Source: Novosphingobium barchaimii LL02 (GTDB lineage Bacteria; Pseudomonadota; Alphaproteobacteria; Sphingomonadales; Sphingomonadaceae). Taken from it: DNA of 64,000 bases. A program made the translations under genes and the position numbers. Under the pieces are notes generated by a model, which was not told where the DNA came from, did not search any database, and saw only the letters and a program-made list of their open reading frames with translations. Location: assembly GCF_001046635.1 (NCBI RefSeq), contig NZ_KQ130458.1:117145-181144 (forward strand). Direction: 5' to 3'. How positions within the stretch are numbered: the stretch's first letter is position 1; each line of letters opens with the position of its first letter. Shown here piece after piece: positions 1 through 64,000 of this stretch.

Positions 1-360
1 GGCCGTGGTGGTGTCAATCGCCTCGGTCAGCGAGCGGAAGCCCGCGCCCGCCGCCTCGATCCGCTCCATAATGTGCAGCAGATCCTTGAGGCTGCGCGAT
101 AGCCGGTCGAGTTTCCAGACGACGACGACGTCACTGTCGCGTAACTGGCCGATCATCTCCAGGAGCTTTGGCCGGTCCCAGCGCCCGCCACTGGCAATTT
201 CCTCGAACACGCGCCTGCACCCAGCCGCGTCGAGGGCGCGGCGCTGGGCGGCGTTCGACTGCTCGTCACCCTTCGACACCCGCGCATAGCCGATCAGATA
301 GGGTGCCCTGGTCAAATCCTGCCTTTCACAAACGGCCGTATCTGGAGGCGGAAACAGCAT
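1..360 (-). CDS. tnpR: Serine resolvase TnpR of Tn-A, copy 1 (partial)
   Basis: N-terminal 120 residues of a serine site-specific recombinase that resolves Tn3-type cointegrates; the rest lies outside the window. The translation equals residues 1-120 of the complete copy at 36989-37627, including the GYARVS segment with the nucleophilic serine at residue 29. It is transcribed away from tnpA, leaving an 83-bp gap (361-443) that should hold res and both promoters. The start could be a few codons downstream, because the first 15 residues are not typical of resolvases. Confidence 0.85.
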   Translation of the reverse strand, partial: MLFPPPDTAVCERQDLTRAPYLIGYARVSKGDEQSNAAQRRALDAAGCRRVFEEIASGGRWDRPKLLEMIGQLRDSDVVVVWKLDRLSRSLKDLLHIMERIEAAGAGFRSLTEAIDTTTA

Positions 361-443
361 GCACCAATTTCCGCAGCCTTGGGTCTTTCACAATCCTCTT
401 TCACTAAGCCAACAAAAGGCAAGAGGTTTTTGGAGGATGAAAC

Positions 444-3395
444 ATGCCCGCACGTATTCCGATGACCCAGCGGCAGCGCGCCGCGTTGCTTGCTTTGCCC
501 GACAGCGAGGCGGCGGTGGTGCGACATCATGGCCTCGATGCCGAGGACCTTGCTGCGATCGGCTTCGCACGCACTCCGGCGACCCGCTTGAGCTATGCCC
601 TGCAACTCTGCTGCCTGCGCTATCCGGGGCGACATCTGCGCACAGGCGAGCTGTTGCCTGCAATCATGCTCGACCACATCGCCGAACAGGTCGGAGTGGA
701 TGCAGGCGTCGTCGCCGACTTCGCGCGGCGAGCGCCGACCCGCTACGATCAGCTTGCCGCCATCAAGGCGCGCTTCGGATTCACCGATCTGAGCCGGCCA
801 GCGCGCGGCATCATGATGACTTGGCTGGAAACCGAAGCCATGGCTATCGTGGACGGGCGCATTTTGCTTGATCGATTGCTGGACGAGCTGCGCACGCGAC
901 GCATCGTCATCCCTGGCATCAGCGTCGTTGAGCGGATGGCGGCCGAGGCGATGCTTCGGACGGAAACCGATCTGGTCGCCGCGGTCGATGCTAAACTCGA
1001 TGCGGATATGCGTCAGCGTCTCGATATGCTGATCGATGAGAAGGTACATGACCGGCAGAGCCGCTTGTCCTGGCTGCGCGAACCAGAGCCCCGCGTCGCG
1101 TCAGCCTCGCTTGCCGAAATCCTCGAGAAGGTCGCGATAATCCATAGGACCGGTATTTCCAGCATTCCGGTCGATCCCCTGCACGAGCCCCGCCTGACGC
1201 AGTTCGCCCGCGAAGGCGTGCGATATACAGCCCAGGCTTTCCAACAGATGCGCGTCTCCCGCAGGCGGGTCATCCTGCTTGCAACGCTGCGCGAGATGGA
1301 GGCCACGCTTACCGACGCGGCGATCGCCATGTTCAGCGCCTTGATGGGACGCGCTCACCTTCGTGCTCGCAAACGCCTGGAGCAGAGGGTCGCGATTTCG
1401 GGACGCGAAGGCCGCGATCGGCTGATGCGGATCGCCACTGTGCTGGAAACAGTTAGCCAGGCAGCACGCGCCGGCGGAGATATCGGTGCGGCCCTCAGGG
1501 ATATCGTGCCTCTCGACATGCTCGATGCTGATGCCGCAATCATCCGTCGTACCGCGGCACCTCACAGGGACGATGTGCTGAGCGAGATCGCAGCCGAATA
1601 CCGGACCTTCAAGCGAACAGGGCCTCTATTCCTGCAAGCGCTCGATTTCCACGGTCGGGCCGGCACCGCGGCATTGCGCGACGCGATGGCGATCCTGTCG
1701 AATCTTGATGGCGACTGGCGCAAGCCCCTCCCTGCCGACGTTCCGCTCGGTCATGTCGAGCGGCGCTGGCACCGCCATGTCGTGGTCGCCGGCAAGATCG
1801 ACCGGACGCACTGGGAGATGGCGACTTACGGCGCGCTCACCAATGCACTGGCCTCGGGTGATATCTGGGTGCCGAGGTCAAGGCTGCACAGGTCGCTGGA
1901 CGTGCTGCTCGCGCCGTTATCCGGCGCAGCGCTGCAACCGCCGTTCTCGCTCGGTAATCCACACGCATGGCTCGATCAGCGCGCCGCGCAGCTCGACAGC
2001 GCCTTGCGCGACGTCGCCCACAATCTGGCCGGACGCGATGCTGCCCTGTTCGCTGGCGAGCGATTGCGATTTCCCAAGGAACTGAAGGACGATGATGCCA
2101 GGCACGACGAAGGACGGCGCCTGACGCTTGCCTGCTACGACATGCTGCCTGCCACGCGTATCACCGACGTGTTGTCGCAAGTCGAACGCTGGACCGGCTT
2201 CACCCGGCACTTCGGGCACGTCTCGACCGGGTTGCCGCCTGGCGATGAGCAGGCCTTCCTCGCCACTCTGATTGCCGAAGCGACCAATCTTGGGCTGTCG
2301 CGCATGGCCGAGGTATGCGGCGCAGGGTCACGCCGCGCGCTGCTGCGCATGCAGACATGGCACATGCGCGAGGAAACCTTTCGGGCGGCGCTCGCCTGTC
2401 TGACCGACGCCATCCACGCCGAGCCGATCGCCGCCTGGTTTGGGCAAGGACACCGGGCTTCCGCGGATGGCCAGGCCTTCTACCTGGGCGGGCCGGGCGA
2501 AGCCGGCGGAGCGGTCAACGCCCATTATGGTCGCGACCCAGTGGTCAAGATCTACACCACCATCACCGACCGCTACGCGCCGCTGCACCAGACGGTGATC
2601 GCCGGCACGGCAGGAGAAGCCATCCATGCGCTCGATGGGCTCCTCGGCCATGACAGCAACGCCGATCTGACCGCGCTGCACGTCGATGGAGGCGGCGTTT
2701 CCGACATCGTATTCGCGACGATGCATCTCCTCGGGCTCGATTTCGAGCCGCGCATTCCTCGCCTGTCCGACCGGCGCCTCTACGCTTTCGAACCCTCGAA
2801 GCGCTATGGCAGGCTTGCGCCACTGTTCGGTCACAGGCTCAACCGGGACCTGATCGTCAGCCACTGGCCCGATATTGAACGTGTCATTGGCGCGATCCGT
2901 CACCGCACCGTCACGCCATCGTTGATCCTGAAGAAGCTGTCCGCCTACCGCCAGCAGAACAGCCTCGCTGCGGCGCTGCGGGAGATCGGGCGGATCGAGC
3001 GCACGCTGTTCACGCTCCGCTGGTTCGAGGATCCGGCTCTGCGCCGTACCGTCACTGCCGAGTTGAACAAGGGCGAGGCCCGCAACAGCCTTGCCCGGGC
3101 GGTCGCCTTCCATCGGCTCGGCCGTTTTCGCGACCGTGGCCTGGAGAACCAGCAGACCCGAGCGGCCGCGCTCAACCTCGTCACCGCAGCGATTATCCTG
3201 TTCAACTGTCGCTATCTGGGGCGCGCCGTCGACGAAATGCGTCGTCGAGGAAGCCCCATCGATCCAGCTATGCTGTCCCGGCTCTCGCCGTTGGGTTGGG
3301 ATCGCATCAATCTCACCGGCGATTATGTCTGGTCCGATCACCTCGATCTCGACGCCAACGGCCTCATGCCGCTGCTCATCAAACCGCTACCGTGA
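444..3395 (+). CDS. tnpA: Tn3-family transposase TnpA, copy 1
   Basis: Full-length 983-residue transposase of the Tn3 family, which catalyses replicative transposition to a cointegrate. The length is normal for the family (about 960-1010). The catalytic triad is visible: D675 in SADGQ, D754 in GGGVSD and E878 in LNKGEARN. The N-terminal half fits the DNA-binding region that reads the terminal repeats. ATG 444 follows a ggagg sequence (431-435), and the stop lies inside the region of the right inverted repeat. Identical to the copy at 37711-40662. Confidence 0.95.
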   Translation: MPARIPMTQRQRAALLALPDSEAAVVRHHGLDAEDLAAIGFARTPATRLSYALQLCCLRYPGRHLRTGELLPAIMLDHIAEQVGVDAGVVADFARRAPTRYDQLAAIKARFGFTDLSRPARGIMMTWLETEAMAIVDGRILLDRLLDELRTRRIVIPGISVVERMAAEAMLRTETDLVAAVDAKLDADMRQRLDMLIDEKVHDRQSRLSWLREPEPRVASASLAEILEKVAIIHRTGISSIPVDPLHEPRLTQFAREGVRYTAQAFQQMRVSRRRVILLATLREMEATLTDAAIAMFSALMGRAHLRARKRLEQRVAISGREGRDRLMRIATVLETVSQAARAGGDIGAALRDIVPLDMLDADAAIIRRTAAPHRDDVLSEIAAEYRTFKRTGPLFLQALDFHGRAGTAALRDAMAILSNLDGDWRKPLPADVPLGHVERRWHRHVVVAGKIDRTHWEMATYGALTNALASGDIWVPRSRLHRSLDVLLAPLSGAALQPPFSLGNPHAWLDQRAAQLDSALRDVAHNLAGRDAALFAGERLRFPKELKDDDARHDEGRRLTLACYDMLPATRITDVLSQVERWTGFTRHFGHVSTGLPPGDEQAFLATLIAEATNLGLSRMAEVCGAGSRRALLRMQTWHMREETFRAALACLTDAIHAEPIAAWFGQGHRASADGQAFYLGGPGEAGGAVNAHYGRDPVVKIYTTITDRYAPLHQTVIAGTAGEAIHALDGLLGHDSNADLTALHVDGGGVSDIVFATMHLLGLDFEPRIPRLSDRRLYAFEPSKRYGRLAPLFGHRLNRDLIVSHWPDIERVIGAIRHRTVTPSLILKKLSAYRQQNSLAAALREIGRIERTLFTLRWFEDPALRRTVTAELNKGEARNSLARAVAFHRLGRFRDRGLENQQTRAAALNLVTAAIILFNCRYLGRAVDEMRRRGSPIDPAMLSRLSPLGWDRINLTGDYVWSDHLDLDANGLMPLLIKPLP

Positions 3396-3423
3396 ATCCG
3401 TGTCCTGATAATGCACAGGGGCC

Positions 3424-3896
3424 AACATGACGCGGCGGTGCGCTCGATCGCGCGGCGACTGGCGACAACCTATATCCTGCCGGCCTTGGCCGTGCGCGCG
3501 ACCGGGGGGCAGGCGAACGGATCGCCGCTCGCCATACCGTTCGCCGGCGGCCTGCTACTCGGTCGCTTCCAGGCCGAACCAAAGATCGACAATTCAGGCG
3601 GCCATGTGACCTTCAACAAATATTGTATGCGGAATCACACCGTCTTTTACCCCACCCCGACGAATTTCGTTGTGCGAACCTACGTCAATCCGAAGCTGTT
3701 GAGGCCGGAACAGCATGAGATCGTGCGCGAGATGGAGGCATGGCTTGCGGCGCACCAGGCCGAAGCCGAGGCGGCCGTCATGCAATATCACCGGCTTGAA
3801 GATAACGACCAGGGCGAGTTTCTGGACTCCGCGAGCTGGGCGACGCTGCAAGCAGATTTTCAGGCTTTGTGGCCCCGGCTTTCCGCGCAGTTTTAG
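3424..3896 (+). pseudogene. 5'-truncated hypothetical gene at the Tn-A right end
   Basis: An open frame runs from the transposon end to a stop at 3896; its apparent ATG (3411) lies inside the Tn-A repeat, so the native start has been removed. The C-terminal 90 residues are charged and helix-prone (EIVREMEAWLAAHQAEAEAAV). I do not recognise a family. The stop overlaps the stop of the convergent phosphatase gene by 4 bp, which suggests this is a genuine old gene end rather than a chance frame. Confidence 0.45.
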
Positions 3897-4519
3897 GCCG
3901 TGCCGGCCAGCGCCGGCGCACAGGACCAGCGGCCACCTTCCCAATGAAATCCTACCCGCTGCGCGTTGGCGATCGCGGGCGGCTCGCCCTTGCGCCAGAA
4001 CGCCCGCATCTTGGCCCGTTCGTCCAGATGGGCGTCAGCGACGATCGCGCGCGCGGCCTGGATGAACTGCCCATGCCCGAACACATAGACCAGCGATGCA
4101 GCCGGCATGGCGGCGAGCCGCGCCAGCGCGGCCTCGCAGCGCCGTAGCAGGGTGGCGAAGCTCTCCGCCCCTTCCCCGTCGCAATAATCAGGATCGGCCG
4201 CGCTCCAATAGCGTTCGAGGTGCGGCATCCGCTCCGCGCTGCGCGTGCCGTTCCAGCGCGCCGGTTGCAGATAGGTGAACTCTTCGATCGGCCACACTTC
4301 GACCGGCACGCCGGGAAAGCGCGCGATCGTCGGCGCGGCCGTCTGCCGGGTGCGCGTATAGGGCGACGTGACGATGAGCGCGGGCGCTTGCGTCCAGCTC
4401 GCCGCGACTTCGCGCGCCTGTTCCTGGCCCAGCTCCGTCAGCTCGATCGCGCCGAGATCATCGCAGGGCACGCCGGCGTTGCCGGTGCTTTGGCCGTGGC
4501 GGATGAAAATCGCCCTCAT
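3893..4519 (-). CDS. Histidine phosphatase family protein (phosphoglycerate mutase-like)
   Basis: A 208-residue member of the histidine phosphatase superfamily, which forms a phospho-histidine intermediate during phosphoryl transfer. The catalytic signature FIRHGQSTGN is at residues 5-14 (RHG 7-9), followed by the conserved TSPYTRTRQTA segment and a second histidine in VFGHGQF. The substrate cannot be told. Its ATG overlaps the stop of the 61-residue gene upstream (4516-4519), so it is probably translated as the last gene of the operon that begins with the toxin at 5538. A phosphatase at the end of a toxin-antitoxin operon is unusual. Confidence 0.85.
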   Translation of the reverse strand: MRAIFIRHGQSTGNAGVPCDDLGAIELTELGQEQAREVAASWTQAPALIVTSPYTRTRQTAAPTIARFPGVPVEVWPIEEFTYLQPARWNGTRSAERMPHLERYWSAADPDYCDGEGAESFATLLRRCEAALARLAAMPAASLVYVFGHGQFIQAARAIVADAHLDERAKMRAFWRKGEPPAIANAQRVGFHWEGGRWSCAPALAGTA

Positions 4520-4701
4520 AGCCGGTTGTCCCGGAGCCGATCGGGCGTCCAGCCTTCGGGCAATTCGTCGCCGGGTTCGGGAGGCCGATCGGGCACCTTG
4601 GCCAAGATGCGGTCAAGACCATCCAATGTGGAGCCTTTGGAACGCCGCCTGAAAAACTCCGCAGCCGTTTCCCCTTTGCGCGGCCGATCAATCGCCATCA
4701 T
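4516..4701 (-). CDS. Small hypothetical protein, operon with HigBA-like genes
   Basis: A 61-residue protein (MMAIDRPRKGETAAEFFRRR...), basic at the N-terminus and proline/acid-rich at the C-terminus. No family recognised. It overlaps the gene upstream by 14 bp and the phosphatase downstream by 4 bp, a strong sign of translational coupling in a single minus-strand operon. An alternative in-frame start at 4698 (second Met) is equally possible. Confidence 0.6.
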   Translation of the reverse strand: MMAIDRPRKGETAAEFFRRRSKGSTLDGLDRILAKVPDRPPEPGDELPEGWTPDRLRDNRL

Positions 4702-4924
4702 GCAAATCCGTCATAAGCGCATCGACGCTGGGGAAGCGTGCCCCCTTCCCCGCTTCCAGTTCCTCGATCGCCGCGCGCGTCGCGGCTTGGCCGGTCAGCT
4801 CGGCCGTCGCCGCCATTTCGGCCTCGAACTGCGCCTTGCGCGCCTCATACTGGGCGCGGCGCTCTGGACTCCAATCCTTCATGCGATCAGCCACAAGATC
4901 GCGAAACGGGCGATGGCCTGCCAT
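4688..4924 (-). CDS. Small hypothetical protein, possible accessory antitoxin
   Basis: A 78-residue charged, mostly helical protein. Its N-terminus (HRPFRDLVADRMKDWSPERR) reminds me of short regulators that sit next to RelE-type toxins, and its C-terminus (FPSVDALMTDL) of antitoxin tails; this is weak resemblance only. It starts 12 bp after the antitoxin stop and overlaps the following 61-residue gene, so it is third in the toxin-antitoxin operon. Confidence 0.6.
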   Translation of the reverse strand: MAGHRPFRDLVADRMKDWSPERRAQYEARKAQFEAEMAATAELTGQAATRAAIEELEAGKGARFPSVDALMTDLHDGD

Positions 4925-4936
4925 TTTGCCCGTCGC

Positions 4937-5218
4937 TCAGGCCGCTTCTTTCAGCGTCAACTCGACGTGCAGATGGGCCGACGCTGCAATGTTGACGAGC
5001 GCATCCAGGGAGAACTTGGCCAGCTTGCCGCGCAGCAGATCATTGGTCCGGGGCCGTGTCAGCCCAAGCCGCTTGCCCGCTTCGTCCTGTGAGACATTCC
5101 AGCCCTGCACCACCTTGCGGATTTCATACAGCAAGGACGAGCGCAGTTTCAGGTTCGCGGCCTCCTGCTCGGTATCAGCGAGCGCGTCCCACACGTTCTC
5201 ATAGATTTCCGATGTCAT
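4937..5218 (-). CDS. HTH antitoxin of a HigBA/RelE-type system
   Basis: A protein of about 93 residues with an XRE-type helix-turn-helix (WNVSQDEAGKRLGLTRPRTNDLLRGK) of the kind found in HigA/NadS antitoxins. It should neutralise the upstream toxin and repress the operon. I prefer ATG 5218, which overlaps the toxin stop as ATGA and has a ggcggag ribosome site, over the ATG 15 bp upstream. The toxin-first gene order is typical of HigBA-like pairs. Confidence 0.8.
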   Translation of the reverse strand: MTSEIYENVWDALADTEQEAANLKLRSSLLYEIRKVVQGWNVSQDEAGKRLGLTRPRTNDLLRGKLAKFSLDALVNIAASAHLHVELTLKEAA

Positions 5219-5538
5219 TGCTCCGCCTTCCATCGTTTCAACCTTTGCGCCGCGAGTTCGAGGTCTTTCTTTGCCGTTGCCTGCGTCTTTTTCTGGAACG
5301 CATGAAGCACCAGAACCCGGTCTTCCAACGTCGCCAGATAGATCACCCGGAACGCGCCCGACGCTTCCCGGATGCGAATTTCCCGAACGCCTTGCCCCAC
5401 GGTTTTCATGGGCTTCCAGTCGTCGGGATCGTCGCCGCGTTGGACAAGCTCAAGCTGCCAACCGGCATCTGTTCGCGCATCTTCGGGGAAGGCGCGAACA
5501 TCGGCCTTGCTACTTCCCAACCACTCTACCGGCTTCAT
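5215..5538 (-). CDS. RelE/HigB-like toxin (phage Gp49-like)
   Basis: A 107-residue toxin of the RelE/ParE superfamily, HigB/Gp49-like branch, predicted to cleave mRNA at the ribosome. The typical C-terminal block is present: EIRIREASGAFRVIY followed by VLVLHAFQKKTQAT. First gene of a five-gene minus-strand operon (toxin, antitoxin, two small proteins, phosphatase). Its promoter and operator should lie just upstream of 5538. Confidence 0.82.
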   Translation of the reverse strand: MKPVEWLGSSKADVRAFPEDARTDAGWQLELVQRGDDPDDWKPMKTVGQGVREIRIREASGAFRVIYLATLEDRVLVLHAFQKKTQATAKKDLELAAQRLKRWKAEQ

Positions 5539-5956
5539 GAGGCTGGGTGTATCAAAACGGAGACATTAATTCAAGCTCCTTCGCCTTGGGCGTTCGGAGG
5601 CTGGGATTTGCGCCTGCCGCTGCGCGGCACCGTGGCCCTACTCGCTGCGCTCCCCAAGCCCGCAAGCGGTCTTGGCCCAAGGTGACGACCCACATGGCGG
5701 GGGCGAGATCGCAAGCGGATCTCGCTAGCCAAGGTGCCGGCGTTCGCCGGCGCGTCGTCTGCCTTGTGGGGGAAAGCCGGTCCCGGCCTTCTCTCCCCCG
5801 CAACGGGATTAGACGGGGCCGTGCCTCGCTGCGCTGCGGCCGCTCCACCCCCATCGAATCCCGCTGCCCCCCTCTCCCGCCGGCGTTCTTGGGCGTCCGT
5901 GTTCCGGCCGATGGCATGGCCATCGCCGGACAGGCGATTTGAAGGGAGTAAGGACG
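5539..5956. other. Gene-free stretch between toxin operon and sprT-like gene
   Basis: About 420 bp with no credible gene. It must contain the toxin operon promoter (minus strand, near 5540-5600) and the sprT-like promoter (plus strand). Short GC-rich direct and inverted repeats are present, but I see no clear operator. The sprT ribosome site aagggagtaagg is at its right edge. Confidence 0.5.
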
Positions 5957-6589
5957 ATGACCCACCAAACCCGTGAAAGCTGGCTCAATGCGGTGGCGCA
6001 GGGCATGGCTCCGCTGTTCGAGGCGCTGGACGCCCCCCTGCCCGACCGCGTGCGCGTGGCGATCGGCTTCACCAGCAGAGGCGCGAAGGCCAAGGCGATC
6101 GGCGAGTGCTGGGATAATCGCTTGAGCGCGGACGGCCATTTTGAAATCTTCATCCGGCCCGACCTGGCGCACGCGCCCGACGCCATGCCGGCGCAGATCG
6201 CGGCCATCCTCGCGCATGAGCTGGTCCATGCCGCAGTCGGCATCCCGGCAGGGCATGGGAAGGCGTTTAAACGGGCCGCCCTTGGGCTGGGCCTAGTCGG
6301 GCCGATGCGCGCCACCACCCCCGGCGAGGCGTTCCTTGCGGCCATCGCGCCGATCTTGGAGAGCGTCGGCCCCCTCCCCCATGCCCGCCTTGATACGGAT
6401 GGAGAGTCGACCGCGCCCAAGAAGCAGAAAACCCGGATGCTCAAATGCGAGTGCGCGACGTGCGGCTATACCGTCAGGACCGCGCGCAAATGGTTGGAGC
6501 TGGCCGGAGCGCCGCTTTGCCCGATCGAGGATCACGGCCAGATGCAGCATGAGCCGCTGGACGATGACGAGGCCGAGCCGGAGGAATGA
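5957..6589 (+). CDS. SprT-like zinc metalloprotease-type protein
   Basis: A 210-residue SprT-like protein. The zincin motif HELVHAA is at residues 87-93, and a C-terminal zinc-ribbon-like block has CECATC and a later cysteine. The role on plasmids is unknown. I start at ATG 5957, behind aagggagtaagg, rather than the in-frame ATG 18 bp upstream. It sits immediately before parA, as does the decayed sprT remnant before parA in module B (16792-16946), so the pairing is a conserved trait of this backbone. The C-terminus is very acidic. Confidence 0.8.
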   Translation: MTHQTRESWLNAVAQGMAPLFEALDAPLPDRVRVAIGFTSRGAKAKAIGECWDNRLSADGHFEIFIRPDLAHAPDAMPAQIAAILAHELVHAAVGIPAGHGKAFKRAALGLGLVGPMRATTPGEAFLAAIAPILESVGPLPHARLDTDGESTAPKKQKTRMLKCECATCGYTVRTARKWLELAGAPLCPIEDHGQMQHEPLDDDEAEPEE

Positions 6590-6674
6590 TGCGCCGCGCT
6601 TTCGTCAGTTCAGATTCAGCGCCGCCCTATCGTCATTTCAGCGACGATAGGGCTTTCCCTCTCGGTTCACCGCG

Positions 6675-6706
6675 TATACAAGTATAGGACTATACGTGTA
6701 GGAGTG
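6675..6706. repeat. TATAC octamer array 1 (parA operator / centromere-like)
   Basis: Four head-to-tail 8-bp units, tatacaag-tataggac-tatacgtg-taggagtg, end 4 bp before the parA ATG; the last contains its ggag ribosome site. Exact 8-bp phasing matches how ribbon-helix-helix repressors bind arrays of short direct repeats. Inferred binding site of the RHH protein at 7343-7630. Confidence 0.6.
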
Positions 6707-6710
6707 TAGC

Positions 6711-7346
6711 ATGAAGGTTCTCGCCATTCTCTCACAGAAAGGGGGCGTCGGGAAAACGACGCTCGCCACCTGTCTGGCGGTCGCGGCCGAGCAGGCCGGC
6801 AAGGTCGCTGCGATCATCGACCTGGACCCGCAGGCGACGGCCTCGTTCTGGAAAGACGTGCGCCAGCTCGACACGCCCGCCGTGGCGTCGATTCAGCCGG
6901 TGCGCCTGCCCGCCATGCTCAAAGCCTGCGAGGATGCCGGCACCGATCTTGTCGTGATCGACGGGGCGGCGGTCGCGCGCGACGTGGCCTATGAGGCAGC
7001 GCGCCAAGCCGATTTCATCCTGATCCCGACCAAGACGGCCGTATTCGACACCATGAGCATGACGCACACGCTCGACGTTGTGCGCCAGCTCGACCGCGCC
7101 TTTGCCGTGGTCCTTACCTTCGTGCCCCCACAAGGTCAGGAAACCGGCGATGCGATTCAGGCCGTGGCGGAGCTGGGCGCGACGGTTTGCCCGGTGACGA
7201 TCGGCAACCGCAAAGCCTTTTTCCGCGCCCAAGCCGCAGGCCAGGCCGTGCAGGAGTTCGAGCCGCACGGACCAGCGGCCGACGAAATCCACCGGCTATA
7301 CGAGTATACAACTATACGCCTATACAATGAAGCGGAGGCGGCGTGA
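6711..7346 (+). CDS. parA: ParA-family partition ATPase (module A)
   Basis: A 211-residue small ParA/MinD-type ATPase for plasmid partition. The deviant Walker A motif KGGVGKTT is at residues 10-17, and IDLDPQ follows near residue 37. It has no N-terminal DNA-binding domain, as in type Ib partition ATPases, so regulation is expected from its small partner. It overlaps the RHH gene by 4 bp (ATGA), and octamer arrays flank both genes. Confidence 0.9.
   Translation: MKVLAILSQKGGVGKTTLATCLAVAAEQAGKVAAIIDLDPQATASFWKDVRQLDTPAVASIQPVRLPAMLKACEDAGTDLVVIDGAAVARDVAYEAARQADFILIPTKTAVFDTMSMTHTLDVVRQLDRAFAVVLTFVPPQGQETGDAIQAVAELGATVCPVTIGNRKAFFRAQAAGQAVQEFEPHGPAADEIHRLYEYTTIRLYNEAEAA
7297..7328. repeat. 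TATAC octamer array 2
   Basis: Four phased units inside the 3' end of parA: tatacgag-tatacaac-tatacgcc-tatacaat. They encode the YEYTTIRLYN segment, so the coding sequence tolerates the array. Confidence 0.6.
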
Positions 7347-7630
7347 TGGCGAAGGGCGGAAACAGTCTGCAAGCGGTGCTGAACCGCGCCAAGGCGGACG
7401 GAGACGCGGCCCCGGCACCAGCGCCGGCGATCGAGCCGGTAGACGTGTCCCGCAAGGCCCCGCCGAGCGGCCGACAGGGGACCAAGTTGATTGGCGGGCA
7501 TTTCCCCCCGGAGGTCAGCACACAGCTTCGTATTATCGCGGCCGAGGAAGGGACGACCGTTCAAAGCCTGCTAGGCGAGGCGCTGGACGACCTGTTCGTG
7601 AAGAAGGGGAGGGGGCGCATCACCAGCTAG
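7343..7630 (+). CDS. Ribbon-helix-helix partner of ParA (ParB/ParG-like)
   Basis: A 95-residue protein with a flexible, alanine/proline-rich N-terminus and a C-terminal ribbon-helix-helix-like domain (KLIGGHFPPEVSTQLRIIAAEEGTTVQSLLGEAL). Position and layout match the centromere-binding partner of a type Ib partition system. Translationally coupled to parA. A start at the second Met (7346) is possible. Array 3 begins at its stop codon. Confidence 0.75.
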   Translation: MMAKGGNSLQAVLNRAKADGDAAPAPAPAIEPVDVSRKAPPSGRQGTKLIGGHFPPEVSTQLRIIAAEEGTTVQSLLGEALDDLFVKKGRGRITS

Positions 7631-7662
7631 TATAGGTGTATAGCTGTATACGCCTATACTAG
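7631..7662. repeat. TATAC octamer array 3
   Basis: Four phased units, tataggtg-tatagctg-tatacgcc-tatactag, fill the gap between the convergent RHH gene and repA and touch both stop codons. Candidate centromere. Confidence 0.6.
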
Positions 7663-8762
7663 CGCAAGGGGGCGGTCTTGTGCTTGTTGCGGCAGAAGCC
7701 GATGAAGGCGGCGCGGGGGCTTTTCAGTTCCGGCCGTCCGCTGTCGATCCACCATGACACCCATTGGTCATAGAGCGCATACACGTCATAGCCAGGCGCA
7801 ACGCTCTTGGCGTCGTGGAAGCCTTCGGGGTCGATATAGGGCCGTTCGGGTTCCGCCTCGATCGCCTCGACCGTATCCAGCGCCTCGCGATTGCGGAACG
7901 TGACCGTATCGCCGTTCATTTCCACGGCATAGTCGGGCAGATGATCGTGCGCGACGAGATCGCGCAGCATCGAGCGGAACACGCGCAGATGGCTACTCGC
8001 GCCAGTCTTTTTCTGTAGCGTTTCGACCGAGATCGACCATTTTTCCTGCGCGCCGCAATGCTTGCGCGCCAGCTCGTAGATGCGCCGTTCGAGCGGCTTG
8101 CGGAGACGGAAATAGTCGCGGTGCAGCGTCAGGACACTGCGCCCCTCGACCATCTTGAACAGCCAATCGGAGAGCGTGACCTTGATTTCCGACATTTGGC
8201 CGGAGCGGGTTTGCCGCACGATCCGCCATTCGTTGATGAGGCCGAACCCTTCGGTGATTTCCTCGCCATCGGCCTTGATGTTCGTGGTGATCCGCGTCCC
8301 CGACAGGCGCTCGAACGCGCTCCGCAGTCGGTCATAGCCGTCGCCATCGGTTTGCCGGTTGGTCCACACTAGCAGATCGCGCGCCGTGAGGTGCAAGGTG
8401 CGGCTCGGCCGCTCGCCCTGGTTCATCTTCCCGATGAGCTGGGAGATGCAGTAGATCAGAATATCCTTGTCGTGGATCGTCGCCAGCCCTTTGACGCTGG
8501 GGACGATTTCGAGCTTGTTGCCGTTATGCTCGTAGCGGAACACGCGCCGATCGGGCTTGGTCGCGAGCGAGAAAATCGGATGCTCCATCGAGGCCATGTC
8601 ATCCTTGGGGATGGCGTCGAGAACATCGCAAATGAACAGATCGGGATCGGGATAGCGAACCGGCAACAGGGGAGGGCGACCCTCCGCGCCGTTCGGGGTT
8701 TCGTTGACGGCAAGCGGAAGTTCGGGGTTTCGTTGACGGTCAGGCTCGATTCGGGGTTTCAT
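7659..8762 (-). CDS. Replication initiator protein, RPA family (module A)
   Basis: A protein of up to 367 residues of the 'replication initiator protein A' type found on alphaproteobacterial plasmids; recognisable blocks are DMASMEHPIFSLATKPD and the winged-helix region around TLHLTARDLL and EWRIVRQTRSGQ. It should bind the iterons just upstream. The start is uncertain: from ATG 8762 the first residues are themselves encoded by iterons, and the recognisable family similarity starts near PLLPVRYPD, so a downstream non-ATG start is possible. Confidence 0.85.
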   Translation of the reverse strand: MKPRIEPDRQRNPELPLAVNETPNGAEGRPPLLPVRYPDPDLFICDVLDAIPKDDMASMEHPIFSLATKPDRRVFRYEHNGNKLEIVPSVKGLATIHDKDILIYCISQLIGKMNQGERPSRTLHLTARDLLVWTNRQTDGDGYDRLRSAFERLSGTRITTNIKADGEEITEGFGLINEWRIVRQTRSGQMSEIKVTLSDWLFKMVEGRSVLTLHRDYFRLRKPLERRIYELARKHCGAQEKWSISVETLQKKTGASSHLRVFRSMLRDLVAHDHLPDYAVEMNGDTVTFRNREALDTVEAIEAEPERPYIDPEGFHDAKSVAPGYDVYALYDQWVSWWIDSGRPELKSPRAAFIGFCRNKHKTAPLR

Positions 8763-8899
8763 TGACGGCCACCGTAGATTCGGGGTTTCATTGACGCAAC
8801 GAAAAAGTTCGGGGTTTCATTGACGCTCGCCGACGATTCGGGGTTTCGTTGACGCAGATTCGGGGTTCTGGAGTCACCGGATTCGGGGTTCCGTTGACG
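8692..8899. repeat. Iterons of the module A origin (oriV)
   Basis: Eight copies of an 18-bp unit, consensus ttcggggtttcattgacg. Six start at 8692, 8721, 8750, 8779, 8808 and 8837, exactly 29 bp apart; two more start at 8859 (degenerate) and 8882. The first two and most of the third lie inside the repA open frame. Binding site of the RPA-type initiator and probable start of replication, with an AT-rich stretch and a DnaA box to the right. Confidence 0.9.
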
Positions 8900-9139
8900 C
8901 CCAAGGCCAAAAAATGGCCGATTTCACTATTATATTCAGTATCTTACGGAGACGCCAAAATCCCGTAACACGACTCTTTAACCCATATATTAACACTAGG
9001 CCGCCCTGTGGATAACTTTTGCCGCGACGTGGTTTCACCCACCAGCATCCCGCCAGATCGGACAACCTGTCCCGGAAATCGGGACAGAGGCAGCGCGACT
9101 CACTGGCGCAGTGCTTGAAGCACGGTCAGAGGGAAGAAA
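8900..9139. other. AT-rich region and DnaA box of the module A origin
   Basis: 8905-9000 is notably AT-rich for this replicon, as expected of a DNA-unwinding element. A perfect DnaA box (tgtggataa, complement of ttatccaca) is at 9007-9015. The Rep_3-type origins of modules B and C carry the same box at matching places (19262, 47245). No gene seen. Confidence 0.7.
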
Positions 9140-9520
9140 AGCGCCGCCTCTTGGGGGCTTCGCCCCCGCCGGCTCGCGGCCTGCGGCCGCCCCGGATCGC
9201 TTTGCGATCCTCCCACCCGGCATCCCCCATGATGAGCCGGCTTCGCCGGCACGCTTTTTGTTGGATTAGGGATCGTTTAAACGCTGCGCCCCTGCCGCGA
9301 CCACAGCGCCAGCGGCACCGTCGCAATTGGCTTTCCAGAAAAGCCAGGCGGATAGGGCAGCGATCAAGCCGAGAGGGCAGGGGAGGCGGAAACGTCGCGG
9401 CAGGGGCGATTTCCGGGCCGCTGGGCGTCATTCTGAGCGTTCGGCAGGGTTGGAGAGGTCGAGCGCCCGATGCCGCTCTACGGGCTTCCTAGGCGGCCGA
9501 TTTTTTGGAAGCTAGATCCT
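9140..9520. other. Conserved non-coding block next to origin, module A copy
   Basis: About 380 bp resembling 19320-19700 and 47300-47680 in order and sequence. Shared elements: a GC-rich stretch with small dyads (ggatcgctttgcgatcc, gccggcttcgccggc), a conserved ggctttccagaaaagcc hairpin, ggaaacgtc...gcgatttcc, and a final acgggcttcc...ggcggccgatttt. The minus-strand frame reading KSAA(x)EARRA carries a stop in this copy, so a protein-coding explanation is weak here. Function unknown. Confidence 0.6.
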
Positions 9521-9818
9521 CGCACGATCGCGCGCGACGACACGGAAGTGCGTTTTATGGACGCTAGGGCTGAAAAACGGCAACATCGGGTCCGAGCGGC
9601 CGCGATCGGCGCGGCGAGCTTCAAGATTTGTGCGCCAGACAACGATTTCGCGAACCTGGCCCGATCATCGTTGCGGGAGAGGGCGGAATCCTACGCTAAG
9701 AACCGGCAGGGGAGGGCGCGGAAAGTCCGCTAAACAACGCCCAGGCCGAACAGACGGCGAACTTGTATATTTGTATACGCCTATACATTCGCGCCCTGTG
9801 GCGCGTGGTGCTATCGCT
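9521..9818. repeat. Gene-free stretch with TATAC octamer array 4
   Basis: No credible gene. At 9766-9789 there are three more phased octamers (tatatttg-tatacgcc-tatacatt) of the type that flanks module A parA. They lie downstream of the minus-strand gene 9819-10280, far from parA, so they may be a distal partition or silencing site. Confidence 0.5.
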
Positions 9819-10280
9819 TCAATTCAGGACGGGTTTGTCGTCGGCCGATGGATCAGCGTGGAAAAGGCCCTCCATCGGATTGTCGCGAATATACTCGCCG
9901 CCTTCGGCAAATGCCCGGAGAGGATCGTTGCCCTTCATGCGGCCAGCGGTGATTTCGCGTTCGGTCACGCGCAAAAGCACGGCCTTGTCGATCTGCCCGT
10001 CAACCAAACTCTCCTGGCGGAGCATGAGATGGTAAGTCGAAAGGTTATCGGCCAGAAAGCCGATGATCTGAGAGCCTGGGGCTTGTGCCTTGGCCAAGCC
10101 TTCGGCAGCGATGTTGGTCAACGCAATGTGCATACTTATCAGGCGGACACGGTTAAATTCGTCGCGCTCGACAGCGTGCAGTTCTATCAGCTCATCGACC
10201 AATGCTTGTAGGTCACAGCCCGGCTCGCCGATGCTTTTCATGAATCGATCGGCAAATTCCTCAAATCGTTCATTAGGCAT
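9819..10280 (-). CDS. Hypothetical protein, module A only
   Basis: A 153-residue, mostly helical, acidic protein (MPNERFEEFADRFMKSIGEP...). No family recognised; no signal peptide or membrane segment. ATG 10280 is chosen because the frame upstream runs through the virD4 end. It lies downstream of virD4, in the same direction, 37 bp from the virD4 stop, and is absent from modules B and C. Confidence 0.6.
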   Translation of the reverse strand: MPNERFEEFADRFMKSIGEPGCDLQALVDELIELHAVERDEFNRVRLISMHIALTNIAAEGLAKAQAPGSQIIGFLADNLSTYHLMLRQESLVDGQIDKAVLLRVTEREITAGRMKGNDPLRAFAEGGEYIRDNPMEGLFHADPSADDKPVLN

Positions 10281-10317
10281 GGTCGAAATACCTTGTGTTT
10301 GAGACGGTTTAAACGCT

Positions 10318-11979
10318 CTACACCTTGTCGAACTTCCCCGCGAACTCGCGATCGGCGAAATAGCGTAGCTTGGCGGCGACGATCGGCCGTTGCCCCGCGA
10401 GGAACAGGAGCTGCAAATCCTCGCGCAGCGTGCGGACCTCATCGGGCGTGAGCAAGGGGCGGCCGACATGCTGCGATCCGAACGATATGCCGGTCTCTTC
10501 CGCGTCGATCGCGCGGCTCATGCTCTCGAACACGACCGTTTCCTGGCCGAGCAGATCGGAGACGAGCTTGGCGCTGTCGTGATCGTTGACGCCGAATATC
10601 TGCAAGACGCCGGCGTTCGACAGGAAGGTGCCGGCGCGGCGCTCGTAGAGCGCGCGGAGCTGGTGAACGTCTTGCAGGATCGGCCAGAGCTGGATGCCGT
10701 AGCCGGCCATGAGGCCCATAGCGCGCTCGACGGGTTCGAGGCGGCCGAGGGCGGCGAACTCATCGAGCAGGAACAGGACGGAGCGGGCAGGGGAGGCCGG
10801 CGCGCGCGCGAGATCGGTCAGCCCTTGCGCGAGCATCAGGCGCAGCCAGCGCGCATAGGTGGCGAGCCGATCGGGCGGCAGCACCAGATAGACGCTGGTA
10901 GGCTGCGCCTTCACATCGGCGAACGTGAAATCCGAGTGCCCCAGCACCGCCGTCATGCGCGGGCTGTCGAGAAAATGGGTATGGCGCTGCGCGGCCGACA
11001 GCACGCCAGCGGCTTCGCGATCGGACTTGCCGAGGTGGCGATTGGCGGCGCGGGCGGTGAGGCCGCCTTGCGCCTGCATGGCTTCGAGCTGGGCGGCGAA
11101 GGCTTGCGGAGCGAGGGTGAGCCGGTCGCGCAGCGTGGCAAGGGTTCGTGTGCCCGCCGGCTCCTGGCAAACGATATGCAGGATCAGGCCGGCGATCAAC
11201 GCCTTGGCTTCCTCGTTCCAATGCGCCTCGCCCGCTTCGCCGGGGGCGTCATAGACCAGTGCGTCGGCCAGCGTCATGCAGTCGTCGGCGAGATCGAGGC
11301 CGGCAGGGTCGATACGATCCAATGGATTGAACGCGGCCCCGACCATGCCCGTTACGCCGAAGGGATCGAGGACATGGACCGGGCCGAAGCGTGCGCGATA
11401 GTGGGCGGTGATACGCGCGTTCTCGCCCTTGGGGTCGATGCAGACGACCGGGCCGGGATAGTCGAGCAGGTTGGGGATGATGGTGCCCACGCCCTTGCCG
11501 GTGCGCGTCGGCGCGATCGTCAGCAGATGGGCGGGGCCGGCATAGCGCAGCGGCTTGCCCGATTTGCGGTCGCGGCCGATCAGCAGGCCGTCGCCATTTT
11601 GGGCGAGGGGGCGCGTCTCGCGATCGGTGGCGAAGCGGGCCGAGCCGTGGGTATCGTCGCCGGCAGGGCCACCATAGCGCAGGATCAGCGGTTGGAAGAG
11701 GGCGCGCAGCGTGACCAGGATGATGACGAGGAACGTCAGCATCATGCCGAGCTGGTAGAGATTGGAATCGCGAGCCAGGCCGAGCAGGGAGGCGAGGACG
11801 AATTGCATCCCGCCGGCCAGGACGATGCCGACGATCAGGAACAGGATCGCGGTGCGAAACAGATGGCGGATGAGCGCGAGCGGGCTAAGGGTCAGCGCCG
11901 TGATCGCCCAAATCGGTTGCTCGCGCGCGAGGCGGGCGAGGTTGCGGATCGCGCGGCCGAGCTGGCGGAACCATTCCAT
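10318..11979 (-). CDS. virD4: Type IV coupling protein VirD4/TraG (module A)
   Basis: A 553-residue coupling ATPase that feeds relaxase-DNA complexes to a type IV secretion channel in the inner membrane. Two N-terminal membrane segments (about 42-66 and 77-95) precede the soluble ATPase. Walker A is APTRTGKGVGT at residues 156-166, and Walker B is VLFLLDEFAALG near residue 400. Closely related to the copy at 47855-49531. The SIMPL gene upstream is 6 bp away. Confidence 0.92.
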   Translation of the reverse strand: MEWFRQLGRAIRNLARLAREQPIWAITALTLSPLALIRHLFRTAILFLIVGIVLAGGMQFVLASLLGLARDSNLYQLGMMLTFLVIILVTLRALFQPLILRYGGPAGDDTHGSARFATDRETRPLAQNGDGLLIGRDRKSGKPLRYAGPAHLLTIAPTRTGKGVGTIIPNLLDYPGPVVCIDPKGENARITAHYRARFGPVHVLDPFGVTGMVGAAFNPLDRIDPAGLDLADDCMTLADALVYDAPGEAGEAHWNEEAKALIAGLILHIVCQEPAGTRTLATLRDRLTLAPQAFAAQLEAMQAQGGLTARAANRHLGKSDREAAGVLSAAQRHTHFLDSPRMTAVLGHSDFTFADVKAQPTSVYLVLPPDRLATYARWLRLMLAQGLTDLARAPASPARSVLFLLDEFAALGRLEPVERAMGLMAGYGIQLWPILQDVHQLRALYERRAGTFLSNAGVLQIFGVNDHDSAKLVSDLLGQETVVFESMSRAIDAEETGISFGSQHVGRPLLTPDEVRTLREDLQLLFLAGQRPIVAAKLRYFADREFAGKFDKV

Positions 11980-11985
11980 GCCGGA

Positions 11986-12688
11986 TCACTTCGCCGCCAG
12001 GGCGAAATCCACCCGCACGGTCACGATGTTCATGTTGGTCCCCGCCATCACCGGGGGCGCTGCCTGTGGCACGACTGTCGGGGGAGCGGCGATGCGGGCC
12101 TCCATGTCGGCCATTTGCGGCATATAGCCGCCCTGGCCGCCATCGCTGATCGCCAGCACGCGCGTAACGCGCAGGTTGGCGGCGGCGGCATAGGCATCGG
12201 CCTTGGCGCGCGCGGCCTTGTAGGCGGTGCCATAAGCGCCGAGGTTGGCCTTTTCGGGATCGGCGACCGAGAGATTGGGGCCGGAGACGATGTTGGCCCC
12301 GGCAGCGGTGACGGCGGCGAGAGCTTCGCTCACCCGTTTGTTGTCGCGGACCCGCACGGCGACGCTGTTGCTGGCCTCATAGCGGCCCTTGTTCGCGCCA
12401 TAGTCGATCCGGTTGACCGAGAGGTTGCGGGTCTGAATATCCCGCGCCGGAATGTCGAGCCTGGCGAGCGCGGCGGTGATCTTGTTCATGGTTTCCGCGT
12501 TGCGGGCGCTGGCGGCCTGCGCGTCGGCGGCGATGCTCGACAGGCCGGCAGTGAACAACGCCTGATCGGGGGTGGCTTCGGCGCGCCCCGTGCCGGTGAC
12601 GGTCAGCACGGTTTCGTCGCGATCGACACCGCGAGGGTCGGGCGCAGCGGGGGTGCAGGCGGCGAGGCCGAGCAGGGGCGTGAGGAAC
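11986..12688 (-). pseudogene. SIMPL-domain (DUF541) lipoprotein, 5' end cut by IS6100
   Basis: The reading frame covers nearly the whole of a periplasmic SIMPL-domain protein (TVTGTGRAEATPDQALF... at its start). Upstream of it, reading towards the insertion, is a lipoprotein signal ending LGLAAC, but the initiating Met and the first few residues have been replaced by IS6100 at 12689. It may be untranslated or start from the in-frame site in the mature region. Coupled position before virD4 suggests a role in the transfer apparatus, which is inference. Confidence 0.8.
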
Positions 12689-13568
12689 GGCTCTGTTGCA
12701 AAAATCGTGAAGCTTGAGCATGCTTGGCGGAGATTGGACGGACGGAACGATGACGGATTTCAAGTGGCGCCATTTCCAGGGTGATGTGATCCTGTGGGCG
12801 GTGCGCTGGTATTGTCGCTATCCGATCAGCTATCGCGACCTTGAGGAAATGCTGGCGGAACGCGGCATTTCGGTCGACCATACGACGATCTATCGCTGGG
12901 TCCAGTGCTACGCCCCGGAGATGGAGAAGCGGCTGCGCTGGTTCTGGCGGCGTGGCTTTGATCCGAGCTGGCGCCTGGATGAAACCTACGTCAAGGTGCG
13001 GGGCAAGTGGACCTACCTGTACCGGGCAGTCGACAAGCGGGGCGACACGATCGATTTCTACCTGTCGCCGACCCGCAGCGCCAAGGCAGCGAAGCGGTTC
13101 CTGGGCAAGGCCCTGCGAGGCCTGAAGCACTGGGAAAAGCCTGCCACGCTCAATACCGACAAAGCGCCGAGCTATGGTGCAGCGATCACCGAATTGAAGC
13201 GCGAAGGAAAGCTGGACCGGGAGACGGCCCACCGGCAGGTGAAGTATCTCAATAACGTGATCGAGGCCGATCACGGAAAGCTCAAGATACTGATCAAGCC
13301 GGTGCGCGGTTTCAAATCGATCCCCACGGCCTATGCCACGATCAAGGGATTCGAAGTCATGCGAGCCCTGCGCAAAGGACAGGCTCGCCCCTGGTGCCTG
13401 CAGCCCGGCATCAGGGGCGAGGTGCGCCTTGTGGAGAGAGCTTTTGGCATTGGGCCCTCGGCGCTGACGGAGGCCATGGGCATGCTCAACCACCATTTCG
13501 CAGCAGCCGCCTGATCGGCGCAGAGCGACAGCCTACCTCTGACTGCCGCCAATCTTTGCAACAGAGCC
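12689..13568 (+). mobile_element. IS6100 copy 1
   Basis: Complete 880-bp IS6-family element with terminal repeats ggctctgttgcaaa / tttgcaacagagcc. Left flank tgaggaac, right flank cgatgaac: no 8-bp target duplication. It truncates the SIMPL lipoprotein gene. Confidence 0.97.
12720..13514 (+). CDS. tnpA: IS6100 transposase (copy 1)
   Basis: A 264-residue DDE transposase of the IS6 family. The triad is visible in RLDETYVK, LNTDKAPSY and NNVIEADHGKLK, behind an N-terminal helix-turn-helix (ISVDHTTIYRWVQ). All six copies in the window translate identically. IS6-family enzymes move by replicative cointegrate formation, matching the missing target duplications around every copy here. Confidence 0.97.
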   Translation: MLGGDWTDGTMTDFKWRHFQGDVILWAVRWYCRYPISYRDLEEMLAERGISVDHTTIYRWVQCYAPEMEKRLRWFWRRGFDPSWRLDETYVKVRGKWTYLYRAVDKRGDTIDFYLSPTRSAKAAKRFLGKALRGLKHWEKPATLNTDKAPSYGAAITELKREGKLDRETAHRQVKYLNNVIEADHGKLKILIKPVRGFKSIPTAYATIKGFEVMRALRKGQARPWCLQPGIRGEVRLVERAFGIGPSALTEAMGMLNHHFAAAA

Positions 13569-13637
13569 CGATGAACTGCGCGGGCAGGCAAGTTGCGACC
13601 GTGCACCGGCTGGAATTCGTCAGTAGGGGAAGATCGA

Positions 13638-13862
13638 ATGCCTAATGGAATGCGCTGTTTGGATCCCTCGATCGCCGATCGGATCACATCATTGTCGACG
13701 ATGAGAAATAATGAGGAGATATTCGAAACATTCGGCTTCAGCTATAACACGCTGAGAAAAGTCTCGAACGGCATGCCGCTTCGCAGGTCACTTGCGGATC
13801 GGATTGAGGAACGTGCCAGAAAGGTTTTCGAAGCCGATGGATTTTTGAACATTTCGGCCTGA
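13638..13862 (+). CDS. Small hypothetical protein, HTH-like
   Basis: A 74-residue protein (MPNGMRCLDPSIADRI...MRNNEEIFETFGFSYNTLRKV). The central part looks like a short helix-turn-helix (FETFGFSYNTLRKVSNG). Ribosome site aggggaag lies 5 bp before ATG 13638. It stands alone in the 397-bp island between two inverted IS6100 copies; nothing else is seen in that island. Could be the remnant of a longer gene. Confidence 0.5.
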   Translation: MPNGMRCLDPSIADRITSLSTMRNNEEIFETFGFSYNTLRKVSNGMPLRRSLADRIEERARKVFEADGFLNISA

Positions 13863-13965
13863 TCGCATCGGATGGAATGCTCCGGCCTGTCGTTTCGGAG
13901 CGTTTTCCGACCGGGCGGATGATTGCTTCCGTTCGGGGCGACGCTCCGGTGCCGAACATATGCAT

Positions 13966-14845
13966 GGCTCTGTTGCAAAGATTGGCGGCAGTCAGAGGTA
14001 GGCTGTCGCTCTGCGCCGATCAGGCGGCTGCTGCGAAATGGTGGTTGAGCATGCCCATGGCCTCCGTCAGCGCCGAGGGCCCAATGCCAAAAGCTCTCTC
14101 CACAAGGCGCACCTCGCCCCTGATGCCGGGCTGCAGGCACCAGGGGCGAGCCTGTCCTTTGCGCAGGGCTCGCATGACTTCGAATCCCTTGATCGTGGCA
14201 TAGGCCGTGGGGATCGATTTGAAACCGCGCACCGGCTTGATCAGTATCTTGAGCTTTCCGTGATCGGCCTCGATCACGTTATTGAGATACTTCACCTGCC
14301 GGTGGGCCGTCTCCCGGTCCAGCTTTCCTTCGCGCTTCAATTCGGTGATCGCTGCACCATAGCTCGGCGCTTTGTCGGTATTGAGCGTGGCAGGCTTTTC
14401 CCAGTGCTTCAGGCCTCGCAGGGCCTTGCCCAGGAACCGCTTCGCTGCCTTGGCGCTGCGGGTCGGCGACAGGTAGAAATCGATCGTGTCGCCCCGCTTG
14501 TCGACTGCCCGGTACAGGTAGGTCCACTTGCCCCGCACCTTGACGTAGGTTTCATCCAGGCGCCAGCTCGGATCAAAGCCACGCCGCCAGAACCAGCGCA
14601 GCCGCTTCTCCATCTCCGGGGCGTAGCACTGGACCCAGCGATAGATCGTCGTATGGTCGACCGAAATGCCGCGTTCCGCCAGCATTTCCTCAAGGTCGCG
14701 ATAGCTGATCGGATAGCGACAATACCAGCGCACCGCCCACAGGATCACATCACCCTGGAAATGGCGCCACTTGAAATCCGTCATCGTTCCGTCCGTCCAA
14801 TCTCCGCCAAGCATGCTCAAGCTTCACGATTTTTGCAACAGAGCC
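13966..14845 (-). mobile_element. IS6100 copy 2
   Basis: Complete 880-bp element, inverted relative to copy 1, with 397 bp between them. Left flank atatgcat, right flank ggtgccgt: no target duplication. Truncates the TonB-receptor gene. Confidence 0.97.
14020..14814 (-). CDS. tnpA: IS6100 transposase (copy 2)
   Basis: 264 residues, identical in translation to copy 1. Confidence 0.97.
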   Translation of the reverse strand: MLGGDWTDGTMTDFKWRHFQGDVILWAVRWYCRYPISYRDLEEMLAERGISVDHTTIYRWVQCYAPEMEKRLRWFWRRGFDPSWRLDETYVKVRGKWTYLYRAVDKRGDTIDFYLSPTRSAKAAKRFLGKALRGLKHWEKPATLNTDKAPSYGAAITELKREGKLDRETAHRQVKYLNNVIEADHGKLKILIKPVRGFKSIPTAYATIKGFEVMRALRKGQARPWCLQPGIRGEVRLVERAFGIGPSALTEAMGMLNHHFAAAA

Positions 14846-15860
14846 GGTGCCGTCACCCTCGATGCCCTGATGATGATCGTAATCGACATAGGATGTCAGC
14901 GAGGTCAGCGTGATATCGTCGACCACTTCCCAGTCCGATCGCAGGGACGCCTGACGGAACTTGTTGTTGGCGAACGGCCGGATTCCCGGAGACCAGTCCG
15001 CCGCCCGGCCGTTGGCCGGGGCGAAAGCGATGTTCAGCGCCGGATAGTCTGACGGGATCGCCGCATTCTGCTGCACGATAGCGATGGCCTGCGGCGCTTG
15101 CGGATCGCTTTTGTTCTGCCAGGCATTGAGATTGAGTTCGAAGGACAGGCGTTCAGACGGCTTCCAGTCCGCCAGGAAACGGATCGCCTTGGTGTCCTTC
15201 TTGCCCAGCCTGTCATCGCGGGTATGGCTCTTCTGCCATTCGTCACCGCGCGCGACCCGGCCTGCAAGGCGGACGCGCAGCGTGTTGGTGAGCGGTCCGC
15301 TCAGGAAACCTTCCAGTTCAACCGTATCGAACCGGCCGTAGGACAGCGATCCACCGGCCGACAGGTCGCTGGTGGGCTTGGCCGCGATATAGTTGATCGC
15401 GCCGCCGGTTGAATTCTGGCCGAACAGCGTGCCCTGCGGCCCCTTGAGCACTTCAAGCCGATCGAGATCGAACGCGGTCAGCGATGTGAGCGTCGGGAAA
15501 GGGAGCGGCACCTGATCCAGATAGACGCTGACGTCAGGATAGGCGGCCAGCGTCGATTCGAAGAAGCCGACACCACGCAGCGTATAGACCGGTGTGTCGT
15601 TGGCGGTCTGCGAGAATGTCAGGCCGGGCACGATCTGCGCGACATCGGCAAGGTTCGATATCTGCTGGTTCTTCAGCGCATCGCCGCTGATCGCGGAAAC
15701 CGAAAGGCCGACATCCTGCAGATTCTGGCTGCGCTTGTTGGCCGTAACGATGATTTCATCGCCGGAACCTGCGGCAGGGCCATCCTGTCCCCACGCCGGC
15801 ACCGCCAACGCCGCCGAAACCGCGCACGTGACCAGCGCCAAAGATCTGACCTCGCTCATA
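14846..15860 (-). pseudogene. TonB-dependent receptor, 3' part removed by IS6100
   Basis: The first 338 residues of an outer-membrane TonB-dependent receptor: signal peptide ending AVPAWGQD, TonB-box/plug region (DEIIVTANKRSQNLQDVGLS, YTLRGVGFF, LEVLKGPQGTLFGQNSTGGAINY) and the first barrel strands. The rest of the barrel is missing, so it cannot form a transporter. Start ATG 15860 follows ggagagg. The sequence style is of sphingomonad receptors for hydrophobic or aromatic substrates; the substrate is unknown. A TetR gene is divergent. Confidence 0.9.
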
Positions 15861-16114
15861 AACCTCTCCCTGCATTTCATTGTCTTGCTGATATTTGCTT
15901 GGAAAAAGCCGCGCGAAGCCCGGCTGCTTTCGACTCGGATAATCGCCGATCTCATTTTTAGTGTAAAGCCTAAATTAGTCTGCCTCCAATTTTTCCATAT
16001 TGTCGGCGACGGACGCCCTGAAACACGCAAAGGAAAGATCGTTGGATTACCGGGCTTTTTACGATAGGGGCCAAGGCCTACATTGGGCGCAGTATCTCTG
16101 GGGATCCGGCTTTA

Positions 16115-16771
16115 GTGGTACGTGAACAGAACAAGGAGGAACGCCGCAGTCGTATTCTCGGCGCTGCTGAAAAGCTGATCCGGGAACTGGGCACTGTGGA
16201 GTTCTCGATGAGAGAACTCGCTGCGCGCGCACATATCAGCCATTATACGTCTTACAACCTGATCGGGAACAAGGGCACGGTCCTTTACACCCTTCTGCAT
16301 CGCGCAATCGATCGCATAACCAATTTGCCCAGCCAGGCCGACCCCAATTTCGATCCGCTCAGCTATGCTTTCGACATGGGCGACTTGGCAGTCGAGTTCT
16401 ACGTATCTGACCCGGATTTTTTCAGGCCGCTGTTACGGTTCCTGTTCGGTGTTTCCGACGCCGAACTGCGCCCGGCTTTCATGAATAAAGGCGTGCGGCA
16501 CTGGCATGCGGTCGCTTTGGCGATCTGGCAGAGTGGCGATTTGGTGGGCCACGTGTCTCCGGAAGATTTCGCCAGTATGATCAACACCTATTTCGGCGGA
16601 GCGCTTGGCCTCTGGAGCCACGACAACATTGATGCGGCCGTGTTCTTTGCGCACATACGCCACGCCATGGCTATTTCGCTGCTCGCATGTGGCAATAAAC
16701 AATGGGAAGCGAGACTTGTAGCTGAGGTCGCTGCGGCACGAGCAGTAATCAGGCCTTTGTCTCTAACTTAG
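16115..16771 (+). CDS. TetR-family regulator
   Basis: A 218-residue TetR/AcrR-type repressor. The N-terminal helix-turn-helix (RILGAAEKLIRELGTVEFSMRELAARAHIS) spans about residues 13-45, followed by a helical ligand-binding domain. The start is GTG 16115. It is divergent from the truncated TonB receptor with 254 bp between, so it probably controlled receptor expression in response to an uptake or degradation substrate. Confidence 0.85.
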   Translation: MVREQNKEERRSRILGAAEKLIRELGTVEFSMRELAARAHISHYTSYNLIGNKGTVLYTLLHRAIDRITNLPSQADPNFDPLSYAFDMGDLAVEFYVSDPDFFRPLLRFLFGVSDAELRPAFMNKGVRHWHAVALAIWQSGDLVGHVSPEDFASMINTYFGGALGLWSHDNIDAAVFFAHIRHAMAISLLACGNKQWEARLVAEVAAARAVIRPLSLT

Positions 16772-16791
16772 CACTACTTTGGCAGAAGCGT

Positions 16792-16946
16792 AAGGTGATC
16801 GGCGAGTGCTGGGACATACCGTCAGGACCGCGCGCAAATGGCTTGAGCAGGCCGGAGCGCCGCTTTGCCCGATCGAGGATCACGGCCAGATGAGCCAGAG
16901 CCGCTGGACGACGACAGCGAGGATGAGGGCGACGAGGGGGAATAAG
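16792..16946 (+). pseudogene. sprT-like gene remnant (module B)
   Basis: Two pieces of the sprT-like gene are fused by an internal deletion. 16792-16815 matches the aaggcgatcggcgagtgctggga region of 6090-6114, and 16816-16946 matches 6467-6588 (TVRTARKW...CPIEDHGQM and acidic tail). It retains the position before parA. No function expected. Confidence 0.8.
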
Positions 16947-17025
16947 CGCCCCAATCAAATGTATATCCCTTAGCATTACAAACCATGCTACAGCGCAACC
17001 ATATTGCCAGCGGAGCGAGAGCAGA

Positions 17026-17661
17026 ATGATATTGGCAGTCGGAAACACTAAGGGCGGTGTCGGCAAGACGACCCTTGCCGTCAACCTCGCGGTGGCGCGC
17101 GCGCTTGCGGGCCGCGACCTCTTGCTGGTGGACGGCGACGAGCAGGGGACCGCCCTCACCTTTACCGAGCTGCGCGCCGATCGACTTGGGCAAGCTGGCT
17201 ATACCGCCGTTGCGCTCACCGGCGCGGCGCTTCGCAGCCAGGTCCGCCAGCTCGCGGCCAAATATGACGATATTATCATTGACGTGGGCGGCCGTGATAC
17301 CGGCTCGCTGCGCGCCGCGCTCACCGTGGCTGACACGTTGCTGGTGCCGGTGCAGCCGCGCAGCTTCGACGTGTGGGCGCTTGACCAGGTTGCGGCGCTG
17401 GTGGCCGAGGCGCGCGAGATCAACGAGGGCTTGCGCGCCGTCGCCGTGCTGAACGGCGCGGACGCGCAAGGGGCCGACAATGAGGCCGCCTTGGAAATGA
17501 TCGGCGACATTGAGGGGATCGAGGTGCTGCCCACGTCGATAGTGCGGCGCAAGGCGTTCCCGAACGCGGCGGCCGAGGGCAGGGCGGTAGGGGAGCAATC
17601 GCCGCGTGACGCCAAGGCGATCGACGAGCTGGCCGCATTGGTCAGCGCGGTATTTGTATAG
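17026..17661 (+). CDS. parA: ParA-family partition ATPase (module B)
   Basis: A 211-residue small ParA-type ATPase with Walker A KGGVGKTT at residues 9-16 and the DGDEQGTA block near 38. It is diverged from the module A protein but nearly identical to the truncated module C copy (45117-45631). 25 bp separate it from its RHH partner. As the only intact ParA of the B/C type, it may serve both Rep_3-type replicons. Confidence 0.9.
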
Positions 17662-17686
17662 CATAATGATAGCGGAGTGAATTTCG

Positions 17687-17968
17687 ATGGCTATCGCTCG
17701 TAAACCGAACAGCAAGCCCAAGTCGCCGATGGATGAGGCGGCGGCCGATGCCTTCATTGCCGGGGCGGCCAAGCCGAAGGCCGAGCCGATCGCGACCGAG
17801 GCCGACGAGGCGGGGCAGGGGGCCGAGCCGCGCAAGTCGCCGGTGATGCTCCGTTTCGATCGCGCGTTGCTGGCGAAGGTCGATGCAGCGGCCAAGCGGC
17901 GCGGGATCAGCCGCAGCGCATGGATACAGTTCACGGTGAGCCGTGCGCTCGATGCCGGCGAGGGGTAG
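17687..17968 (+). CDS. Ribbon-helix-helix partition partner (module B)
   Basis: A 93-residue protein: basic, disordered N-terminus (MAIARKPNSKPKSP) and a C-terminal ribbon-helix-helix (VMLRFDRALLAKVDAAAKRRGISRSAWIQF). Probable centromere-binding partner of ParA. The module C homologue at 45649-45930 differs at few residues. The TATAC octamers seen in module A are not evident here. Confidence 0.75.
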   Translation: MAIARKPNSKPKSPMDEAAADAFIAGAAKPKAEPIATEADEAGQGAEPRKSPVMLRFDRALLAKVDAAAKRRGISRSAWIQFTVSRALDAGEG

Positions 17969-18024
17969 GGCCGGCTAGGGCGAGGCGGCCCCGGCGCGCG
18001 AAAAGTGAGTTTTGGGGTAGGGGT

Positions 18025-18936
18025 TCACCTTTGGGCGGCGGGCGCGCTGAAATCCACCAGCACCGGCATTTCGGGTATATCGCCGCGCAGTTTGGCGCGG
18101 CGGACGATGCTATGTTGGTCGATCAGGTTTTGCGCGTCACGACGGCCGCTCATGGTTTTCGGGAGCCACATCATAGAAACCCGCTCGACCTTGCGCCCCT
18201 TCTTGATCGGGGTGAACTCGACCCAGAAGGGGCAGAGCTTGTTGATTTCCTCCTGGGCGACCTTGAGGCAGTATTTGTTGAAATCAGCGAACCGTTCCAA
18301 CTTGCCTTCCGGCACGTTGAGCAGGCCGCGTAGCTCCGCAATCGTGAACTCTTCGCTTTGCTTATATTCGAGGCCGATACGGCGTTCGATCATTTCATAG
18401 AGGCACAGCGCGTATTTCGACTCGAAACAATACATCACTTGCGTCTTAAGTCGCGCATAGACCTCGCTGTTACGCAAAATCTCAATCAGTTCTTCGGGGA
18501 TGCGGTAATGCAGGAAGCCGTCTTTTTCGAGGCTTTCGTCGCTGGAGCCGAGAAGCTGAACGCGGCGCTTGTAGCTCTTGCCGCCCTTGCGGATCGTGAC
18601 GATGGCGATTGTGCCCATCAGGCGCAGCAGCGAGCTTTCTATGCGCTCGTTGCCTTGGTGCGTGCCCTTGAGCGCGGTTTTGGCGATGCGGTGAATGACC
18701 GGCTCGCTGATCCGCTCCCAGGCGTTGGCAATCAGCAGATTGTAGATTCGGCGATCGGCGAGGGTGAGGGGGGACAGCTCGACAATATCGACCAGCTCGC
18801 CGGGTTTGACGATTTCCCCGTAATTGGCGGGATCGAACGGGTTTCCGCGCCCCTTTTGCGAGAGGGTGAGGGCGGTATCATCGCCTAGGGCAATCTTTGC
18901 CTTTCCGTTATTTACAGGTGAGCTTGCGCGAGTCAT
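18025..18936 (-). CDS. Rep_3-type replication initiator (module B)
   Basis: A 303-residue initiator of the RepB/Rep_3 class, with two winged-helix halves (about 50-150 and 170-280; note ELSPLTLADRRIYNLLIANAW and LLNVPEGKLERFADFNKYCL). It binds iterons upstream of its own gene and is unrelated in sequence to the module A initiator. The module C homologue (46018-46929) is nearly the same, so both probably recognise the same iterons and would be incompatible on separate plasmids. Confidence 0.9.
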   Translation of the reverse strand: MTRASSPVNNGKAKIALGDDTALTLSQKGRGNPFDPANYGEIVKPGELVDIVELSPLTLADRRIYNLLIANAWERISEPVIHRIAKTALKGTHQGNERIESSLLRLMGTIAIVTIRKGGKSYKRRVQLLGSSDESLEKDGFLHYRIPEELIEILRNSEVYARLKTQVMYCFESKYALCLYEMIERRIGLEYKQSEEFTIAELRGLLNVPEGKLERFADFNKYCLKVAQEEINKLCPFWVEFTPIKKGRKVERVSMMWLPKTMSGRRDAQNLIDQHSIVRRAKLRGDIPEMPVLVDFSAPAAQR

Positions 18937-18939
18937 GTC

Positions 18940-19270
18940 CTCACTTTAGCAGCAACGGTGAGCTAGGCAATTCCTAAAGCTCCCCGATGGAGGGTGGGGA
19001 GGGGATACCCCAAACCTCACCGTTGATTTGGCGGCTACCCCAACACTCACCGGACTCGACCCCAAAACTCACTTTTACCGACCCCAAAACTCACCGAAGG
19101 CTACCCCAACACTCACGCGACTCGACCCCAAAACTCACTTTTCGGGGCAATTTTTCTTGGTTTTCTGCGGGTTTGAGGCACCCTGAATCTTGAATCTAAG
19201 AAGAATCTTTGAATCAGAACGCGAACGGTGAGTTTTAGGTGAGTTTTAGGGTAGCCCTGCCTGTGGATAA
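18940..19270. repeat. Iterons and DnaA box of the module B origin
   Basis: At least six direct copies of a taccccaa(a/c)actcac-type unit between about 19000 and 19140, roughly 22-25 bp apart. Further copies in the opposite orientation lie near 19229-19252. A perfect DnaA box, tgtggataa, is at 19262-19270. Isolated copies also occur far from the array: gtgagttttggggtag at 18006, after the rep stop, and ataccccaaacctcac near 19740. Confidence 0.88.
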
Positions 19271-19319
19271 CTCCGAACTCGCCGCATCGTCAGACCCGAA
19301 GAAGAAGAAGAAGAACACC

Positions 19320-19700
19320 GTCTCCTGGAGCTTCGCCCCGCCGGCTCGCGACCTTCAGCCGCCCCGGATCGCTTTAGCGATCCTCCCACCCGGCATCCCC
19401 ATGATGGACCGGCTCCGCCGGTACGCTTTTTGTTTGATTAGAAATGTTTAAACACCACGTCCCTACCGCAACGACAGCGCCAACGGCCAAGTAGCAAATT
19501 GGCTTTCTTGGAAAGCCAAACGGATAGGGTGGTGATCCAATTGAGAGGGCGGAGCAGGCGGAAACGTCGCCCCTGGTGCGATTTCCGAGCCGCTGGGGCG
19601 CATTTCGGGGTGGGGGACAGGAAATGAGGTTGGAGCAGCAAATGCGCTTTACGGGCTTCCTGGGCGGCCGATTTTTTGGAAGCTAGATCTTCGACCTTCA
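19320..19700. other. Conserved non-coding block next to origin, module B copy
   Basis: Matches the blocks at 9140-9520 and 47300-47680 in order and in conserved hairpin elements, even though the initiators of A and B are unrelated. A minus-strand frame (KSAAQEARKAH) stays open here and in module C, but not in A. No gene assigned. Confidence 0.6.
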
Positions 19701-19893
19701 GGGGATCATCCACCGCTGCGTCGATCGCTAATGGTGAGGTCATACCCCAAACCTCACCTTTAGAACGCCAGTAGGCGATTTTCCGCGCTTTCGAGCGATT
19801 TCTATGACCAGGGAGGGATGGCAGAGCGCCATCATTCAATATCGTTTGTATATCGGAATGATGCCGCTTCGACTACGGGGCCGTTTAAAGACT

Positions 19894-20094
19894 TCACGCC
19901 TTGTCGAAGCGGCCCGCGAACTCGCGATCGGCATAGTATTTGAGCTTGGCGGCGACGATCGACCGTTGTCCCGCGAAGAACAGGAACTGGTAATCCTCGC
20001 GCAGCGAGCGGACTTCATCCGGCGTGAGCAAGGGCCGCGCAAGATGCTGCTGGCCGAACGATATGCCGGTTTCGTCGCTGTCGATCGCGCGGCT
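19894..20094 (-). pseudogene. virD4: virD4 remnant (module B), C-terminal tail only
   Basis: The last 66 or so codons of a coupling-protein gene (ending ...YADREFAGRFDKA), closely matching 47855-48055 of module C. The rest has been lost in a deletion whose other end lies in the small upstream gene. The junction is at 20090-20094, where cggct is present in both parental sequences. Module B therefore lacks its own coupling protein. Confidence 0.85.
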
Positions 20095-20276
20095 TCCTCG
20101 CGCAGCATGTCGAACAGGGCGTGTTCGCCGGCGTCGAGCGCCATGCCTTCGATCGCGAGATTGGCGCGCGCGTCGGCATCATCCTCGCGCCGCATGGCGG
20201 CGTCGGCCGGTGTGCCGCGCGTGAAATCGAGCGCGCGGACTTGGGCGCGGATTGCGTCCACGTCGAGCATGTTCAT
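20090..20276 (-). pseudogene. Small tra-operon gene, 3' truncated (module B)
   Basis: The first 62 residues (MNMLDVDAIRAQVRALDF...HALFDMLREEA) match the 101-residue protein at 49538-49843. The frame then crosses the deletion junction into the virD4 tail out of frame, so the predicted product has a nonsense C-terminus. Confidence 0.8.
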
Positions 20277-20336
20277 GGTGCGCTTCTCCCTTCCGTTTCC
20301 GCGTCGAACGCCCGCCAGATCGCGCGAGGCCCCATG

Positions 20337-20889
20337 TTAGGATTCCTCCCTTTCGATTGCGGCGCGGACGAACCGCACACGTTCGGCGACAGAGGCGAGG
20401 GGAAGCGTCACCAGCTCGTAGCCAAGGCCGGAATAGACCGCGACCATCGCCTGATAGGTCGCCTGCGCTTCCGCGAAATCCTGTTTTCTTTCCGCATCGG
20501 CCGCGAATATCTCGCGCCAAGGGGGCGATGAACACGCGGGGTTGATAGCGAAACAGGTCCGCCGCTTGGCTGACATGAGCCGGGACGGGGAGGCCGCACA
20601 GGCGCAGATAGCCCGCCACATCAGGCACGCTGCGATCGCAGATCACCGGCCCTGCGCGATCGTGGGCCTCATGCCATGAGCGCAATTCCCAACCCAGCAT
20701 CAATTCCGCGAAGGCGGCGCGATCGGCCCAGGGGAGGGCCGCGCCGCCGATCGCGACCTGATCGCGGATGATGGCCCGACCGGCTTCCGGCATGTGGTCG
20801 AAACCCTCCACCGCCAACGCTTCGATTAGGGTGCTTTTGCCGGAGCCAGGCCCGCCGGTGATGACATGGAAATCGGGCCGATCAGCCAT
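20337..20889 (-). pseudogene. AAA-type P-loop ATPase, frameshifted
   Basis: A P-loop protein (ITGGPGSGKSTLIEAL near residues 9-24; conserved ICDRSVPDVAGY) of the AAA family with NadR/kinase-like features. The frame breaks near 20515-20520: the protein reads FIAP then should continue WREIFAADAERKQDF, but that lies in another frame. Removing one C from the ccccc run restores it. Either a true frameshift or a sequencing error. No counterpart in module C, so it is an insertion into the traD to virD4 interval. Confidence 0.75.
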
Positions 20890-21247
20890 TGCCCGCACCT
20901 TCCGCTTCCGCGTCGAACGCGCGCTTGCCCCGCCGCTTCCAGAGCGCCAGCACATTGCCAGCGTCGTCGCCTTGAACGCGCGCTGTACAATCGAGCAGCG
21001 CGCCGTAAAGGGTGGCGCGATCATCGTCGGCCAGCTCGACCAGACCGGCTTTCTGGACGAGGCCGCCCAGCTCTATGAGATGGCGCGTGCGCTCGCGTCG
21101 GGCCACGACCCATCCTCTCGTATCGGTGCGGCGCGCGGCGGCTTCAAGCCTGTTCCTTGCCTGCGCCAGTTTGCCTTGCGCCTTCACCGTTGCCGCCAGT
21201 GCGTCGGCCAGCCTTGCGACCGCGTCCTTGAAAGAAGGCCGCGCCCC
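20882..21247 (-). CDS. traD: TraD-like conjugal transfer protein (module B; start unclear)
   Basis: About 120 residues matching the small TraD of Ti-type transfer systems, with an N-terminal coiled region and the TRGWVVARRERTRHLIELGGLVQKAGL block. The codon aligned with the module C ATG is GGG here, so the start codon appears lost. The open frame continues upstream to an ATG at 21334 inside traC, which may be used instead. It may be poorly expressed. Confidence 0.65.
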   Translation of the reverse strand, partial: GARPSFKDAVARLADALAATVKAQGKLAQARNRLEAAARRTDTRGWVVARRERTRHLIELGGLVQKAGLVELADDDRATLYGALLDCTARVQGDDAGNVLALWKRRGKRAFDAEAEGAGNG

Positions 21248-21449
21248 GCGAGCGCCACGCCTCCTTTTCGTTCGCGTCGGCCGCTTCCACAGCGGCGAGC
21301 AGCGCACCGGCGAGCGTGTCCAGATCGAGCGCATCGGCCCCGGTGGACGTGACCAGCTCGCCGAGTTGCTGGACCTTGCGGGCCTTCAAAGCCTTGGCCT
21401 TGTCGTTCAGCGCCCGCAGTTCCGCGTCATAGTCGCGCACCTTTCGCAT
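21144..21449 (-). CDS. traC: TraC-like conjugal transfer protein (module B)
   Basis: A 101-residue TraC-like accessory protein of Ti-type DNA processing (MRKVRDYDAELRALNDKAKAL... then GELVTSTGADALDLDTLAGALL). ATG 21449 is chosen over 21491 by comparison with module C. It is divergent from traA, with oriT between, and overlaps traD by about 100 bp in another frame, also seen in module C. Confidence 0.75.
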   Translation of the reverse strand: MRKVRDYDAELRALNDKAKALKARKVQQLGELVTSTGADALDLDTLAGALLAAVEAADANEKEAWRSRGAAFFQGRGRKAGRRTGGNGEGARQTGAGKEQA

Positions 21450-21554
21450 CTTCTCTCCCTCGCGCCCATGAATGGAGCCGCAGCGTAGCACGATAGCGCG
21501 CGCGAGGAACCGTTCCGATCAAGAAATGCGGCGAAGTCAATCACGCGAACGGCA

Positions 21555-21621
21555 GAGAGTGTGAGTGCGCGCTTATACATCGTTGCCGACCTGCGCTAAG
21601 AAGGGCAGTATAGCGGCCGTT
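21555..21621. other. Putative oriT (module B)
   Basis: Between divergent traC and traA is gtgcgcgcttatacatcg, which resembles the nic region of Ti/RSF1010-type origins as I recall it (…gcgc..ttatacgtcg). Module C has gtgcgcgcttatacgtcg at the same place (50522). It is the expected site for the TraA relaxase. Confidence 0.6.
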
Positions 21622-24600
21622 ATGGCGATCTACCATTTCTCGGCCAAGGTCATCAGCCGCGCCAACGGATCGAGCGCCGTTGCCAGCGCGGCCTATCGTG
21701 CGGCGGAACGGCTGCACGATGACCGGCTAGGGCGCGACCATGATTTCTCAAACAAGGCCGGCGTCGTCCATTCGGAAATCTTGGCTCCCGAGGGTGCGCC
21801 GGAGCGTTTAAACGATCGCGCGACCTTGTGGAACGAGGTTGAGGCCGGCGAGAAGCGCAAGGACGCGCAGTTGGCGCGCGAGGTGGAGTTCTCGATTCCG
21901 CGCGAGCTGAACCAGCAACAGGGCATCCAGCTCGCCCGCGATTTTGTCGAAAAGCAGTTCGTCGAACGCGGCATGGTCGCGGACATGAATGTACATTGGG
22001 ACATGGGCAAGGACGGGCAACCCAAGCCGCACGCGCATGTCATGCTGTCGATGCGCGAGGTTGGCCCGGAGGGCTTCGGCCAGAAGGTGCGCGAGTGGAA
22101 CAGCACGGCGCTGTTGCAGGAATGGCGCGTGGCCTGGGCCGATCATGTCAACGAGCGGTTGGCCGAGCTGGATATAGACGCCCGCATAGATCACCGGACG
22201 TTGGAGGCGCAGGGCATCGACCTTGAACCCCAACACAAGATCGGGCCGGCGGCGTCGCGGATGCCCGAACAGGGGCTTGAGGCCGAGCGGGTCGAGGACC
22301 ATGCCCGGATCGCGCGCGAGAACGGCGAGAAGATCATCGCCAGGCCGGAAATCGCATTGGACGCGATCGCCCGCCAACAGGCGACGTTCACCCGGCGCGA
22401 CCTGGCGCAGTTCGCGTTCCGGCACAGCGACGGCAAGGATCAGTTCGACCAGGTGATGAGCGCGGTGCGATCCTCGCCCGAGCTGGTGGCGCTGGGGCGG
22501 GACGGGAAGGGCGAGGATCGGTTCACGTCGCGCGACATGATCGCGGCCGAGCAGCGGTTGGAACGCGCGGCCGAGGGGCTGGCGATCGACCGGGGGCATG
22601 GTGTCGCCGACGCCCATGTGACCCGCGCGCTGGCGTCGGCCGAGGGCAGGGGGCTTGACCTGTCGGCCGAGCAGCGCGGGGCGTTGGCGCATATCACCGG
22701 CGACAAGGGCCTTGCGTCGGTCGTCGGCTATGCCGGCAGCGGCAAGTCGGCGATGCTGGGGGTCGCGCGCGAGGCGTGGGAGGCGCAGGGCTATCAGGTG
22801 CGCGGCGCGGCCTTGTCGGGCATCGCGGCCGAGAATCTGGAAGGCGGGTCCGCCATCGCGTCGCGGACGATCGCGAGCATGGAATATCAATGGGAGCAGG
22901 GCCGCGAACTGCTAGGCCCGCGCGACGTGCTGGTGATAGACGAGGCCGGCATGATCGGCACGCGCCAGATGGAGTGCGTGCTGTCCCATGCCGAACAGGC
23001 GGGCGCGAAGGTCGTTCTTGTCGGCGACCCCGAGCAGTTGCAGGCGATCGAGGCCGGGGCGGCGTTCCGGGCCGTGACCGAGCGCCACGGTTGGGCCGAG
23101 ATCACCGAGATACGCCGGCAGTGCGAGGACTGGCAGCGCGACGCGACCAAGGCGCTGGCGACGGGCCGGGCAGGCGAGGCGATCCATGCCTATGAGGCGC
23201 ATGGCATGGTGCAGGCGGCCGAGACGCGTGAGCTGGCCCGCGCCGATCTTGTGGACCGCTGGGATGCCGAGCGCATCGCCGCGCCGGATCAGTCGCGGAT
23301 CATCCTCACCCATACCAATGCCGAGGTGCGCGATTTGAACCTGGCCGCGCGCGATCGGCTGCGCGACGCCGGCGAGCTGGGGCCGGACGTGCGCGTGTCG
23401 GCCGAGCGCGGCGCGCGGGACTTCGCGACCGGCGACCGCATCATGTTCCTGAAAAACGAGCGCGGGCTAGGGGTGAGGAACGGCACGCTGGGGAAGGTCG
23501 AGCAGGTATCGCCGGAGCGCATGGCGGTGAAGCTGGACGATGGCCGATCGGTCGCGTTTGACCTGAAAGATTATGCCCATGTCGATCACGGCTATGCCGC
23601 CACCATCCATAAATCGCAGGGCGTGACGGTCGATCGCGCGCATGTGCTGGCGACCCCCGGCATGGACCGCCATTCGGCCTATGTGGCGTTGTCGCGGCAC
23701 CGCGACGGGGTGCAGCTCCATTACGGCCGCGACGACTTCGGCGACGATCGCCGGCTTGTCCGCACGCTGTCGCGCGAGCGGGCGAAGGATATGGCGTCCG
23801 ACTATGGCCGCGACCGGGATGCGGAGATTCGTGCTTTCGCCGACCGGCGCGGATTGTCGGGCGAGATCCGATTGCCGGAACGGGCGGAACGCTCGCCGGT
23901 GGAGATCCTTGGCCCGCGCGCGGGAACCATGCGCCAGATGGGCGAAGATCCACGCACGGTTCGCGATGCCGGCGACCGCGGCGCTGGCGCGGGACAAGCC
24001 GCGGCCGAGCGGCAACCGCGGCGAGGCATGTTCGACGGCTTCCGGCCTGCCCCGCAGCGCCCAGCGCCGGAATCGACGCCGGCAGGCGAGCGCGAGAAGG
24101 CGGCCCCCAAGCGCGGCATGTTCGACGGGCTGAAGCTGTCGGCCGCGCCGCTGAAGGGCGCGGAGCGCGCGCCGGTCCCTGCCGATCGCGGCCAGGGCCG
24201 CGACTATGCCCGCGCGGTCGAGCGGGCCTCGCGTTCGGCCGAGGCGGTGTTGCAGGCGCGGGCGTCGGGCGCTCCGGTCCTTGAGCATCAAAAGGTCGCG
24301 CTCGAGCGCACGACACAGGCGCTGGACCAGATCAGGCCGGGAGCCTCGCGTGACCTCGCATCGGCGATGCAGCGCGATCCCGCCTTGCTGCGCGAGGCGG
24401 CGGCGGGGCGCAGCGGCCCGATGATCGAGGCGATGGCCCAGGAGGCGCGCGTGCGGGCCGATCCGAACTTGCGCGCCGATCGGTTCGTGGAACGCTGGCA
24501 GGGCCTCAAACAGGAGCGCGACCGCCTCTATCGCGCCGGCGACATGGCGGGCCGGGAGCGCACGGGCAAGGAAATGGCGGGCATGGCGAAAAGCCTTGAG

Positions 24601-24756
24601 CGCGATCCCCAGGTGGAATTGGTCCTGCGTAATCGCACCCGCGAGCTGGGGCTTGAGATCGGCATGGGCCGGGGGCGCGGCATGAACAGCGGCGACCTTG
24701 GCCGCGAGCTGGCGCGGGATTTAGGGATAGGCATGGGGCGCGGAATGAGCCGGTAA
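21622..24756 (+). CDS. traA: TraA: MobQ relaxase-helicase (module B)
   Basis: A 1044-residue Ti-type transfer relaxase. Residues 1-240 are the MobA/MobL-type relaxase with the metal-binding PHAHVM (H137, H139). It is followed by a RecD/TraI-like helicase with Walker A GYAGSGKS near 370 and Walker B VLVIDEAGMIGT near 430, and an arginine-rich tail with two RRGMFDG-type repeats. I start at ATG 21622 (MAIYHFSAK, the family start), not the upstream GTG inside oriT. The first 700 or so bp are identical to module C traA, but the rest is diverged. Confidence 0.93.
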   Translation: MAIYHFSAKVISRANGSSAVASAAYRAAERLHDDRLGRDHDFSNKAGVVHSEILAPEGAPERLNDRATLWNEVEAGEKRKDAQLAREVEFSIPRELNQQQGIQLARDFVEKQFVERGMVADMNVHWDMGKDGQPKPHAHVMLSMREVGPEGFGQKVREWNSTALLQEWRVAWADHVNERLAELDIDARIDHRTLEAQGIDLEPQHKIGPAASRMPEQGLEAERVEDHARIARENGEKIIARPEIALDAIARQQATFTRRDLAQFAFRHSDGKDQFDQVMSAVRSSPELVALGRDGKGEDRFTSRDMIAAEQRLERAAEGLAIDRGHGVADAHVTRALASAEGRGLDLSAEQRGALAHITGDKGLASVVGYAGSGKSAMLGVAREAWEAQGYQVRGAALSGIAAENLEGGSAIASRTIASMEYQWEQGRELLGPRDVLVIDEAGMIGTRQMECVLSHAEQAGAKVVLVGDPEQLQAIEAGAAFRAVTERHGWAEITEIRRQCEDWQRDATKALATGRAGEAIHAYEAHGMVQAAETRELARADLVDRWDAERIAAPDQSRIILTHTNAEVRDLNLAARDRLRDAGELGPDVRVSAERGARDFATGDRIMFLKNERGLGVRNGTLGKVEQVSPERMAVKLDDGRSVAFDLKDYAHVDHGYAATIHKSQGVTVDRAHVLATPGMDRHSAYVALSRHRDGVQLHYGRDDFGDDRRLVRTLSRERAKDMASDYGRDRDAEIRAFADRRGLSGEIRLPERAERSPVEILGPRAGTMRQMGEDPRTVRDAGDRGAGAGQAAAERQPRRGMFDGFRPAPQRPAPESTPAGEREKAAPKRGMFDGLKLSAAPLKGAERAPVPADRGQGRDYARAVERASRSAEAVLQARASGAPVLEHQKVALERTTQALDQIRPGASRDLASAMQRDPALLREAAAGRSGPMIEAMAQEARVRADPNLRADRFVERWQGLKQERDRLYRAGDMAGRERTGKEMAGMAKSLERDPQVELVLRNRTRELGLEIGMGRGRGMNSGDLGRELARDLGIGMGRGMSR

Positions 24757-24766
24757 GGAGAGGATG

Positions 24767-25486
24767 ATGGACGAGGATAATTATCGCAACAACGGCAGGG
24801 CCGGCGACGATCCGCAGGCGGCGTTCGAGCAGTTGCGCGGCGAGGTGGCGCTGGTGCGCCTTGCGGTCGAGGGGTTAGCCCGCGCGCGCGAGTCCATCGA
24901 GATTCCCGATTATCAGCCGACGCTCGCCAACACCGAGAAGATATTGCTGGCGCTCACCCAGCGGGTCGATGTGATCGCGAAAAGCCCCGCGATGAAACTC
25001 ACCCCGGAGACGATGGGAGAGCGTGTAAACGCTTCGGTGGCGAGTGCGACGGGCGAGCTGCACAACCTGGTGAACAGCACGCGATCGGACATGAGCGAGG
25101 CGGCGCGGGAATTGCGGGGGCTGATCGGAACGACGCGCGCGCGCTGGCAACAGGATCGGTGGCTGTTTTGGATCGGGTTGGGCGGCGTGGTGCTGGGGAT
25201 ATTGCTCTATGCGCTTCTCGCCGGCCTGATCGCGCGCGCCATGCCCGATAGCTGGCAGTTGCCGGAGCGCATGGCGACGCGGGCGCTTGCCGAACCGACG
25301 CTATGGGATGCCGGCACGCATCTGATGCAGCGCGCATCGCCGGCGAGCTGGGAGGGGATCGTCGCGGCCGCCAATCTGGCGCGGGACAATCGCGAGACGA
25401 TCGAAGCGTGCGGCGCGGCTGCCGCCAAGGCGAAAAAGACGGTGCGCTGCACGATCGAGGTCAAGCCGGCGAACAATGACCGCTGA
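24767..25486 (+). CDS. DUF6118-like membrane protein downstream of traA (module B)
   Basis: A 239-residue protein with a charged, helical N-terminal half and one strong membrane segment (about 145-170, LFWIGLGGVVLGILLYALLAGLIA). It follows traA by 10 bp in both modules, so it probably belongs to the transfer operon. I recall similar proteins as DUF6118. ATG 24767 corresponds to the start in module C; ATG 24764 just before it is also possible. Confidence 0.7.
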   Translation: MDEDNYRNNGRAGDDPQAAFEQLRGEVALVRLAVEGLARARESIEIPDYQPTLANTEKILLALTQRVDVIAKSPAMKLTPETMGERVNASVASATGELHNLVNSTRSDMSEAARELRGLIGTTRARWQQDRWLFWIGLGGVVLGILLYALLAGLIARAMPDSWQLPERMATRALAEPTLWDAGTHLMQRASPASWEGIVAAANLARDNRETIEACGAAAAKAKKTVRCTIEVKPANNDR

Positions 25487-25786
25487 TCGGCGCGCGCGGC
25501 CAAGCTCAGCGTCATGCCTTCGCCGATCGCGTAGCGGCCGAGCGCCATATCGCCGCCACCCTACGCCGGCGCGGCACTGCCGAGGGGCGTATCGGCGTGC
25601 CCTATCGGCCTATAGGGGCTAGGGGCGAATCACGGATTTCACCTGAATCCCGTCATGCCGTGGCGCAACTCCTGACGATCTCCGCCGCGCACGCTATTGC
25701 GCGGCCTCTCTGATCCCGCATAATGTCCGAAAAACACTGTCGGATTGTAAATGTGTCCGACAACATGGTTTTGGGGGTTTTCCGTC
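25487..25786. other. Gene-free stretch with resolvase res-like site
   Basis: No gene. From about 25728, three tgtcgga/tgtccga-type elements (tgtccgaaaaacac, tgtcggattg, tgtccgacaa) precede a truncated recombinase start, as expected for a Tn3-type res site. Confidence 0.5.
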
Positions 25787-25841
25787 ATGCTCGTTGGCTA
25801 CATGCGCGTATCGTCAACCGATGATCGGCAATCGGTCGATC
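25787..25841 (+). pseudogene. tnpR: Serine recombinase N-terminus, cut by IS6100
   Basis: Only 18 codons remain (MLVGYMRVSSTDDRQSVD), with the unmistakable YMRVSS start of Tn3 resolvases. IS6100 copy 3 follows directly. It is likely the tnpR of the transposon whose tnpA resumes at 26722, with the intervening part deleted. Confidence 0.8.
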
Positions 25842-26721
25842 GGCTCTGTTGCAAAGATTGGCGGCAGTCAGAGGTAGGCTGTCGCTCTGCGCCGATCAGG
25901 CGGCTGCTGCGAAATGGTGGTTGAGCATGCCCATGGCCTCCGTCAGCGCCGAGGGCCCAATGCCAAAAGCTCTCTCCACAAGGCGCACCTCGCCCCTGAT
26001 GCCGGGCTGCAGGCACCAGGGGCGAGCCTGTCCTTTGCGCAGGGCTCGCATGACTTCGAATCCCTTGATCGTGGCATAGGCCGTGGGGATCGATTTGAAA
26101 CCGCGCACCGGCTTGATCAGTATCTTGAGCTTTCCGTGATCGGCCTCGATCACGTTATTGAGATACTTCACCTGCCGGTGGGCCGTCTCCCGGTCCAGCT
26201 TTCCTTCGCGCTTCAATTCGGTGATCGCTGCACCATAGCTCGGCGCTTTGTCGGTATTGAGCGTGGCAGGCTTTTCCCAGTGCTTCAGGCCTCGCAGGGC
26301 CTTGCCCAGGAACCGCTTCGCTGCCTTGGCGCTGCGGGTCGGCGACAGGTAGAAATCGATCGTGTCGCCCCGCTTGTCGACTGCCCGGTACAGGTAGGTC
26401 CACTTGCCCCGCACCTTGACGTAGGTTTCATCCAGGCGCCAGCTCGGATCAAAGCCACGCCGCCAGAACCAGCGCAGCCGCTTCTCCATCTCCGGGGCGT
26501 AGCACTGGACCCAGCGATAGATCGTCGTATGGTCGACCGAAATGCCGCGTTCCGCCAGCATTTCCTCAAGGTCGCGATAGCTGATCGGATAGCGACAATA
26601 CCAGCGCACCGCCCACAGGATCACATCACCCTGGAAATGGCGCCACTTGAAATCCGTCATCGTTCCGTCCGTCCAATCTCCGCCAAGCATGCTCAAGCTT
26701 CACGATTTTTGCAACAGAGCC
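25842..26721 (-). mobile_element. IS6100 copy 3
   Basis: Complete 880-bp element. Left flank ggtcgatc, right flank gcccatcg: no target duplication. It separates a tnpR start from a 5'-truncated tnpA, consistent with an IS6100-adjacent deletion inside a Tn3-family element. Confidence 0.97.
25896..26690 (-). CDS. tnpA: IS6100 transposase (copy 3)
   Basis: 264 residues, identical in translation to the other copies. Confidence 0.97.
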   Translation of the reverse strand: MLGGDWTDGTMTDFKWRHFQGDVILWAVRWYCRYPISYRDLEEMLAERGISVDHTTIYRWVQCYAPEMEKRLRWFWRRGFDPSWRLDETYVKVRGKWTYLYRAVDKRGDTIDFYLSPTRSAKAAKRFLGKALRGLKHWEKPATLNTDKAPSYGAAITELKREGKLDRETAHRQVKYLNNVIEADHGKLKILIKPVRGFKSIPTAYATIKGFEVMRALRKGQARPWCLQPGIRGEVRLVERAFGIGPSALTEAMGMLNHHFAAAA

Positions 26722-29400
26722 GCCCATCGGGACCAGACCCGTCGCGAACATCTCGTTGAAATCCGACGATCGCACGGGTTCAGGATTTTCGACCGCAAGG
26801 CTTTCCACGAAGTTGTCGCATTCTCGATCCCGATCGCACAGACCATCGTCCACCCCGGCCAGATGGCGGGGGTCATCGTTGACGAACTTCGGCGCCGGCA
26901 GATCCTCCTGCCTTCTTCATCGGTTCTCGAAGCGGTACTCCGGCGTGCTCGCCAGCAGGCCGAACAGCTTACCTATGAAGTGCTCACGAACGGCCTGCGG
27001 CCCGATACGCTGCAGGGGCTGGACGATCTGCTGGCCCGACGAACAGGGCAAGCCGCGACATGGCTATCCTGGCTGCGCAATGCACCACAGTCGCCGGCAG
27101 CGCGCAACATCCTACGCCTGATCGAACGGCTCACTCATATCCGCGCGCTGGATCTCGATCGCGCCCGTGCCGACATGATCCCGGCTTTGACTTTTGACAG
27201 GCTGGCGGACGAAGGCAGCCGGATCACACCCCAGCACCTTGGCGAACTCAATGCCCTGCGCCGCCATGCGACGCTGGCGGCGCAGGGCATCCGTCTTGAG
27301 GAAAGCCTGACCGATGCCACCCTGACGATGTTCGACAAGCTGTTGGGCAGCATGTCGCGTCGCGCCGAGAACCGGACCCGTGACAAAGCCCTCAAGACGG
27401 TGCGCGAGTTGCAAGGCCATCTCCGGACGCTCACAGGGTCTTGCCGCATTCTCATCGAAGCGCGCACCAACGGTGTGGACTCTCTGGCGCAGATCGAGGC
27501 GCTGGATTGGCAGCGCTTCGCCGTGGCGGTCGCGCGGGCCGAAGTACTCGGGCGACCGGAAACCGTCGATCGCACCGCTGAATTGATCGAGCGGCATCGC
27601 ACGGTGAAGCTCTTTGCCGGTGCCTTTCTCAACACCTTCGAATTTCGCGGCGCCGGTGCGGTGCAGGGACTCCTGTCGGCGCTTACCATCATCGCGGAGC
27701 TATACCGGACCGGCAAACGGCGCTTGCCTGATCGCGTGCCGCTACGCTTTGTGCCGCCCGCATGGCGCCCGTTCGTCCTGCGGGATGGCATCGTTGATCG
27801 TGCCGCTTATGAACTATGCGCCTTGTCGCAACTACGCGAGCGGTTGCGAGCCGGGGATATATGGGTCGCGGGAAGCCGGCAGTTTCGCGATTTCGACAGC
27901 TATCTCATACCGCCGGCGACCTTTGCGGCGCTGCGCGAGAAGGGGCCGTTGCCGCTCGCCATCGAAACGGATTTCGAGCGCCATATCGAGGAACGGCGCA
28001 CCAGGCTCGACACGGCGATCGAGCAGGTAACGGTCCTTGCACGGCAAGGGGAGCTGCCCCAGGTTAAGCTTGACGAAAACGGTCTCATCATCTCGCCGCT
28101 GAAGGCGGCAACACCGCCCGCCACCGAGATTGCCCGTCGCGCCGCCTATGATCGACTGCCGCGCGTGAAGATCACCGATCTTCTGCTGGAGGTCGATGCC
28201 TGGACCGGGTTCAGCGAATGCTTCATCCATCGTCGTTCGGGCCGGGAAGCCGACGATCGCAATGCGCTGCTCACGGTCATCCTCGCCGATGGCATCAATC
28301 TCGGCCTCACACGCATGGCGGAAACCTGCCGGGGCGCAAGTCTGCGTCAGCTCGCCCATCTTCACGACTGGCATATTAGCGAGGCCGCTTATGGCGAAGC
28401 GCTGGGAAGGCTGATCGACGCCCATCGCGCCATGCCACTCGCCGCGCTGTGGGGAGACGGCACCACTTCGTCGAGCGACGGACAGCAATTTCACGCTGGC
28501 GGTCGTGGGGCCGCGATCGGCGACATCAACGCACGCAGCGGCAACGAACCGGGCGTCGCCTTCTACACCCATGTCTCGGATCGATATGATCCCTTCGCGA
28601 GCAGGGTGATCGCGGCGACTGCCGGCGAAGCGCCTTATGTGCTGGATGGCTTGCTGTATCATCAGACCGGCCTGACGATTGAGGAGCACTACACCGATAC
28701 AGGCGGGGCATCGGACCATGTGTTCGGCCTCATGCCCTTCTTCGGCTACCGCTTCGCGCCGCGCCTGCGCGACATCAAGGAGCGTCGTTTACACCTCCTT
28801 CCCGGCCAAGAATCCGGCCCCTTGCTTGCCGGCATGACGGCCGAACCGATCGCATTGGGTCATGTCGCGGCGCATTGGGACGAACTGCTGCGGTTCGCCA
28901 CGTCGATCCGCACCGGCACCGTCACTGCTTCGGCAATGCTGCGCCGCTTGTCCGCCTATCCGCGACAGAACGGACTGGCCCTCGCACTACGCGAGCTGGG
29001 CCGCCTCGAACGCTCGATTTTCATGCTCGACTGGCTGCGCGACATCGACCTGCGCCGGCGCACCCAGGCGGGCCTCAACAAAGGCGAAGCCCGCAACGCG
29101 CTCGCCCGCGCGCTCTTCTTCAACCAGCTCGGCGAACTGCGCGATCGTCGGTTCGAGAACCAGACCTATCGCGCCTCCGGCCTCAACCTGCTCGTCGCCG
29201 CCATCATCTTGTGGAACACTCGCTATCTCGAAATGGCGCTGGCGGACATCGGCACAGCCGACGAAATCGCACGCCACATCGCGCCATTGGGCTGGGAGCA
29301 TATCTCGCTGACCGGTGACTATAGCTGGAATGTTGAAGATCAACCCGATCCGGACGCCTTGCGACCGCTGCGCGCCGTCAACTCCCTACTTGCCGCGTGA
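26722..29400 (+). pseudogene. tnpA: Tn3-family transposase of Tn-B, N-terminus removed by IS6100
   Basis: 893 C-terminal codons of a Tn3 TnpA distinct from that of Tn-A. The catalytic motifs remain (WGDGTTSSSDGQ, DTGGASDHVFG, LNKGEARNALARA), but the N-terminal roughly 100 residues needed to bind the transposon ends are gone. The apparent ATG at 26647 lies within IS6100. Its right inverted repeat is intact at 29420-29457. Confidence 0.92.
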
Positions 29401-29419
29401 CGTTCACCATACGTTCGCG

Positions 29420-29457
29420 CTTAGCGTGCGGATGCGTCACTTTCGTGTAGTCACCCC
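29420..29457. repeat. Right inverted repeat of Tn-B (38 bp)
   Basis: Reads from the outside as ggggtgactacacgaaagtg and ends ...cacgctaag, matching the 38-bp GGGG...TAAG pattern of Tn3-family ends. Immediately beyond it is the interrupted tnpA of Tn-A', so Tn-B landed inside that gene. Confidence 0.8.
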
Positions 29458-29928
29458 ATTTTGAAGAAGCTGTCCGCCTATCGTCAACAAAACAGTCTTG
29501 CTGCGGCACTTCGGGAGGTCGGACGGATCGAGCGCACACTGTTCACGCTGCGCTGGTTCGACGACACCGATCTGCGCCGGACGGTCACCGCCGAACTCAA
29601 CAAGGGCGAGGCACGCAACAGCCTGGCCCGCGCTGTCGCCTTCCATCGGCTCGGGCGGTTTCGCGACCGTGGCCTGGAGAACCAGCAGACCCGCGCGGCA
29701 GCGCTCAACCTCGTCACGGCCGCCATCATTCTTTTCAACTGCCGCTATCTCGGTCGTGCCGTCGATGAACTGCGGCACCGCGGCACACCTGTCGATCCCG
29801 CCATGCTGTCCCGATTGTCGCCGCTGGGATGGGACCGCATCAATCTCACCGGCGATTATATCTGGTCCGAGAGCCTCGACCTCGATGCCGATGGCCTCAT
29901 GCCGCTGCTCATCAAGCCGCTACCGTGA
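29458..29928 (+). pseudogene. tnpA: C-terminal fragment of Tn-A' transposase
   Basis: About 156 codons (ILKKLSAYRQQNSLAAALREVGRIERT... to LPLLIKPLP) of a transposase similar, but not identical, to the Tn-A one (for example FDDTDLRR versus FEDPALRR). It retains catalytic NKGEARN. Tn-B interrupted it at the Ile-Leu codons equivalent to 2927-2932 of Tn-A. Confidence 0.9.
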
Positions 29929-29956
29929 ATCTGTGTCCGAATAATGTACAGAGGCC
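29921..29956. repeat. Right inverted repeat of Tn-A'
   Basis: 36-bp end reading outward ...gtacagaggcc, followed by tatac. Compared from the outside, it differs from the left end at 35349-35384 at three positions and shares attattcgg with it; the Tn-A right ends at 3423 and 40690 have attatcagg there. Confidence 0.85.
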
Positions 29957-30005
29957 TATACGATCCGATCATATGCGACCGAATCATATATGATCGGATC
30001 GTATA
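29957..30005. repeat. 18-bp perfect inverted repeat at the capture site
   Basis: Arms tatacgatccgatcatat (29957-29974) and its exact complement (29988-30005), 13-bp spacer. It lies just after the mobA stop and may be a terminator or recombination/partition site. The transposon target duplication is its first 5 bp. Confidence 0.75.
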
Positions 30006-30011
30006 TCGCCG

Positions 30012-31235
30012 TCACAAGCTCATGCCCCGGTCGCGTTGCAGGATCAGCTCCCGCTCACCGATGAGCTGACCCACGGCGCGCGCCATTTTCGGTTCACGCT
30101 GGATCTGCTCGATATAAAGATCCTTGGTGTGCTGGTTGGCCCCGTTATAGGCGTCCACCGCCTTGCGGAGCGCTTCCGGGGTCGCCTTCCAGTCGCTGTT
30201 ATGGTCGCCATAGCCATGCGCGCCCGCCTCGCGCTTCCCGGCGATGGTATTGAACTTCTCGGCCACCCGCTCGCGTTCCCGCACCTGCTGGCGCTCCTGC
30301 GCTTCCTGACGGGCGCGATCGGCGGCTAGACGCTCCTGCGCTTCGCGGGCGAGTTGCACCTCGGCCGCCTCGCGCCGATCGCGCTCGACCGCACCGCTCA
30401 AGCTGGCCGCAACATCGTGCAGCCTGCCCGCGATCCGCTGCCCCATGTCTCGCAGCCATTCCGTCCCGCGCTCGATATACTGGCGCAGGCCGGCCCGCTC
30501 GACGACGCCGGCGTTGTGCTGACCTACCGCCGTCACCGGCTCATAGGCCCGCCCTTCCCGCGCGGCCACCTGCTCGGCCCGCCGCTCCATCGCCGTCGCA
30601 CTCGGCCCCATATGCACGGTGGGTTCCTGCTCGATCCCCTGCCGCTGGTGACTGCGATGGTCCACCCGGTCGGGGACGTTCGCCAGTTCCAGCGCCCGAT
30701 TCTGCATCTCGGCCCATCGTTCCCGCCACCGCTCGACCTCGCCGCTCTGCTTCTGGTCCAGCTCGCGCGTCTTTTCCCCCAGCCCCTCAGGGCCAAGGCG
30801 GCGCGTCGTCGTCAACAGGTGGGCATGGTGATTGCGCTGGTCGCCCTCGCGACCAGGTGCATGGATCGACACGTCCACCGCCACCCCATGCCGCTCGCTG
30901 ATTTCCCGCGCGAGGCCCAAGGCCAGCTCCCGGCGCTCGTCGGCCGACAGCTCGACGGGCAGCGCGATTTCATATTCCCGCGCCACGGTCGCGTTCTTGC
31001 GCGTCTCCGCCAGCTCGGCCGCGTTCCATAGCCGCTCGCGGTCGGCCGCCCACTCCGGCGCGTCGGTCGGCAACATCAGCTCGCTATGCTCGACGCCCTG
31101 CTTGCGGGTGTAATCGTGGACGAGGCCGGTGCGCTCGTCCGTGATTTCGACGCCCGCACGATAGGCTGCCGCCGCCGTCGCGCTGCGACCGGCGGAACGG
31201 CCTATCGCCTTCACCGCAAGATGGAAACTCGCCAT
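30012..31235 (-). CDS. mobA: MobA/MobL relaxase of the captured plasmid
   Basis: A 407-residue MobQ-family relaxase that nicks oriT to start mobilization. It has the family start MASFHLAVKAIGRSAGRSA and metal-binding histidines in NHHAHLL (136-139), then a long charged coiled-coil region rich in E, R and Q. There is no helicase domain, unlike TraA of modules B and C, so the plasmid would need a helper transfer system. The oriT-like motif lies about 95 bp upstream. Confidence 0.92.
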   Translation of the reverse strand: MASFHLAVKAIGRSAGRSATAAAAYRAGVEITDERTGLVHDYTRKQGVEHSELMLPTDAPEWAADRERLWNAAELAETRKNATVAREYEIALPVELSADERRELALGLAREISERHGVAVDVSIHAPGREGDQRNHHAHLLTTTRRLGPEGLGEKTRELDQKQSGEVERWRERWAEMQNRALELANVPDRVDHRSHQRQGIEQEPTVHMGPSATAMERRAEQVAAREGRAYEPVTAVGQHNAGVVERAGLRQYIERGTEWLRDMGQRIAGRLHDVAASLSGAVERDRREAAEVQLAREAQERLAADRARQEAQERQQVRERERVAEKFNTIAGKREAGAHGYGDHNSDWKATPEALRKAVDAYNGANQHTKDLYIEQIQREPKMARAVGQLIGERELILQRDRGMSL

Positions 31236-31259
31236 CGCCGCGCCCTACCTTGCCATGCG

Positions 31260-31350
31260 GGAGCATGGCGCGGGCGATAGCCCGCTGGGGTGGAGGGGTA
31301 TCCCCTCCCGCACGCAAACGCAAGTTTGCATAAGTGCGCCCTTCCTCTCT
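31260..31350. other. oriT: oriT of the captured plasmid (RSF1010-like nic)
   Basis: ataagtgcgccctt at 31330-31343 matches the nic core of RSF1010/MobQ origins as I recall it (taa(a/g)tgcgccct). A hairpin-forming stretch (gcgggcgatagcccgc, gaggggtatcccctc) lies at 31268-31308. Situated between divergent mobA and the mobilization genes, as in that family. Confidence 0.75.
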
Positions 31351-31402
31351 TTCGTTCAGTCGGGTCCGGTGCTATCAATATCACTCAGCGAAAGGATTGT
31401 GC

Positions 31403-31678
31403 ATGGCCGCTCCGACGCCAGAGGCTATCGAAAACGCCCGCCGCAAGGTCGAACAGGCCAAGGCCCGGTTGCAGGCATTGGAAGCGCGCGCCGCCACCCT
31501 GAACCGCAAACAGGACGCCCGCCGCAAGATCATCCTCGGCGGCCTGCTCCTCGATGCCGCGATGAAAGACCCCGCATGGGAATCCCGCCTCAATGACCTG
31601 ATGGGCCGGATCAGCCGCGATCAGGATCGCAAGGCGTTCGATGGCTGGACCTTCAAGGGCGGCCCCGCCGATGCCTGA
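31403..31678 (+). CDS. Mobilization accessory protein (small, coiled-coil)
   Basis: A 91-residue protein with an N-terminal coiled-coil (ENARRKVEQAKARLQALEARA) followed by a KIILGGLLLDAA block that resembles small TraD/MobC-type relaxosome accessories. Divergent from mobA across oriT and preceded by gaaagga. Overlaps the next gene by 8 bp. Confidence 0.65.
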   Translation: MAAPTPEAIENARRKVEQAKARLQALEARAATLNRKQDARRKIILGGLLLDAAMKDPAWESRLNDLMGRISRDQDRKAFDGWTFKGGPADA

Positions 31679-32111
31679 CCCGTTAGACCCCGCTGAGTTC
31701 GACGCCCCGCCCCCTGCCGATCCCGGCGCGGATTATCGCGTCCTGCTCGATGCGATGCGGCAGGCCGGGGCCGATGGGATCGCGCAGCAGTCGGCCGCGC
31801 TGGTCCAGCGGATCGAGCAGGACGCCCGCCAGCGCCTCGAATGGGGGCAACGGATGGGAACGGCGGTCGATGATCTCCAGCGCGTGGCGGGGCAGCTCCA
31901 GCGGGTCAGTGCCGGGATATGGTGGGACCGGCTGAAGGAATGGCTCTCGGCCGCCCTGATCGGGCTGGGCCTGATCTTCGCCGCGGCCCTCGCCTACCAG
32001 TGGGCGAAGGAACCCAAGATTGAACAGCGGCTATACGGCTGCACCGCACGATGGGACGCCAAAACAGGCAAGTGCAAAGGCGACTGGGTGCCGTTGCAGG
32101 CAAGGGAATGA
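31671..32111 (+). CDS. Mobilization-associated membrane protein
   Basis: A 146-residue protein: acidic, proline-rich N-terminus, a helical amphipathic middle, one membrane segment (about 98-118, WLSAALIGLGLIFAAALAYQW), then a short tail with two cysteines (YGCTARWDAKTGKCKGDW). It resembles MobB-type membrane accessories in layout only. Coupled to the upstream mob gene. Confidence 0.6.
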   Translation: MPDPLDPAEFDAPPPADPGADYRVLLDAMRQAGADGIAQQSAALVQRIEQDARQRLEWGQRMGTAVDDLQRVAGQLQRVSAGIWWDRLKEWLSAALIGLGLIFAAALAYQWAKEPKIEQRLYGCTARWDAKTGKCKGDWVPLQARE

Positions 32112-32121
32112 CCGACGCCCT

Positions 32122-32442
32122 TCAAATCAGCCCGACGACAAGGAGCAAGGCGCGGTCCACGGCCTTCATCCGCTCATCGTCAAGCCGCCCGAAAGGCTTG
32201 CTGATTTTCGAGCGGGGCAGGGTCGAGAGCTTGTCCACCATCACCTGCGAGAGCACACGCAACCCATTGGCGTTGTCCGGCTCGACGGTGATGCGAAAGG
32301 CAGCGTCGCGCACGGCGCTGGTGATCGGGCAGATCACGAGGCTTTCCAGCTCGGCCAAAAGATTCGACTGCACAATGAGGGCCGGGCGAGGCTTGCCGTA
32401 GTCACCTTGCAACGAAACCGCGACAATATCGCCTCGCTTCAC
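32122..32442 (-). CDS. mazF: MazF/PemK-type toxin
   Basis: A 106-residue mRNA-interferase-type toxin: VKRGDIVAVSLQGDYGKPRPALIVQS at the start, then LVICPITS and the conserved SQVMVDKLSTLPRSKI. It starts at GTG 32442, overlapping the antitoxin stop (GTGA). With mazE it would stabilise the small plasmid by post-segregational killing. Confidence 0.88.
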   Translation of the reverse strand: MKRGDIVAVSLQGDYGKPRPALIVQSNLLAELESLVICPITSAVRDAAFRITVEPDNANGLRVLSQVMVDKLSTLPRSKISKPFGRLDDERMKAVDRALLLVVGLI

Positions 32443-32660
32443 TGCCAGCCCTCGACCTGCGCCGCCGCTTCCTCGACAAACCGCAGCGCGTCCAGCTCCG
32501 CCGGGTCGCCCTTCAACTTCAAGCATTGCTGGCGCACACGCTCCGCGAAGTCAGCCCCGCGCGTGTCGGGAACCCAGAATTGGACGGGCCGAAACCCCGC
32601 CGCACGCATCCGCTGGCGGTGCCGATCTACCTTGTCAGCCCTTTGCTTGATCGCGGCCAT
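32439..32660 (-). CDS. mazE: MazE-type antitoxin (DUF3018-like)
   Basis: About 73 residues: MAAIKQRADKVDRHRQRMRAAG...RPVQFWVPDTRGADFAERVRQQ, typical of the short MazE-like antitoxins paired with MazF on proteobacterial plasmids. I choose ATG 32660, with ggag 6-9 bp upstream, because the more distal ATG (32681) lies in the operator palindrome. Confidence 0.82.
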   Translation of the reverse strand: MAAIKQRADKVDRHRQRMRAAGFRPVQFWVPDTRGADFAERVRQQCLKLKGDPAELDALRFVEEAAAQVEGWQ

Positions 32661-32672
32661 GTGAATCTCCAT

Positions 32673-32700
32673 AGGTATCATGCTAAGTTACATGATACCT
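32673..32700. promoter_or_regulatory. mazEF operator
   Basis: Perfect 10-bp inverted repeat, aggtatcatg and catgatacct, separated by 8 bp and lying 12 bp upstream of mazE. Its position fits autorepression by MazE-MazF. Confidence 0.7.
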
Positions 32701-33263
32701 CTTTGACTGCTCCCCCGCAAGTTCCTTCACTCCGATTTGCCTCTGGCGTCCCGCAGGGGCGCCGCCGAGCCTTTGGATGGCACAAAAGCCACCCCCAAGC
32801 GCCTCCCTGCGTCCTACGGGCCGGAAATCGCCTCCTACACCCCCTGATAGCCCGTAGGAACTTTGCCGTAGGAACTGCCCTTTGCGGGAATATGCGACCG
32901 TATGAGCTGGGCGTCTCCAACCCATAACGCGCGCCGCGATTAGCGGCGCTCATTGTTCACTTTTTGTTCCTATCTAAAGGGGCTGCTTCGCCAGCGCTTA
33001 GGTCCGCGCTTGCACCCCCTTTAGATCATATAGAAGGGCGAGATTTTTTATTGCGTAATTTCAATGTGTTGGCGGGGGGGGGTAGCCAGTAGCTGATTGG
33101 CTAGGGGTAGCCAGTAGCTGATTGGCTAGGGTCTGTCGATTTTCACCAATTTATTGTCGATAATTGACGTTGATTTTTGATAATTTTCTGGCGATAATCG
33201 GACATAGATTGACTGCCCCTAGCCAATCTATGTCCGATTTCTCGACACTGGAGTCACACCCCT
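32701..33263. other. oriV: Putative origin region of the captured plasmid
   Basis: No convincing gene. It contains a long dyad (tctaaagggg near 32975 with cccctttaga near 33017), an AT-rich stretch at 33030-33190, two tandem 25-bp repeats (33081-33105 and 33106-33130, core ccagtagctgattggctagg), and a dyad cggacatagattg / caatctatgtccg around 33197-33236. The layout fits iterons and a melting region for the adjacent Rep. Confidence 0.6.
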
Positions 33264-33917
33264 GTGACAGATACGCGCACCTTGCCCGCCACCAAGCCTC
33301 AGCCTAGCCGATGGGTCCAGACTGACCGTGCATCGCATGAGGCTTGGGCGCGCTTAAGCGCATCAAACCCCAAGGCTGGGGCCTTACTACATCTGCTTGC
33401 CGCTCGGGTCGGAGATAATAATGCTGTTGTAGTAAGTCACAAGACATTAGCAGAATTGCTAGGGGTTAGATCAATTACAACTATTAAGACAGCAATAACT
33501 GCACTTGTTTCTGGAAATTGGATTGAAGTCAGGCGGATTGGTGAAAACGGCACTGTCAACGCATATGTGTTGAACGATAGAGTTGTTTGGTCTGGACCAC
33601 GTGAAGGGCTAAGATACAGCCTATTTTCTGCAACTGTCGTCGTCTCCGACAGCGAACAGCCGGACCGCGATACTTTGGGCAAGCAAGAACCACTACGCCG
33701 CCTTCCCCCGATAGGTGAGCGTCAGCTACCGCACGGCGACGGACTTCCCCCTCCTTCGCAACCGTTCCTAGATGGAATTGAGCCTGATCTGCCCGCCACC
33801 GAACAGCAGAACCTCGATCCGGCGATGCAAGAGGAACTATCCCAGCTCGTCATCGGCCTAGGAAACAGGCTCCGCGCGCCCGATGCCTCTCCCCCTGACG
33901 ATGCAACCGATATATAG
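33264..33917 (+). CDS. Winged-helix replication initiator-like protein
   Basis: A 217-residue protein with a winged-helix core (KAGALLHLLAARVGDNNAVVVSHKTLAELLGVRSITTIKTAITALVSGNWIEVRRIGENGTVNAYVLN). It recalls RepL-like initiators and small plasmid replication proteins. GTG start. Its first half is AT-richer than its neighbours. The long proline-rich tail is poorly structured. Position next to repeats supports a replication role, but this is inference. Confidence 0.65.
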   Translation: MTDTRTLPATKPQPSRWVQTDRASHEAWARLSASNPKAGALLHLLAARVGDNNAVVVSHKTLAELLGVRSITTIKTAITALVSGNWIEVRRIGENGTVNAYVLNDRVVWSGPREGLRYSLFSATVVVSDSEQPDRDTLGKQEPLRRLPPIGERQLPHGDGLPPPSQPFLDGIEPDLPATEQQNLDPAMQEELSQLVIGLGNRLRAPDASPPDDATDI

Positions 33918-33952
33918 ATACTATACAGGCCGACTTAACAGCGAGTGACATC

Positions 33953-34345
33953 ATGGGTATCACCCTAAGAGAAGCATCCGAAAAGGTCGGTGTCACCCGC
34001 CAAACGCTCATGAAGGCGATCAAGACAGGCCGGGTTTCCGCCGAAAAATCCGATAACGGCGAATGGCGCATTGAACCTGTCGAGCTATTTCGTGTCTGGC
34101 CCCCTGTAAATGGGGTGCAGCAACCTTTACAGCCTAACATAACAGGCAGTGACACCCCCGGTTTACAGGCTGAAAACAGGCTGTTGCGGGAGCAGGTTGC
34201 CGAACTGCGTGAAGAACGGAACGCTTGGCGGGAGCAAGCCCAACGGCTCGCCCTCACCGATCAGCGCGCTGTCTCGCAGCCCAGCTCCCGCCCCGGCTTC
34301 TGGTCGCGCCTGTTCGGCCGCCAGGGCGACAGCCCTAGCGGATAG
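33953..34345 (+). CDS. MerR-like HTH plus coiled-coil protein (entry-exclusion-like)
   Basis: A 130-residue protein: N-terminal helix-turn-helix (TLREASEKVGVTRQTLMKAIKTGRVSA), then a coiled coil (LQAENRLLREQVAELREERNAWREQAQRLA). Such proteins on small mobilizable plasmids are often labelled entry-exclusion protein 1, though a role in copy control is equally plausible. It follows rep by 35 bp. Confidence 0.6.
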   Translation: MGITLREASEKVGVTRQTLMKAIKTGRVSAEKSDNGEWRIEPVELFRVWPPVNGVQQPLQPNITGSDTPGLQAENRLLREQVAELREERNAWREQAQRLALTDQRAVSQPSSRPGFWSRLFGRQGDSPSG

Positions 34346-34505
34346 TGATGAATCCATTGAGAAAATTGTTGCGGTTTCGCAACATATTAGAAAAAACTCA
34401 GTTGACCTCAAAATATTTCTTGTATTTTTTAGTTTAGCAGTTACCCCCCCCCCGCTAGGGTCGCGAAAATTAGTCATGTTTCGTGTTTACTTAGGGGGTT
34501 TATTA

Positions 34506-35276
34506 ATGAAGAAGATTATTACTTGCGCCGTTCTTGCGTCTGCCGCTCTTGCTACGCCTGCTTTCGCGCAGGATGAAGCCGACAAGGGTATGTATTTCCA
34601 ACTTCGCACCGGCGTTGCTGACCTCAACAATCCCGATTTCGCCATCATCGACACATGGTCCGAGCCGAACAATCGCCTCGACACGAAGCTCAACACCAAG
34701 TCCGCTGCAACCTTTGGCGGTGAGCTGGGCTATGATTTCGGCGGCGTCCGCGTCGGCCTCGAACTGGCCTATCAGCGCAACAAGGTGAAGGGCATCACGC
34801 TCAAGAGCCTGAACGGCACCGCGATCACGGCCGAGGACCTCTCCGATGTTGTCGAAGGTCTTGGCGAACTCGACATTATCAGCGTCGATGATTTGGACGG
34901 CGTTGACATTAACGGCACCACGATCAGCGCGACCAACGGCTCCGTCGCTAAGCTGCGCCAGCTCGCCGTGATGGCGAATGTCACCTACGATATTCCGCTC
35001 GGCGGCAACACGTTCAAGCCCTATGTCGGCGTGGGCCTCGGCGCGGTCGGCTCACACCTCAAGGCGCTGGGCGAGGATGACGGCTCGGTTCGCTTCGCAT
35101 GGCAGCTCCGCGCCGGTGCAGCCGTGAAGGTGACGAAGGGCATCGATCTGACCGCCGATTACACCTATCGTCAGACCGGCAGCGGCAAGCTGAACTTCGG
35201 GGACGAGGACGTGGAATATCGCCTCGGTAAAACCAAGGCTTCGCTGTTTCAGGTCGGTCTGCGCTTTACGCTCTGA
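34506..35276 (+). CDS. Outer-membrane beta-barrel (porin-like) protein
   Basis: A 256-residue secreted protein. The signal peptide is MKKIITCAVLASAALATPAFA. It is followed by a small beta-barrel of OmpA/OmpW-like style: repeated amphipathic strands (GGELGYDFGGVRVGLELAYQ, FKPYVGVGLGAVGSH, FAWQLRAGAAVKVTKGIDL) and a C-terminal strand LFQVGLRFTL. Possible adhesin or pore; function unknown. It is the only cargo-like gene on the captured plasmid and ends in a strong terminator. Confidence 0.8.
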   Translation: MKKIITCAVLASAALATPAFAQDEADKGMYFQLRTGVADLNNPDFAIIDTWSEPNNRLDTKLNTKSAATFGGELGYDFGGVRVGLELAYQRNKVKGITLKSLNGTAITAEDLSDVVEGLGELDIISVDDLDGVDINGTTISATNGSVAKLRQLAVMANVTYDIPLGGNTFKPYVGVGLGAVGSHLKALGEDDGSVRFAWQLRAGAAVKVTKGIDLTADYTYRQTGSGKLNFGDEDVEYRLGKTKASLFQVGLRFTL

Positions 35277-35308
35277 TCCGCGACCCTCTCAAATCGCGAT
35301 AAGTGAGA

Positions 35309-35337
35309 AACCCTCCTGCTCTGCGGGAGGGTTTTTT
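35309..35337 (+). terminator. Terminator after the outer-membrane protein gene
   Basis: Stem aaccctcc / ggagggtt followed by a run of T (35332-35337). Confidence 0.85.
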
Positions 35338-35384
35338 CTTGGCTATACGGCCCCTGTGCATTATTCGGCCACAGATTCACGGTA

Positions 35385-35630
35385 GGCGAGCTTGAGGGAC
35401 GTCGGCGCCAGCTTCTCTGCCAGGGATTGCGCTACGTAAGCCGTCGCGGCCACACAAAAAGGCCGGCACAACGGCCGGCCATAGTTTTAGGAGAGGATGC
35501 CTGAAAGGCATCCTCATGCTGCACCTGCGAGCAGCCGTGCGCAATACAAATCCGCAGGCACCGTTGGTGAAGGCGGCTCCAGTGTCTATCAGGCGGCCAG
35601 CATGTCCTTCATCGTTGCGGGGTCAAGCCG
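35385..35630. other. Left non-coding part of Tn-A with two hairpins
   Basis: No gene recognised. Two dyads: ggccgg(c)/(g)gccggcc near 35461-35481, and gaggatgcc-tgaaa-ggcatcctc near 35493-35516. They probably end transcription of the minus-strand passenger gene. Confidence 0.5.
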
Positions 35631-36992
35631 TCACCGGCGCAGTTCTTCGATCCCGAGTTCCTGCCATATCCACCCGAAGTCGTACGTCGCCATCGGATCA
35701 TCGATGTCAGCGTGTCTCCCACTGAGATTTTCGAGATGTTTTAGCCACGTGGCGAGTTGGTCGCGTCCGGCCTTGCTGCCGGCGCATTGTCGCGGCGTTT
35801 TGTCGCCGAGCATCGGGACAGGCTCATCGAGGAGTGTCCGGTATTGACGATCGAGCATGCCGTGGACAAGCGGGGTGGCGACCTCGACCGGGATGTCCGG
35901 TGCCGGCTCCGACACGGTTCGTCCTTCCTGACGCGCAGCCATCGCCTGTTCGATCGTCTCGATCTCGGTCAAAGGTGTTCCCACCAGGGCGCCGAGCGCC
36001 TGGGTGACGAGTGCAACGCCGCGTTCTGCACGTTCGGCCGAGGTGACGGAGAGGATCAGAGCGCGGCCCTTGAGTTCCAGATTCCCAAGCACCGGCGTGC
36101 CGTCTTCCATTGACACACCCCACGCCATCTGGCCGGTGCCTTTCTTGCCCTGTTTTGTTCTGGTGCCGAGCCAGTTCCAGAAATGTGACGTTTCCCGCTG
36201 CAGGGCGGGCACGGTATCGAGGCGGTCGCCGATGAGTGCCTGCGTCGTCCCCCGCGTGAACGGAAAACGGACACGGTGGAAAACAACCTCCTCGCCATCG
36301 GCGTTATGCAGCGTGGGGATGGCGACAGGCTCGAGCATCCTGGGCAAGATGTCGAACAGCCAGACCATCGAGATGAGCGGCGCCAGGTCGCGCAGTTGAT
36401 CATCGTCGATCACTAGTTTCGCGCGCGGGCCGCGCTTGCCCTGTCCCAGGCGCAATGCCTCGAGAAGGGCGCTGGTGGCTTCCGCTGTAAAGGACAGCAG
36501 GCCGCCTGCCAGGATCCTATGCCCGCTCACCGGAATGATGCGCACGCCGATCCGATCCCACGGGCCCAGCGTCCTGGACGCGGTGCGCTCGCGGACCTGG
36601 ACGGGATCACCGCCCCGGATCAGATCTCGCGCGAGGAAGCCGACGCCGGGCTCGATCGCGCTGACTTCATAGACGCTCATGACGGAGGTCTTCAGCGCGC
36701 GCATGTAGAGCTTGTTGGGGCCGGCCTCGTTCCATCCGCGGCGCTTGAGATATTCGTCCACGATGTTGCGGCCATCGGGCTCGAAGACGCGGGTCACCAG
36801 GTCCTCGAACGCGCAGCCCCACAAGGTCATGGCCCAGTGATCCCCGATGATGCCGGGCAGTTCGTCGGAATCGATGTCGAACTGCGTGAGAACCGGCCCC
36901 AGATGATCGTCGAGCGCGTCATGCAGGTCGTCGGCCCACTCGGGCCGTGTCGCGAACTTCATCAGCCCGGTCAGGTCGTGGCCGCGTTTCAT
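35631..36992 (-). CDS. Tn-A passenger protein with MbcA/ParS-like C-terminus
   Basis: A 453-residue protein of unknown function. The bulk is soluble and mixed alpha/beta (YLKRRGWNEAGPNKLYMRAL..., SVYEVSAIEPGVGFLARDLIRGGDP). Residues about 395-430 (LLDEPVPMLGDKTPRQCAGSKAGRDQLATWL) strongly resemble the toxin-binding domain of MbcA/ParS/Xre antitoxins (DUF2384). No RES-type toxin gene is beside it. Its ATG overlaps the tnpR stop, so it is co-transcribed with the resolvase. Confidence 0.6.
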   Translation of the reverse strand: MKRGHDLTGLMKFATRPEWADDLHDALDDHLGPVLTQFDIDSDELPGIIGDHWAMTLWGCAFEDLVTRVFEPDGRNIVDEYLKRRGWNEAGPNKLYMRALKTSVMSVYEVSAIEPGVGFLARDLIRGGDPVQVRERTASRTLGPWDRIGVRIIPVSGHRILAGGLLSFTAEATSALLEALRLGQGKRGPRAKLVIDDDQLRDLAPLISMVWLFDILPRMLEPVAIPTLHNADGEEVVFHRVRFPFTRGTTQALIGDRLDTVPALQRETSHFWNWLGTRTKQGKKGTGQMAWGVSMEDGTPVLGNLELKGRALILSVTSAERAERGVALVTQALGALVGTPLTEIETIEQAMAARQEGRTVSEPAPDIPVEVATPLVHGMLDRQYRTLLDEPVPMLGDKTPRQCAGSKAGRDQLATWLKHLENLSGRHADIDDPMATYDFGWIWQELGIEELRR

Positions 36993-37627
36993 GCCGGTAG
37001 CTCCATAGTCTGTCGGTGCGCGGCGACGATGCGCGAAACGGTCGGCTCGCTGACATGATAGAGCCGCGCCATCTCGGCGCCGGATTTTCGTCCGGAGATG
37101 ACGGACTCCGCGATCTCGCGCCGTTGCTTTTCGCCGAGTTTGCGCCGGCGTCCGCCGATCCGCCCTTCGGCGCGCGCCTGGGCGAGGCCGGCGGAGGTGC
37201 GCTCGCGGATCATGGCGCGCTCGAACTCGGCGAAGCTCCCGACCATCTGCATCATCATGCGACCTGCGGCCGTGGTGGTGTCAATCGCCTCGGTCAGCGA
37301 GCGGAAGCCCGCGCCCGCCGCCTCGATCCGCTCCATAATGTGCAGCAGATCCTTGAGGCTGCGCGATAGCCGGTCGAGTTTCCAGACGACGACGACGTCA
37401 CTGTCGCGTAACTGGCCGATCATCTCCAGGAGCTTTGGCCGGTCCCAGCGCCCGCCACTGGCAATTTCCTCGAACACGCGCCTGCACCCAGCCGCGTCGA
37501 GGGCGCGGCGCTGGGCGGCGTTCGACTGCTCGTCACCCTTCGACACCCGCGCATAGCCGATCAGATAGGGTGCCCTGGTCAAATCCTGCCTTTCACAAAC
37601 GGCCGTATCTGGAGGCGGAAACAGCAT
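36989..37627 (-). CDS. tnpR: Serine resolvase TnpR of Tn-A, copy 2
   Basis: A 212-residue serine recombinase: catalytic S29 in GYARVSKG, the conserved KLDRLSRSLKDLL and GRMMMQMVGSFAEFERAMIRERT blocks, and a C-terminal helix-turn-helix (KSGAEMARLYHVSEPTVSRIVA). It resolves cointegrates at res, expected in 37628-37710. The first 15 or so residues look extra; TTG near residue 16 is an alternative start. Confidence 0.92.
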   Translation of the reverse strand: MLFPPPDTAVCERQDLTRAPYLIGYARVSKGDEQSNAAQRRALDAAGCRRVFEEIASGGRWDRPKLLEMIGQLRDSDVVVVWKLDRLSRSLKDLLHIMERIEAAGAGFRSLTEAIDTTTAAGRMMMQMVGSFAEFERAMIRERTSAGLAQARAEGRIGGRRRKLGEKQRREIAESVISGRKSGAEMARLYHVSEPTVSRIVAAHRQTMELPA

Positions 37628-37710
37628 GCACCAATTTCCGCAGCCTTGGGTCTTTCACAATCCTCTTTCACTAAGCCAACAAAAGGCAAGAGGTTTTTGG
37701 AGGATGAAAC
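37628..37710. promoter_or_regulatory. tnpR-tnpA intergenic region, likely res
   Basis: 83-bp gap between divergent tnpR and tnpA, where Tn3 elements of this layout keep the resolution site and both promoters. It contains the tnpA ribosome site ggagg (37698). Individual resolvase subsites could not be assigned by eye. Confidence 0.5.
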
Positions 37711-40662
37711 ATGCCCGCACGTATTCCGATGACCCAGCGGCAGCGCGCCGCGTTGCTTGCTTTGCCCGACAGCGAGGCGGCGGTGGTGCGACATCATGGC
37801 CTCGATGCCGAGGACCTTGCTGCGATCGGCTTCGCACGCACTCCGGCGACCCGCTTGAGCTATGCCCTGCAACTCTGCTGCCTGCGCTATCCGGGGCGAC
37901 ATCTGCGCACAGGCGAGCTGTTGCCTGCAATCATGCTCGACCACATCGCCGAACAGGTCGGAGTGGATGCAGGCGTCGTCGCCGACTTCGCGCGGCGAGC
38001 GCCGACCCGCTACGATCAGCTTGCCGCCATCAAGGCGCGCTTCGGATTCACCGATCTGAGCCGGCCAGCGCGCGGCATCATGATGACTTGGCTGGAAACC
38101 GAAGCCATGGCTATCGTGGACGGGCGCATTTTGCTTGATCGATTGCTGGACGAGCTGCGCACGCGACGCATCGTCATCCCTGGCATCAGCGTCGTTGAGC
38201 GGATGGCGGCCGAGGCGATGCTTCGGACGGAAACCGATCTGGTCGCCGCGGTCGATGCTAAACTCGATGCGGATATGCGTCAGCGTCTCGATATGCTGAT
38301 CGATGAGAAGGTACATGACCGGCAGAGCCGCTTGTCCTGGCTGCGCGAACCAGAGCCCCGCGTCGCGTCAGCCTCGCTTGCCGAAATCCTCGAGAAGGTC
38401 GCGATAATCCATAGGACCGGTATTTCCAGCATTCCGGTCGATCCCCTGCACGAGCCCCGCCTGACGCAGTTCGCCCGCGAAGGCGTGCGATATACAGCCC
38501 AGGCTTTCCAACAGATGCGCGTCTCCCGCAGGCGGGTCATCCTGCTTGCAACGCTGCGCGAGATGGAGGCCACGCTTACCGACGCGGCGATCGCCATGTT
38601 CAGCGCCTTGATGGGACGCGCTCACCTTCGTGCTCGCAAACGCCTGGAGCAGAGGGTCGCGATTTCGGGACGCGAAGGCCGCGATCGGCTGATGCGGATC
38701 GCCACTGTGCTGGAAACAGTTAGCCAGGCAGCACGCGCCGGCGGAGATATCGGTGCGGCCCTCAGGGATATCGTGCCTCTCGACATGCTCGATGCTGATG
38801 CCGCAATCATCCGTCGTACCGCGGCACCTCACAGGGACGATGTGCTGAGCGAGATCGCAGCCGAATACCGGACCTTCAAGCGAACAGGGCCTCTATTCCT
38901 GCAAGCGCTCGATTTCCACGGTCGGGCCGGCACCGCGGCATTGCGCGACGCGATGGCGATCCTGTCGAATCTTGATGGCGACTGGCGCAAGCCCCTCCCT
39001 GCCGACGTTCCGCTCGGTCATGTCGAGCGGCGCTGGCACCGCCATGTCGTGGTCGCCGGCAAGATCGACCGGACGCACTGGGAGATGGCGACTTACGGCG
39101 CGCTCACCAATGCACTGGCCTCGGGTGATATCTGGGTGCCGAGGTCAAGGCTGCACAGGTCGCTGGACGTGCTGCTCGCGCCGTTATCCGGCGCAGCGCT
39201 GCAACCGCCGTTCTCGCTCGGTAATCCACACGCATGGCTCGATCAGCGCGCCGCGCAGCTCGACAGCGCCTTGCGCGACGTCGCCCACAATCTGGCCGGA
39301 CGCGATGCTGCCCTGTTCGCTGGCGAGCGATTGCGATTTCCCAAGGAACTGAAGGACGATGATGCCAGGCACGACGAAGGACGGCGCCTGACGCTTGCCT
39401 GCTACGACATGCTGCCTGCCACGCGTATCACCGACGTGTTGTCGCAAGTCGAACGCTGGACCGGCTTCACCCGGCACTTCGGGCACGTCTCGACCGGGTT
39501 GCCGCCTGGCGATGAGCAGGCCTTCCTCGCCACTCTGATTGCCGAAGCGACCAATCTTGGGCTGTCGCGCATGGCCGAGGTATGCGGCGCAGGGTCACGC
39601 CGCGCGCTGCTGCGCATGCAGACATGGCACATGCGCGAGGAAACCTTTCGGGCGGCGCTCGCCTGTCTGACCGACGCCATCCACGCCGAGCCGATCGCCG
39701 CCTGGTTTGGGCAAGGACACCGGGCTTCCGCGGATGGCCAGGCCTTCTACCTGGGCGGGCCGGGCGAAGCCGGCGGAGCGGTCAACGCCCATTATGGTCG
39801 CGACCCAGTGGTCAAGATCTACACCACCATCACCGACCGCTACGCGCCGCTGCACCAGACGGTGATCGCCGGCACGGCAGGAGAAGCCATCCATGCGCTC
39901 GATGGGCTCCTCGGCCATGACAGCAACGCCGATCTGACCGCGCTGCACGTCGATGGAGGCGGCGTTTCCGACATCGTATTCGCGACGATGCATCTCCTCG
40001 GGCTCGATTTCGAGCCGCGCATTCCTCGCCTGTCCGACCGGCGCCTCTACGCTTTCGAACCCTCGAAGCGCTATGGCAGGCTTGCGCCACTGTTCGGTCA
40101 CAGGCTCAACCGGGACCTGATCGTCAGCCACTGGCCCGATATTGAACGTGTCATTGGCGCGATCCGTCACCGCACCGTCACGCCATCGTTGATCCTGAAG
40201 AAGCTGTCCGCCTACCGCCAGCAGAACAGCCTCGCTGCGGCGCTGCGGGAGATCGGGCGGATCGAGCGCACGCTGTTCACGCTCCGCTGGTTCGAGGATC
40301 CGGCTCTGCGCCGTACCGTCACTGCCGAGTTGAACAAGGGCGAGGCCCGCAACAGCCTTGCCCGGGCGGTCGCCTTCCATCGGCTCGGCCGTTTTCGCGA
40401 CCGTGGCCTGGAGAACCAGCAGACCCGAGCGGCCGCGCTCAACCTCGTCACCGCAGCGATTATCCTGTTCAACTGTCGCTATCTGGGGCGCGCCGTCGAC
40501 GAAATGCGTCGTCGAGGAAGCCCCATCGATCCAGCTATGCTGTCCCGGCTCTCGCCGTTGGGTTGGGATCGCATCAATCTCACCGGCGATTATGTCTGGT
40601 CCGATCACCTCGATCTCGACGCCAACGGCCTCATGCCGCTGCTCATCAAACCGCTACCGTGA
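37711..40662 (+). CDS. tnpA: Tn3-family transposase TnpA, copy 2
   Basis: 983 residues, identical to the copy at 444-3395, with the same D675, D754 and E878 triad. Both copies appear functional, so the plasmid should still be able to form Tn-A cointegrates. Confidence 0.95.
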   Translation: MPARIPMTQRQRAALLALPDSEAAVVRHHGLDAEDLAAIGFARTPATRLSYALQLCCLRYPGRHLRTGELLPAIMLDHIAEQVGVDAGVVADFARRAPTRYDQLAAIKARFGFTDLSRPARGIMMTWLETEAMAIVDGRILLDRLLDELRTRRIVIPGISVVERMAAEAMLRTETDLVAAVDAKLDADMRQRLDMLIDEKVHDRQSRLSWLREPEPRVASASLAEILEKVAIIHRTGISSIPVDPLHEPRLTQFAREGVRYTAQAFQQMRVSRRRVILLATLREMEATLTDAAIAMFSALMGRAHLRARKRLEQRVAISGREGRDRLMRIATVLETVSQAARAGGDIGAALRDIVPLDMLDADAAIIRRTAAPHRDDVLSEIAAEYRTFKRTGPLFLQALDFHGRAGTAALRDAMAILSNLDGDWRKPLPADVPLGHVERRWHRHVVVAGKIDRTHWEMATYGALTNALASGDIWVPRSRLHRSLDVLLAPLSGAALQPPFSLGNPHAWLDQRAAQLDSALRDVAHNLAGRDAALFAGERLRFPKELKDDDARHDEGRRLTLACYDMLPATRITDVLSQVERWTGFTRHFGHVSTGLPPGDEQAFLATLIAEATNLGLSRMAEVCGAGSRRALLRMQTWHMREETFRAALACLTDAIHAEPIAAWFGQGHRASADGQAFYLGGPGEAGGAVNAHYGRDPVVKIYTTITDRYAPLHQTVIAGTAGEAIHALDGLLGHDSNADLTALHVDGGGVSDIVFATMHLLGLDFEPRIPRLSDRRLYAFEPSKRYGRLAPLFGHRLNRDLIVSHWPDIERVIGAIRHRTVTPSLILKKLSAYRQQNSLAAALREIGRIERTLFTLRWFEDPALRRTVTAELNKGEARNSLARAVAFHRLGRFRDRGLENQQTRAAALNLVTAAIILFNCRYLGRAVDEMRRRGSPIDPAMLSRLSPLGWDRINLTGDYVWSDHLDLDANGLMPLLIKPLP

Positions 40663-40690
40663 ATCCGTGTCCTGATAATGCACAGGGGCC

Positions 40691-40972
40691 ACATAGGATC
40701 GAGCGGCCCAGGGCCGCGCCTTGCCAGTGGTGGCAGCTGCCACCGGGGAACACCAAGGGCACCCGCCCTTTCGTTCCCGAAGCATAATCGACAGGACCGG
40801 GTTGCACGCCAAGTTCGGCCAGTTCCGGCGCGCTCGCGCGCGCCGGGGCCTCCCTAACCGTGCCGCCCGCACCACTCCCATCGATTTTGCTTCCCCCTCC
40901 CCATCCCGCGCTTCGCCAGCGGGTCAGAGCCGCAGGCCGCAGGCAGCGGCTTCGCCTAAAGGAGTGAGGAAA
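40691..40972. other. Promoter region of the DUF3768 operon, with palindrome
   Basis: 282 bp without a gene. Holds the perfect 16-bp palindrome ggtggcagctgccacc at 40729-40744, which recurs at the end of the operon (42689-42704), and ends with the ribosome site aaaggagtgagg of the first gene. Confidence 0.6.
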
Positions 40973-41362
40973 ATGGAAGCGACAACTGACCAGATCGCCA
41001 CCGTCGCGGCGCTGAACGACATTGCGCGGCGAACGATGGGCGTGACTTGTCGCACCGTGATTACGCAAGGCATCGCGGCGCTGGACGAGAATACGCAGAC
41101 CGACATTCTCAAGATGATCGAAGGCTTTGAGGATTTCACACCCGACAACGACCCGCACGGCGAGCATGACGCTGGTTTCCTTTATCGCGATGTGATCGGC
41201 CAATGGCATACCCGCTGGACTGACGACAGCACGCGCCCAGCCCTCTCGGTCATGTGGAAGTTCGACTATTACGACCGCGATCTTGAATTTGGCAGCGCCG
41301 AACCGTGGAATCCCGATGCCACAACCCGCGTGCTCACCATTCTCCTAACCAGTGAATATTGA
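40973..41362 (+). CDS. DUF3768-family protein
   Basis: A 129-residue soluble protein (IATVAALNDIARRTMGVTCRTVITQGIAAL... TDILKMIEGFEDFTPDNDPHGEHD). It fits DUF3768, a family of unknown function common on alphaproteobacterial plasmids and near transfer genes. First of five closely packed genes, with a strong ribosome site. Confidence 0.7.
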   Translation: MEATTDQIATVAALNDIARRTMGVTCRTVITQGIAALDENTQTDILKMIEGFEDFTPDNDPHGEHDAGFLYRDVIGQWHTRWTDDSTRPALSVMWKFDYYDRDLEFGSAEPWNPDATTRVLTILLTSEY

Positions 41363-41373
41363 GGGAGGCCATC

Positions 41374-41661
41374 ATGACCAAATCGCCCCCGGTTATCGAG
41401 CTTAGCTGGCGTGATGAGAATTATGGTTCCGTCTGCGCCGTCGCCGCTTTCCGCAACTATGCGGGCACACTGGATTGGAGCGACCGCACCCACCAGCGGT
41501 TTCGCGGATGCCTGAAACGTGCAGGCTTCGCGTTCCATTGGGGGCGATGCAGCTATATCGCCACCAGCGGCACCCGCGAAGAGAGGCAGCACGCCCTTTG
41601 TGACGAGCTGGCCCGCGCAGGATTCCAGATCGACAGCGGCGACGTGAGGGCAGAGGCATGA
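41374..41661 (+). CDS. Hypothetical protein, DUF3768 operon
   Basis: A 95-residue protein (MTKSPPVIELSWRDENYGSVCAVAAFRNYAG...). Aromatic- and cysteine-containing, no membrane segment. 11 bp after the DUF3768 gene, overlapping the next gene by 4 bp. Family not recognised. Confidence 0.6.
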   Translation: MTKSPPVIELSWRDENYGSVCAVAAFRNYAGTLDWSDRTHQRFRGCLKRAGFAFHWGRCSYIATSGTREERQHALCDELARAGFQIDSGDVRAEA

Positions 41662-41924
41662 ACCGCGAACGCCGCAAGCAGATCGCCGCCGCCCGCGTGC
41701 TGATCGACAAGGGCAAAGCCCTGTTGGATGAGGCGCGCGACATGCTTGAAACCGTCAAGGATGACGAACAGGCCGCCCGCGAGAATCTACCACCCAGCCT
41801 TGAGGACAGCGAACGTGCGCAGGCGATGGACGCCGCAGTTTCCGAACTGGAAAGCGCGATTTCAGCCCTTGAAGACTTCGACGCCGACGAGATCGGCACA
41901 AACCTCGACACCGCCAGCGAATAG
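41658..41924 (+). CDS. Hypothetical acidic coiled-coil protein
   Basis: An 88-residue, highly acidic and helical protein (IDKGKALLDEARDMLETVKDDEQAARENLPPSLEDSERAQ). Coupled to the upstream gene by ATGA overlap. Composition suggests a partner-binding or DNA-mimic-like role, but nothing firm. Confidence 0.6.
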   Translation: MNRERRKQIAAARVLIDKGKALLDEARDMLETVKDDEQAARENLPPSLEDSERAQAMDAAVSELESAISALEDFDADEIGTNLDTASE

Positions 41925-41936
41925 GAAGGATTGACC

Positions 41937-42146
41937 ATGCAACCCATGCGCCACCTAGATCGAGACACGCGCCGCGCCCGCCTTCTGGCGGCGCGCACGC
42001 GCCCCGTCGGCGGCATCAACCGGCGCGGCATCTTCACCGGCCATTGGGACGGCGGCGATGTTGTGCGCCAGTTTCGCGGCGACAACGGATCATGGATCGG
42101 CCTTGCCGCCTACAAGGCGAAAGAAGAGCCGGAGCCGCAGCCATGA
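41937..42146 (+). CDS. Small basic hypothetical protein
   Basis: A 69-residue protein, arginine-rich at the start (MRHLDRDTRRARLLAARTRPVGG) with a short aromatic core (FTGHWDGGDVVRQFRGDNGSWIGLAAY). Start ATG 41937 is preferred over TTG 41931 because aggaagga lies 7 bp before it. Overlaps the next gene by 4 bp. Confidence 0.55.
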   Translation: MQPMRHLDRDTRRARLLAARTRPVGGINRRGIFTGHWDGGDVVRQFRGDNGSWIGLAAYKAKEEPEPQP

Positions 42147-42676
42147 AAATCAGCAACACGGCGAGCGCCGTTCGCGTCACCCTCTCGCCTACCGAGATCA
42201 GCGATTTGCAATTTGTGATCGAGGCGGCCGAGCGCGCGGGGCATTATATGCCCGCGCGCGTCCCCAACATCATGGCGGCGCTGACGCGCAGCGCCGACGA
42301 TGTTCGGATGAAACAGGCGATGAAGCGGGCGGAAAAAGATCGCGTAACGCGGATCGAGCAGGACCGGCGCGCGCGCGAACGCCAATTCATGCTAGGCGAC
42401 CGATACAGCGTCATGGCGAGCCGCGCCGACTACGCCGATGCGTCTTCCGATCCGGACGCGCGCCAATGGGTTGACCTAGTGTTTCATGAAATCATGCAGA
42501 GGCCGCTTCCCGATCAATACGAACTCCGGCGCGACGTGTGGCGTGTCCACGTTGTCCAACTGGACGGCGGCACGCTCGGCGCTGTTGTAGGCGGCGATTG
42601 CACTCAAACCGCCGACCCCGCCGAAATTGCTTCCGTAGCGGAGCAGCTGATCGCCCGCTTCGAGGGCAGAGCTTGA
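42143..42676 (+). CDS. Hypothetical protein, last gene of the DUF3768 operon
   Basis: A 177-residue protein with a helical, highly charged middle (KQAMKRAEKDRVTRIEQDRRARERQFML) and a C-terminal alpha/beta part (WRVHVVQLDGGTLGAVVGGDC). Family not recognised. Ends 7 bp before the 26-bp palindrome 42684-42709. Confidence 0.6.
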   Translation: MKISNTASAVRVTLSPTEISDLQFVIEAAERAGHYMPARVPNIMAALTRSADDVRMKQAMKRAEKDRVTRIEQDRRARERQFMLGDRYSVMASRADYADASSDPDARQWVDLVFHEIMQRPLPDQYELRRDVWRVHVVQLDGGTLGAVVGGDCTQTADPAEIASVAEQLIARFEGRA

Positions 42677-42683
42677 CGCGCGT

Positions 42684-42709
42684 GGAGCGGTGGCAGCTGC
42701 CACCGCTCC
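42684..42709. terminator. 26-bp perfect palindrome between convergent genes
   Basis: ggagcggtggcag and its complement with no spacer. It extends the 16-bp palindrome of 40729-40744 and lies between the convergent stops at 42676 and 42718. Probably a bidirectional terminator, or a protein-binding site shared by both ends of the operon. Confidence 0.55.
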
Positions 42710-42717
42710 AGAGAGAT

Positions 42718-43008
42718 CTAGAATTTGGTGATGAGAGGCAGCAGCGCCGCCGCTTGGCTTCCCAGGACCGGCACCCAATAATTCGCGGCGCGGTAATCAG
42801 GGCCATGATCGACCGCCATCACCCCAAAGACATATCCGATCATCGGCAGCGTCCACAGCAGACGCCCGCCCAGGTCCACGCCCATCAACACCAGCGCAAC
42901 GCCGAGCACGGCCCAAAGCGGAATCAGTCGTTCCATGATTTCGCGATGACGGACTATTCGCCATGCGCTTTCCCGGTCATCGGCGCTAACCTGCGATACG
43001 AGGCCCAT
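42718..43008 (-). CDS. Small inner-membrane protein
   Basis: A 96-residue protein with two predicted membrane segments (about 27-46 LIPLWAVLGVALVLMGVDLG and 49-66 RLLWTLPMIGYVFGVMAV) and a soluble N-terminus. Unknown family. Opposite orientation to the neighbouring small genes. Confidence 0.55.
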   Translation of the reverse strand: MGLVSQVSADDRESAWRIVRHREIMERLIPLWAVLGVALVLMGVDLGGRLLWTLPMIGYVFGVMAVDHGPDYRAANYWVPVLGSQAAALLPLITKF

Positions 43009-43181
43009 AGCTTCCCCTTTTCATCAACGGTCGCCGGCGATCATCCAATGGCTTCACGAAAATGTGAAGAGCGTTTCGCGCGCATTGTCGTCAATCCGTT
43101 GTATAGCCTTCATCGAGCGAGGGCGAAGGACTGTGACAGCGGCCTTTCGCAAATCCTCTCGCTCAAAGGAGGTGATGTGAT

Positions 43182-43271
43182 TTGACAGCATATGAAGCAG
43201 CTCAATTGACGATCGCAGCCGTCGCGCTCGTGATTGCAATTGTGAAGCTGGGGAAGTCCGATAAGGGCTGA
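43182..43271 (+). CDS. Candidate type I (holin-like) membrane toxin, 29 aa
   Basis: A 29-codon frame starting at TTG: short hydrophilic start LTAYEAAQ, one membrane helix (LTIAAVALVIAIVKLG) and a charged tail KSDKG. This is the layout of Firmicutes 'putative holin-like toxins' (TxpA/BsrG-like; typical start MxxYEAL). The ribosome site aaaggaggtgat (43165-43176) is a 12-nt full match to the 16S anti-Shine-Dalgarno, 9 nt before TTG. Two hairpins and a minus-strand promoter-like pair follow. No start other than TTG fits the frame. Confidence 0.5.
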   Translation: MTAYEAAQLTIAAVALVIAIVKLGKSDKG

Positions 43272-43280
43272 TCCAGCGGG

Positions 43281-43306
43281 GCGGGTGGTCTGACAGGGCC
43301 GCCCGC
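43281..43306 (+). terminator. Hairpin 1 after the small toxin candidate
   Basis: Ten-pair stem gcgggtggtc / ggccgcccgc (two G-U pairs) with loop tgacag. The same loop sequence closes hairpin 2. Confidence 0.65.
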
Positions 43307-43317
43307 CCTAAAAGTTT

Positions 43318-43347
43318 GAACCCGCCGTGTGACAGCACGGCGGGTTC
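43318..43347. terminator. Hairpin 2, perfect 12-bp stem
   Basis: gaacccgccgtg / cacggcgggttc with loop tgacag. It is symmetric and lies between the toxin candidate and the minus-strand promoter-like pair, where a bidirectional terminator shared by sense and antisense RNAs would be expected. Confidence 0.75.
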
Positions 43348-43387
43348 AGGTAGGTGCGTGAAATGAATCAGCACACGAAGCATTGCC

Positions 43388-43416
43388 TATATAGCCCTTT
43401 TCCCTTGCCAATCCAA
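43388..43416 (-). promoter_or_regulatory. Putative antisense promoter facing the toxin candidate
   Basis: On the minus strand, ttggat and tatata are spaced exactly 17 bp. A transcript from here would run leftward through both hairpins into the 3' part of the toxin mRNA. The hexamers are only partial matches to the sigma-70 consensus. Confidence 0.35.
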
Positions 43417-43473
43417 TAGCCGGCGTGCGCGCGGCGCGTTCCCCTCCTGTTCCGTTTGGCGCATAAGCGCCCA

Positions 43474-43710
43474 ATGGCCGCGAACTACAACCGCCCCAAG
43501 CCCATTGATCCTATCTGGTATCGGCAAGGCTGCTATCTGCGCATCCAGTGCGCTTGCGGTCGCCGCGTCGTCGCCCCGCTGGGCGACTTCGCCCGCTCAC
43601 GCCGCATTTCTTTCGATACCCGCATATACGAACTCATCGCGCGGCTTCGGTGCAGCCAGTGCCGCCGCAAACCTTATGCGGACGTGTCGCGCAACCGCTC
43701 GGGCAATTAA
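43474..43710 (+). CDS. Small hypothetical protein with paired cysteines
   Basis: A 78-residue basic protein. CACG near residue 25 and CSQC near residue 63 could form a zinc knuckle (IQCACGRRVV ... RLRCSQCRRKP). ATG 43474 is preferred over an upstream TTG (43456). Family not recognised. Confidence 0.55.
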   Translation: MAANYNRPKPIDPIWYRQGCYLRIQCACGRRVVAPLGDFARSRRISFDTRIYELIARLRCSQCRRKPYADVSRNRSGN

Positions 43711-43773
43711 ACTGACGGAGGATCCGATTACTCGGATGCTTCCGGCGCTATCCGTTGGGCATGGGGCGCGCGC

Positions 43774-44046
43774 GTGATCGAGACGATGGCCGACCAGATC
43801 GACGCCGCCGCGCCGCTGAACCGGATGCACATCAAATTGTTTAGAGCACTGAAAGCGGCTAATCTGTCCGACGACGCCGCAGCGGAAGTTGTAGAGGCTA
43901 TTGAGGAGTATATCGCCGTGAAGGTTCAGGAGGCGAACAAGGGAATCGAAAGCAAGCTGACGGCGCAAACTTGGGTCATCGGCAGCGTCGGTTTCGTCCT
44001 CGCAGTCATTGGCCTCGCGCCCGCTTTCATCAAACTGTTCCAGTAA
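43774..44046 (+). CDS. Small coiled-coil protein with C-terminal membrane anchor
   Basis: A 90-residue protein (GTG start; ATG 43786 also possible). The helical N-terminus (FRALKAANLSDDAAAEVVEAIEEYIAVKVQEANKGIESKL) precedes one membrane segment (about 70-88, WVIGSVGFVLAVIGLAPAFI). The layout recalls DUF1640-type coiled-coil membrane proteins. A strong terminator follows. Confidence 0.6.
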   Translation: MIETMADQIDAAAPLNRMHIKLFRALKAANLSDDAAAEVVEAIEEYIAVKVQEANKGIESKLTAQTWVIGSVGFVLAVIGLAPAFIKLFQ

Positions 44047-44050
44047 GACA

Positions 44051-44077
44051 AAGGGAGGCTTTGGCCTCCCTTTTTTT
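44051..44077 (+). terminator. Rho-independent terminator
   Basis: Stem aagggaggc / gcctccctt, TTTG loop, seven T (44071-44077). Confidence 0.9.
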
Positions 44078-44108
44078 GCCGAACCGCCCGATTGTCAGGA
44101 GACGCAAA

Positions 44109-44236
44109 TTGACCGACTTCGCACAAGCACGGCTCGATATGTTCGAGAGCGGCTTATTCGGCCAGGGCAATGCTTTCTGGCGCTGGATCGCCACGGACGA
44201 GGCGCGGCCCTATCTGGCTACGTTCGCCGCCGATCG
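44109..44236 (+). pseudogene. Hypothetical gene cut by IS6100 (homologue of 57542-57784)
   Basis: Forty-two codons (LTDFAQARLDMFESGLFGQGNAFWRWIATDEARPYLATFAAD) closely match the first half of the 80-residue protein at 57542-57784. It starts at TTG 44109; IS6100 copy 4 removes the rest. Confidence 0.75.
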
Positions 44237-45116
44237 GGCTCTGTTGCAAAAATCGTGAAGCTTGAGCATGCTTGGCGGAGATTGGACGGACGGAACGATG
44301 ACGGATTTCAAGTGGCGCCATTTCCAGGGTGATGTGATCCTGTGGGCGGTGCGCTGGTATTGTCGCTATCCGATCAGCTATCGCGACCTTGAGGAAATGC
44401 TGGCGGAACGCGGCATTTCGGTCGACCATACGACGATCTATCGCTGGGTCCAGTGCTACGCCCCGGAGATGGAGAAGCGGCTGCGCTGGTTCTGGCGGCG
44501 TGGCTTTGATCCGAGCTGGCGCCTGGATGAAACCTACGTCAAGGTGCGGGGCAAGTGGACCTACCTGTACCGGGCAGTCGACAAGCGGGGCGACACGATC
44601 GATTTCTACCTGTCGCCGACCCGCAGCGCCAAGGCAGCGAAGCGGTTCCTGGGCAAGGCCCTGCGAGGCCTGAAGCACTGGGAAAAGCCTGCCACGCTCA
44701 ATACCGACAAAGCGCCGAGCTATGGTGCAGCGATCACCGAATTGAAGCGCGAAGGAAAGCTGGACCGGGAGACGGCCCACCGGCAGGTGAAGTATCTCAA
44801 TAACGTGATCGAGGCCGATCACGGAAAGCTCAAGATACTGATCAAGCCGGTGCGCGGTTTCAAATCGATCCCCACGGCCTATGCCACGATCAAGGGATTC
44901 GAAGTCATGCGAGCCCTGCGCAAAGGACAGGCTCGCCCCTGGTGCCTGCAGCCCGGCATCAGGGGCGAGGTGCGCCTTGTGGAGAGAGCTTTTGGCATTG
45001 GGCCCTCGGCGCTGACGGAGGCCATGGGCATGCTCAACCACCATTTCGCAGCAGCCGCCTGATCGGCGCAGAGCGACAGCCTACCTCTGACTGCCGCCAA
45101 TCTTTGCAACAGAGCC
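44237..45116 (+). mobile_element. IS6100 copy 4
   Basis: Complete 880-bp element. Left flank gccgatcg, right flank ccctcacc: no target duplication. Truncates the gene to its left and module C parA to its right. Confidence 0.97.
44268..45062 (+). CDS. tnpA: IS6100 transposase (copy 4)
   Basis: 264 residues, identical in translation to the other copies. Confidence 0.97.
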   Translation: MLGGDWTDGTMTDFKWRHFQGDVILWAVRWYCRYPISYRDLEEMLAERGISVDHTTIYRWVQCYAPEMEKRLRWFWRRGFDPSWRLDETYVKVRGKWTYLYRAVDKRGDTIDFYLSPTRSAKAAKRFLGKALRGLKHWEKPATLNTDKAPSYGAAITELKREGKLDRETAHRQVKYLNNVIEADHGKLKILIKPVRGFKSIPTAYATIKGFEVMRALRKGQARPWCLQPGIRGEVRLVERAFGIGPSALTEAMGMLNHHFAAAA

Positions 45117-45631
45117 CCCTCACCTTCACCCAGCTTCGCGCCGAGCGGCTTGGGCAAGCGGGCTATACCGCCGTGGCGCTCACCGGCGCTGCGCTGCGCA
45201 GCCAGGTCCGCCAGCTCGCCAGCAAATATGACGATATCATCATCGACGTCGGCGGGCGCGACACCGGCTCGCTGCGCGCCGCGCTCACCGTCGCCGACAC
45301 GCTCCTGGTGCCGGTGCAGCCGCGCAGCTTCGACGTGTGGGCGCTCGATCAGGTGTCGGCGCTGGTCGCCGAGGCGCGCGAGATCAACGAGGGCTTGCGC
45401 GCCGTCGCTGTGCTGAACGGCGCGGACGCGCAAGGGGCCGACAATGAAGCCGCCTTGGAGATGATCGGCGATATCGACGGCATCGAAGTGCTGCCCACGT
45501 CGATCGTGCGGCGCAAGGCGTTCCCGAACGCGGCGGCCGAGGGCAGGGCGGTTATCGAGCAGACCCCGCGCGACCCCAAGGCGATAGACGAATTGACGGC
45601 GCTGATCGGCGCGGTTTGTATATCAAGATAA
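45117..45631 (+). pseudogene. parA: ParA, N-terminus removed by IS6100 (module C)
   Basis: 171 C-terminal codons (from LTFTQLRAERLGQAGY) nearly identical to module B ParA residues 45-211. The Walker A motif and first 44 or so residues are missing, so it cannot bind ATP. Its RHH partner gene remains intact downstream. Confidence 0.92.
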
Positions 45632-45648
45632 TATCGGAGTGCGTGTTA

Positions 45649-45930
45649 ATGGCTATCGCCCGTAAACCGAACAGCAAGCCCAAGCCGCCGATCGACGAGG
45701 CGGCGGCCGATGCCTTCATAGCTGGCGCGGCGAAGCCCGAGGCCGCGCCGATCGCGACCGAGGCCGACGAGGCGGGGCAGGGGGGCGAGCCGCGCAAGTC
45801 GCCGGTGATGCTGCGTTTCGATCGCGCGCTTCTCGCCAAGGTCGATGCTGCGGCCAAGCGGCGCGGGATCAGCCGGAGCGCGTGGATTCAGTTCACCGTC
45901 AGCCGCGCGCTCGATGCCGGCGAAGGATAG
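45649..45930 (+). CDS. Ribbon-helix-helix partition partner (module C)
   Basis: A 93-residue homologue of 17687-17968, differing at few positions in the N-terminal linker, with an identical ribbon-helix-helix (VMLRFDRALLAKVDAAAKRRGISRSAWIQF). It could still bind its centromere and recruit ParA of module B. Confidence 0.75.
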   Translation: MAIARKPNSKPKPPIDEAAADAFIAGAAKPEAAPIATEADEAGQGGEPRKSPVMLRFDRALLAKVDAAAKRRGISRSAWIQFTVSRALDAGEG

Positions 45931-46017
45931 GGCCGGCGAGGGATAGACGCGGCGCGGGCCGAGCTGCCGAAGGCTAGGCGGCCCTAGCGCGCGAAAGGTG
46001 AGTTTTGGGGTAGGTCC

Positions 46018-46929
46018 TCACCGTTCGGCCGCTGGCGCGCTGAAATCCACCAGCACCGGCATTTCGGGTATGTCGCCGCGCAGCTTCGCGCGCCGCACGA
46101 TGCTATGCTGGTCGATCAGGTTTTGTGCGTCGCGGCGGCCGCTCATGGTTTTCGGGAGCCACATCATCGAAACCCGCTCGACCTTGCGGCCTTTCTTGAT
46201 CGGCGTGAACTCGACCCAGAAGGGACAGAGCTTGTTGATTTCGTCCTGCGCGACCTTGAGGCAGTATTTGTTGAAATCGGCGAAGCGCTCCAACTTGCCT
46301 TCCGGCACGTTGAGCAGCCCGCGCAGCTCCGCAATCGCGAACTCTTCGCTTTGCTTGTATTCGAGGCCGATCCGCCGTTCGATCATTTCATAGAGGCACA
46401 GCGCGTATTTCGACTCGAAGCAATACATCACTTGCGTCTTAAGGCGGGCATAGACCTCGCTGTTACGCAATATCTCGATCAGTTCTTCGGGAATCCGGTA
46501 ATAGAGGAAGCCGTCTTTTTCGAGGCTTTCGTCGCTGGGGCCGAGAAGCTGGACGCGGCGCTTGTAGCTCTTGCCGGCCTTGCGGATGGTGACGATCGCG
46601 ATCGTGCCCATCAGGCGCAGCAGCGAGCTTTCTATGCGCTCATTGCCCTGATGCGTTCCCTTGAGCGCGGATTTGGCGATGCGATGAATGACCGGCTCGC
46701 CGATCCGGTCCCAGGCGTTCGCGATCAGCAGATTGTAGATTCGCCGATCGGCGAGGGTGAGGGGCGACAGCTCAACAATATCGACCAGCTCGCCGGGTTT
46801 GACGATTTCCCCGTAATTGGCGGGATCGAACGGATTTCCGCGCCCCTTTTGGGCGAGCGTGAGGGCGGTTTCGTCACCCGAGGCAGTCTTTGCCTTGCCT
46901 TCCTTCACTGGTGAGTTTGCTAAAGCCAT
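46018..46929 (-). CDS. Rep_3-type replication initiator (module C)
   Basis: A 303-residue initiator nearly identical to module B Rep (18025-18936): differences are concentrated in the first 20 residues, and the winged-helix DNA-contact regions are essentially the same. Both therefore probably recognise the same ccccaaaactcac iterons. It may be silent or act with module B. Confidence 0.9.
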   Translation of the reverse strand: MALANSPVKEGKAKTASGDETALTLAQKGRGNPFDPANYGEIVKPGELVDIVELSPLTLADRRIYNLLIANAWDRIGEPVIHRIAKSALKGTHQGNERIESSLLRLMGTIAIVTIRKAGKSYKRRVQLLGPSDESLEKDGFLYYRIPEELIEILRNSEVYARLKTQVMYCFESKYALCLYEMIERRIGLEYKQSEEFAIAELRGLLNVPEGKLERFADFNKYCLKVAQDEINKLCPFWVEFTPIKKGRKVERVSMMWLPKTMSGRRDAQNLIDQHSIVRRAKLRGDIPEMPVLVDFSAPAAER

Positions 46930-46934
46930 GCCCT

Positions 46935-47253
46935 CACCTTAACAGCAACGGTGAGCTAGGCAAATCCTAAAGCTCGCCGATCGCGATCAGGGGAGGGGCT
47001 ACCCCAAAACTCACCGTCGATTTGGCGGATACCCCAAAGCTCACCGGACTCGACCCCAACACTCACTTTTACCGACCCCAAAACTCACCGAAGGCCACCC
47101 CAAAACTCACGCGACTCGACCCCAACACTCACTTTTCGAGGCCATTTTTCCAAGTTTTCTGCGGGTTTGAGGCACCCTGAATCTTGAATCTAAGAAGAAT
47201 CTTTGAATCAGAAGGCGAACGGTGAGTTTTGGGGTATCCCTGCCTGTGGATAA
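46935..47253. repeat. Iterons and DnaA box of the module C origin
   Basis: At least six direct taccccaaa(a/g)ctcac-type units between about 46997 and 47135, with inverted copies near 47218-47236. The DnaA box tgtggataa is at 47245-47253. As in module B, single units lie beyond the rep stop (gtgagttttggggtagg near 45999) and near 47702. Confidence 0.88.
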
Positions 47254-47299
47254 CTCTGAGCCAGCGGCACCGACACGCCCGAAGAAGAAGAAAAGCACC

Positions 47300-47680
47300 G
47301 CCTCTTGGGGCTTCGCCCCGCCGGCTCGCGGCCTTCGGCCGCCCCGGATCGCTACGCGATCCTCCCACCCGGCATCCCCATGATGAGCCGGCTTCGCCGG
47401 CACGCTTTTGATGATTTGGGGATGAAGGCAAGCCTCGCGCTCCTATCGCAAGCACACCGCCTAAACCCAGCGTTGCAAATGGCTTTCCAGAAAAGCCAAG
47501 CGGATAGGGCCACGCTCGATCGGAGAGGGCAGGGGACGCGGAAACGTCCCGGCAGGGGCGATTTCCGGGCCGCACAACGCGATTCCGACCGTTGAGCAGG
47601 GTTTCGGACGTCGAAACCGCCCATGACGCTCTACGGGCTTCCCAGGCGGCCGATTTTTCCGCCCCGAGATCTACCGCCGC
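47300..47680. other. Conserved non-coding block next to origin, module C copy
   Basis: Third copy of the block seen at 9140 and 19320, with the same order of dyads, the ggctttccagaaaagcc hairpin, the ggaaacgtc element and the terminal acgggcttcccaggcggccgattttt-like element. Lies between the iterons and virD4, as in module A. Confidence 0.6.
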
Positions 47681-47854
47681 GCGATATGCGAACGGTGAGC
47701 CGATACCCCAAAACTCACCTTTCGCACGCCAGAGCGCGCTTTTCCGCGCTTTCAGGCGATTTAGCTGGGTCATGATGTGCGCGGAACGCCATCACTTCGA
47801 TATTGTTTGTATATCGGAACGATGGCGATTTGACGGGCTGCCGTTTAAACGCCC

Positions 47855-49531
47855 TCACGCCTTGTCGAAGCGGCCCGCGAACTCGCGATCGGCATAGTAT
47901 TTGAGCTTGGCGGCGACGATCGGCCGTTGCCCCGCGAGGAACAGGAGCTGCAAATTGTCGCGCAGCGTGCGGACTTCATCAGGCGTGAGCAGGGGTCGCG
48001 CGACATGCTGGACGCCGAACGATATGCCGGTTTCGTCGCTGTCGATCGCGCGGCTCATGGTCTCGAACACGACCGTCTCCTGGCCGAGCAGATCGGAGAC
48101 GAGCTTGGCGCTGTCGTGATCGTTGACGCCGAATATCTGCAAGACGCCGGCGTTGGATAGGAAGGTGCCGGCGCGGCGCTCGTAGAGCGCGCGGAGCTGG
48201 TGAACGTCCTGCAAGATCGGCCAGAGCTGGATGCCGTAGCCCGCCATCAGGCCCATCGCGCGCTCGACGGGTTCGAGACGGCCCAGCGCGGCAAATTCAT
48301 CGAGCAGGAACAGCACCGGGCGGGCAGGGGAGGCCGGCGCGCGGGCGAGATCGGTCAGCCCTTGCGCCAGCATCAGGCGCAGCCAGCGGGCATAGGTGGC
48401 GAGCCGATCGGGCGGCAGCACCAGATAGACGGTGGTGGCGCGCACCTTCACGTCGGCGAAGGTGAAATCCGACTTTCCCAGCACCGCCGACATGCGCGGG
48501 GAATCGAGGAAATGGGTATGGCGTTGCGCGGCCGACAGCACGCCGGCCGCCTCGCGGTCGGACTTGCCCAGGTGGCGGTTGGCGGCACGCGCGATCAGGC
48601 CCCGCGCCTGCGTGCTGCGCGACATTTCCCGGAGCATCTTCTGGAAATTGTCGGGCGCGAAGGTGAGGCAGTCGCGCAGGGCTTCCAGCGTGCGATCCTC
48701 GCCTTGCGCATAGCTGTCGCAGGCCACCCACAGGAGGATGCCCGCGATCAGCGCCTTGGCTTCCTCGTTCCAATGCGCCTCGCCGGCTTCGCCGGGAGCG
48801 TCATAGACCAGCGCGTCGGCCAGCGTCATGGCGTCGTCGGCGAGATCGAGGCCGTCCGGGTCGAGGCGATCGAGCGGGTTGAACGCGGCGGCGGGTAGGC
48901 CGGTGACGCCGAACGGGTCGAGGACATGGACCGGGCCGAACTTCGCGCGGTGGCGGGCGGTGATGCGGGCATTCTCGCCCTTGGGGTCGATGCAGACGAC
49001 CGGGCCGGGATAATCGAGCAGATTGGGGATGATGGTGCCGACACCCTTGCCAGTGCGCGTCGGCGCGATCGTCAGCAGATGGGAGGGGCCGGCATAGCGC
49101 AACAGCTTGCCCGACTTGCGATCACGGCCGATCAGTAAGCCGTCGCCATTTTGGGCAAGGGGCTTTGTCTCGCGATCGGTGGCGAAGCGGGCCGAGCCGT
49201 GGGTGTCGTCGCCGGCAGGACCGCCATAGCGCAGGATCAGCGGTTGGAAGAGGGCGCGCAGCGTGACGAGGATGATGACCAGGCCCGTCAGCATCGTCAC
49301 GATCTGGTAGATATGGGAGTCGCGGGGCAGGCCGAGCAGCTTGCCGAGGATCAGCGGCACGCCGAGGCCCAGCACCAGGCCGGTGATGAGGAACAGGACC
49401 ACGACGCCGAACAGGTGGCGGATGAGCACGACCGGGCTGGTGACGAGGGCCGTGACCGCCCATATCGGTTGCTCGCGCGCGATGCGGGCGAGGTTGCGGA
49501 TTGCGCGGCCGAGCTGGCGGAACCATTCCAT
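47855..49531 (-). CDS. virD4: Type IV coupling protein VirD4/TraG (module C)
   Basis: A 558-residue coupling ATPase closely related to the module A protein, with the same Walker A (APTRTGKGVGT) and Walker B (VLFLLDEFAALG) motifs and two N-terminal membrane segments that are the most diverged part. Last gene of the traC-traD-(101 aa)-virD4 operon; the upstream gene ends 7 bp before its start. It is the only complete coupling protein next to a TraA/oriT pair in this window. Confidence 0.93.
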   Translation of the reverse strand: MEWFRQLGRAIRNLARIAREQPIWAVTALVTSPVVLIRHLFGVVVLFLITGLVLGLGVPLILGKLLGLPRDSHIYQIVTMLTGLVIILVTLRALFQPLILRYGGPAGDDTHGSARFATDRETKPLAQNGDGLLIGRDRKSGKLLRYAGPSHLLTIAPTRTGKGVGTIIPNLLDYPGPVVCIDPKGENARITARHRAKFGPVHVLDPFGVTGLPAAAFNPLDRLDPDGLDLADDAMTLADALVYDAPGEAGEAHWNEEAKALIAGILLWVACDSYAQGEDRTLEALRDCLTFAPDNFQKMLREMSRSTQARGLIARAANRHLGKSDREAAGVLSAAQRHTHFLDSPRMSAVLGKSDFTFADVKVRATTVYLVLPPDRLATYARWLRLMLAQGLTDLARAPASPARPVLFLLDEFAALGRLEPVERAMGLMAGYGIQLWPILQDVHQLRALYERRAGTFLSNAGVLQIFGVNDHDSAKLVSDLLGQETVVFETMSRAIDSDETGISFGVQHVARPLLTPDEVRTLRDNLQLLFLAGQRPIVAAKLKYYADREFAGRFDKA

Positions 49532-49537
49532 AGCCGC

Positions 49538-49843
49538 TTACCTGTCGCCGGCGATCGTCGCCGCCCCGATCGTCGCCGGCGTGATCGCCAGCGCCGGGTC
49601 GGCGTCGGGATGATCGAGCAGCTTGAGGACGATCGCGGTGGCGAGGGGAGGGGGCACGGCTTCCTCGCGCAGCATGTCGAACAGTACGTGTTCGTCGGCG
49701 TCGAGGTCCATGCCTTCGATCGCGAGATTGGCGCGAGCTTCGGCATCGCCTTCGCGCCACATCGCCATTTCGGCGGAGGTGCCGCGCACATAATCGAGCG
49801 CGCGGACCTGGGCGCGGATCGCTTCGACATCGAGCCTGTTCAT
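49538..49843 (-). CDS. Small conserved tra-operon protein
   Basis: A 101-residue acidic helical protein (MNRLDVEAIRAQVRALDYVRGTSAEMAMW...). Family unknown, but conserved between modules B and C at the same place between traD and virD4. Its ATG overlaps the traD stop by 4 bp. Confidence 0.7.
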   Translation of the reverse strand: MNRLDVEAIRAQVRALDYVRGTSAEMAMWREGDAEARANLAIEGMDLDADEHVLFDMLREEAVPPPLATAIVLKLLDHPDADPALAITPATIGAATIAGDR

Positions 49844-50199
49844 GGTGCCTCCCTTGCTTCCGCTTCCGCGTCGAACGCGCGCTTGCCCCGCCGCTTCCAG
49901 AGCGCCAGCGCATTGCTCTCGTCGCGCGCGCGGGCGGCCAAATCGAGCAGCGCGCCGTAGAGGGTAGCGCGATCGTCGTCGGCCAGCTCGACGAGGCCGG
50001 CTTTCTGGACGAGGCCGCCCAGCTCTATGAGGTGGCGCGTGCGTTCGCGGCGGGCCACGACCCATCCCCTCGTATCGGTGCGGCGCGCGGCGGCTTCAAG
50101 CCTGTTCCTCGCCTGCGTTAGCTTGGCTTCCGCCTTCACCGTTGCCGCCAGCGCGTCGGCCAGCCTTGCGCCCGCGACCTTGAAAGAAGGCCGCGCCAT
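49840..50199 (-). CDS. traD: TraD-like conjugal transfer protein (module C)
   Basis: A 119-residue small TraD of Ti-type transfer systems (RLADALAATVKAEAKLTQARNRLEAAARRTDTRGWVVARRERTRHLIELGGLVQKAGL). ATG 50199 lies within traC, in another frame. The homologue in module B has lost this start codon. Confidence 0.75.
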   Translation of the reverse strand: MARPSFKVAGARLADALAATVKAEAKLTQARNRLEAAARRTDTRGWVVARRERTRHLIELGGLVQKAGLVELADDDRATLYGALLDLAARARDESNALALWKRRGKRAFDAEAEAREAP

Positions 50200-50404
50200 C
50201 GGAGCGCCACGCCTCCCGGTTTCCCTCAACCTGCGCTTCGGCGACGATATGGAGCAGCGCGCCGGCCAGCACATCGGCGTCGAGCGCATCGGCTCCGGTG
50301 GACGTGACGAGTTCGCCGAGCTGCTGGACTTTCTTCGCCTTGATCGCCCTGGCCTTGTCGCCGAGTGCTTTCAGCTCCGCGTCATAGTCGCGAACCTTGC
50401 GCAT
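50096..50404 (-). CDS. traC: TraC-like conjugal transfer protein (module C)
   Basis: A 102-residue TraC-like accessory (MRKVRDYDAELKALGDKARAIKAKKVQQLGELVTSTGADALD). It overlaps traD by 104 bp. Divergent from traA across oriT; probably part of the relaxosome. Confidence 0.75.
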   Translation of the reverse strand: MRKVRDYDAELKALGDKARAIKAKKVQQLGELVTSTGADALDADVLAGALLHIVAEAQVEGNREAWRSDGAAFFQGRGRKAGRRAGGNGEGGSQANAGEEQA

Positions 50405-50510
50405 ATTCTCTCCCTCGCGCCCAGGAATGGAAGCCGCAGCGTAGCACGATCGCGGTGGCAGGACAGCGGTTCCATCAAGAAATGCGGCGAAGTCAATCAT
50501 GCGAACGGCA

Positions 50511-50577
50511 GAGAGTGTGAGTGCGCGCTTATACGTCGTTGCCGACGTGCGCTAAGAAAGGCAGTATAGAGGCTGTC
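50511..50577. other. Putative oriT (module C)
   Basis: gtgcgcgcttatacgtcg at 50522-50539 (Ti/RSF1010-like nic region) is followed by an imperfect dyad. It differs from the module B site at single positions, while the adjacent traA 5' ends are identical. Confidence 0.6.
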
Positions 50578-53500
50578 ATGGCGATCTACCATTTCTCGGC
50601 CAAGGTCATCAGCCGCGCCAACGGATCGAGCGCCGTTGCCAGCGCGGCCTATCGTGCGGCGGAACGGCTGCACGATGACCGGCTAGGGCGCGACCATGAT
50701 TTCTCAAACAAGGCCGGCGTCGTCCATTCGGAAATCTTGGCTCCCGAGGGTGCGCCGGAGCGTTTAAACGATCGCGCGACCTTGTGGAACGAGGTTGAGG
50801 CCGGCGAGAAGCGCAAGGACGCGCAGTTGGCGCGCGAGGTGGAGTTCTCGATTCCGCGCGAGCTGAACCAGCAACAGGGCATCCAGCTCGCCCGCGATTT
50901 TGTCGAAAAGCAGTTCGTCGAACGCGGCATGGTCGCGGACATGAATGTACATTGGGACATGGGCAAGGACGGGCAACCCAAGCCGCACGCGCATGTCATG
51001 CTGTCGATGCGCGAGGTTGGCCCGGAGGGCTTCGGCCAGAAGGTGCGCGAGTGGAACAGCACGGCGCTGTTGCAGGAATGGCGCGTGGCCTGGGCCGATC
51101 ATGTCAACGAGCGGTTGGCCGAGCTGGATATAGACGCCCGCATAGATCACCGGACGTTGGAGGCGCAGGGCATCGACCTTGAACCCCAACACAAGATCGG
51201 GCCGGCGGCGTCGCGGATGCCCGAACAGGGGCTTGAGGCCGAGCGGGTCGAGGACCATGCCCGGATCGCGCGCGAGAATGGCGAGAAGATCATCGCCAAT
51301 CCGCAAATCGCGCTCGATGCGATCACCCGGCAACAGGCGACGTTCACGCGGCGCGACCTCGCGCAGTTCGCGTTTCGGCACAGCGACGGCAAGGATCAGT
51401 TCGACCAGGTGATGAGCGCGGTGCGGACCTCGCCCGAGCTGGTGGCGCTGGGGACGGACGGGCGCGGCGAGGACCGCTTTACTTCCCGCGACATGATCGA
51501 GACGGAGCAGCGGTTGGAGTGCGCCGGCGATCGGCTTGCGGATCGGGCGGGGCATGGTCTCTCGGCGGCATCTCAAATGGGGGGGCGAGACACCGCCGAG
51601 AGTGGAAGCCTTGCGCTGGGAGGCCAGCAAAAGGACGCCCTGGCGCATATCACTGGCAAGTCGGACCTTGCAATCGTCGTCGGCTATGCCGGCACCGGCA
51701 AATCGACCATGTTGGGGGTTGCGCGCGACGAATGGGAGCGCGCCGGCTATCAGGTGCGCGGCGCGGCCCTGTCCGGCATCGCGGCCGAGGGCTTGGAGGG
51801 CGGCTCCGGCATCCAGTCGCGCACGATCGCGAGCATGGAATATCAGTGGGACCAAGGCCGCGAGCTGCTAGGCCCGCGCGACGTGCTGGTGATCGACGAA
51901 GCCGGCATGATCGGCACGCGCCAGATGGAGCGCGTATTGTCCGAGGCCGAGCGGGCAGGGGCGAAGGTGGTCCTAGTCGGCGACGCCGAGCAGTTGCAGG
52001 CGATCGAGGCGGGCGCGGCGTTCCGGTCCCTGGCCGAGCGCCACGGCGCGGCCGAGATCAACGAGGTTCGCCGGCAGCATGAGGACTGGCAGAAGGACGC
52101 GACGCGGGCGCTGGCGACGGGCAGGACCGGCGAGGCGATCCATGCCTATGCCGAGCATGGCATGGTCCACGCGGCCGAGACGCGCGAGGCGGCCCGCGCC
52201 GAGCTGATCGACACATGGGACGCGCAGCGGCTTGCCGATCACGACAAGACGCGGATCATCCTCACCCACACCAATGCCGAGGTTCGGGATTTGAATCTCG
52301 CGGCGCGCGATCGGTTGCGCGACGCCGGCGAGCTGGGGCAGGACGTGCGGATTTCGGCCGAGCGGGGCGCGCGCGAGTTCGCGACCGGCGATCGCATCAT
52401 GTTCCTCAAGAATGAGCGCGGCCTTGGCGTGAAGAACGGCACGCTGGGGAAGGTCGAGCGCGTGTCGCCCGACAGCATGGCCGTTCGCCTTGACGATGGC
52501 CGCAGCGTCGCGTTCGACCTCAAGGATTATGCCCATGTCGATCATGGCTATGCCGCGACCATCCACAAATCGCAGGGCGTGACGGTCGATCAGGGGCATG
52601 TGCTGGCGACGCCGGGGATGGACCGCCATGCCGCCTATGTGGCGTTGTCGCGGCACCGTGACGGGGTGCAGCTCCATTACGGCCGCGACGACTTCGCTGA
52701 CGATCGCCGGCTTGTCCGCACGCTGTCGCGCGAGCGGGCGAAGGATATGGCGTCGGATTATCCGATGTATCGGGACCGCGACGCCGAGGTTCAGTCGTTC
52801 GCCGATCGGCGCGGCCTGTCGGGCGAGATCCGATTGCCGGATGCGCCCGAGCGGAAGGGTGTGGAGTTTCTTGGCCCGCGTGCTGGCACCATGCGCCAGA
52901 TGGGCGAAGATCCACGCCCGCGCGAGATCGGCGAGGGCCGCGGCGCAGGGGATGCGAAGGCCGCGGCCGAGCGACAGCCGCGGCGCGGCATGTTCGACGG
53001 CTTGAAGCTGTCGGCCGAGCCGGCGAAAGTGGCCGAGCCAGCGCAGGACGCGAAGGAAAAAGCGGCTCCCAAGCGGGGCATGTTCGATGGGCTGAAACTG
53101 TCGTCGCGCACGCCGACGCCGGCGAAGGAAGCCCCGGCGCGTGCCGAGCAGGGCCATACCCATGATTTCCGGCGCGCGGTCGAGCGGGCTTCGCGTTCGG
53201 CCGAGGCGGTGTTGCAGGCGCGCGCATCGGGCGGGCCGGTGCTGGAACATCAGAAGGTCGCGCTCGAGCGCGCGACCGACGCGCTGGACCAGATCAGGCC
53301 GGGAGCCTCGCGCGACCTCGCATCGGCGATGCAGCGCGATCCGGCCTTGCTGCGCGACGCGGCGGCGGGGCGAAGCGGCCCGATGATCGAGGCGATGCGG
53401 CAGGAGGCGCGCGTGCGCGCCGATCCCAACTTGCGCGCCGATCGGTTCGTGGAGCGCTGGCAACAGCTCTCCCAGGACCGCGACCGGCTTTATCGCGCCG

Positions 53501-53703
53501 GCGACATGACGGGCCGCGAGAAGGCCGGCAAGGAAATGGCGGGCATGGCAAAGAGCCTTGAGCGCGATCCCCAGGTGGAATCGATCCTGCGCGACCGCTC
53601 GCGCGAGCTGGGGCTTGAGATCGGCATGAGCCAGAGCCGCGACCTTGGCCGCGAATTGTCGCGGGGGTTGGAGATCGGCCGCGATCGAGGAATGAGTCGA
53701 TAG
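50578..53703 (+). CDS. traA: TraA: MobQ relaxase-helicase (module C)
   Basis: A 1041-residue relaxase-helicase. Relaxase domain (H137, H139 in PHAHVM), helicase Walker A GYAGTGKST near 375 and Walker B VLVIDEAGMIGT; the tail carries two RRGMFDGLKLS repeats. Nucleotides 50578 to about 51280 are identical to module B traA, after which the two diverge. The linker before the helicase (HGLSAASQMGGRDTAESGS) is unlike that of module B and contains a 10-bp dyad (51559-51602). Confidence 0.93.
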   Translation: MAIYHFSAKVISRANGSSAVASAAYRAAERLHDDRLGRDHDFSNKAGVVHSEILAPEGAPERLNDRATLWNEVEAGEKRKDAQLAREVEFSIPRELNQQQGIQLARDFVEKQFVERGMVADMNVHWDMGKDGQPKPHAHVMLSMREVGPEGFGQKVREWNSTALLQEWRVAWADHVNERLAELDIDARIDHRTLEAQGIDLEPQHKIGPAASRMPEQGLEAERVEDHARIARENGEKIIANPQIALDAITRQQATFTRRDLAQFAFRHSDGKDQFDQVMSAVRTSPELVALGTDGRGEDRFTSRDMIETEQRLECAGDRLADRAGHGLSAASQMGGRDTAESGSLALGGQQKDALAHITGKSDLAIVVGYAGTGKSTMLGVARDEWERAGYQVRGAALSGIAAEGLEGGSGIQSRTIASMEYQWDQGRELLGPRDVLVIDEAGMIGTRQMERVLSEAERAGAKVVLVGDAEQLQAIEAGAAFRSLAERHGAAEINEVRRQHEDWQKDATRALATGRTGEAIHAYAEHGMVHAAETREAARAELIDTWDAQRLADHDKTRIILTHTNAEVRDLNLAARDRLRDAGELGQDVRISAERGAREFATGDRIMFLKNERGLGVKNGTLGKVERVSPDSMAVRLDDGRSVAFDLKDYAHVDHGYAATIHKSQGVTVDQGHVLATPGMDRHAAYVALSRHRDGVQLHYGRDDFADDRRLVRTLSRERAKDMASDYPMYRDRDAEVQSFADRRGLSGEIRLPDAPERKGVEFLGPRAGTMRQMGEDPRPREIGEGRGAGDAKAAAERQPRRGMFDGLKLSAEPAKVAEPAQDAKEKAAPKRGMFDGLKLSSRTPTPAKEAPARAEQGHTHDFRRAVERASRSAEAVLQARASGGPVLEHQKVALERATDALDQIRPGASRDLASAMQRDPALLRDAAAGRSGPMIEAMRQEARVRADPNLRADRFVERWQQLSQDRDRLYRAGDMTGREKAGKEMAGMAKSLERDPQVESILRDRSRELGLEIGMSQSRDLGRELSRGLEIGRDRGMSR

Positions 53704-53718
53704 GGAGAGAAAACGAAT

Positions 53719-54236
53719 ATGGACGAGGATGACCGGGAAGGCGAGGACGGCGCGGCGCGTGCGTTCGCCCAGCTAGGGCGCGAGGTGTCGTTGCTGCGCG
53801 CGGCCGTGGAGGGTTTGACCTCCGCGCGCGAGAACATCGACATTCCCGACTATGAGCCGACGCTGGAGCGCACCGAAAAGATATTGGCGGCGTTGGTCCA
53901 CCAGATCGACGGCCTCGCCAAGAAACCGGCGATGACGCTCACCCCGGAGACGATGGGGCAGCGTTTAAACGCTTCGGTCGCCGATGCGACGCGGGAATTG
54001 CAGCACCAGGTTCAATCGGCGAAATCGGCGATGGCGGGTGCGGCCCAGGACCTGCAAAACATGGTCGCATCCGCGCGCCGGGGCGACGAGCAGAATATGT
54101 GGCTGATATGGGCCGGCGTGGGCGGCCTGGTGTTCGGATTGTTCCTCTATGCGCTGATGGGCGGGCCGATCGCGCGTCTCGCGCCGGCGAGCTGGCAATG
54201 GCCCGAGCGTGTGGCGACGCGCGTGCTGGACGAACC
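53719..54236 (+). pseudogene. DUF6118-like membrane protein, cut by IS6100 (module C)
   Basis: 172 codons matching 24767-25486, including the membrane segment (MWLIWAGVGGLVFGLFLYALMGG). The C-terminal roughly 65 residues are removed by IS6100 copy 5. ATG 53719 follows gggagag. A GTTTAAAC site is at 53963. Confidence 0.85.
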
Positions 54237-55116
54237 GGCTCTGTTGCAAAGATTGGCGGCAGTCAGAGGTAGGCTGTCGCTCTGCGCCGATCAGGCGGCT
54301 GCTGCGAAATGGTGGTTGAGCATGCCCATGGCCTCCGTCAGCGCCGAGGGCCCAATGCCAAAAGCTCTCTCCACAAGGCGCACCTCGCCCCTGATGCCGG
54401 GCTGCAGGCACCAGGGGCGAGCCTGTCCTTTGCGCAGGGCTCGCATGACTTCGAATCCCTTGATCGTGGCATAGGCCGTGGGGATCGATTTGAAACCGCG
54501 CACCGGCTTGATCAGTATCTTGAGCTTTCCGTGATCGGCCTCGATCACGTTATTGAGATACTTCACCTGCCGGTGGGCCGTCTCCCGGTCCAGCTTTCCT
54601 TCGCGCTTCAATTCGGTGATCGCTGCACCATAGCTCGGCGCTTTGTCGGTATTGAGCGTGGCAGGCTTTTCCCAGTGCTTCAGGCCTCGCAGGGCCTTGC
54701 CCAGGAACCGCTTCGCTGCCTTGGCGCTGCGGGTCGGCGACAGGTAGAAATCGATCGTGTCGCCCCGCTTGTCGACTGCCCGGTACAGGTAGGTCCACTT
54801 GCCCCGCACCTTGACGTAGGTTTCATCCAGGCGCCAGCTCGGATCAAAGCCACGCCGCCAGAACCAGCGCAGCCGCTTCTCCATCTCCGGGGCGTAGCAC
54901 TGGACCCAGCGATAGATCGTCGTATGGTCGACCGAAATGCCGCGTTCCGCCAGCATTTCCTCAAGGTCGCGATAGCTGATCGGATAGCGACAATACCAGC
55001 GCACCGCCCACAGGATCACATCACCCTGGAAATGGCGCCACTTGAAATCCGTCATCGTTCCGTCCGTCCAATCTCCGCCAAGCATGCTCAAGCTTCACGA
55101 TTTTTGCAACAGAGCC
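54237..55116 (-). mobile_element. IS6100 copy 5
   Basis: Complete 880-bp element. Left flank gacgaacc, right flank ccgcaacg: no target duplication. Joins module C to the end of a trbL gene. Confidence 0.97.
54291..55085 (-). CDS. tnpA: IS6100 transposase (copy 5)
   Basis: 264 residues, identical in translation to the other copies. Confidence 0.97.
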   Translation of the reverse strand: MLGGDWTDGTMTDFKWRHFQGDVILWAVRWYCRYPISYRDLEEMLAERGISVDHTTIYRWVQCYAPEMEKRLRWFWRRGFDPSWRLDETYVKVRGKWTYLYRAVDKRGDTIDFYLSPTRSAKAAKRFLGKALRGLKHWEKPATLNTDKAPSYGAAITELKREGKLDRETAHRQVKYLNNVIEADHGKLKILIKPVRGFKSIPTAYATIKGFEVMRALRKGQARPWCLQPGIRGEVRLVERAFGIGPSALTEAMGMLNHHFAAAA

Positions 55117-56114
55117 CCGCAACGGGCGAGGGTTCGTCTCTCCAAGATTTAGGGACCATGCTTGTCTTCGCGGTCGTCCTTCTGGCGCTCGTAAACAAGG
55201 TTCCCGCGATGGTCGGGGGCGTTATAAGCGGCGGCTCGATCCACGCGGCGGGCGGTATCGGAGCCTTTGGGGCAGGGGCCGCGCTGGGTGCTGCCGGGAT
55301 GGCCGCTGGGGCGGCGGCCACGGGTGGGGCTATGATCGCTGCTGGCGCGATGAACGCTGCGGGTGGAGCCAGCGCGATCAAGGCCGCCTTCGCTGCCGCT
55401 GGTGGGAGCGGTGGTGAAGGCGGCCAAACCGGCATGGGAGGCGGGCAACCGCTTTCGTCGGCGGGCGACATGCCGGGAGGCGGCGATAACGGCGGCGGCG
55501 GTGGCGGTGGGGGCGGCGGCACGCCCCTTAGCGTCGCTATGGGCGGCGATGGCGGTTCCCCCCCGGCCAATGACAACAGCGGCCTTCAAGGCGGCTCGGA
55601 AGCCGCCAGCGCGGGCGGCGGCACGGCTGCAAGCGCCGCTGCGGGTAGCGAGGCGGCCGATCGTGAAGACGGCAACGGCGGCGGCGCTGCCGGTGGCTCG
55701 CCTGCGGGGGAGGGGGAGGCCAGCTCCGCCAGCTCGCAAGGTGAAGGCGCGCCCGAAAGTGGCGACACTGGCGGCACGCAACGCACCGGCCTTAGCCGTG
55801 CGGCGAAAACCGCAAGCATCCTCGGCGGCGCTGCCGCTGGTATGGCGGTGGGCGCTTTGAAAGAGCGGGTGGGAAATACGGTGGGCGGCCGACTGGCGGC
55901 CAATATCCGCGCGTCGGCCGCCTCGGCATCGTCGGGAAGTGAAACGCTCGCTCCCGCGACCGGCGCGGGCAGTCCCGCCAGCTCGTCCGATTCATCGCCA
56001 CCCCCCACGGCGCAATTCGCGGGCGATACCATTTCGGCCGCCCGTGATGCGGGCGACATGGAGACGCCAGAGGATGAAGTTGCGGCCTTCGTCCAGAGAA
56101 GGGGGGACAGCTAA
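55117..56114 (+). pseudogene. TrbL/VirB6-like transfer protein, C-terminal part
   Basis: About 332 codons after the IS6100 junction. A membrane segment (TMLVFAVVLLALVNKVPAMVGGVISGG) is followed by a long glycine/alanine/serine-rich tail, as in TrbL/VirB6 inner-membrane channel proteins. The polytopic N-terminal region is missing. Frame, composition and the transglycosylase gene after it support a transfer-channel origin. The apparent long frame from 54309 is antisense to IS6100. Confidence 0.75.
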
Positions 56115-56116
56115 TC

Positions 56117-57229
56117 ATGGCCGCTGATCTGCCTCCGGTTGTCATAGAAGAACGGGTGCAATGCTCGATCGCGGCGGCGCTGCGCTATAACATTCCGGCG
56201 AACGTCATGCTGGCGGTCGCGGAACAAGAGAACGGTCGGCCCGGCGCGCGCGTCCAGAACACCAATAACACCGCCGATCTTGGCTCGATGCAGCTCAATT
56301 CCAGCTATATTCAATCGCTGGCACGCTACGGCATCCGGCCCGAATATGTGCTTGCGGCGGGGTGCTATCCCTACAACCTCGCTGCATGGCGTATCAGAAA
56401 CCATATCCGGGATGACAAGGGCGACCTGTGGACGCGGGTTGCCAATTATCATTCCCGAACGCCGGTCCATAATGCCCGCTATCGGGCGCTGATTATGGCG
56501 AAAGGTGCGCGCTGGGAGGCGTGGCTTTCCTCGCGCTATAATACCTACAGCGTGAACGGCATCCCGGTAAGCGGCGGCGCTCCTGCTGCGCGATCGGCCT
56601 CGATCCCGCTCACGATCACGGCGGCCGACGCGACGGGCGGGGGCCAGCTCGCGGCGCAACCGGCGATCGTCCAGCCCCAAGGCAGCGCCGACGCCTCGGC
56701 GGGCTATGTCGCCTCGATCTTGGCCGCTGCGTTCAATGCTCGCATAACCGATACGTGGCGGGCGCTGGAAGCCAATTACGGGGCCGCCAACAGCTTTCAC
56801 AAATATGGGCAGGCGGTGGATTTCGTGCCGCGTGCCGGGCTGCACACGATCACGCGCGAGCAAATCCGCGCCGTGATGGCGCAACATGGTATTCGCGTGG
56901 CGGAGCTGCTGGGGCCGGGGGACCGGGGCCATGCCGATCATTGGCATCTGGCTTTCTATACCGGCGATCAGACTCGGCCGCTCGATCGCGCTCAAATTGT
57001 CGTCGCCAGAGCGGAACGCGGGGTAGGGGGCCTAACCTCGGCGGCCGTGCAGCCGATGGCCAGCTATGAGGCTGCGCCAGCTCCACAAGCCCGCGTCATG
57101 GCGGCTCGGCCGAACGCCGCGCCTATTTCCGTTGCGGTGAATTTCCGGCGCGACATGCTGCATCCTTCGCCTACCGATCCCACGGCGGACCCGCGATTTA
57201 TTCCGCGCACAATCACCGCCAGCAATTGA
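56117..57229 (+). CDS. VirB1-like lytic transglycosylase fused to an M15-type peptidase
   Basis: A 370-residue predicted peptidoglycan hydrolase with two domains. Residues 15-140 resemble a soluble lytic transglycosylase (NIPANVMLAVAEQENGRPGARVQNTNNTADLGSMQLNSSY; catalytic Glu 36 or 38). Residues 195-290 carry the zinc ligands of M15/VanY-like peptidases: H228 and D235 in SFHKYGQAVDF, and H275/H277 in HADHWHLAF. It follows trbL by 2 bp, so it should open the cell wall for the transfer channel. No signal peptide is obvious. Confidence 0.75.
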   Translation: MAADLPPVVIEERVQCSIAAALRYNIPANVMLAVAEQENGRPGARVQNTNNTADLGSMQLNSSYIQSLARYGIRPEYVLAAGCYPYNLAAWRIRNHIRDDKGDLWTRVANYHSRTPVHNARYRALIMAKGARWEAWLSSRYNTYSVNGIPVSGGAPAARSASIPLTITAADATGGGQLAAQPAIVQPQGSADASAGYVASILAAAFNARITDTWRALEANYGAANSFHKYGQAVDFVPRAGLHTITREQIRAVMAQHGIRVAELLGPGDRGHADHWHLAFYTGDQTRPLDRAQIVVARAERGVGGLTSAAVQPMASYEAAPAPQARVMAARPNAAPISVAVNFRRDMLHPSPTDPTADPRFIPRTITASN

Positions 57230-57249
57230 AGCGACGGCGCGCTAGGCGC

Positions 57250-57549
57250 TCAATTCGGCAAGCCGGTGTGGGCGCTGATCCCCATCCCGGCCAGCTCCTC
57301 AATGAGCCAGTCTCGAAAGTCCGAAATGGATTTCGCGCCTTCGGCCCTCAAGGCGGCAACGTCTTCCTCTTTGAAACTCCAATCGTCCTTGCCGATGTGG
57401 CGCAAGGCGCGCCAAACGCAATGCTTCTGATAGCTGTAGATCGCGCAACGGAGATACCCGCGAACGATCTTTTCCATAGCCGCATCGTCATTGCGGTGGC
57501 GATCTAGCAATGCGTCAAGGTCGGCTACGGACGGATTGGGATCAAGCAT
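57250..57549 (-). CDS. Hypothetical protein downstream of RelE/HTH pair
   Basis: A 99-residue helical protein (MLDPNPSVADLDALLDRHRNDDAAMEKIVRGYLRCAIYSYQKHC...). ATG 57549 overlaps the stop of the 80-residue gene; the longer open frame upstream is out of context. Family not recognised. Fourth gene of the toxin-antitoxin operon. Confidence 0.6.
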   Translation of the reverse strand: MLDPNPSVADLDALLDRHRNDDAAMEKIVRGYLRCAIYSYQKHCVWRALRHIGKDDWSFKEEDVAALRAEGAKSISDFRDWLIEELAGMGISAHTGLPN

Positions 57550-57784
57550 GGTCGGCCTCGATCTGTAGGGCGAGCTGGGCGAGGCGATCGGGAGCAAGCA
57601 AGTCGTCGGCCGCAAGGTCGATAGCGAAGGGTTCGCCGGGTTCGGGCGGCCGTCGATCGGCGGCGAAAGCGGCAAGATAGGGTTGCGCCGCGTCGGTTTC
57701 GATCCAGCGCCAGAAGGCAGGCCCTTGGCCGAATAGCCCGGCCTCGAACATATCGAGCCGGGCTTGCGCGAAATCATCGCACAT
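57542..57784 (-). CDS. Hypothetical protein, third gene of RelE/HTH operon
   Basis: An 80-residue acidic protein (MCDDFAQARLDMFEAGLFGQGPAFWRWIETD...). A truncated homologue lies at 44109-44236, next to other small genes. Its start overlaps the antitoxin stop at 57784. Function unknown. Confidence 0.65.
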   Translation of the reverse strand: MCDDFAQARLDMFEAGLFGQGPAFWRWIETDAAQPYLAAFAADRRPPEPGEPFAIDLAADDLLAPDRLAQLALQIEADHA

Positions 57785-58110
57785 TAGGCGAAGTGGATCA
57801 CGGCCGATTCAGTGGTCCGCCCCTGCGGGCGCACGACAATATCGACCTTGCAGCCAAGCCGGGTGAGCATGGCTAGAAGCCGCTCAACCGAGACGCTGCG
57901 GAACTGGCCTCGCAGGATGCGCGACAATTCCGGTTGGGTAGATCCCGTAACCTTGGCGGCGGCGATCTGCGTCAACTTCCGCTCCTGCATGGCCTCGGCC
58001 ACACGGGTAACGAGCTGGGCTTTCAAAAGGTGGGTGTCGGGGTCGGCAAAGCCTAGATCGGCAAAGACATTGCCGCTGCCTTCCTCAATGATTTCGTCCT
58101 GTGCGCTCAT
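57784..58110 (-). CDS. HTH antitoxin (HigA/XRE-like)
   Basis: A 108-residue protein with an XRE-type helix-turn-helix (MQERKLTQIAAAKVTGSTQPELSRILRGQFRSVSVERLLAML). Expected to neutralise the toxin at 58107-58481 and repress the operon. Overlaps the toxin stop by 4 bp. Confidence 0.82.
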   Translation of the reverse strand: MSAQDEIIEEGSGNVFADLGFADPDTHLLKAQLVTRVAEAMQERKLTQIAAAKVTGSTQPELSRILRGQFRSVSVERLLAMLTRLGCKVDIVVRPQGRTTESAVIHFA

Positions 58111-58481
58111 GCTGTGCCTCGCGGGGTCTGGTGTTGCCGGTGATGCTCCTCGGCGGATTTCAGCCGCGTTCGGATCAAATCCATATCGGCCTGCGGCGTG
58201 GCCTTGCCCTGCTTGGATTTCTTCTGGAAGGCGTGCAGGACATAGACCGCCTCCGCGAATTTGACCGTATAGACCGTGCGGAACGTATCGCCTTGGTGGT
58301 CGTCTATGATCTCGACCACGCCAGCGCCGCCAAAGCCCTTCAACGGCTTAGTGCTGGCGTGCTGCCCGCCTTGCTGCGCAAGGTGCAGGGCATAGCCCAT
58401 TACGTCCTGCACATCGTCCGGGAACTCCCGAAAATCGCGCTTTGACGATGCCACCCATCGAACCGGCCGTTCCGTATCCAT
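58107..58481 (-). CDS. RelE/HigB-like toxin, second system
   Basis: A 124-residue toxin of the Gp49/HigB type (VRWVASSKRDFREFPDDVQDVMGYALHLAQQG ... FRTVYTVKFAEAVYVLHAFQKKSKQG). Related to, but distinct from, the toxin at 5215-5538. I place the start at ATG 58481; ATG 58499 lies inside the putative operator. Toxin-first order and two small genes downstream repeat the design of the other operon. Confidence 0.82.
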   Translation of the reverse strand: MDTERPVRWVASSKRDFREFPDDVQDVMGYALHLAQQGGQHASTKPLKGFGGAGVVEIIDDHQGDTFRTVYTVKFAEAVYVLHAFQKKSKQGKATPQADMDLIRTRLKSAEEHHRQHQTPRGTA

Positions 58482-58490
58482 CGCGGCTAT

Positions 58491-58542
58491 TATGCACAAA
58501 TATACATAGCCCGCAAGCGGAAATTATGCGCGTATGTGCATA
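58491..58542. promoter_or_regulatory. Putative operator of the second toxin-antitoxin operon
   Basis: Imperfect inverted repeat, tatgcacaaatatacata (58491-58508) and tatgcgcgtatgtgcata (58525-58542), directly upstream of the toxin start. Suited to dimeric HTH binding and autorepression. Confidence 0.5.
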
Positions 58543-58902
58543 TTGCCAGCTCGCTATGCCGATTGAGGCGACCGCGATCGGGGCGGCTCAATCGAGCGCC
58601 CTGCGCGACGAATGTATCAACGCCGGGGATGCAGGGCCGTAATTTTATGCTAGAGGCCCGGCGCGGCCCACGCCCCCCAATTTGTGCGGCCGTCCACTTC
58701 CGACGATGGCCCGCAAGGACTAGCCATCGTCGGAAGACCAACAAACAATCTAGCCGATGCCACGCGCCGCCCCTGTCCGGGCAGGCGAGGGCTGCTTGCC
58801 GTTGTAATAAAATTACTGCTCAATCTGGCCCTAGTTGCGCGTGCAATTTCCCTATTGTTGAGTCATCGTCCTCCCTACAGCGACCGAAAGGAGGACTAGG
58901 CT
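58543..58902. other. Gene-free stretch with a strong 14-bp hairpin
   Basis: No credible gene. At 58697-58736 there is a perfect 14-bp stem (cttccgacgatggc) with a 12-nt loop and no T run, so probably not a simple terminator. The right edge carries the ribosome site aaaggagg of the gene at 58903. Confidence 0.6.
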
Positions 58903-59157
58903 ATGGTTGATTCTTCCAATATCTATCGAGAGCAACAGAAAGCGGTTGCCCTAGAGTTCATGGAAAAAGCTCTTGCGATACTCGTTGAGGTCGATGATTC
59001 AGCCGCAGATTGTTATCTGCAACAATCAATAGATACGTGCATGGCGTCACCGCGCATGACATTTCCCGAAGATGAATTTTGGGATTGTGTTGATGAATTG
59101 CCACATTTGACCGATCGCGTCTTGTTCCTGCATCGGCAGAACGGGGTCGGTACATAG
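58903..59157 (+). pseudogene. Hypothetical gene truncated by the Tn-C end
   Basis: An 84-codon acidic, helical frame (MVDSSNIYREQQKAVALEFMEKAL...) with an excellent ribosome site (gaaaggagg). Its last five codons and stop come from the Tn-C inverted repeat starting at 59143, so the native C-terminus is lost. Family not recognised. Confidence 0.6.
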
Positions 59158-60444
59158 AACGGACCCAGATATACGCTAAGGTTTCGCCGGACCTTCGACG
59201 GCGTGCATCTGGCGAAGCGGCCTGAGGGCGGACGATGGCGCATCGGGGTCGGTCCAAAGATAATCGCCGGTGAGGTTGATGTGCTGCCATCCGAGCGGCG
59301 AAAGGTGTTGCAACAGGTCCGGCGGGACCGACCGGCCGAGACTGGCAAGATGCATGCGGGCGGCTTGCAGGTAGGTCGTGTTCCACAGGACGATAGCACC
59401 GGCGACGAGGTTTAGCGCGCTCGCCCGATGGGTCTGGGCTTGCAGGGCGTGATCACGGATGCGGCCGATCCGGTGGAAGAAGATGGCGCGTTTCAGAGCA
59501 TTTTCGGCCTCACCCTTGTTGAGTTCGCGGGTTGCGCGGCGCCGCTGTTCGGGCTGCTCGATCCAGTCGAGTGTAAACAGGGTGCGCTCGACGCGGCCGA
59601 TCTCGCGCAGTGCCAAGGCCAGGCCATTGGCCCGTGGATAGGAGCCGAGCCGTTCCAGCATGATCGATGCACTCACGACGCCGGTGCGGATCGAGGTGCC
59701 CAAGCGCAGCACGTCGTCCCAGTGTGCGGCGATCAGGGCCTCGTCGATCCTGCCCGCGACCAGCGGCGCGATATCTGGGCCAGGTTCGATTCCGTTGAAC
59801 AGGTGAAGCCGGCGCGCGGCGATGTTAGGGATGCGCGGCGCGAACCGGAATCCAAGTAGATGGCATAGCGCAAACACATGGTCGGAAACGCCCCCACCAT
59901 CGACGTGATGCTCCTCAATGTGCAGATCGGCACCATGATGGAGCAGCCCGTCCAGCACCTGCGCCGCCTCGCTTGCGGATGCGGAGATGACGGTGGAATG
60001 AAACGGCGCGTAGCGATCCGAGACATGGCTGTAGAAGGAGACAGCAGGCTCCGCCCCCTTGTGCGGATTGACTGCGCCGGTCGCCTGAGCACGGCGATCA
60101 AGCAGGAAGTTCTGACCGTCCGAACTGGACGAGGTCCCGGACCCAAACAGGGCGGCGAGCGGCGCGGTGTGCTGGGCATTGACCAACCGGGCGAGAGCCC
60201 TACCGTAGGTTTCCTCGCGTAAATGCCATGAGGCGAGCCAACTGAGTTGGCGTTGGGTCACGAGATCGCAGGCTTCTGCCATGCGCTTATGGCCAAGATT
60301 GGTCGCATCGGCGAGCACCGCCGTCAGGATAGCGCGGGGTTCATCGGCAACCCGACCGCTTTGCAGATGCGTGAAGCACTGGCTGAAACCGGTCCATCGA
60401 TCGACTTCAGCAAGGAGATCGGTGATGCGGATCGCGGGCAGATG
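59143..60444 (-). mobile_element. Tn3-family transposon Tn-C, right-end remnant
   Basis: Carries an intact 38-bp terminal repeat (59143-59180, starting ggggtcggtacatag and ending acgctaag, the Tn3-type pattern) and the C-terminal part of its tnpA. The rest is removed at IS6100 copy 6. Confidence 0.85.
59176..60444 (-). pseudogene. tnpA: Tn-C transposase, N-terminus removed by IS6100
   Basis: 423 C-terminal codons of a third Tn3 TnpA type, open up to the IS6100 junction. All three catalytic motifs remain (FGSGTSSSSDGQ, DGGGVSDHVFA, LNKGEAENAL), but the end-binding N-terminal half is gone. Confidence 0.92.
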
Positions 60445-61324
60445 GGCTCTGTTGCAAAGATTGGCGGCAGTCAGAGGTAGGCTGTCGCTCTGCGCCGATC
60501 AGGCGGCTGCTGCGAAATGGTGGTTGAGCATGCCCATGGCCTCCGTCAGCGCCGAGGGCCCAATGCCAAAAGCTCTCTCCACAAGGCGCACCTCGCCCCT
60601 GATGCCGGGCTGCAGGCACCAGGGGCGAGCCTGTCCTTTGCGCAGGGCTCGCATGACTTCGAATCCCTTGATCGTGGCATAGGCCGTGGGGATCGATTTG
60701 AAACCGCGCACCGGCTTGATCAGTATCTTGAGCTTTCCGTGATCGGCCTCGATCACGTTATTGAGATACTTCACCTGCCGGTGGGCCGTCTCCCGGTCCA
60801 GCTTTCCTTCGCGCTTCAATTCGGTGATCGCTGCACCATAGCTCGGCGCTTTGTCGGTATTGAGCGTGGCAGGCTTTTCCCAGTGCTTCAGGCCTCGCAG
60901 GGCCTTGCCCAGGAACCGCTTCGCTGCCTTGGCGCTGCGGGTCGGCGACAGGTAGAAATCGATCGTGTCGCCCCGCTTGTCGACTGCCCGGTACAGGTAG
61001 GTCCACTTGCCCCGCACCTTGACGTAGGTTTCATCCAGGCGCCAGCTCGGATCAAAGCCACGCCGCCAGAACCAGCGCAGCCGCTTCTCCATCTCCGGGG
61101 CGTAGCACTGGACCCAGCGATAGATCGTCGTATGGTCGACCGAAATGCCGCGTTCCGCCAGCATTTCCTCAAGGTCGCGATAGCTGATCGGATAGCGACA
61201 ATACCAGCGCACCGCCCACAGGATCACATCACCCTGGAAATGGCGCCACTTGAAATCCGTCATCGTTCCGTCCGTCCAATCTCCGCCAAGCATGCTCAAG
61301 CTTCACGATTTTTGCAACAGAGCC
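60445..61324 (-). mobile_element. IS6100 copy 6
   Basis: Complete 880-bp element. Left flank ggcagatg, right flank ctgttgct: no target duplication. Borders the SDR/acyl-CoA dehydrogenase region. Confidence 0.97.
60499..61293 (-). CDS. tnpA: IS6100 transposase (copy 6)
   Basis: 264 residues, identical in translation to the other copies. Confidence 0.97.
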   Translation of the reverse strand: MLGGDWTDGTMTDFKWRHFQGDVILWAVRWYCRYPISYRDLEEMLAERGISVDHTTIYRWVQCYAPEMEKRLRWFWRRGFDPSWRLDETYVKVRGKWTYLYRAVDKRGDTIDFYLSPTRSAKAAKRFLGKALRGLKHWEKPATLNTDKAPSYGAAITELKREGKLDRETAHRQVKYLNNVIEADHGKLKILIKPVRGFKSIPTAYATIKGFEVMRALRKGQARPWCLQPGIRGEVRLVERAFGIGPSALTEAMGMLNHHFAAAA

Positions 61325-61605
61325 CTGTTGCTCATCCTGTGCCTCCTAAATAGCTTGAGCGCGCAATTCAGACCCGCGTCGCTGAGGGTTCTTTTTTCCG
61401 ATGCACAACAACTGGGCCGATCACCGGACCTTGATCCAAGCACAATTACCAGTTGGTAGTCAAGCTGGATTCTGAGGAACCGGACCGAAAAGTGAGACTA
61501 AATGTCCAAGTCCCCTGGCCCGCTAATGCTGCCCCTTTGCGCGCGGCACGCAGCCGCGCGCTTTCACTTTCTAATGCTGTGTTTTCACAAATAATATCAA
61601 TGAGT
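61325..61605. other. Gene-free stretch downstream of the SDR gene
   Basis: No gene seen. A perfect 9-bp GC stem (gcgcgcggc-acgca-gccgcgcgc) lies at 61539-61561 and may terminate SDR transcription, although it lacks a T run on the minus strand. Confidence 0.45.
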
Positions 61606-62358
61606 TCAAACACCCACGGACCAGCCTCCGTCAATCGGCAGATCCACGCCAGTAATATATTTCGCCTCGTCAGAGGCCAGAAAAAGCGCGCCGTTGGCAA
61701 TGTCGATCGGGTCACCGAGCTTTCCCATGGGGATCTGGCTTGTCTGCTGCTTCAGCACGTCAGGGGGGACATTCGCCGTGATCGGCGTGTTCATTACGCC
61801 GGGCACGATCGTATTCACCCGAACGCCGCGGTCCACAAACTCCAGCGCCGCCGCCTTGCTCATGATGCGCACGGCCGCTTTGGTGGCACAGTAGCTGGCA
61901 TTGCCGGCGGTGGGAAACATGCCGAGCAACGAACTGATGTTGATGATCGAGCCATTGCCCGACTTCACCAGCTCGGGGATTGCCGCCTTGATTCCGAGGA
62001 AGATAGCAGTCTGATTGACCGCCACCATCTTGTTCCAGCCTTCAATGCTCTCCTCCTCGAAGCCGCCAGGATGAATGATACCGGCAGTGTTGGATAGAGT
62101 CGTAAGCCCGCCAAAAGCCTCGACGGCAGCGGCAATCGCATTATTCCAGCTCGCCGCATCGGTAACATCCAACCGAATGAAGAGCGCATCGCCACCAGCA
62201 GCCCTGATTTCGGCTACGACGCCCTTGGCCATCTCTTCATTGAGGTCGCCGATTACGACCTTGGCGCCTTCTTCCGCGAAACGCTTCGCCTGAGCGGCGC
62301 CGAGCCCGCTCGCTCCACCCGTGATGAGCGCAACCTTGCCTGCGAGTCTGTTAGCCAT
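61606..62358 (-). CDS. Short-chain dehydrogenase/reductase
   Basis: A 250-residue classical SDR that oxidises or reduces alcohol/ketone substrates with NAD(P). Cofactor motif TGGASGLG at 13-20, acidic D38 after the second strand (favouring NAD), SNTAG at 89-93, and catalytic Ser 142 or 143 with Y156 and K160. Ribosome site ggagg. It is divergent from the acyl-CoA dehydrogenase with 367 bp between, suggesting one catabolic unit; the substrate cannot be told. Confidence 0.88.
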   Translation of the reverse strand: MANRLAGKVALITGGASGLGAAQAKRFAEEGAKVVIGDLNEEMAKGVVAEIRAAGGDALFIRLDVTDAASWNNAIAAAVEAFGGLTTLSNTAGIIHPGGFEEESIEGWNKMVAVNQTAIFLGIKAAIPELVKSGNGSIINISSLLGMFPTAGNASYCATKAAVRIMSKAAALEFVDRGVRVNTIVPGVMNTPITANVPPDVLKQQTSQIPMGKLGDPIDIANGALFLASDEAKYITGVDLPIDGGWSVGV

Positions 62359-62725
62359 TCTTCATCCTCCGAAAATGCTCAACTGCGCGAATTGACTTCG
62401 CTTCAGCCTTGACCACATCGCCAGTGGCCCCATGTGCCTGGCACCAGCCTGAAAGATCAGAGCATACTTACCACATGGTTACAAGCCTGCTTTGCGAGAG
62501 GACGAAATGCCCTCTTGTCCAGCCGGGGCGAAAGGCGCTGGTTCATACTCTATGTTCTACAATGGCTTCCTTTACAGCGTTCGCGGCCTGCAATCTCCGA
62601 CTCGAAGTGAAAAAGCCTACGCAGATGGCGCATGCCCTCCTTTTATCGAATCGCTTGGATCATGCAGGGGTTAATGATAATTACCATGTGGTCATCATGC
62701 CCATGGGCCAGATAAGGACTGCAAT
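62359..62725. promoter_or_regulatory. Divergent promoter region, SDR and acyl-CoA dehydrogenase
   Basis: 367 bp without a gene, serving both divergent genes. A tgataattaccatgtggtcatca dyad-like stretch around 62673-62698, close to the acyl-CoA dehydrogenase start, could be an operator; I am not certain. No other feature seen. Confidence 0.4.
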
Positions 62726-63964
62726 ATGAATTTCACGATGTCGCCCGCGGAAACCATGTGGCGTGATCGGGTCCGTAATTTCATGAACGATGTGGTTCGG
62801 CCCCATGATGAGACCTATGCCGCGCAGCAGGCTAGTGGAGAGCGGTGGAAGACTCTGCCGATAATCGAGGAATTGAAGGAGCGCGCGAAAGCGGACGGCA
62901 TATGGAATCTTTTCATGCCGCCGCTGGCCGGCCACAATCCCGTCGACAGCAGCTTCGAGTTCGTCGCTCCGGGCCTTACCAATCTGGAATATGCCTCCTG
63001 CGCGGAAGAGATGGGCCGCATCGAATGGGCGTCCGAGGTGTTCAACTGCTCCGCGCCCGATACCGGCAACATGGAGGTCCTGCACCGCTATGGAACTCGC
63101 GAGCATAAGGAGCGCTGGCTCCGGCCGCTGATGGAGGGGAAGATTCGCTCGGTCTTTCTGATGACCGAGCCGCGAGTCGCATCCTCTGACGCCACCAATA
63201 TCGAAACCTCCATCGTTTGTGACGGCGACCATTATGTGATCAACGGCCGCAAATGGTGGTCTTCGGGCATAGGCGATCCTCGATGCTCGGTCGGCATTCT
63301 CATGGGAAAGACCGATCCTGATGCCCCGCGCCATGCTCAGCAGAGCATGATCCTCCTGCCGCTCGACACGCCGGGGGTTAAGGTTCTGCGAATGCTTCCT
63401 GTGTTTGGCTATGACGATGCGCCTCATGGTCATGGCGAAGTCGAGCTGAAGGATGTTCGCGTTCCGGTCGAGAATATGCTGCTCGGCGAGGGGCGCGGCT
63501 TTGAAATTGCTCAGGGGCGATTGGGGCCAGGCCGAATCCATCACTGTATGCGCACGATTGGCTTGGCCGAGGAAATCTTGAAGAAAATGGTGGAGCGGCT
63601 CCTTTCGCGCACTGCCTTTGGGAAACGCCTAGCAGAGCATTCCATCTGGGAGCAGCGGATCGCCGAAGCACGGACGTCACTTGAAATGACCCGCCTCCTA
63701 TGCCTCAAGGCCGCCGACGTGATGGACAAGCTTGGGGCCAAGGCAGCACAAGCGGAAATCGCGATGATCAAGGTGGCGGGGCCGCATATGGCGTTGAAGA
63801 TCGCCGACGATGCGATCCAGGCGCATGGCGGCGCGGGCGTCGCCGACGACTTCGGCCTTGCGCGCGCCTATGCACATCTCCGCACAATGCGCCTGGTGGA
63901 TGGGCCGGATGAGGTTCACAACCGCGCGATCGCTCGCCTCGAAATGCGCCGCTATCGTCAATAG
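62726..63964 (+). CDS. Acyl-CoA dehydrogenase family protein
   Basis: A 412-residue flavoprotein of the acyl-CoA dehydrogenase superfamily, similar to the ACAD10/11-like branch: helical N-terminus, beta domain with [17 protein letters not shown] and KWWSSG, and C-terminal helical domain with [22 protein letters not shown] and [34 protein letters not shown]. It introduces a double bond in an acyl-CoA chain or ring side chain. Ribosome site aaggac. Nothing is seen in the last 36 bp of the window. Confidence 0.88.
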
Positions 63965-64000
63965 TTGAATTGCCGACCCTGTTATTCGGTCGCAATGACC

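Follow-up and report, generated by a model that had tools for sequence, protein, structure and literature searches.

In this study, we describe a short locus in the window, that is, the whole stretch of 64,000 nucleotides from Novosphingobium barchaimii LL02 that was analysed. It probably belongs to a family of type I toxin-antitoxin systems in which a TxpA/BsrG-like toxin is combined with an RNA logic like that of pAD1 par, including a convergent antisense RNA that reaches the 5' leader of the toxin mRNA. The earlier note had proposed a locus of the TxpA/BsrG type; the Hol_Tox-like peptide, the selected frame and the conserved convergent site agree with this, while the RNA logic is more like that of pAD1 par. 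The guess was thus largely right in kind, and the surrounding family is more unusual than had been guessed.

Layout of the locus

The following features were delimited in the window.

43053-43068, plus strand: palindrome TTCACGAAAATGTGAA, candidate operator, upstream of the sense unit
43115-43164, plus strand: 5'-leader hairpin (folding and covariation)
43115-43121/43158-43164, plus strand: outer stem of the leader hairpin
43123-43133/43140-43150, plus strand: inner stem of the leader hairpin, with one mismatch
43134-43139, plus strand: apical loop of the leader hairpin, TGACAG
43151-43157, plus strand: bulge of the leader hairpin, AAATCCT
43165-43176, plus strand: 12-nt Shine-Dalgarno, AAAGGAGGTGAT (direct reading)
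43182-43271, plus strand: 29-codon toxin-like, Hol_Tox-like gene with one hydrophobic stretch, start TTG 43182-43184, stop TGA 43269-43271 (open reading frame list, Pfam, dN/dS)
43279-43308, plus strand: 3' hairpin 1, loop TGACAG at 43291-43296, 12 bp including two G-U pairs
43318-43347, plus strand: 3' hairpin 2, loop TGACAG at 43330-43335, 12 bp without mismatch
43388-43416, minus strand: antisense promoter-like site, TTGGAT 43416-43411, 17 nt, TATATA 43393-43388 (conservation)
43279-43381, minus strand: predicted antisense (antitoxin) RNA, ends approximate (from the promoter-like site and the hairpins)

In a check made letter by letter, the TTG frame of 29 codons, the 12-nt Shine-Dalgarno, the two tandem TGACAG hairpins and the minus-strand TTGGAT-17-TATATA pair, all of which had been pointed out before, were found in place, hairpin 1 being slightly longer than first noted (43279-43308 against 43281-43306). 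The four copies of TGACAG reported at 43134, 43183, 43291 and 43330 are all present as well, but the copy at 43183, which is part of the start region TTGACAGC, looks incidental, because in the allele of Sphingobium sp. MI1205 the start region does not track the loop word. The copy at 43134 belongs to a third hairpin, whose loop it forms. This hairpin lies in the 5' leader and had been missed in the earlier note, so that the feature begins near 43115; its 3' end (43164) directly abuts the Shine-Dalgarno. A 9-nt repeat, TGTGACAGC, is found identically in the 5' hairpin (43132-43140) and in hairpin 2 (43328-43336), and the promoter-like site, which points toward the window gene, lies 117-145 nt past its stop codon. 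The palindrome TTCACGAAAATGTGAA has a single match in the window when up to one mismatch is allowed, similar palindromes were seen by eye at varying distance upstream of L001, L084, L109, L118 and L127, and it is possibly an operator. With folding z-scores of -8.07 for the window, -4.83 for the MI1205 allele and -7.49 for the S. cloacae allele, the structure of the locus exceeds chance.

Conservation of the frame and the leader hairpin

Comparison of plasmid alleles shows purifying selection on the frame. Computed over alignable codons with the start codon left out, dN/dS was 0.15, 0.15 and 0.13 among the alleles of the window, MI1205 and S. cloacae, whose peptides are LTAYEAAQLTIAAVALVIAIVKLGKSDKG, LTTYEAMQLTIAAVALVIAIVKLGQRKD and LTAYEAVQLTIAAFALVVAIVKLGQRKT, respectively, and it ranged from 0 to 0.69 across all 15 pairs examined. 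The leader hairpin is likewise kept, with compensatory changes, in the window, in pMI2 of Sphingobium sp. MI1205 (L001) and in pSCLO_3 of S. cloacae (L002). In a MAFFT alignment of four sequences, two of them near copies and the structure drawn from the same sequences, 95.3% of the cells pair and 10 are double-change cells, as high as in none of 500 shuffles, while the number of pairs with a double change (six) was reached by 61 of the 500. An alignment of 14 sequences, fitted to the structure, gave 92.6% paired cells and 48 double-change cells (0 of 500 shuffles).

Peptide and start codons

The window peptide, (L/M)TAYEAAQLTIAAVALVIAIVKLGKSDKG, has 29 residues with one hydrophobic stretch; it is small (<60 residues) and hydrophobic, within the size of type I toxins, and is predicted to be a membrane peptide. 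In a Pfam scan, Hol_Tox (PF16935) was its sole match, at 17.2 bits (E 0.0047) against a curated cut-off of 23.3 bits, and an NCBIfam scan gave no match at E <= 1. Among nine relatives, scanned with M typed as first residue, L062 (24.8 bits), L160 (26.7) and L133 (31.3) lie above the cut-off and six fail it, four at 15.4-21.7 bits and two (L132, L153) without a Hol_Tox match. Three further peptides gave 18.2 bits, 19.1 bits and no match, and when the members of the family were scanned as coded, 15 of 26 matched Hol_Tox at E <= 0.05. Judged by these scores, the group belongs with Hol_Tox through some of its relatives, and the window peptide itself fails the formal test; the candidate holin-like toxin of the note is supported as a Hol_Tox-like peptide. 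At L005 (about 1501-1605), in a genome of the genus, an ATG-started peptide of 34 residues beginning with MTAYEAV and scoring 20.8 bits against Hol_Tox lies directly 5' of a frame which by eye resembles a HigB-type toxin.

The start position, placed by hand from alignment and spacing, is occupied in the 27 distinct loci by TTG (9), ATA (7), ATG (4), ACG (3), ATT (2), CTG (1) and ATC (1), at 4 to 11 nt from the Shine-Dalgarno core. Twelve loci therefore have ATA, ACG or ATT there (L132, L147, L150-L153, L155, L157, L158, L164, L166, L167). In six of these (L147, L153, L158, L164, L166, L167) the next canonical codon comes at residue 15 or later, so that much of the helix would be lost if it were used; in L152, L155 and L157 a canonical codon stands already at residue 6 or 7, which makes a shorter product possible, and the start of L165 is ambiguous, with an in-frame TTG two codons upstream. 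A strong Shine-Dalgarno (txpA, yonT) and a GUG start (yonT, fst) are known brakes of type I toxins (PMC6562991, in part), and AUA, ACG and AUU, if they do serve as starts, would go further than these.

Matched loops of the 3' hairpins

The starting set of 31 loci was hand-chosen from model, profile and DNA hits. L084, L109, L118 and L127 were dropped as near copies of L058, and L060, L061, L133 and L165, with fewer than two automatically called 3' hairpins, stayed unscored, which leaves 23 distinct loci with two such hairpins. The centre words of loops 1 and 2 were identical in 22 of these 23, compared with a mean of 2.04 and a maximum of 9 in 100,000 permutations, and the scored loci carry 15 different words; the exception is L064 (CTGGCG vs CTGACA). 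By eye, the loops of L133 match, those of L060 and L165 differ, and L061 has a single hairpin. Stem bases adjacent to the loops agree at only 112 of 276 positions, against 127 of 140 loop letters (some pairs being out of register), so the two hairpins are no simple duplicates of each other. A stricter detector, which allows no stem mismatch, found a common loop word in no more than 9 of the 31 loci, near copies included, though with a shuffle mean of 0.16%. At the chromosomal site between infB and rbfA, the eight loci scored by script bear six different words, with both loops agreeing in every locus, and in four of five multi-copy genomes (G005, G305, G185, G182) the copies carry different words, as is expected if the loops set specificity; in G313, two of three copies have the common word CTGACA. 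YUNR motifs, looked for by eye in the loops, were inconsistent.

The 3' loop word recurs in the 79-nt leader of its own locus in 9 of 26 loci (the window, L001, L002, L058, L062, L064, L132, L155 and L167), with a permuted mean of 1.86 and a maximum of 8 in 20,000 permutations; control stretches contained it in two (coding frame), one (beyond the hairpins) and none (far upstream) of the 26. Since the leader lacks the word in the other 17, a step at the leader cannot be general; in several of these 17 the Shine-Dalgarno is instead locked inside a leader hairpin.

The minus-strand promoter-like site

Past hairpin 2, 23 of 27 loci have the pattern TTGN3-N17-TA on the minus strand, and none has it with the same spacer on the plus strand, so that the convergent site seen in the window is conserved in its spacing. 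Other minus-strand spacers from 12 to 22 occur in 0-6 of the 27 loci, except for spacer 19 (17 loci), which we read as the same site because TATATA contains TA again two bases on. The window site itself is a poor match to the promoter consensus (7 of 12 letters by hand count) and is absent from the list given by a consensus promoter scan of the window, and single-site scores against shuffles reached p <= 0.05 in 9 of 27 loci, which is individually weak; the case for the site thus rests on its conservation. A promoter search on the sense strand gave no enriched spacer, with TTGN3-N17-TA in 1 of 27 loci, and no U-run terminator is present beside hairpin 2 in the window.

Two other explanations bear on these results. 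Short frames behind purine-rich stretches are common, with 90 frames of at least 25 codons in 7 kb, and the locus could in principle be a spurious short frame amid GC-rich hairpins, but chance of this kind is contradicted by dN/dS, covariation, matched loops and minus-strand spacing over up to 27 distinct loci and is scarcely credible. Alternatively, the matched loops might be binding sites of an RNA-binding protein, encoded by the plasmid or the host, that controls the stability or translation of the mRNA, the minus-strand site being secondary; many of the loop words have CA near the 3' end (TGACAG, TTCGCAG, TAGCAG, CTGGCA), as a protein site might, and the same loop on different stems is also compatible with protein recognition. 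Such a reading would require a co-evolving protein for each locus, given the number of words and the near-complete matching, whereas no neighbour gene is common to the loci inspected, and it leaves the conserved minus-strand spacing unexplained, so that we hold it to be quite improbable.

Proposed mechanism

Under the preferred type I reading, a plus-strand mRNA would encode the 29-residue membrane peptide of the Hol_Tox kind from a strong Shine-Dalgarno and a weak start codon, and a convergent antisense RNA starting at about 43381 on the minus strand would carry the complements of both 3' hairpins, with CUGUCA loops. Each of the three UGACAG loops in the mRNA would be a possible pairing partner for them; the antisense RNA would be fully complementary to the 3' hairpins and, at the leader hairpin, complementary at the loop only (9 nt, TGTGACAGC, in the window). 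At the leader, such pairing would impede the loading of ribosomes, and at the 3' end it would permit duplex formation and cleavage by RNase III. Once the plasmid is lost, the antisense RNA would be the first to decay, allowing the presumably toxic peptide to be made, by which the locus may contribute to plasmid maintenance.

Comparison with known systems

With reference to TxpA/RatA and BsrG/SR4 of Bacillus subtilis, the likeness lies in the short membrane peptide and in an antisense RNA, here predicted, that meets the 3' end of the toxin mRNA. The MTxYE-like start of these peptides is, we assume, also found in TxpA and BsrG. The extended Shine-Dalgarno (12 nt in the window) recalls txpA, whose ribosome-binding site has more than 11 bp of complementarity to the anti-Shine-Dalgarno, and the first contact of bsrG and SR4 is between loops (both PMC6562991, in part). 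In the portion of PMC4147584 consulted, RatA is not described as complementary to the translation start region, whereas here a third hairpin beside the ribosome-binding site has the same loop in 9 of 26 loci. The hosts differ too, for the relevant part of PMC6562991 lists txpA/bsrG-like systems from a Paenibacillus and a small number of Bacillus species, and here the hosts are Alphaproteobacteria.

In pAD1 par, RNA I and RNA II first meet through their 3' stem-loops, after which repeats block the translation start (PMC7472228, in part). The convergent RNAs (here predicted), the 3' stem-loops, the repeats, the 5' stem-loop near the Shine-Dalgarno and the plasmid location are all alike, and the predicted antisense RNA is complementary to the start region through TGTGACAGC, so the locus would work in the manner of pAD1 par and is not a member of it. 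The repeats are apical hairpin loops here and linear direct repeats in pAD1 par, and the window shows no evident bidirectional terminator common to both RNAs. The window peptide also differs from Fst/Ldr toxins in lacking an NCBIfam match and, as it contains no proline, a PXXXG motif.

Among the matches listed in a search of open-licence literature by title and start of abstract, a scope outside which most subscription papers fall, none describes a type I system of the Hol_Tox/TxpA kind from Alphaproteobacteria, sphingomonads included. Biased search methods and the difficulty of predicting small toxins have been blamed for the narrow apparent spread of type I systems (PMC12390103, in part). 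The present locus places a Hol_Tox-like system on alphaproteobacterial plasmids and at a fixed chromosomal site, the matched-loop rule offers a sequence-only means of finding further such systems, and the natural loop variants are a ready set for studying how antisense RNAs choose their partners.

Distribution on plasmids and chromosomes

Plasmids of Novosphingobium resinovorum and Sphingopyxis granuli match the window with 100% identity over the 1021 bp that surround the locus, and the related plasmid pLA2 is typed as conjugative. A blast search with the MI1205 region matched 25 of 72,556 plasmid records, all from sphingomonads; two of them hold a truncated S. macrogoltabida relic and 23 the locus, including pF1 with a damaged leader, and these bear out the proposed plasmid location and show conservation among related plasmids, the absence of which had been named as a point against the note's reading. 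At the locus, 20 of the 23 records have no listed gene, one has a hypothetical protein and two are unannotated, the PLSDB gene table being incomplete. A tblastn search of plasmids with the 29-residue peptide gave no match, which we take as an effect of the low-complexity filter because identical copies do exist on plasmids. The start of a downstream hypothetical gene (43475-43593 of the window) shows about 71-72.5% DNA identity to 12 Xanthomonas plasmid records, in stretches without listed genes.

Frame disruption in homologues had been named as a point against the toxin reading; the frames are mostly intact, with damage limited to a few copies. In pTK5 (L052), IS1247 is inserted directly before the start codon; pF1 (L003) has a junction within the leader hairpin; S. 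macrogoltabida (L051, two records) retains a 3' relic only; and L084 shows an apparent frameshift in the toxin frame, its hairpins and loops being intact. These damaged copies fit a costly gene without proving it.

Diverged chromosomal copies were also found in Sphingomonadaceae. Nine of them (L063, L133, L151, L152, L154 and L157-L160) lie between infB and rbfA according to flanks read by eye, with profiles confirming the IF-2 ends at L063 and L151 and the RbfA start at L133, while L062 and L064 adjoin an apparent folE and L061 an apparent trpS (by eye). As chromosomal relatives exist, plasmid maintenance cannot be the sole role of the family. The nine loci at a single chromosomal site in different genomes, together with the often very weak codon at the start position, would also suit a small regulatory membrane peptide that is controlled by antisense RNA and is no toxin, its chromosomal copies having a host function; we consider this unlikely, for the Hol_Tox resemblance, the plasmid spread and the damage in some plasmids fit a costly gene better, though this is unproven. 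Within the toxin reading, it can be suggested tentatively, and with some doubt, that the 6- or 7-nt loop word, which recurs on different stems, is a specificity code separating co-resident systems, that toxin output, with starts that are often AUA, ACG, AUU or CUG after a strong Shine-Dalgarno, depends on IF3 fidelity, and that the toxin at the infB-rbfA site, where many copies lie between genes of translation initiation and 30S maturation, could for that reason report ribosome or initiation status.

The spread of the family was followed with several searches. Of 94 genomes of the genus, a DNA search matched 14, including G001 through its half locus. At E <= 1e-6, model R1 matched 12 of the 397 genomes of the family (hand count, the damaged G001 copy included), and at E <= 1 it matched 173, mostly by chance; its hits L065-L082 were not accepted, L065-L069 on viewing and the remainder on score. 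Peptide profile A6 gave matches at E <= 0.01 in 24 genomes of the family out of 298; G155 and G319 were not accepted, and L156 (within a coding region) and L162 (within a 472-residue frame) were discarded. At the order level, model R2 matched 7 of 296 genomes, L134 and L136 being rejected by eye and L135 and L137 lying outside the viewing. At the class level it matched 2 of 385, namely the damaged G001 copy and L138, which was rejected by eye, and profile A7 matched none of 385, which is weak evidence of absence, A7 having no positive control genome; both class samples contain a few genomes of Sphingomonadaceae. Homologues were thus found on plasmids and chromosomes of Sphingomonadaceae, and outside that family nothing convincing appeared among the 385 class genomes with R2 or A7. 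The Hol_Tox profile placed nothing above its cut-off in 100 relatives, and the weak hits listed lie mostly inside longer frames; this search says little, because 11 of 14 control genomes also match at the loose limit used for it. One phage match of 32 nt was judged to be chance, and the single match of an IMG/VR pattern scan was a longer unrelated frame.

A pattern scan of a species-genome collection gave 47 stretches, of which 23 come from sphingomonads or, by title, from unassigned Alphaproteobacteria or Pseudomonadota and are of the same sequence type. The other 24 mostly encode MTxYE-like peptides, a type that the scan pattern itself selects, and come from Clostridia, Veillonella and Spirochaetes; some longer unrelated proteins are also among them (L107 was left out of the viewing). 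Three loci from Clostridia metagenome-assembled genomes (L087, L090, L092) have peptides of the MTSYELIWRL type and two 3' hairpins with a common loop word of 6 or 7 nt; they share with the sphingomonad loci a strong Shine-Dalgarno and an MTxYE-like start, both demanded by the pattern, and a minus-strand TTGACA-like site, and they differ in having another peptide, the one scanned being without a Hol_Tox match. With the strict detector, a common loop word was found in 3 of 17 non-sphingomonad loci, and 10 of 16 such loci have the minus-strand site. From the three clostridial loci, the matched-loop layout may also occur outside sphingomonads.

In Rfam, no family was found at the locus at gathering score; elsewhere in the window, the suhB (mmgR) small RNA was recorded at 35446-35516 on the minus strand, with a score of 42.2 bits (gathering score 41).
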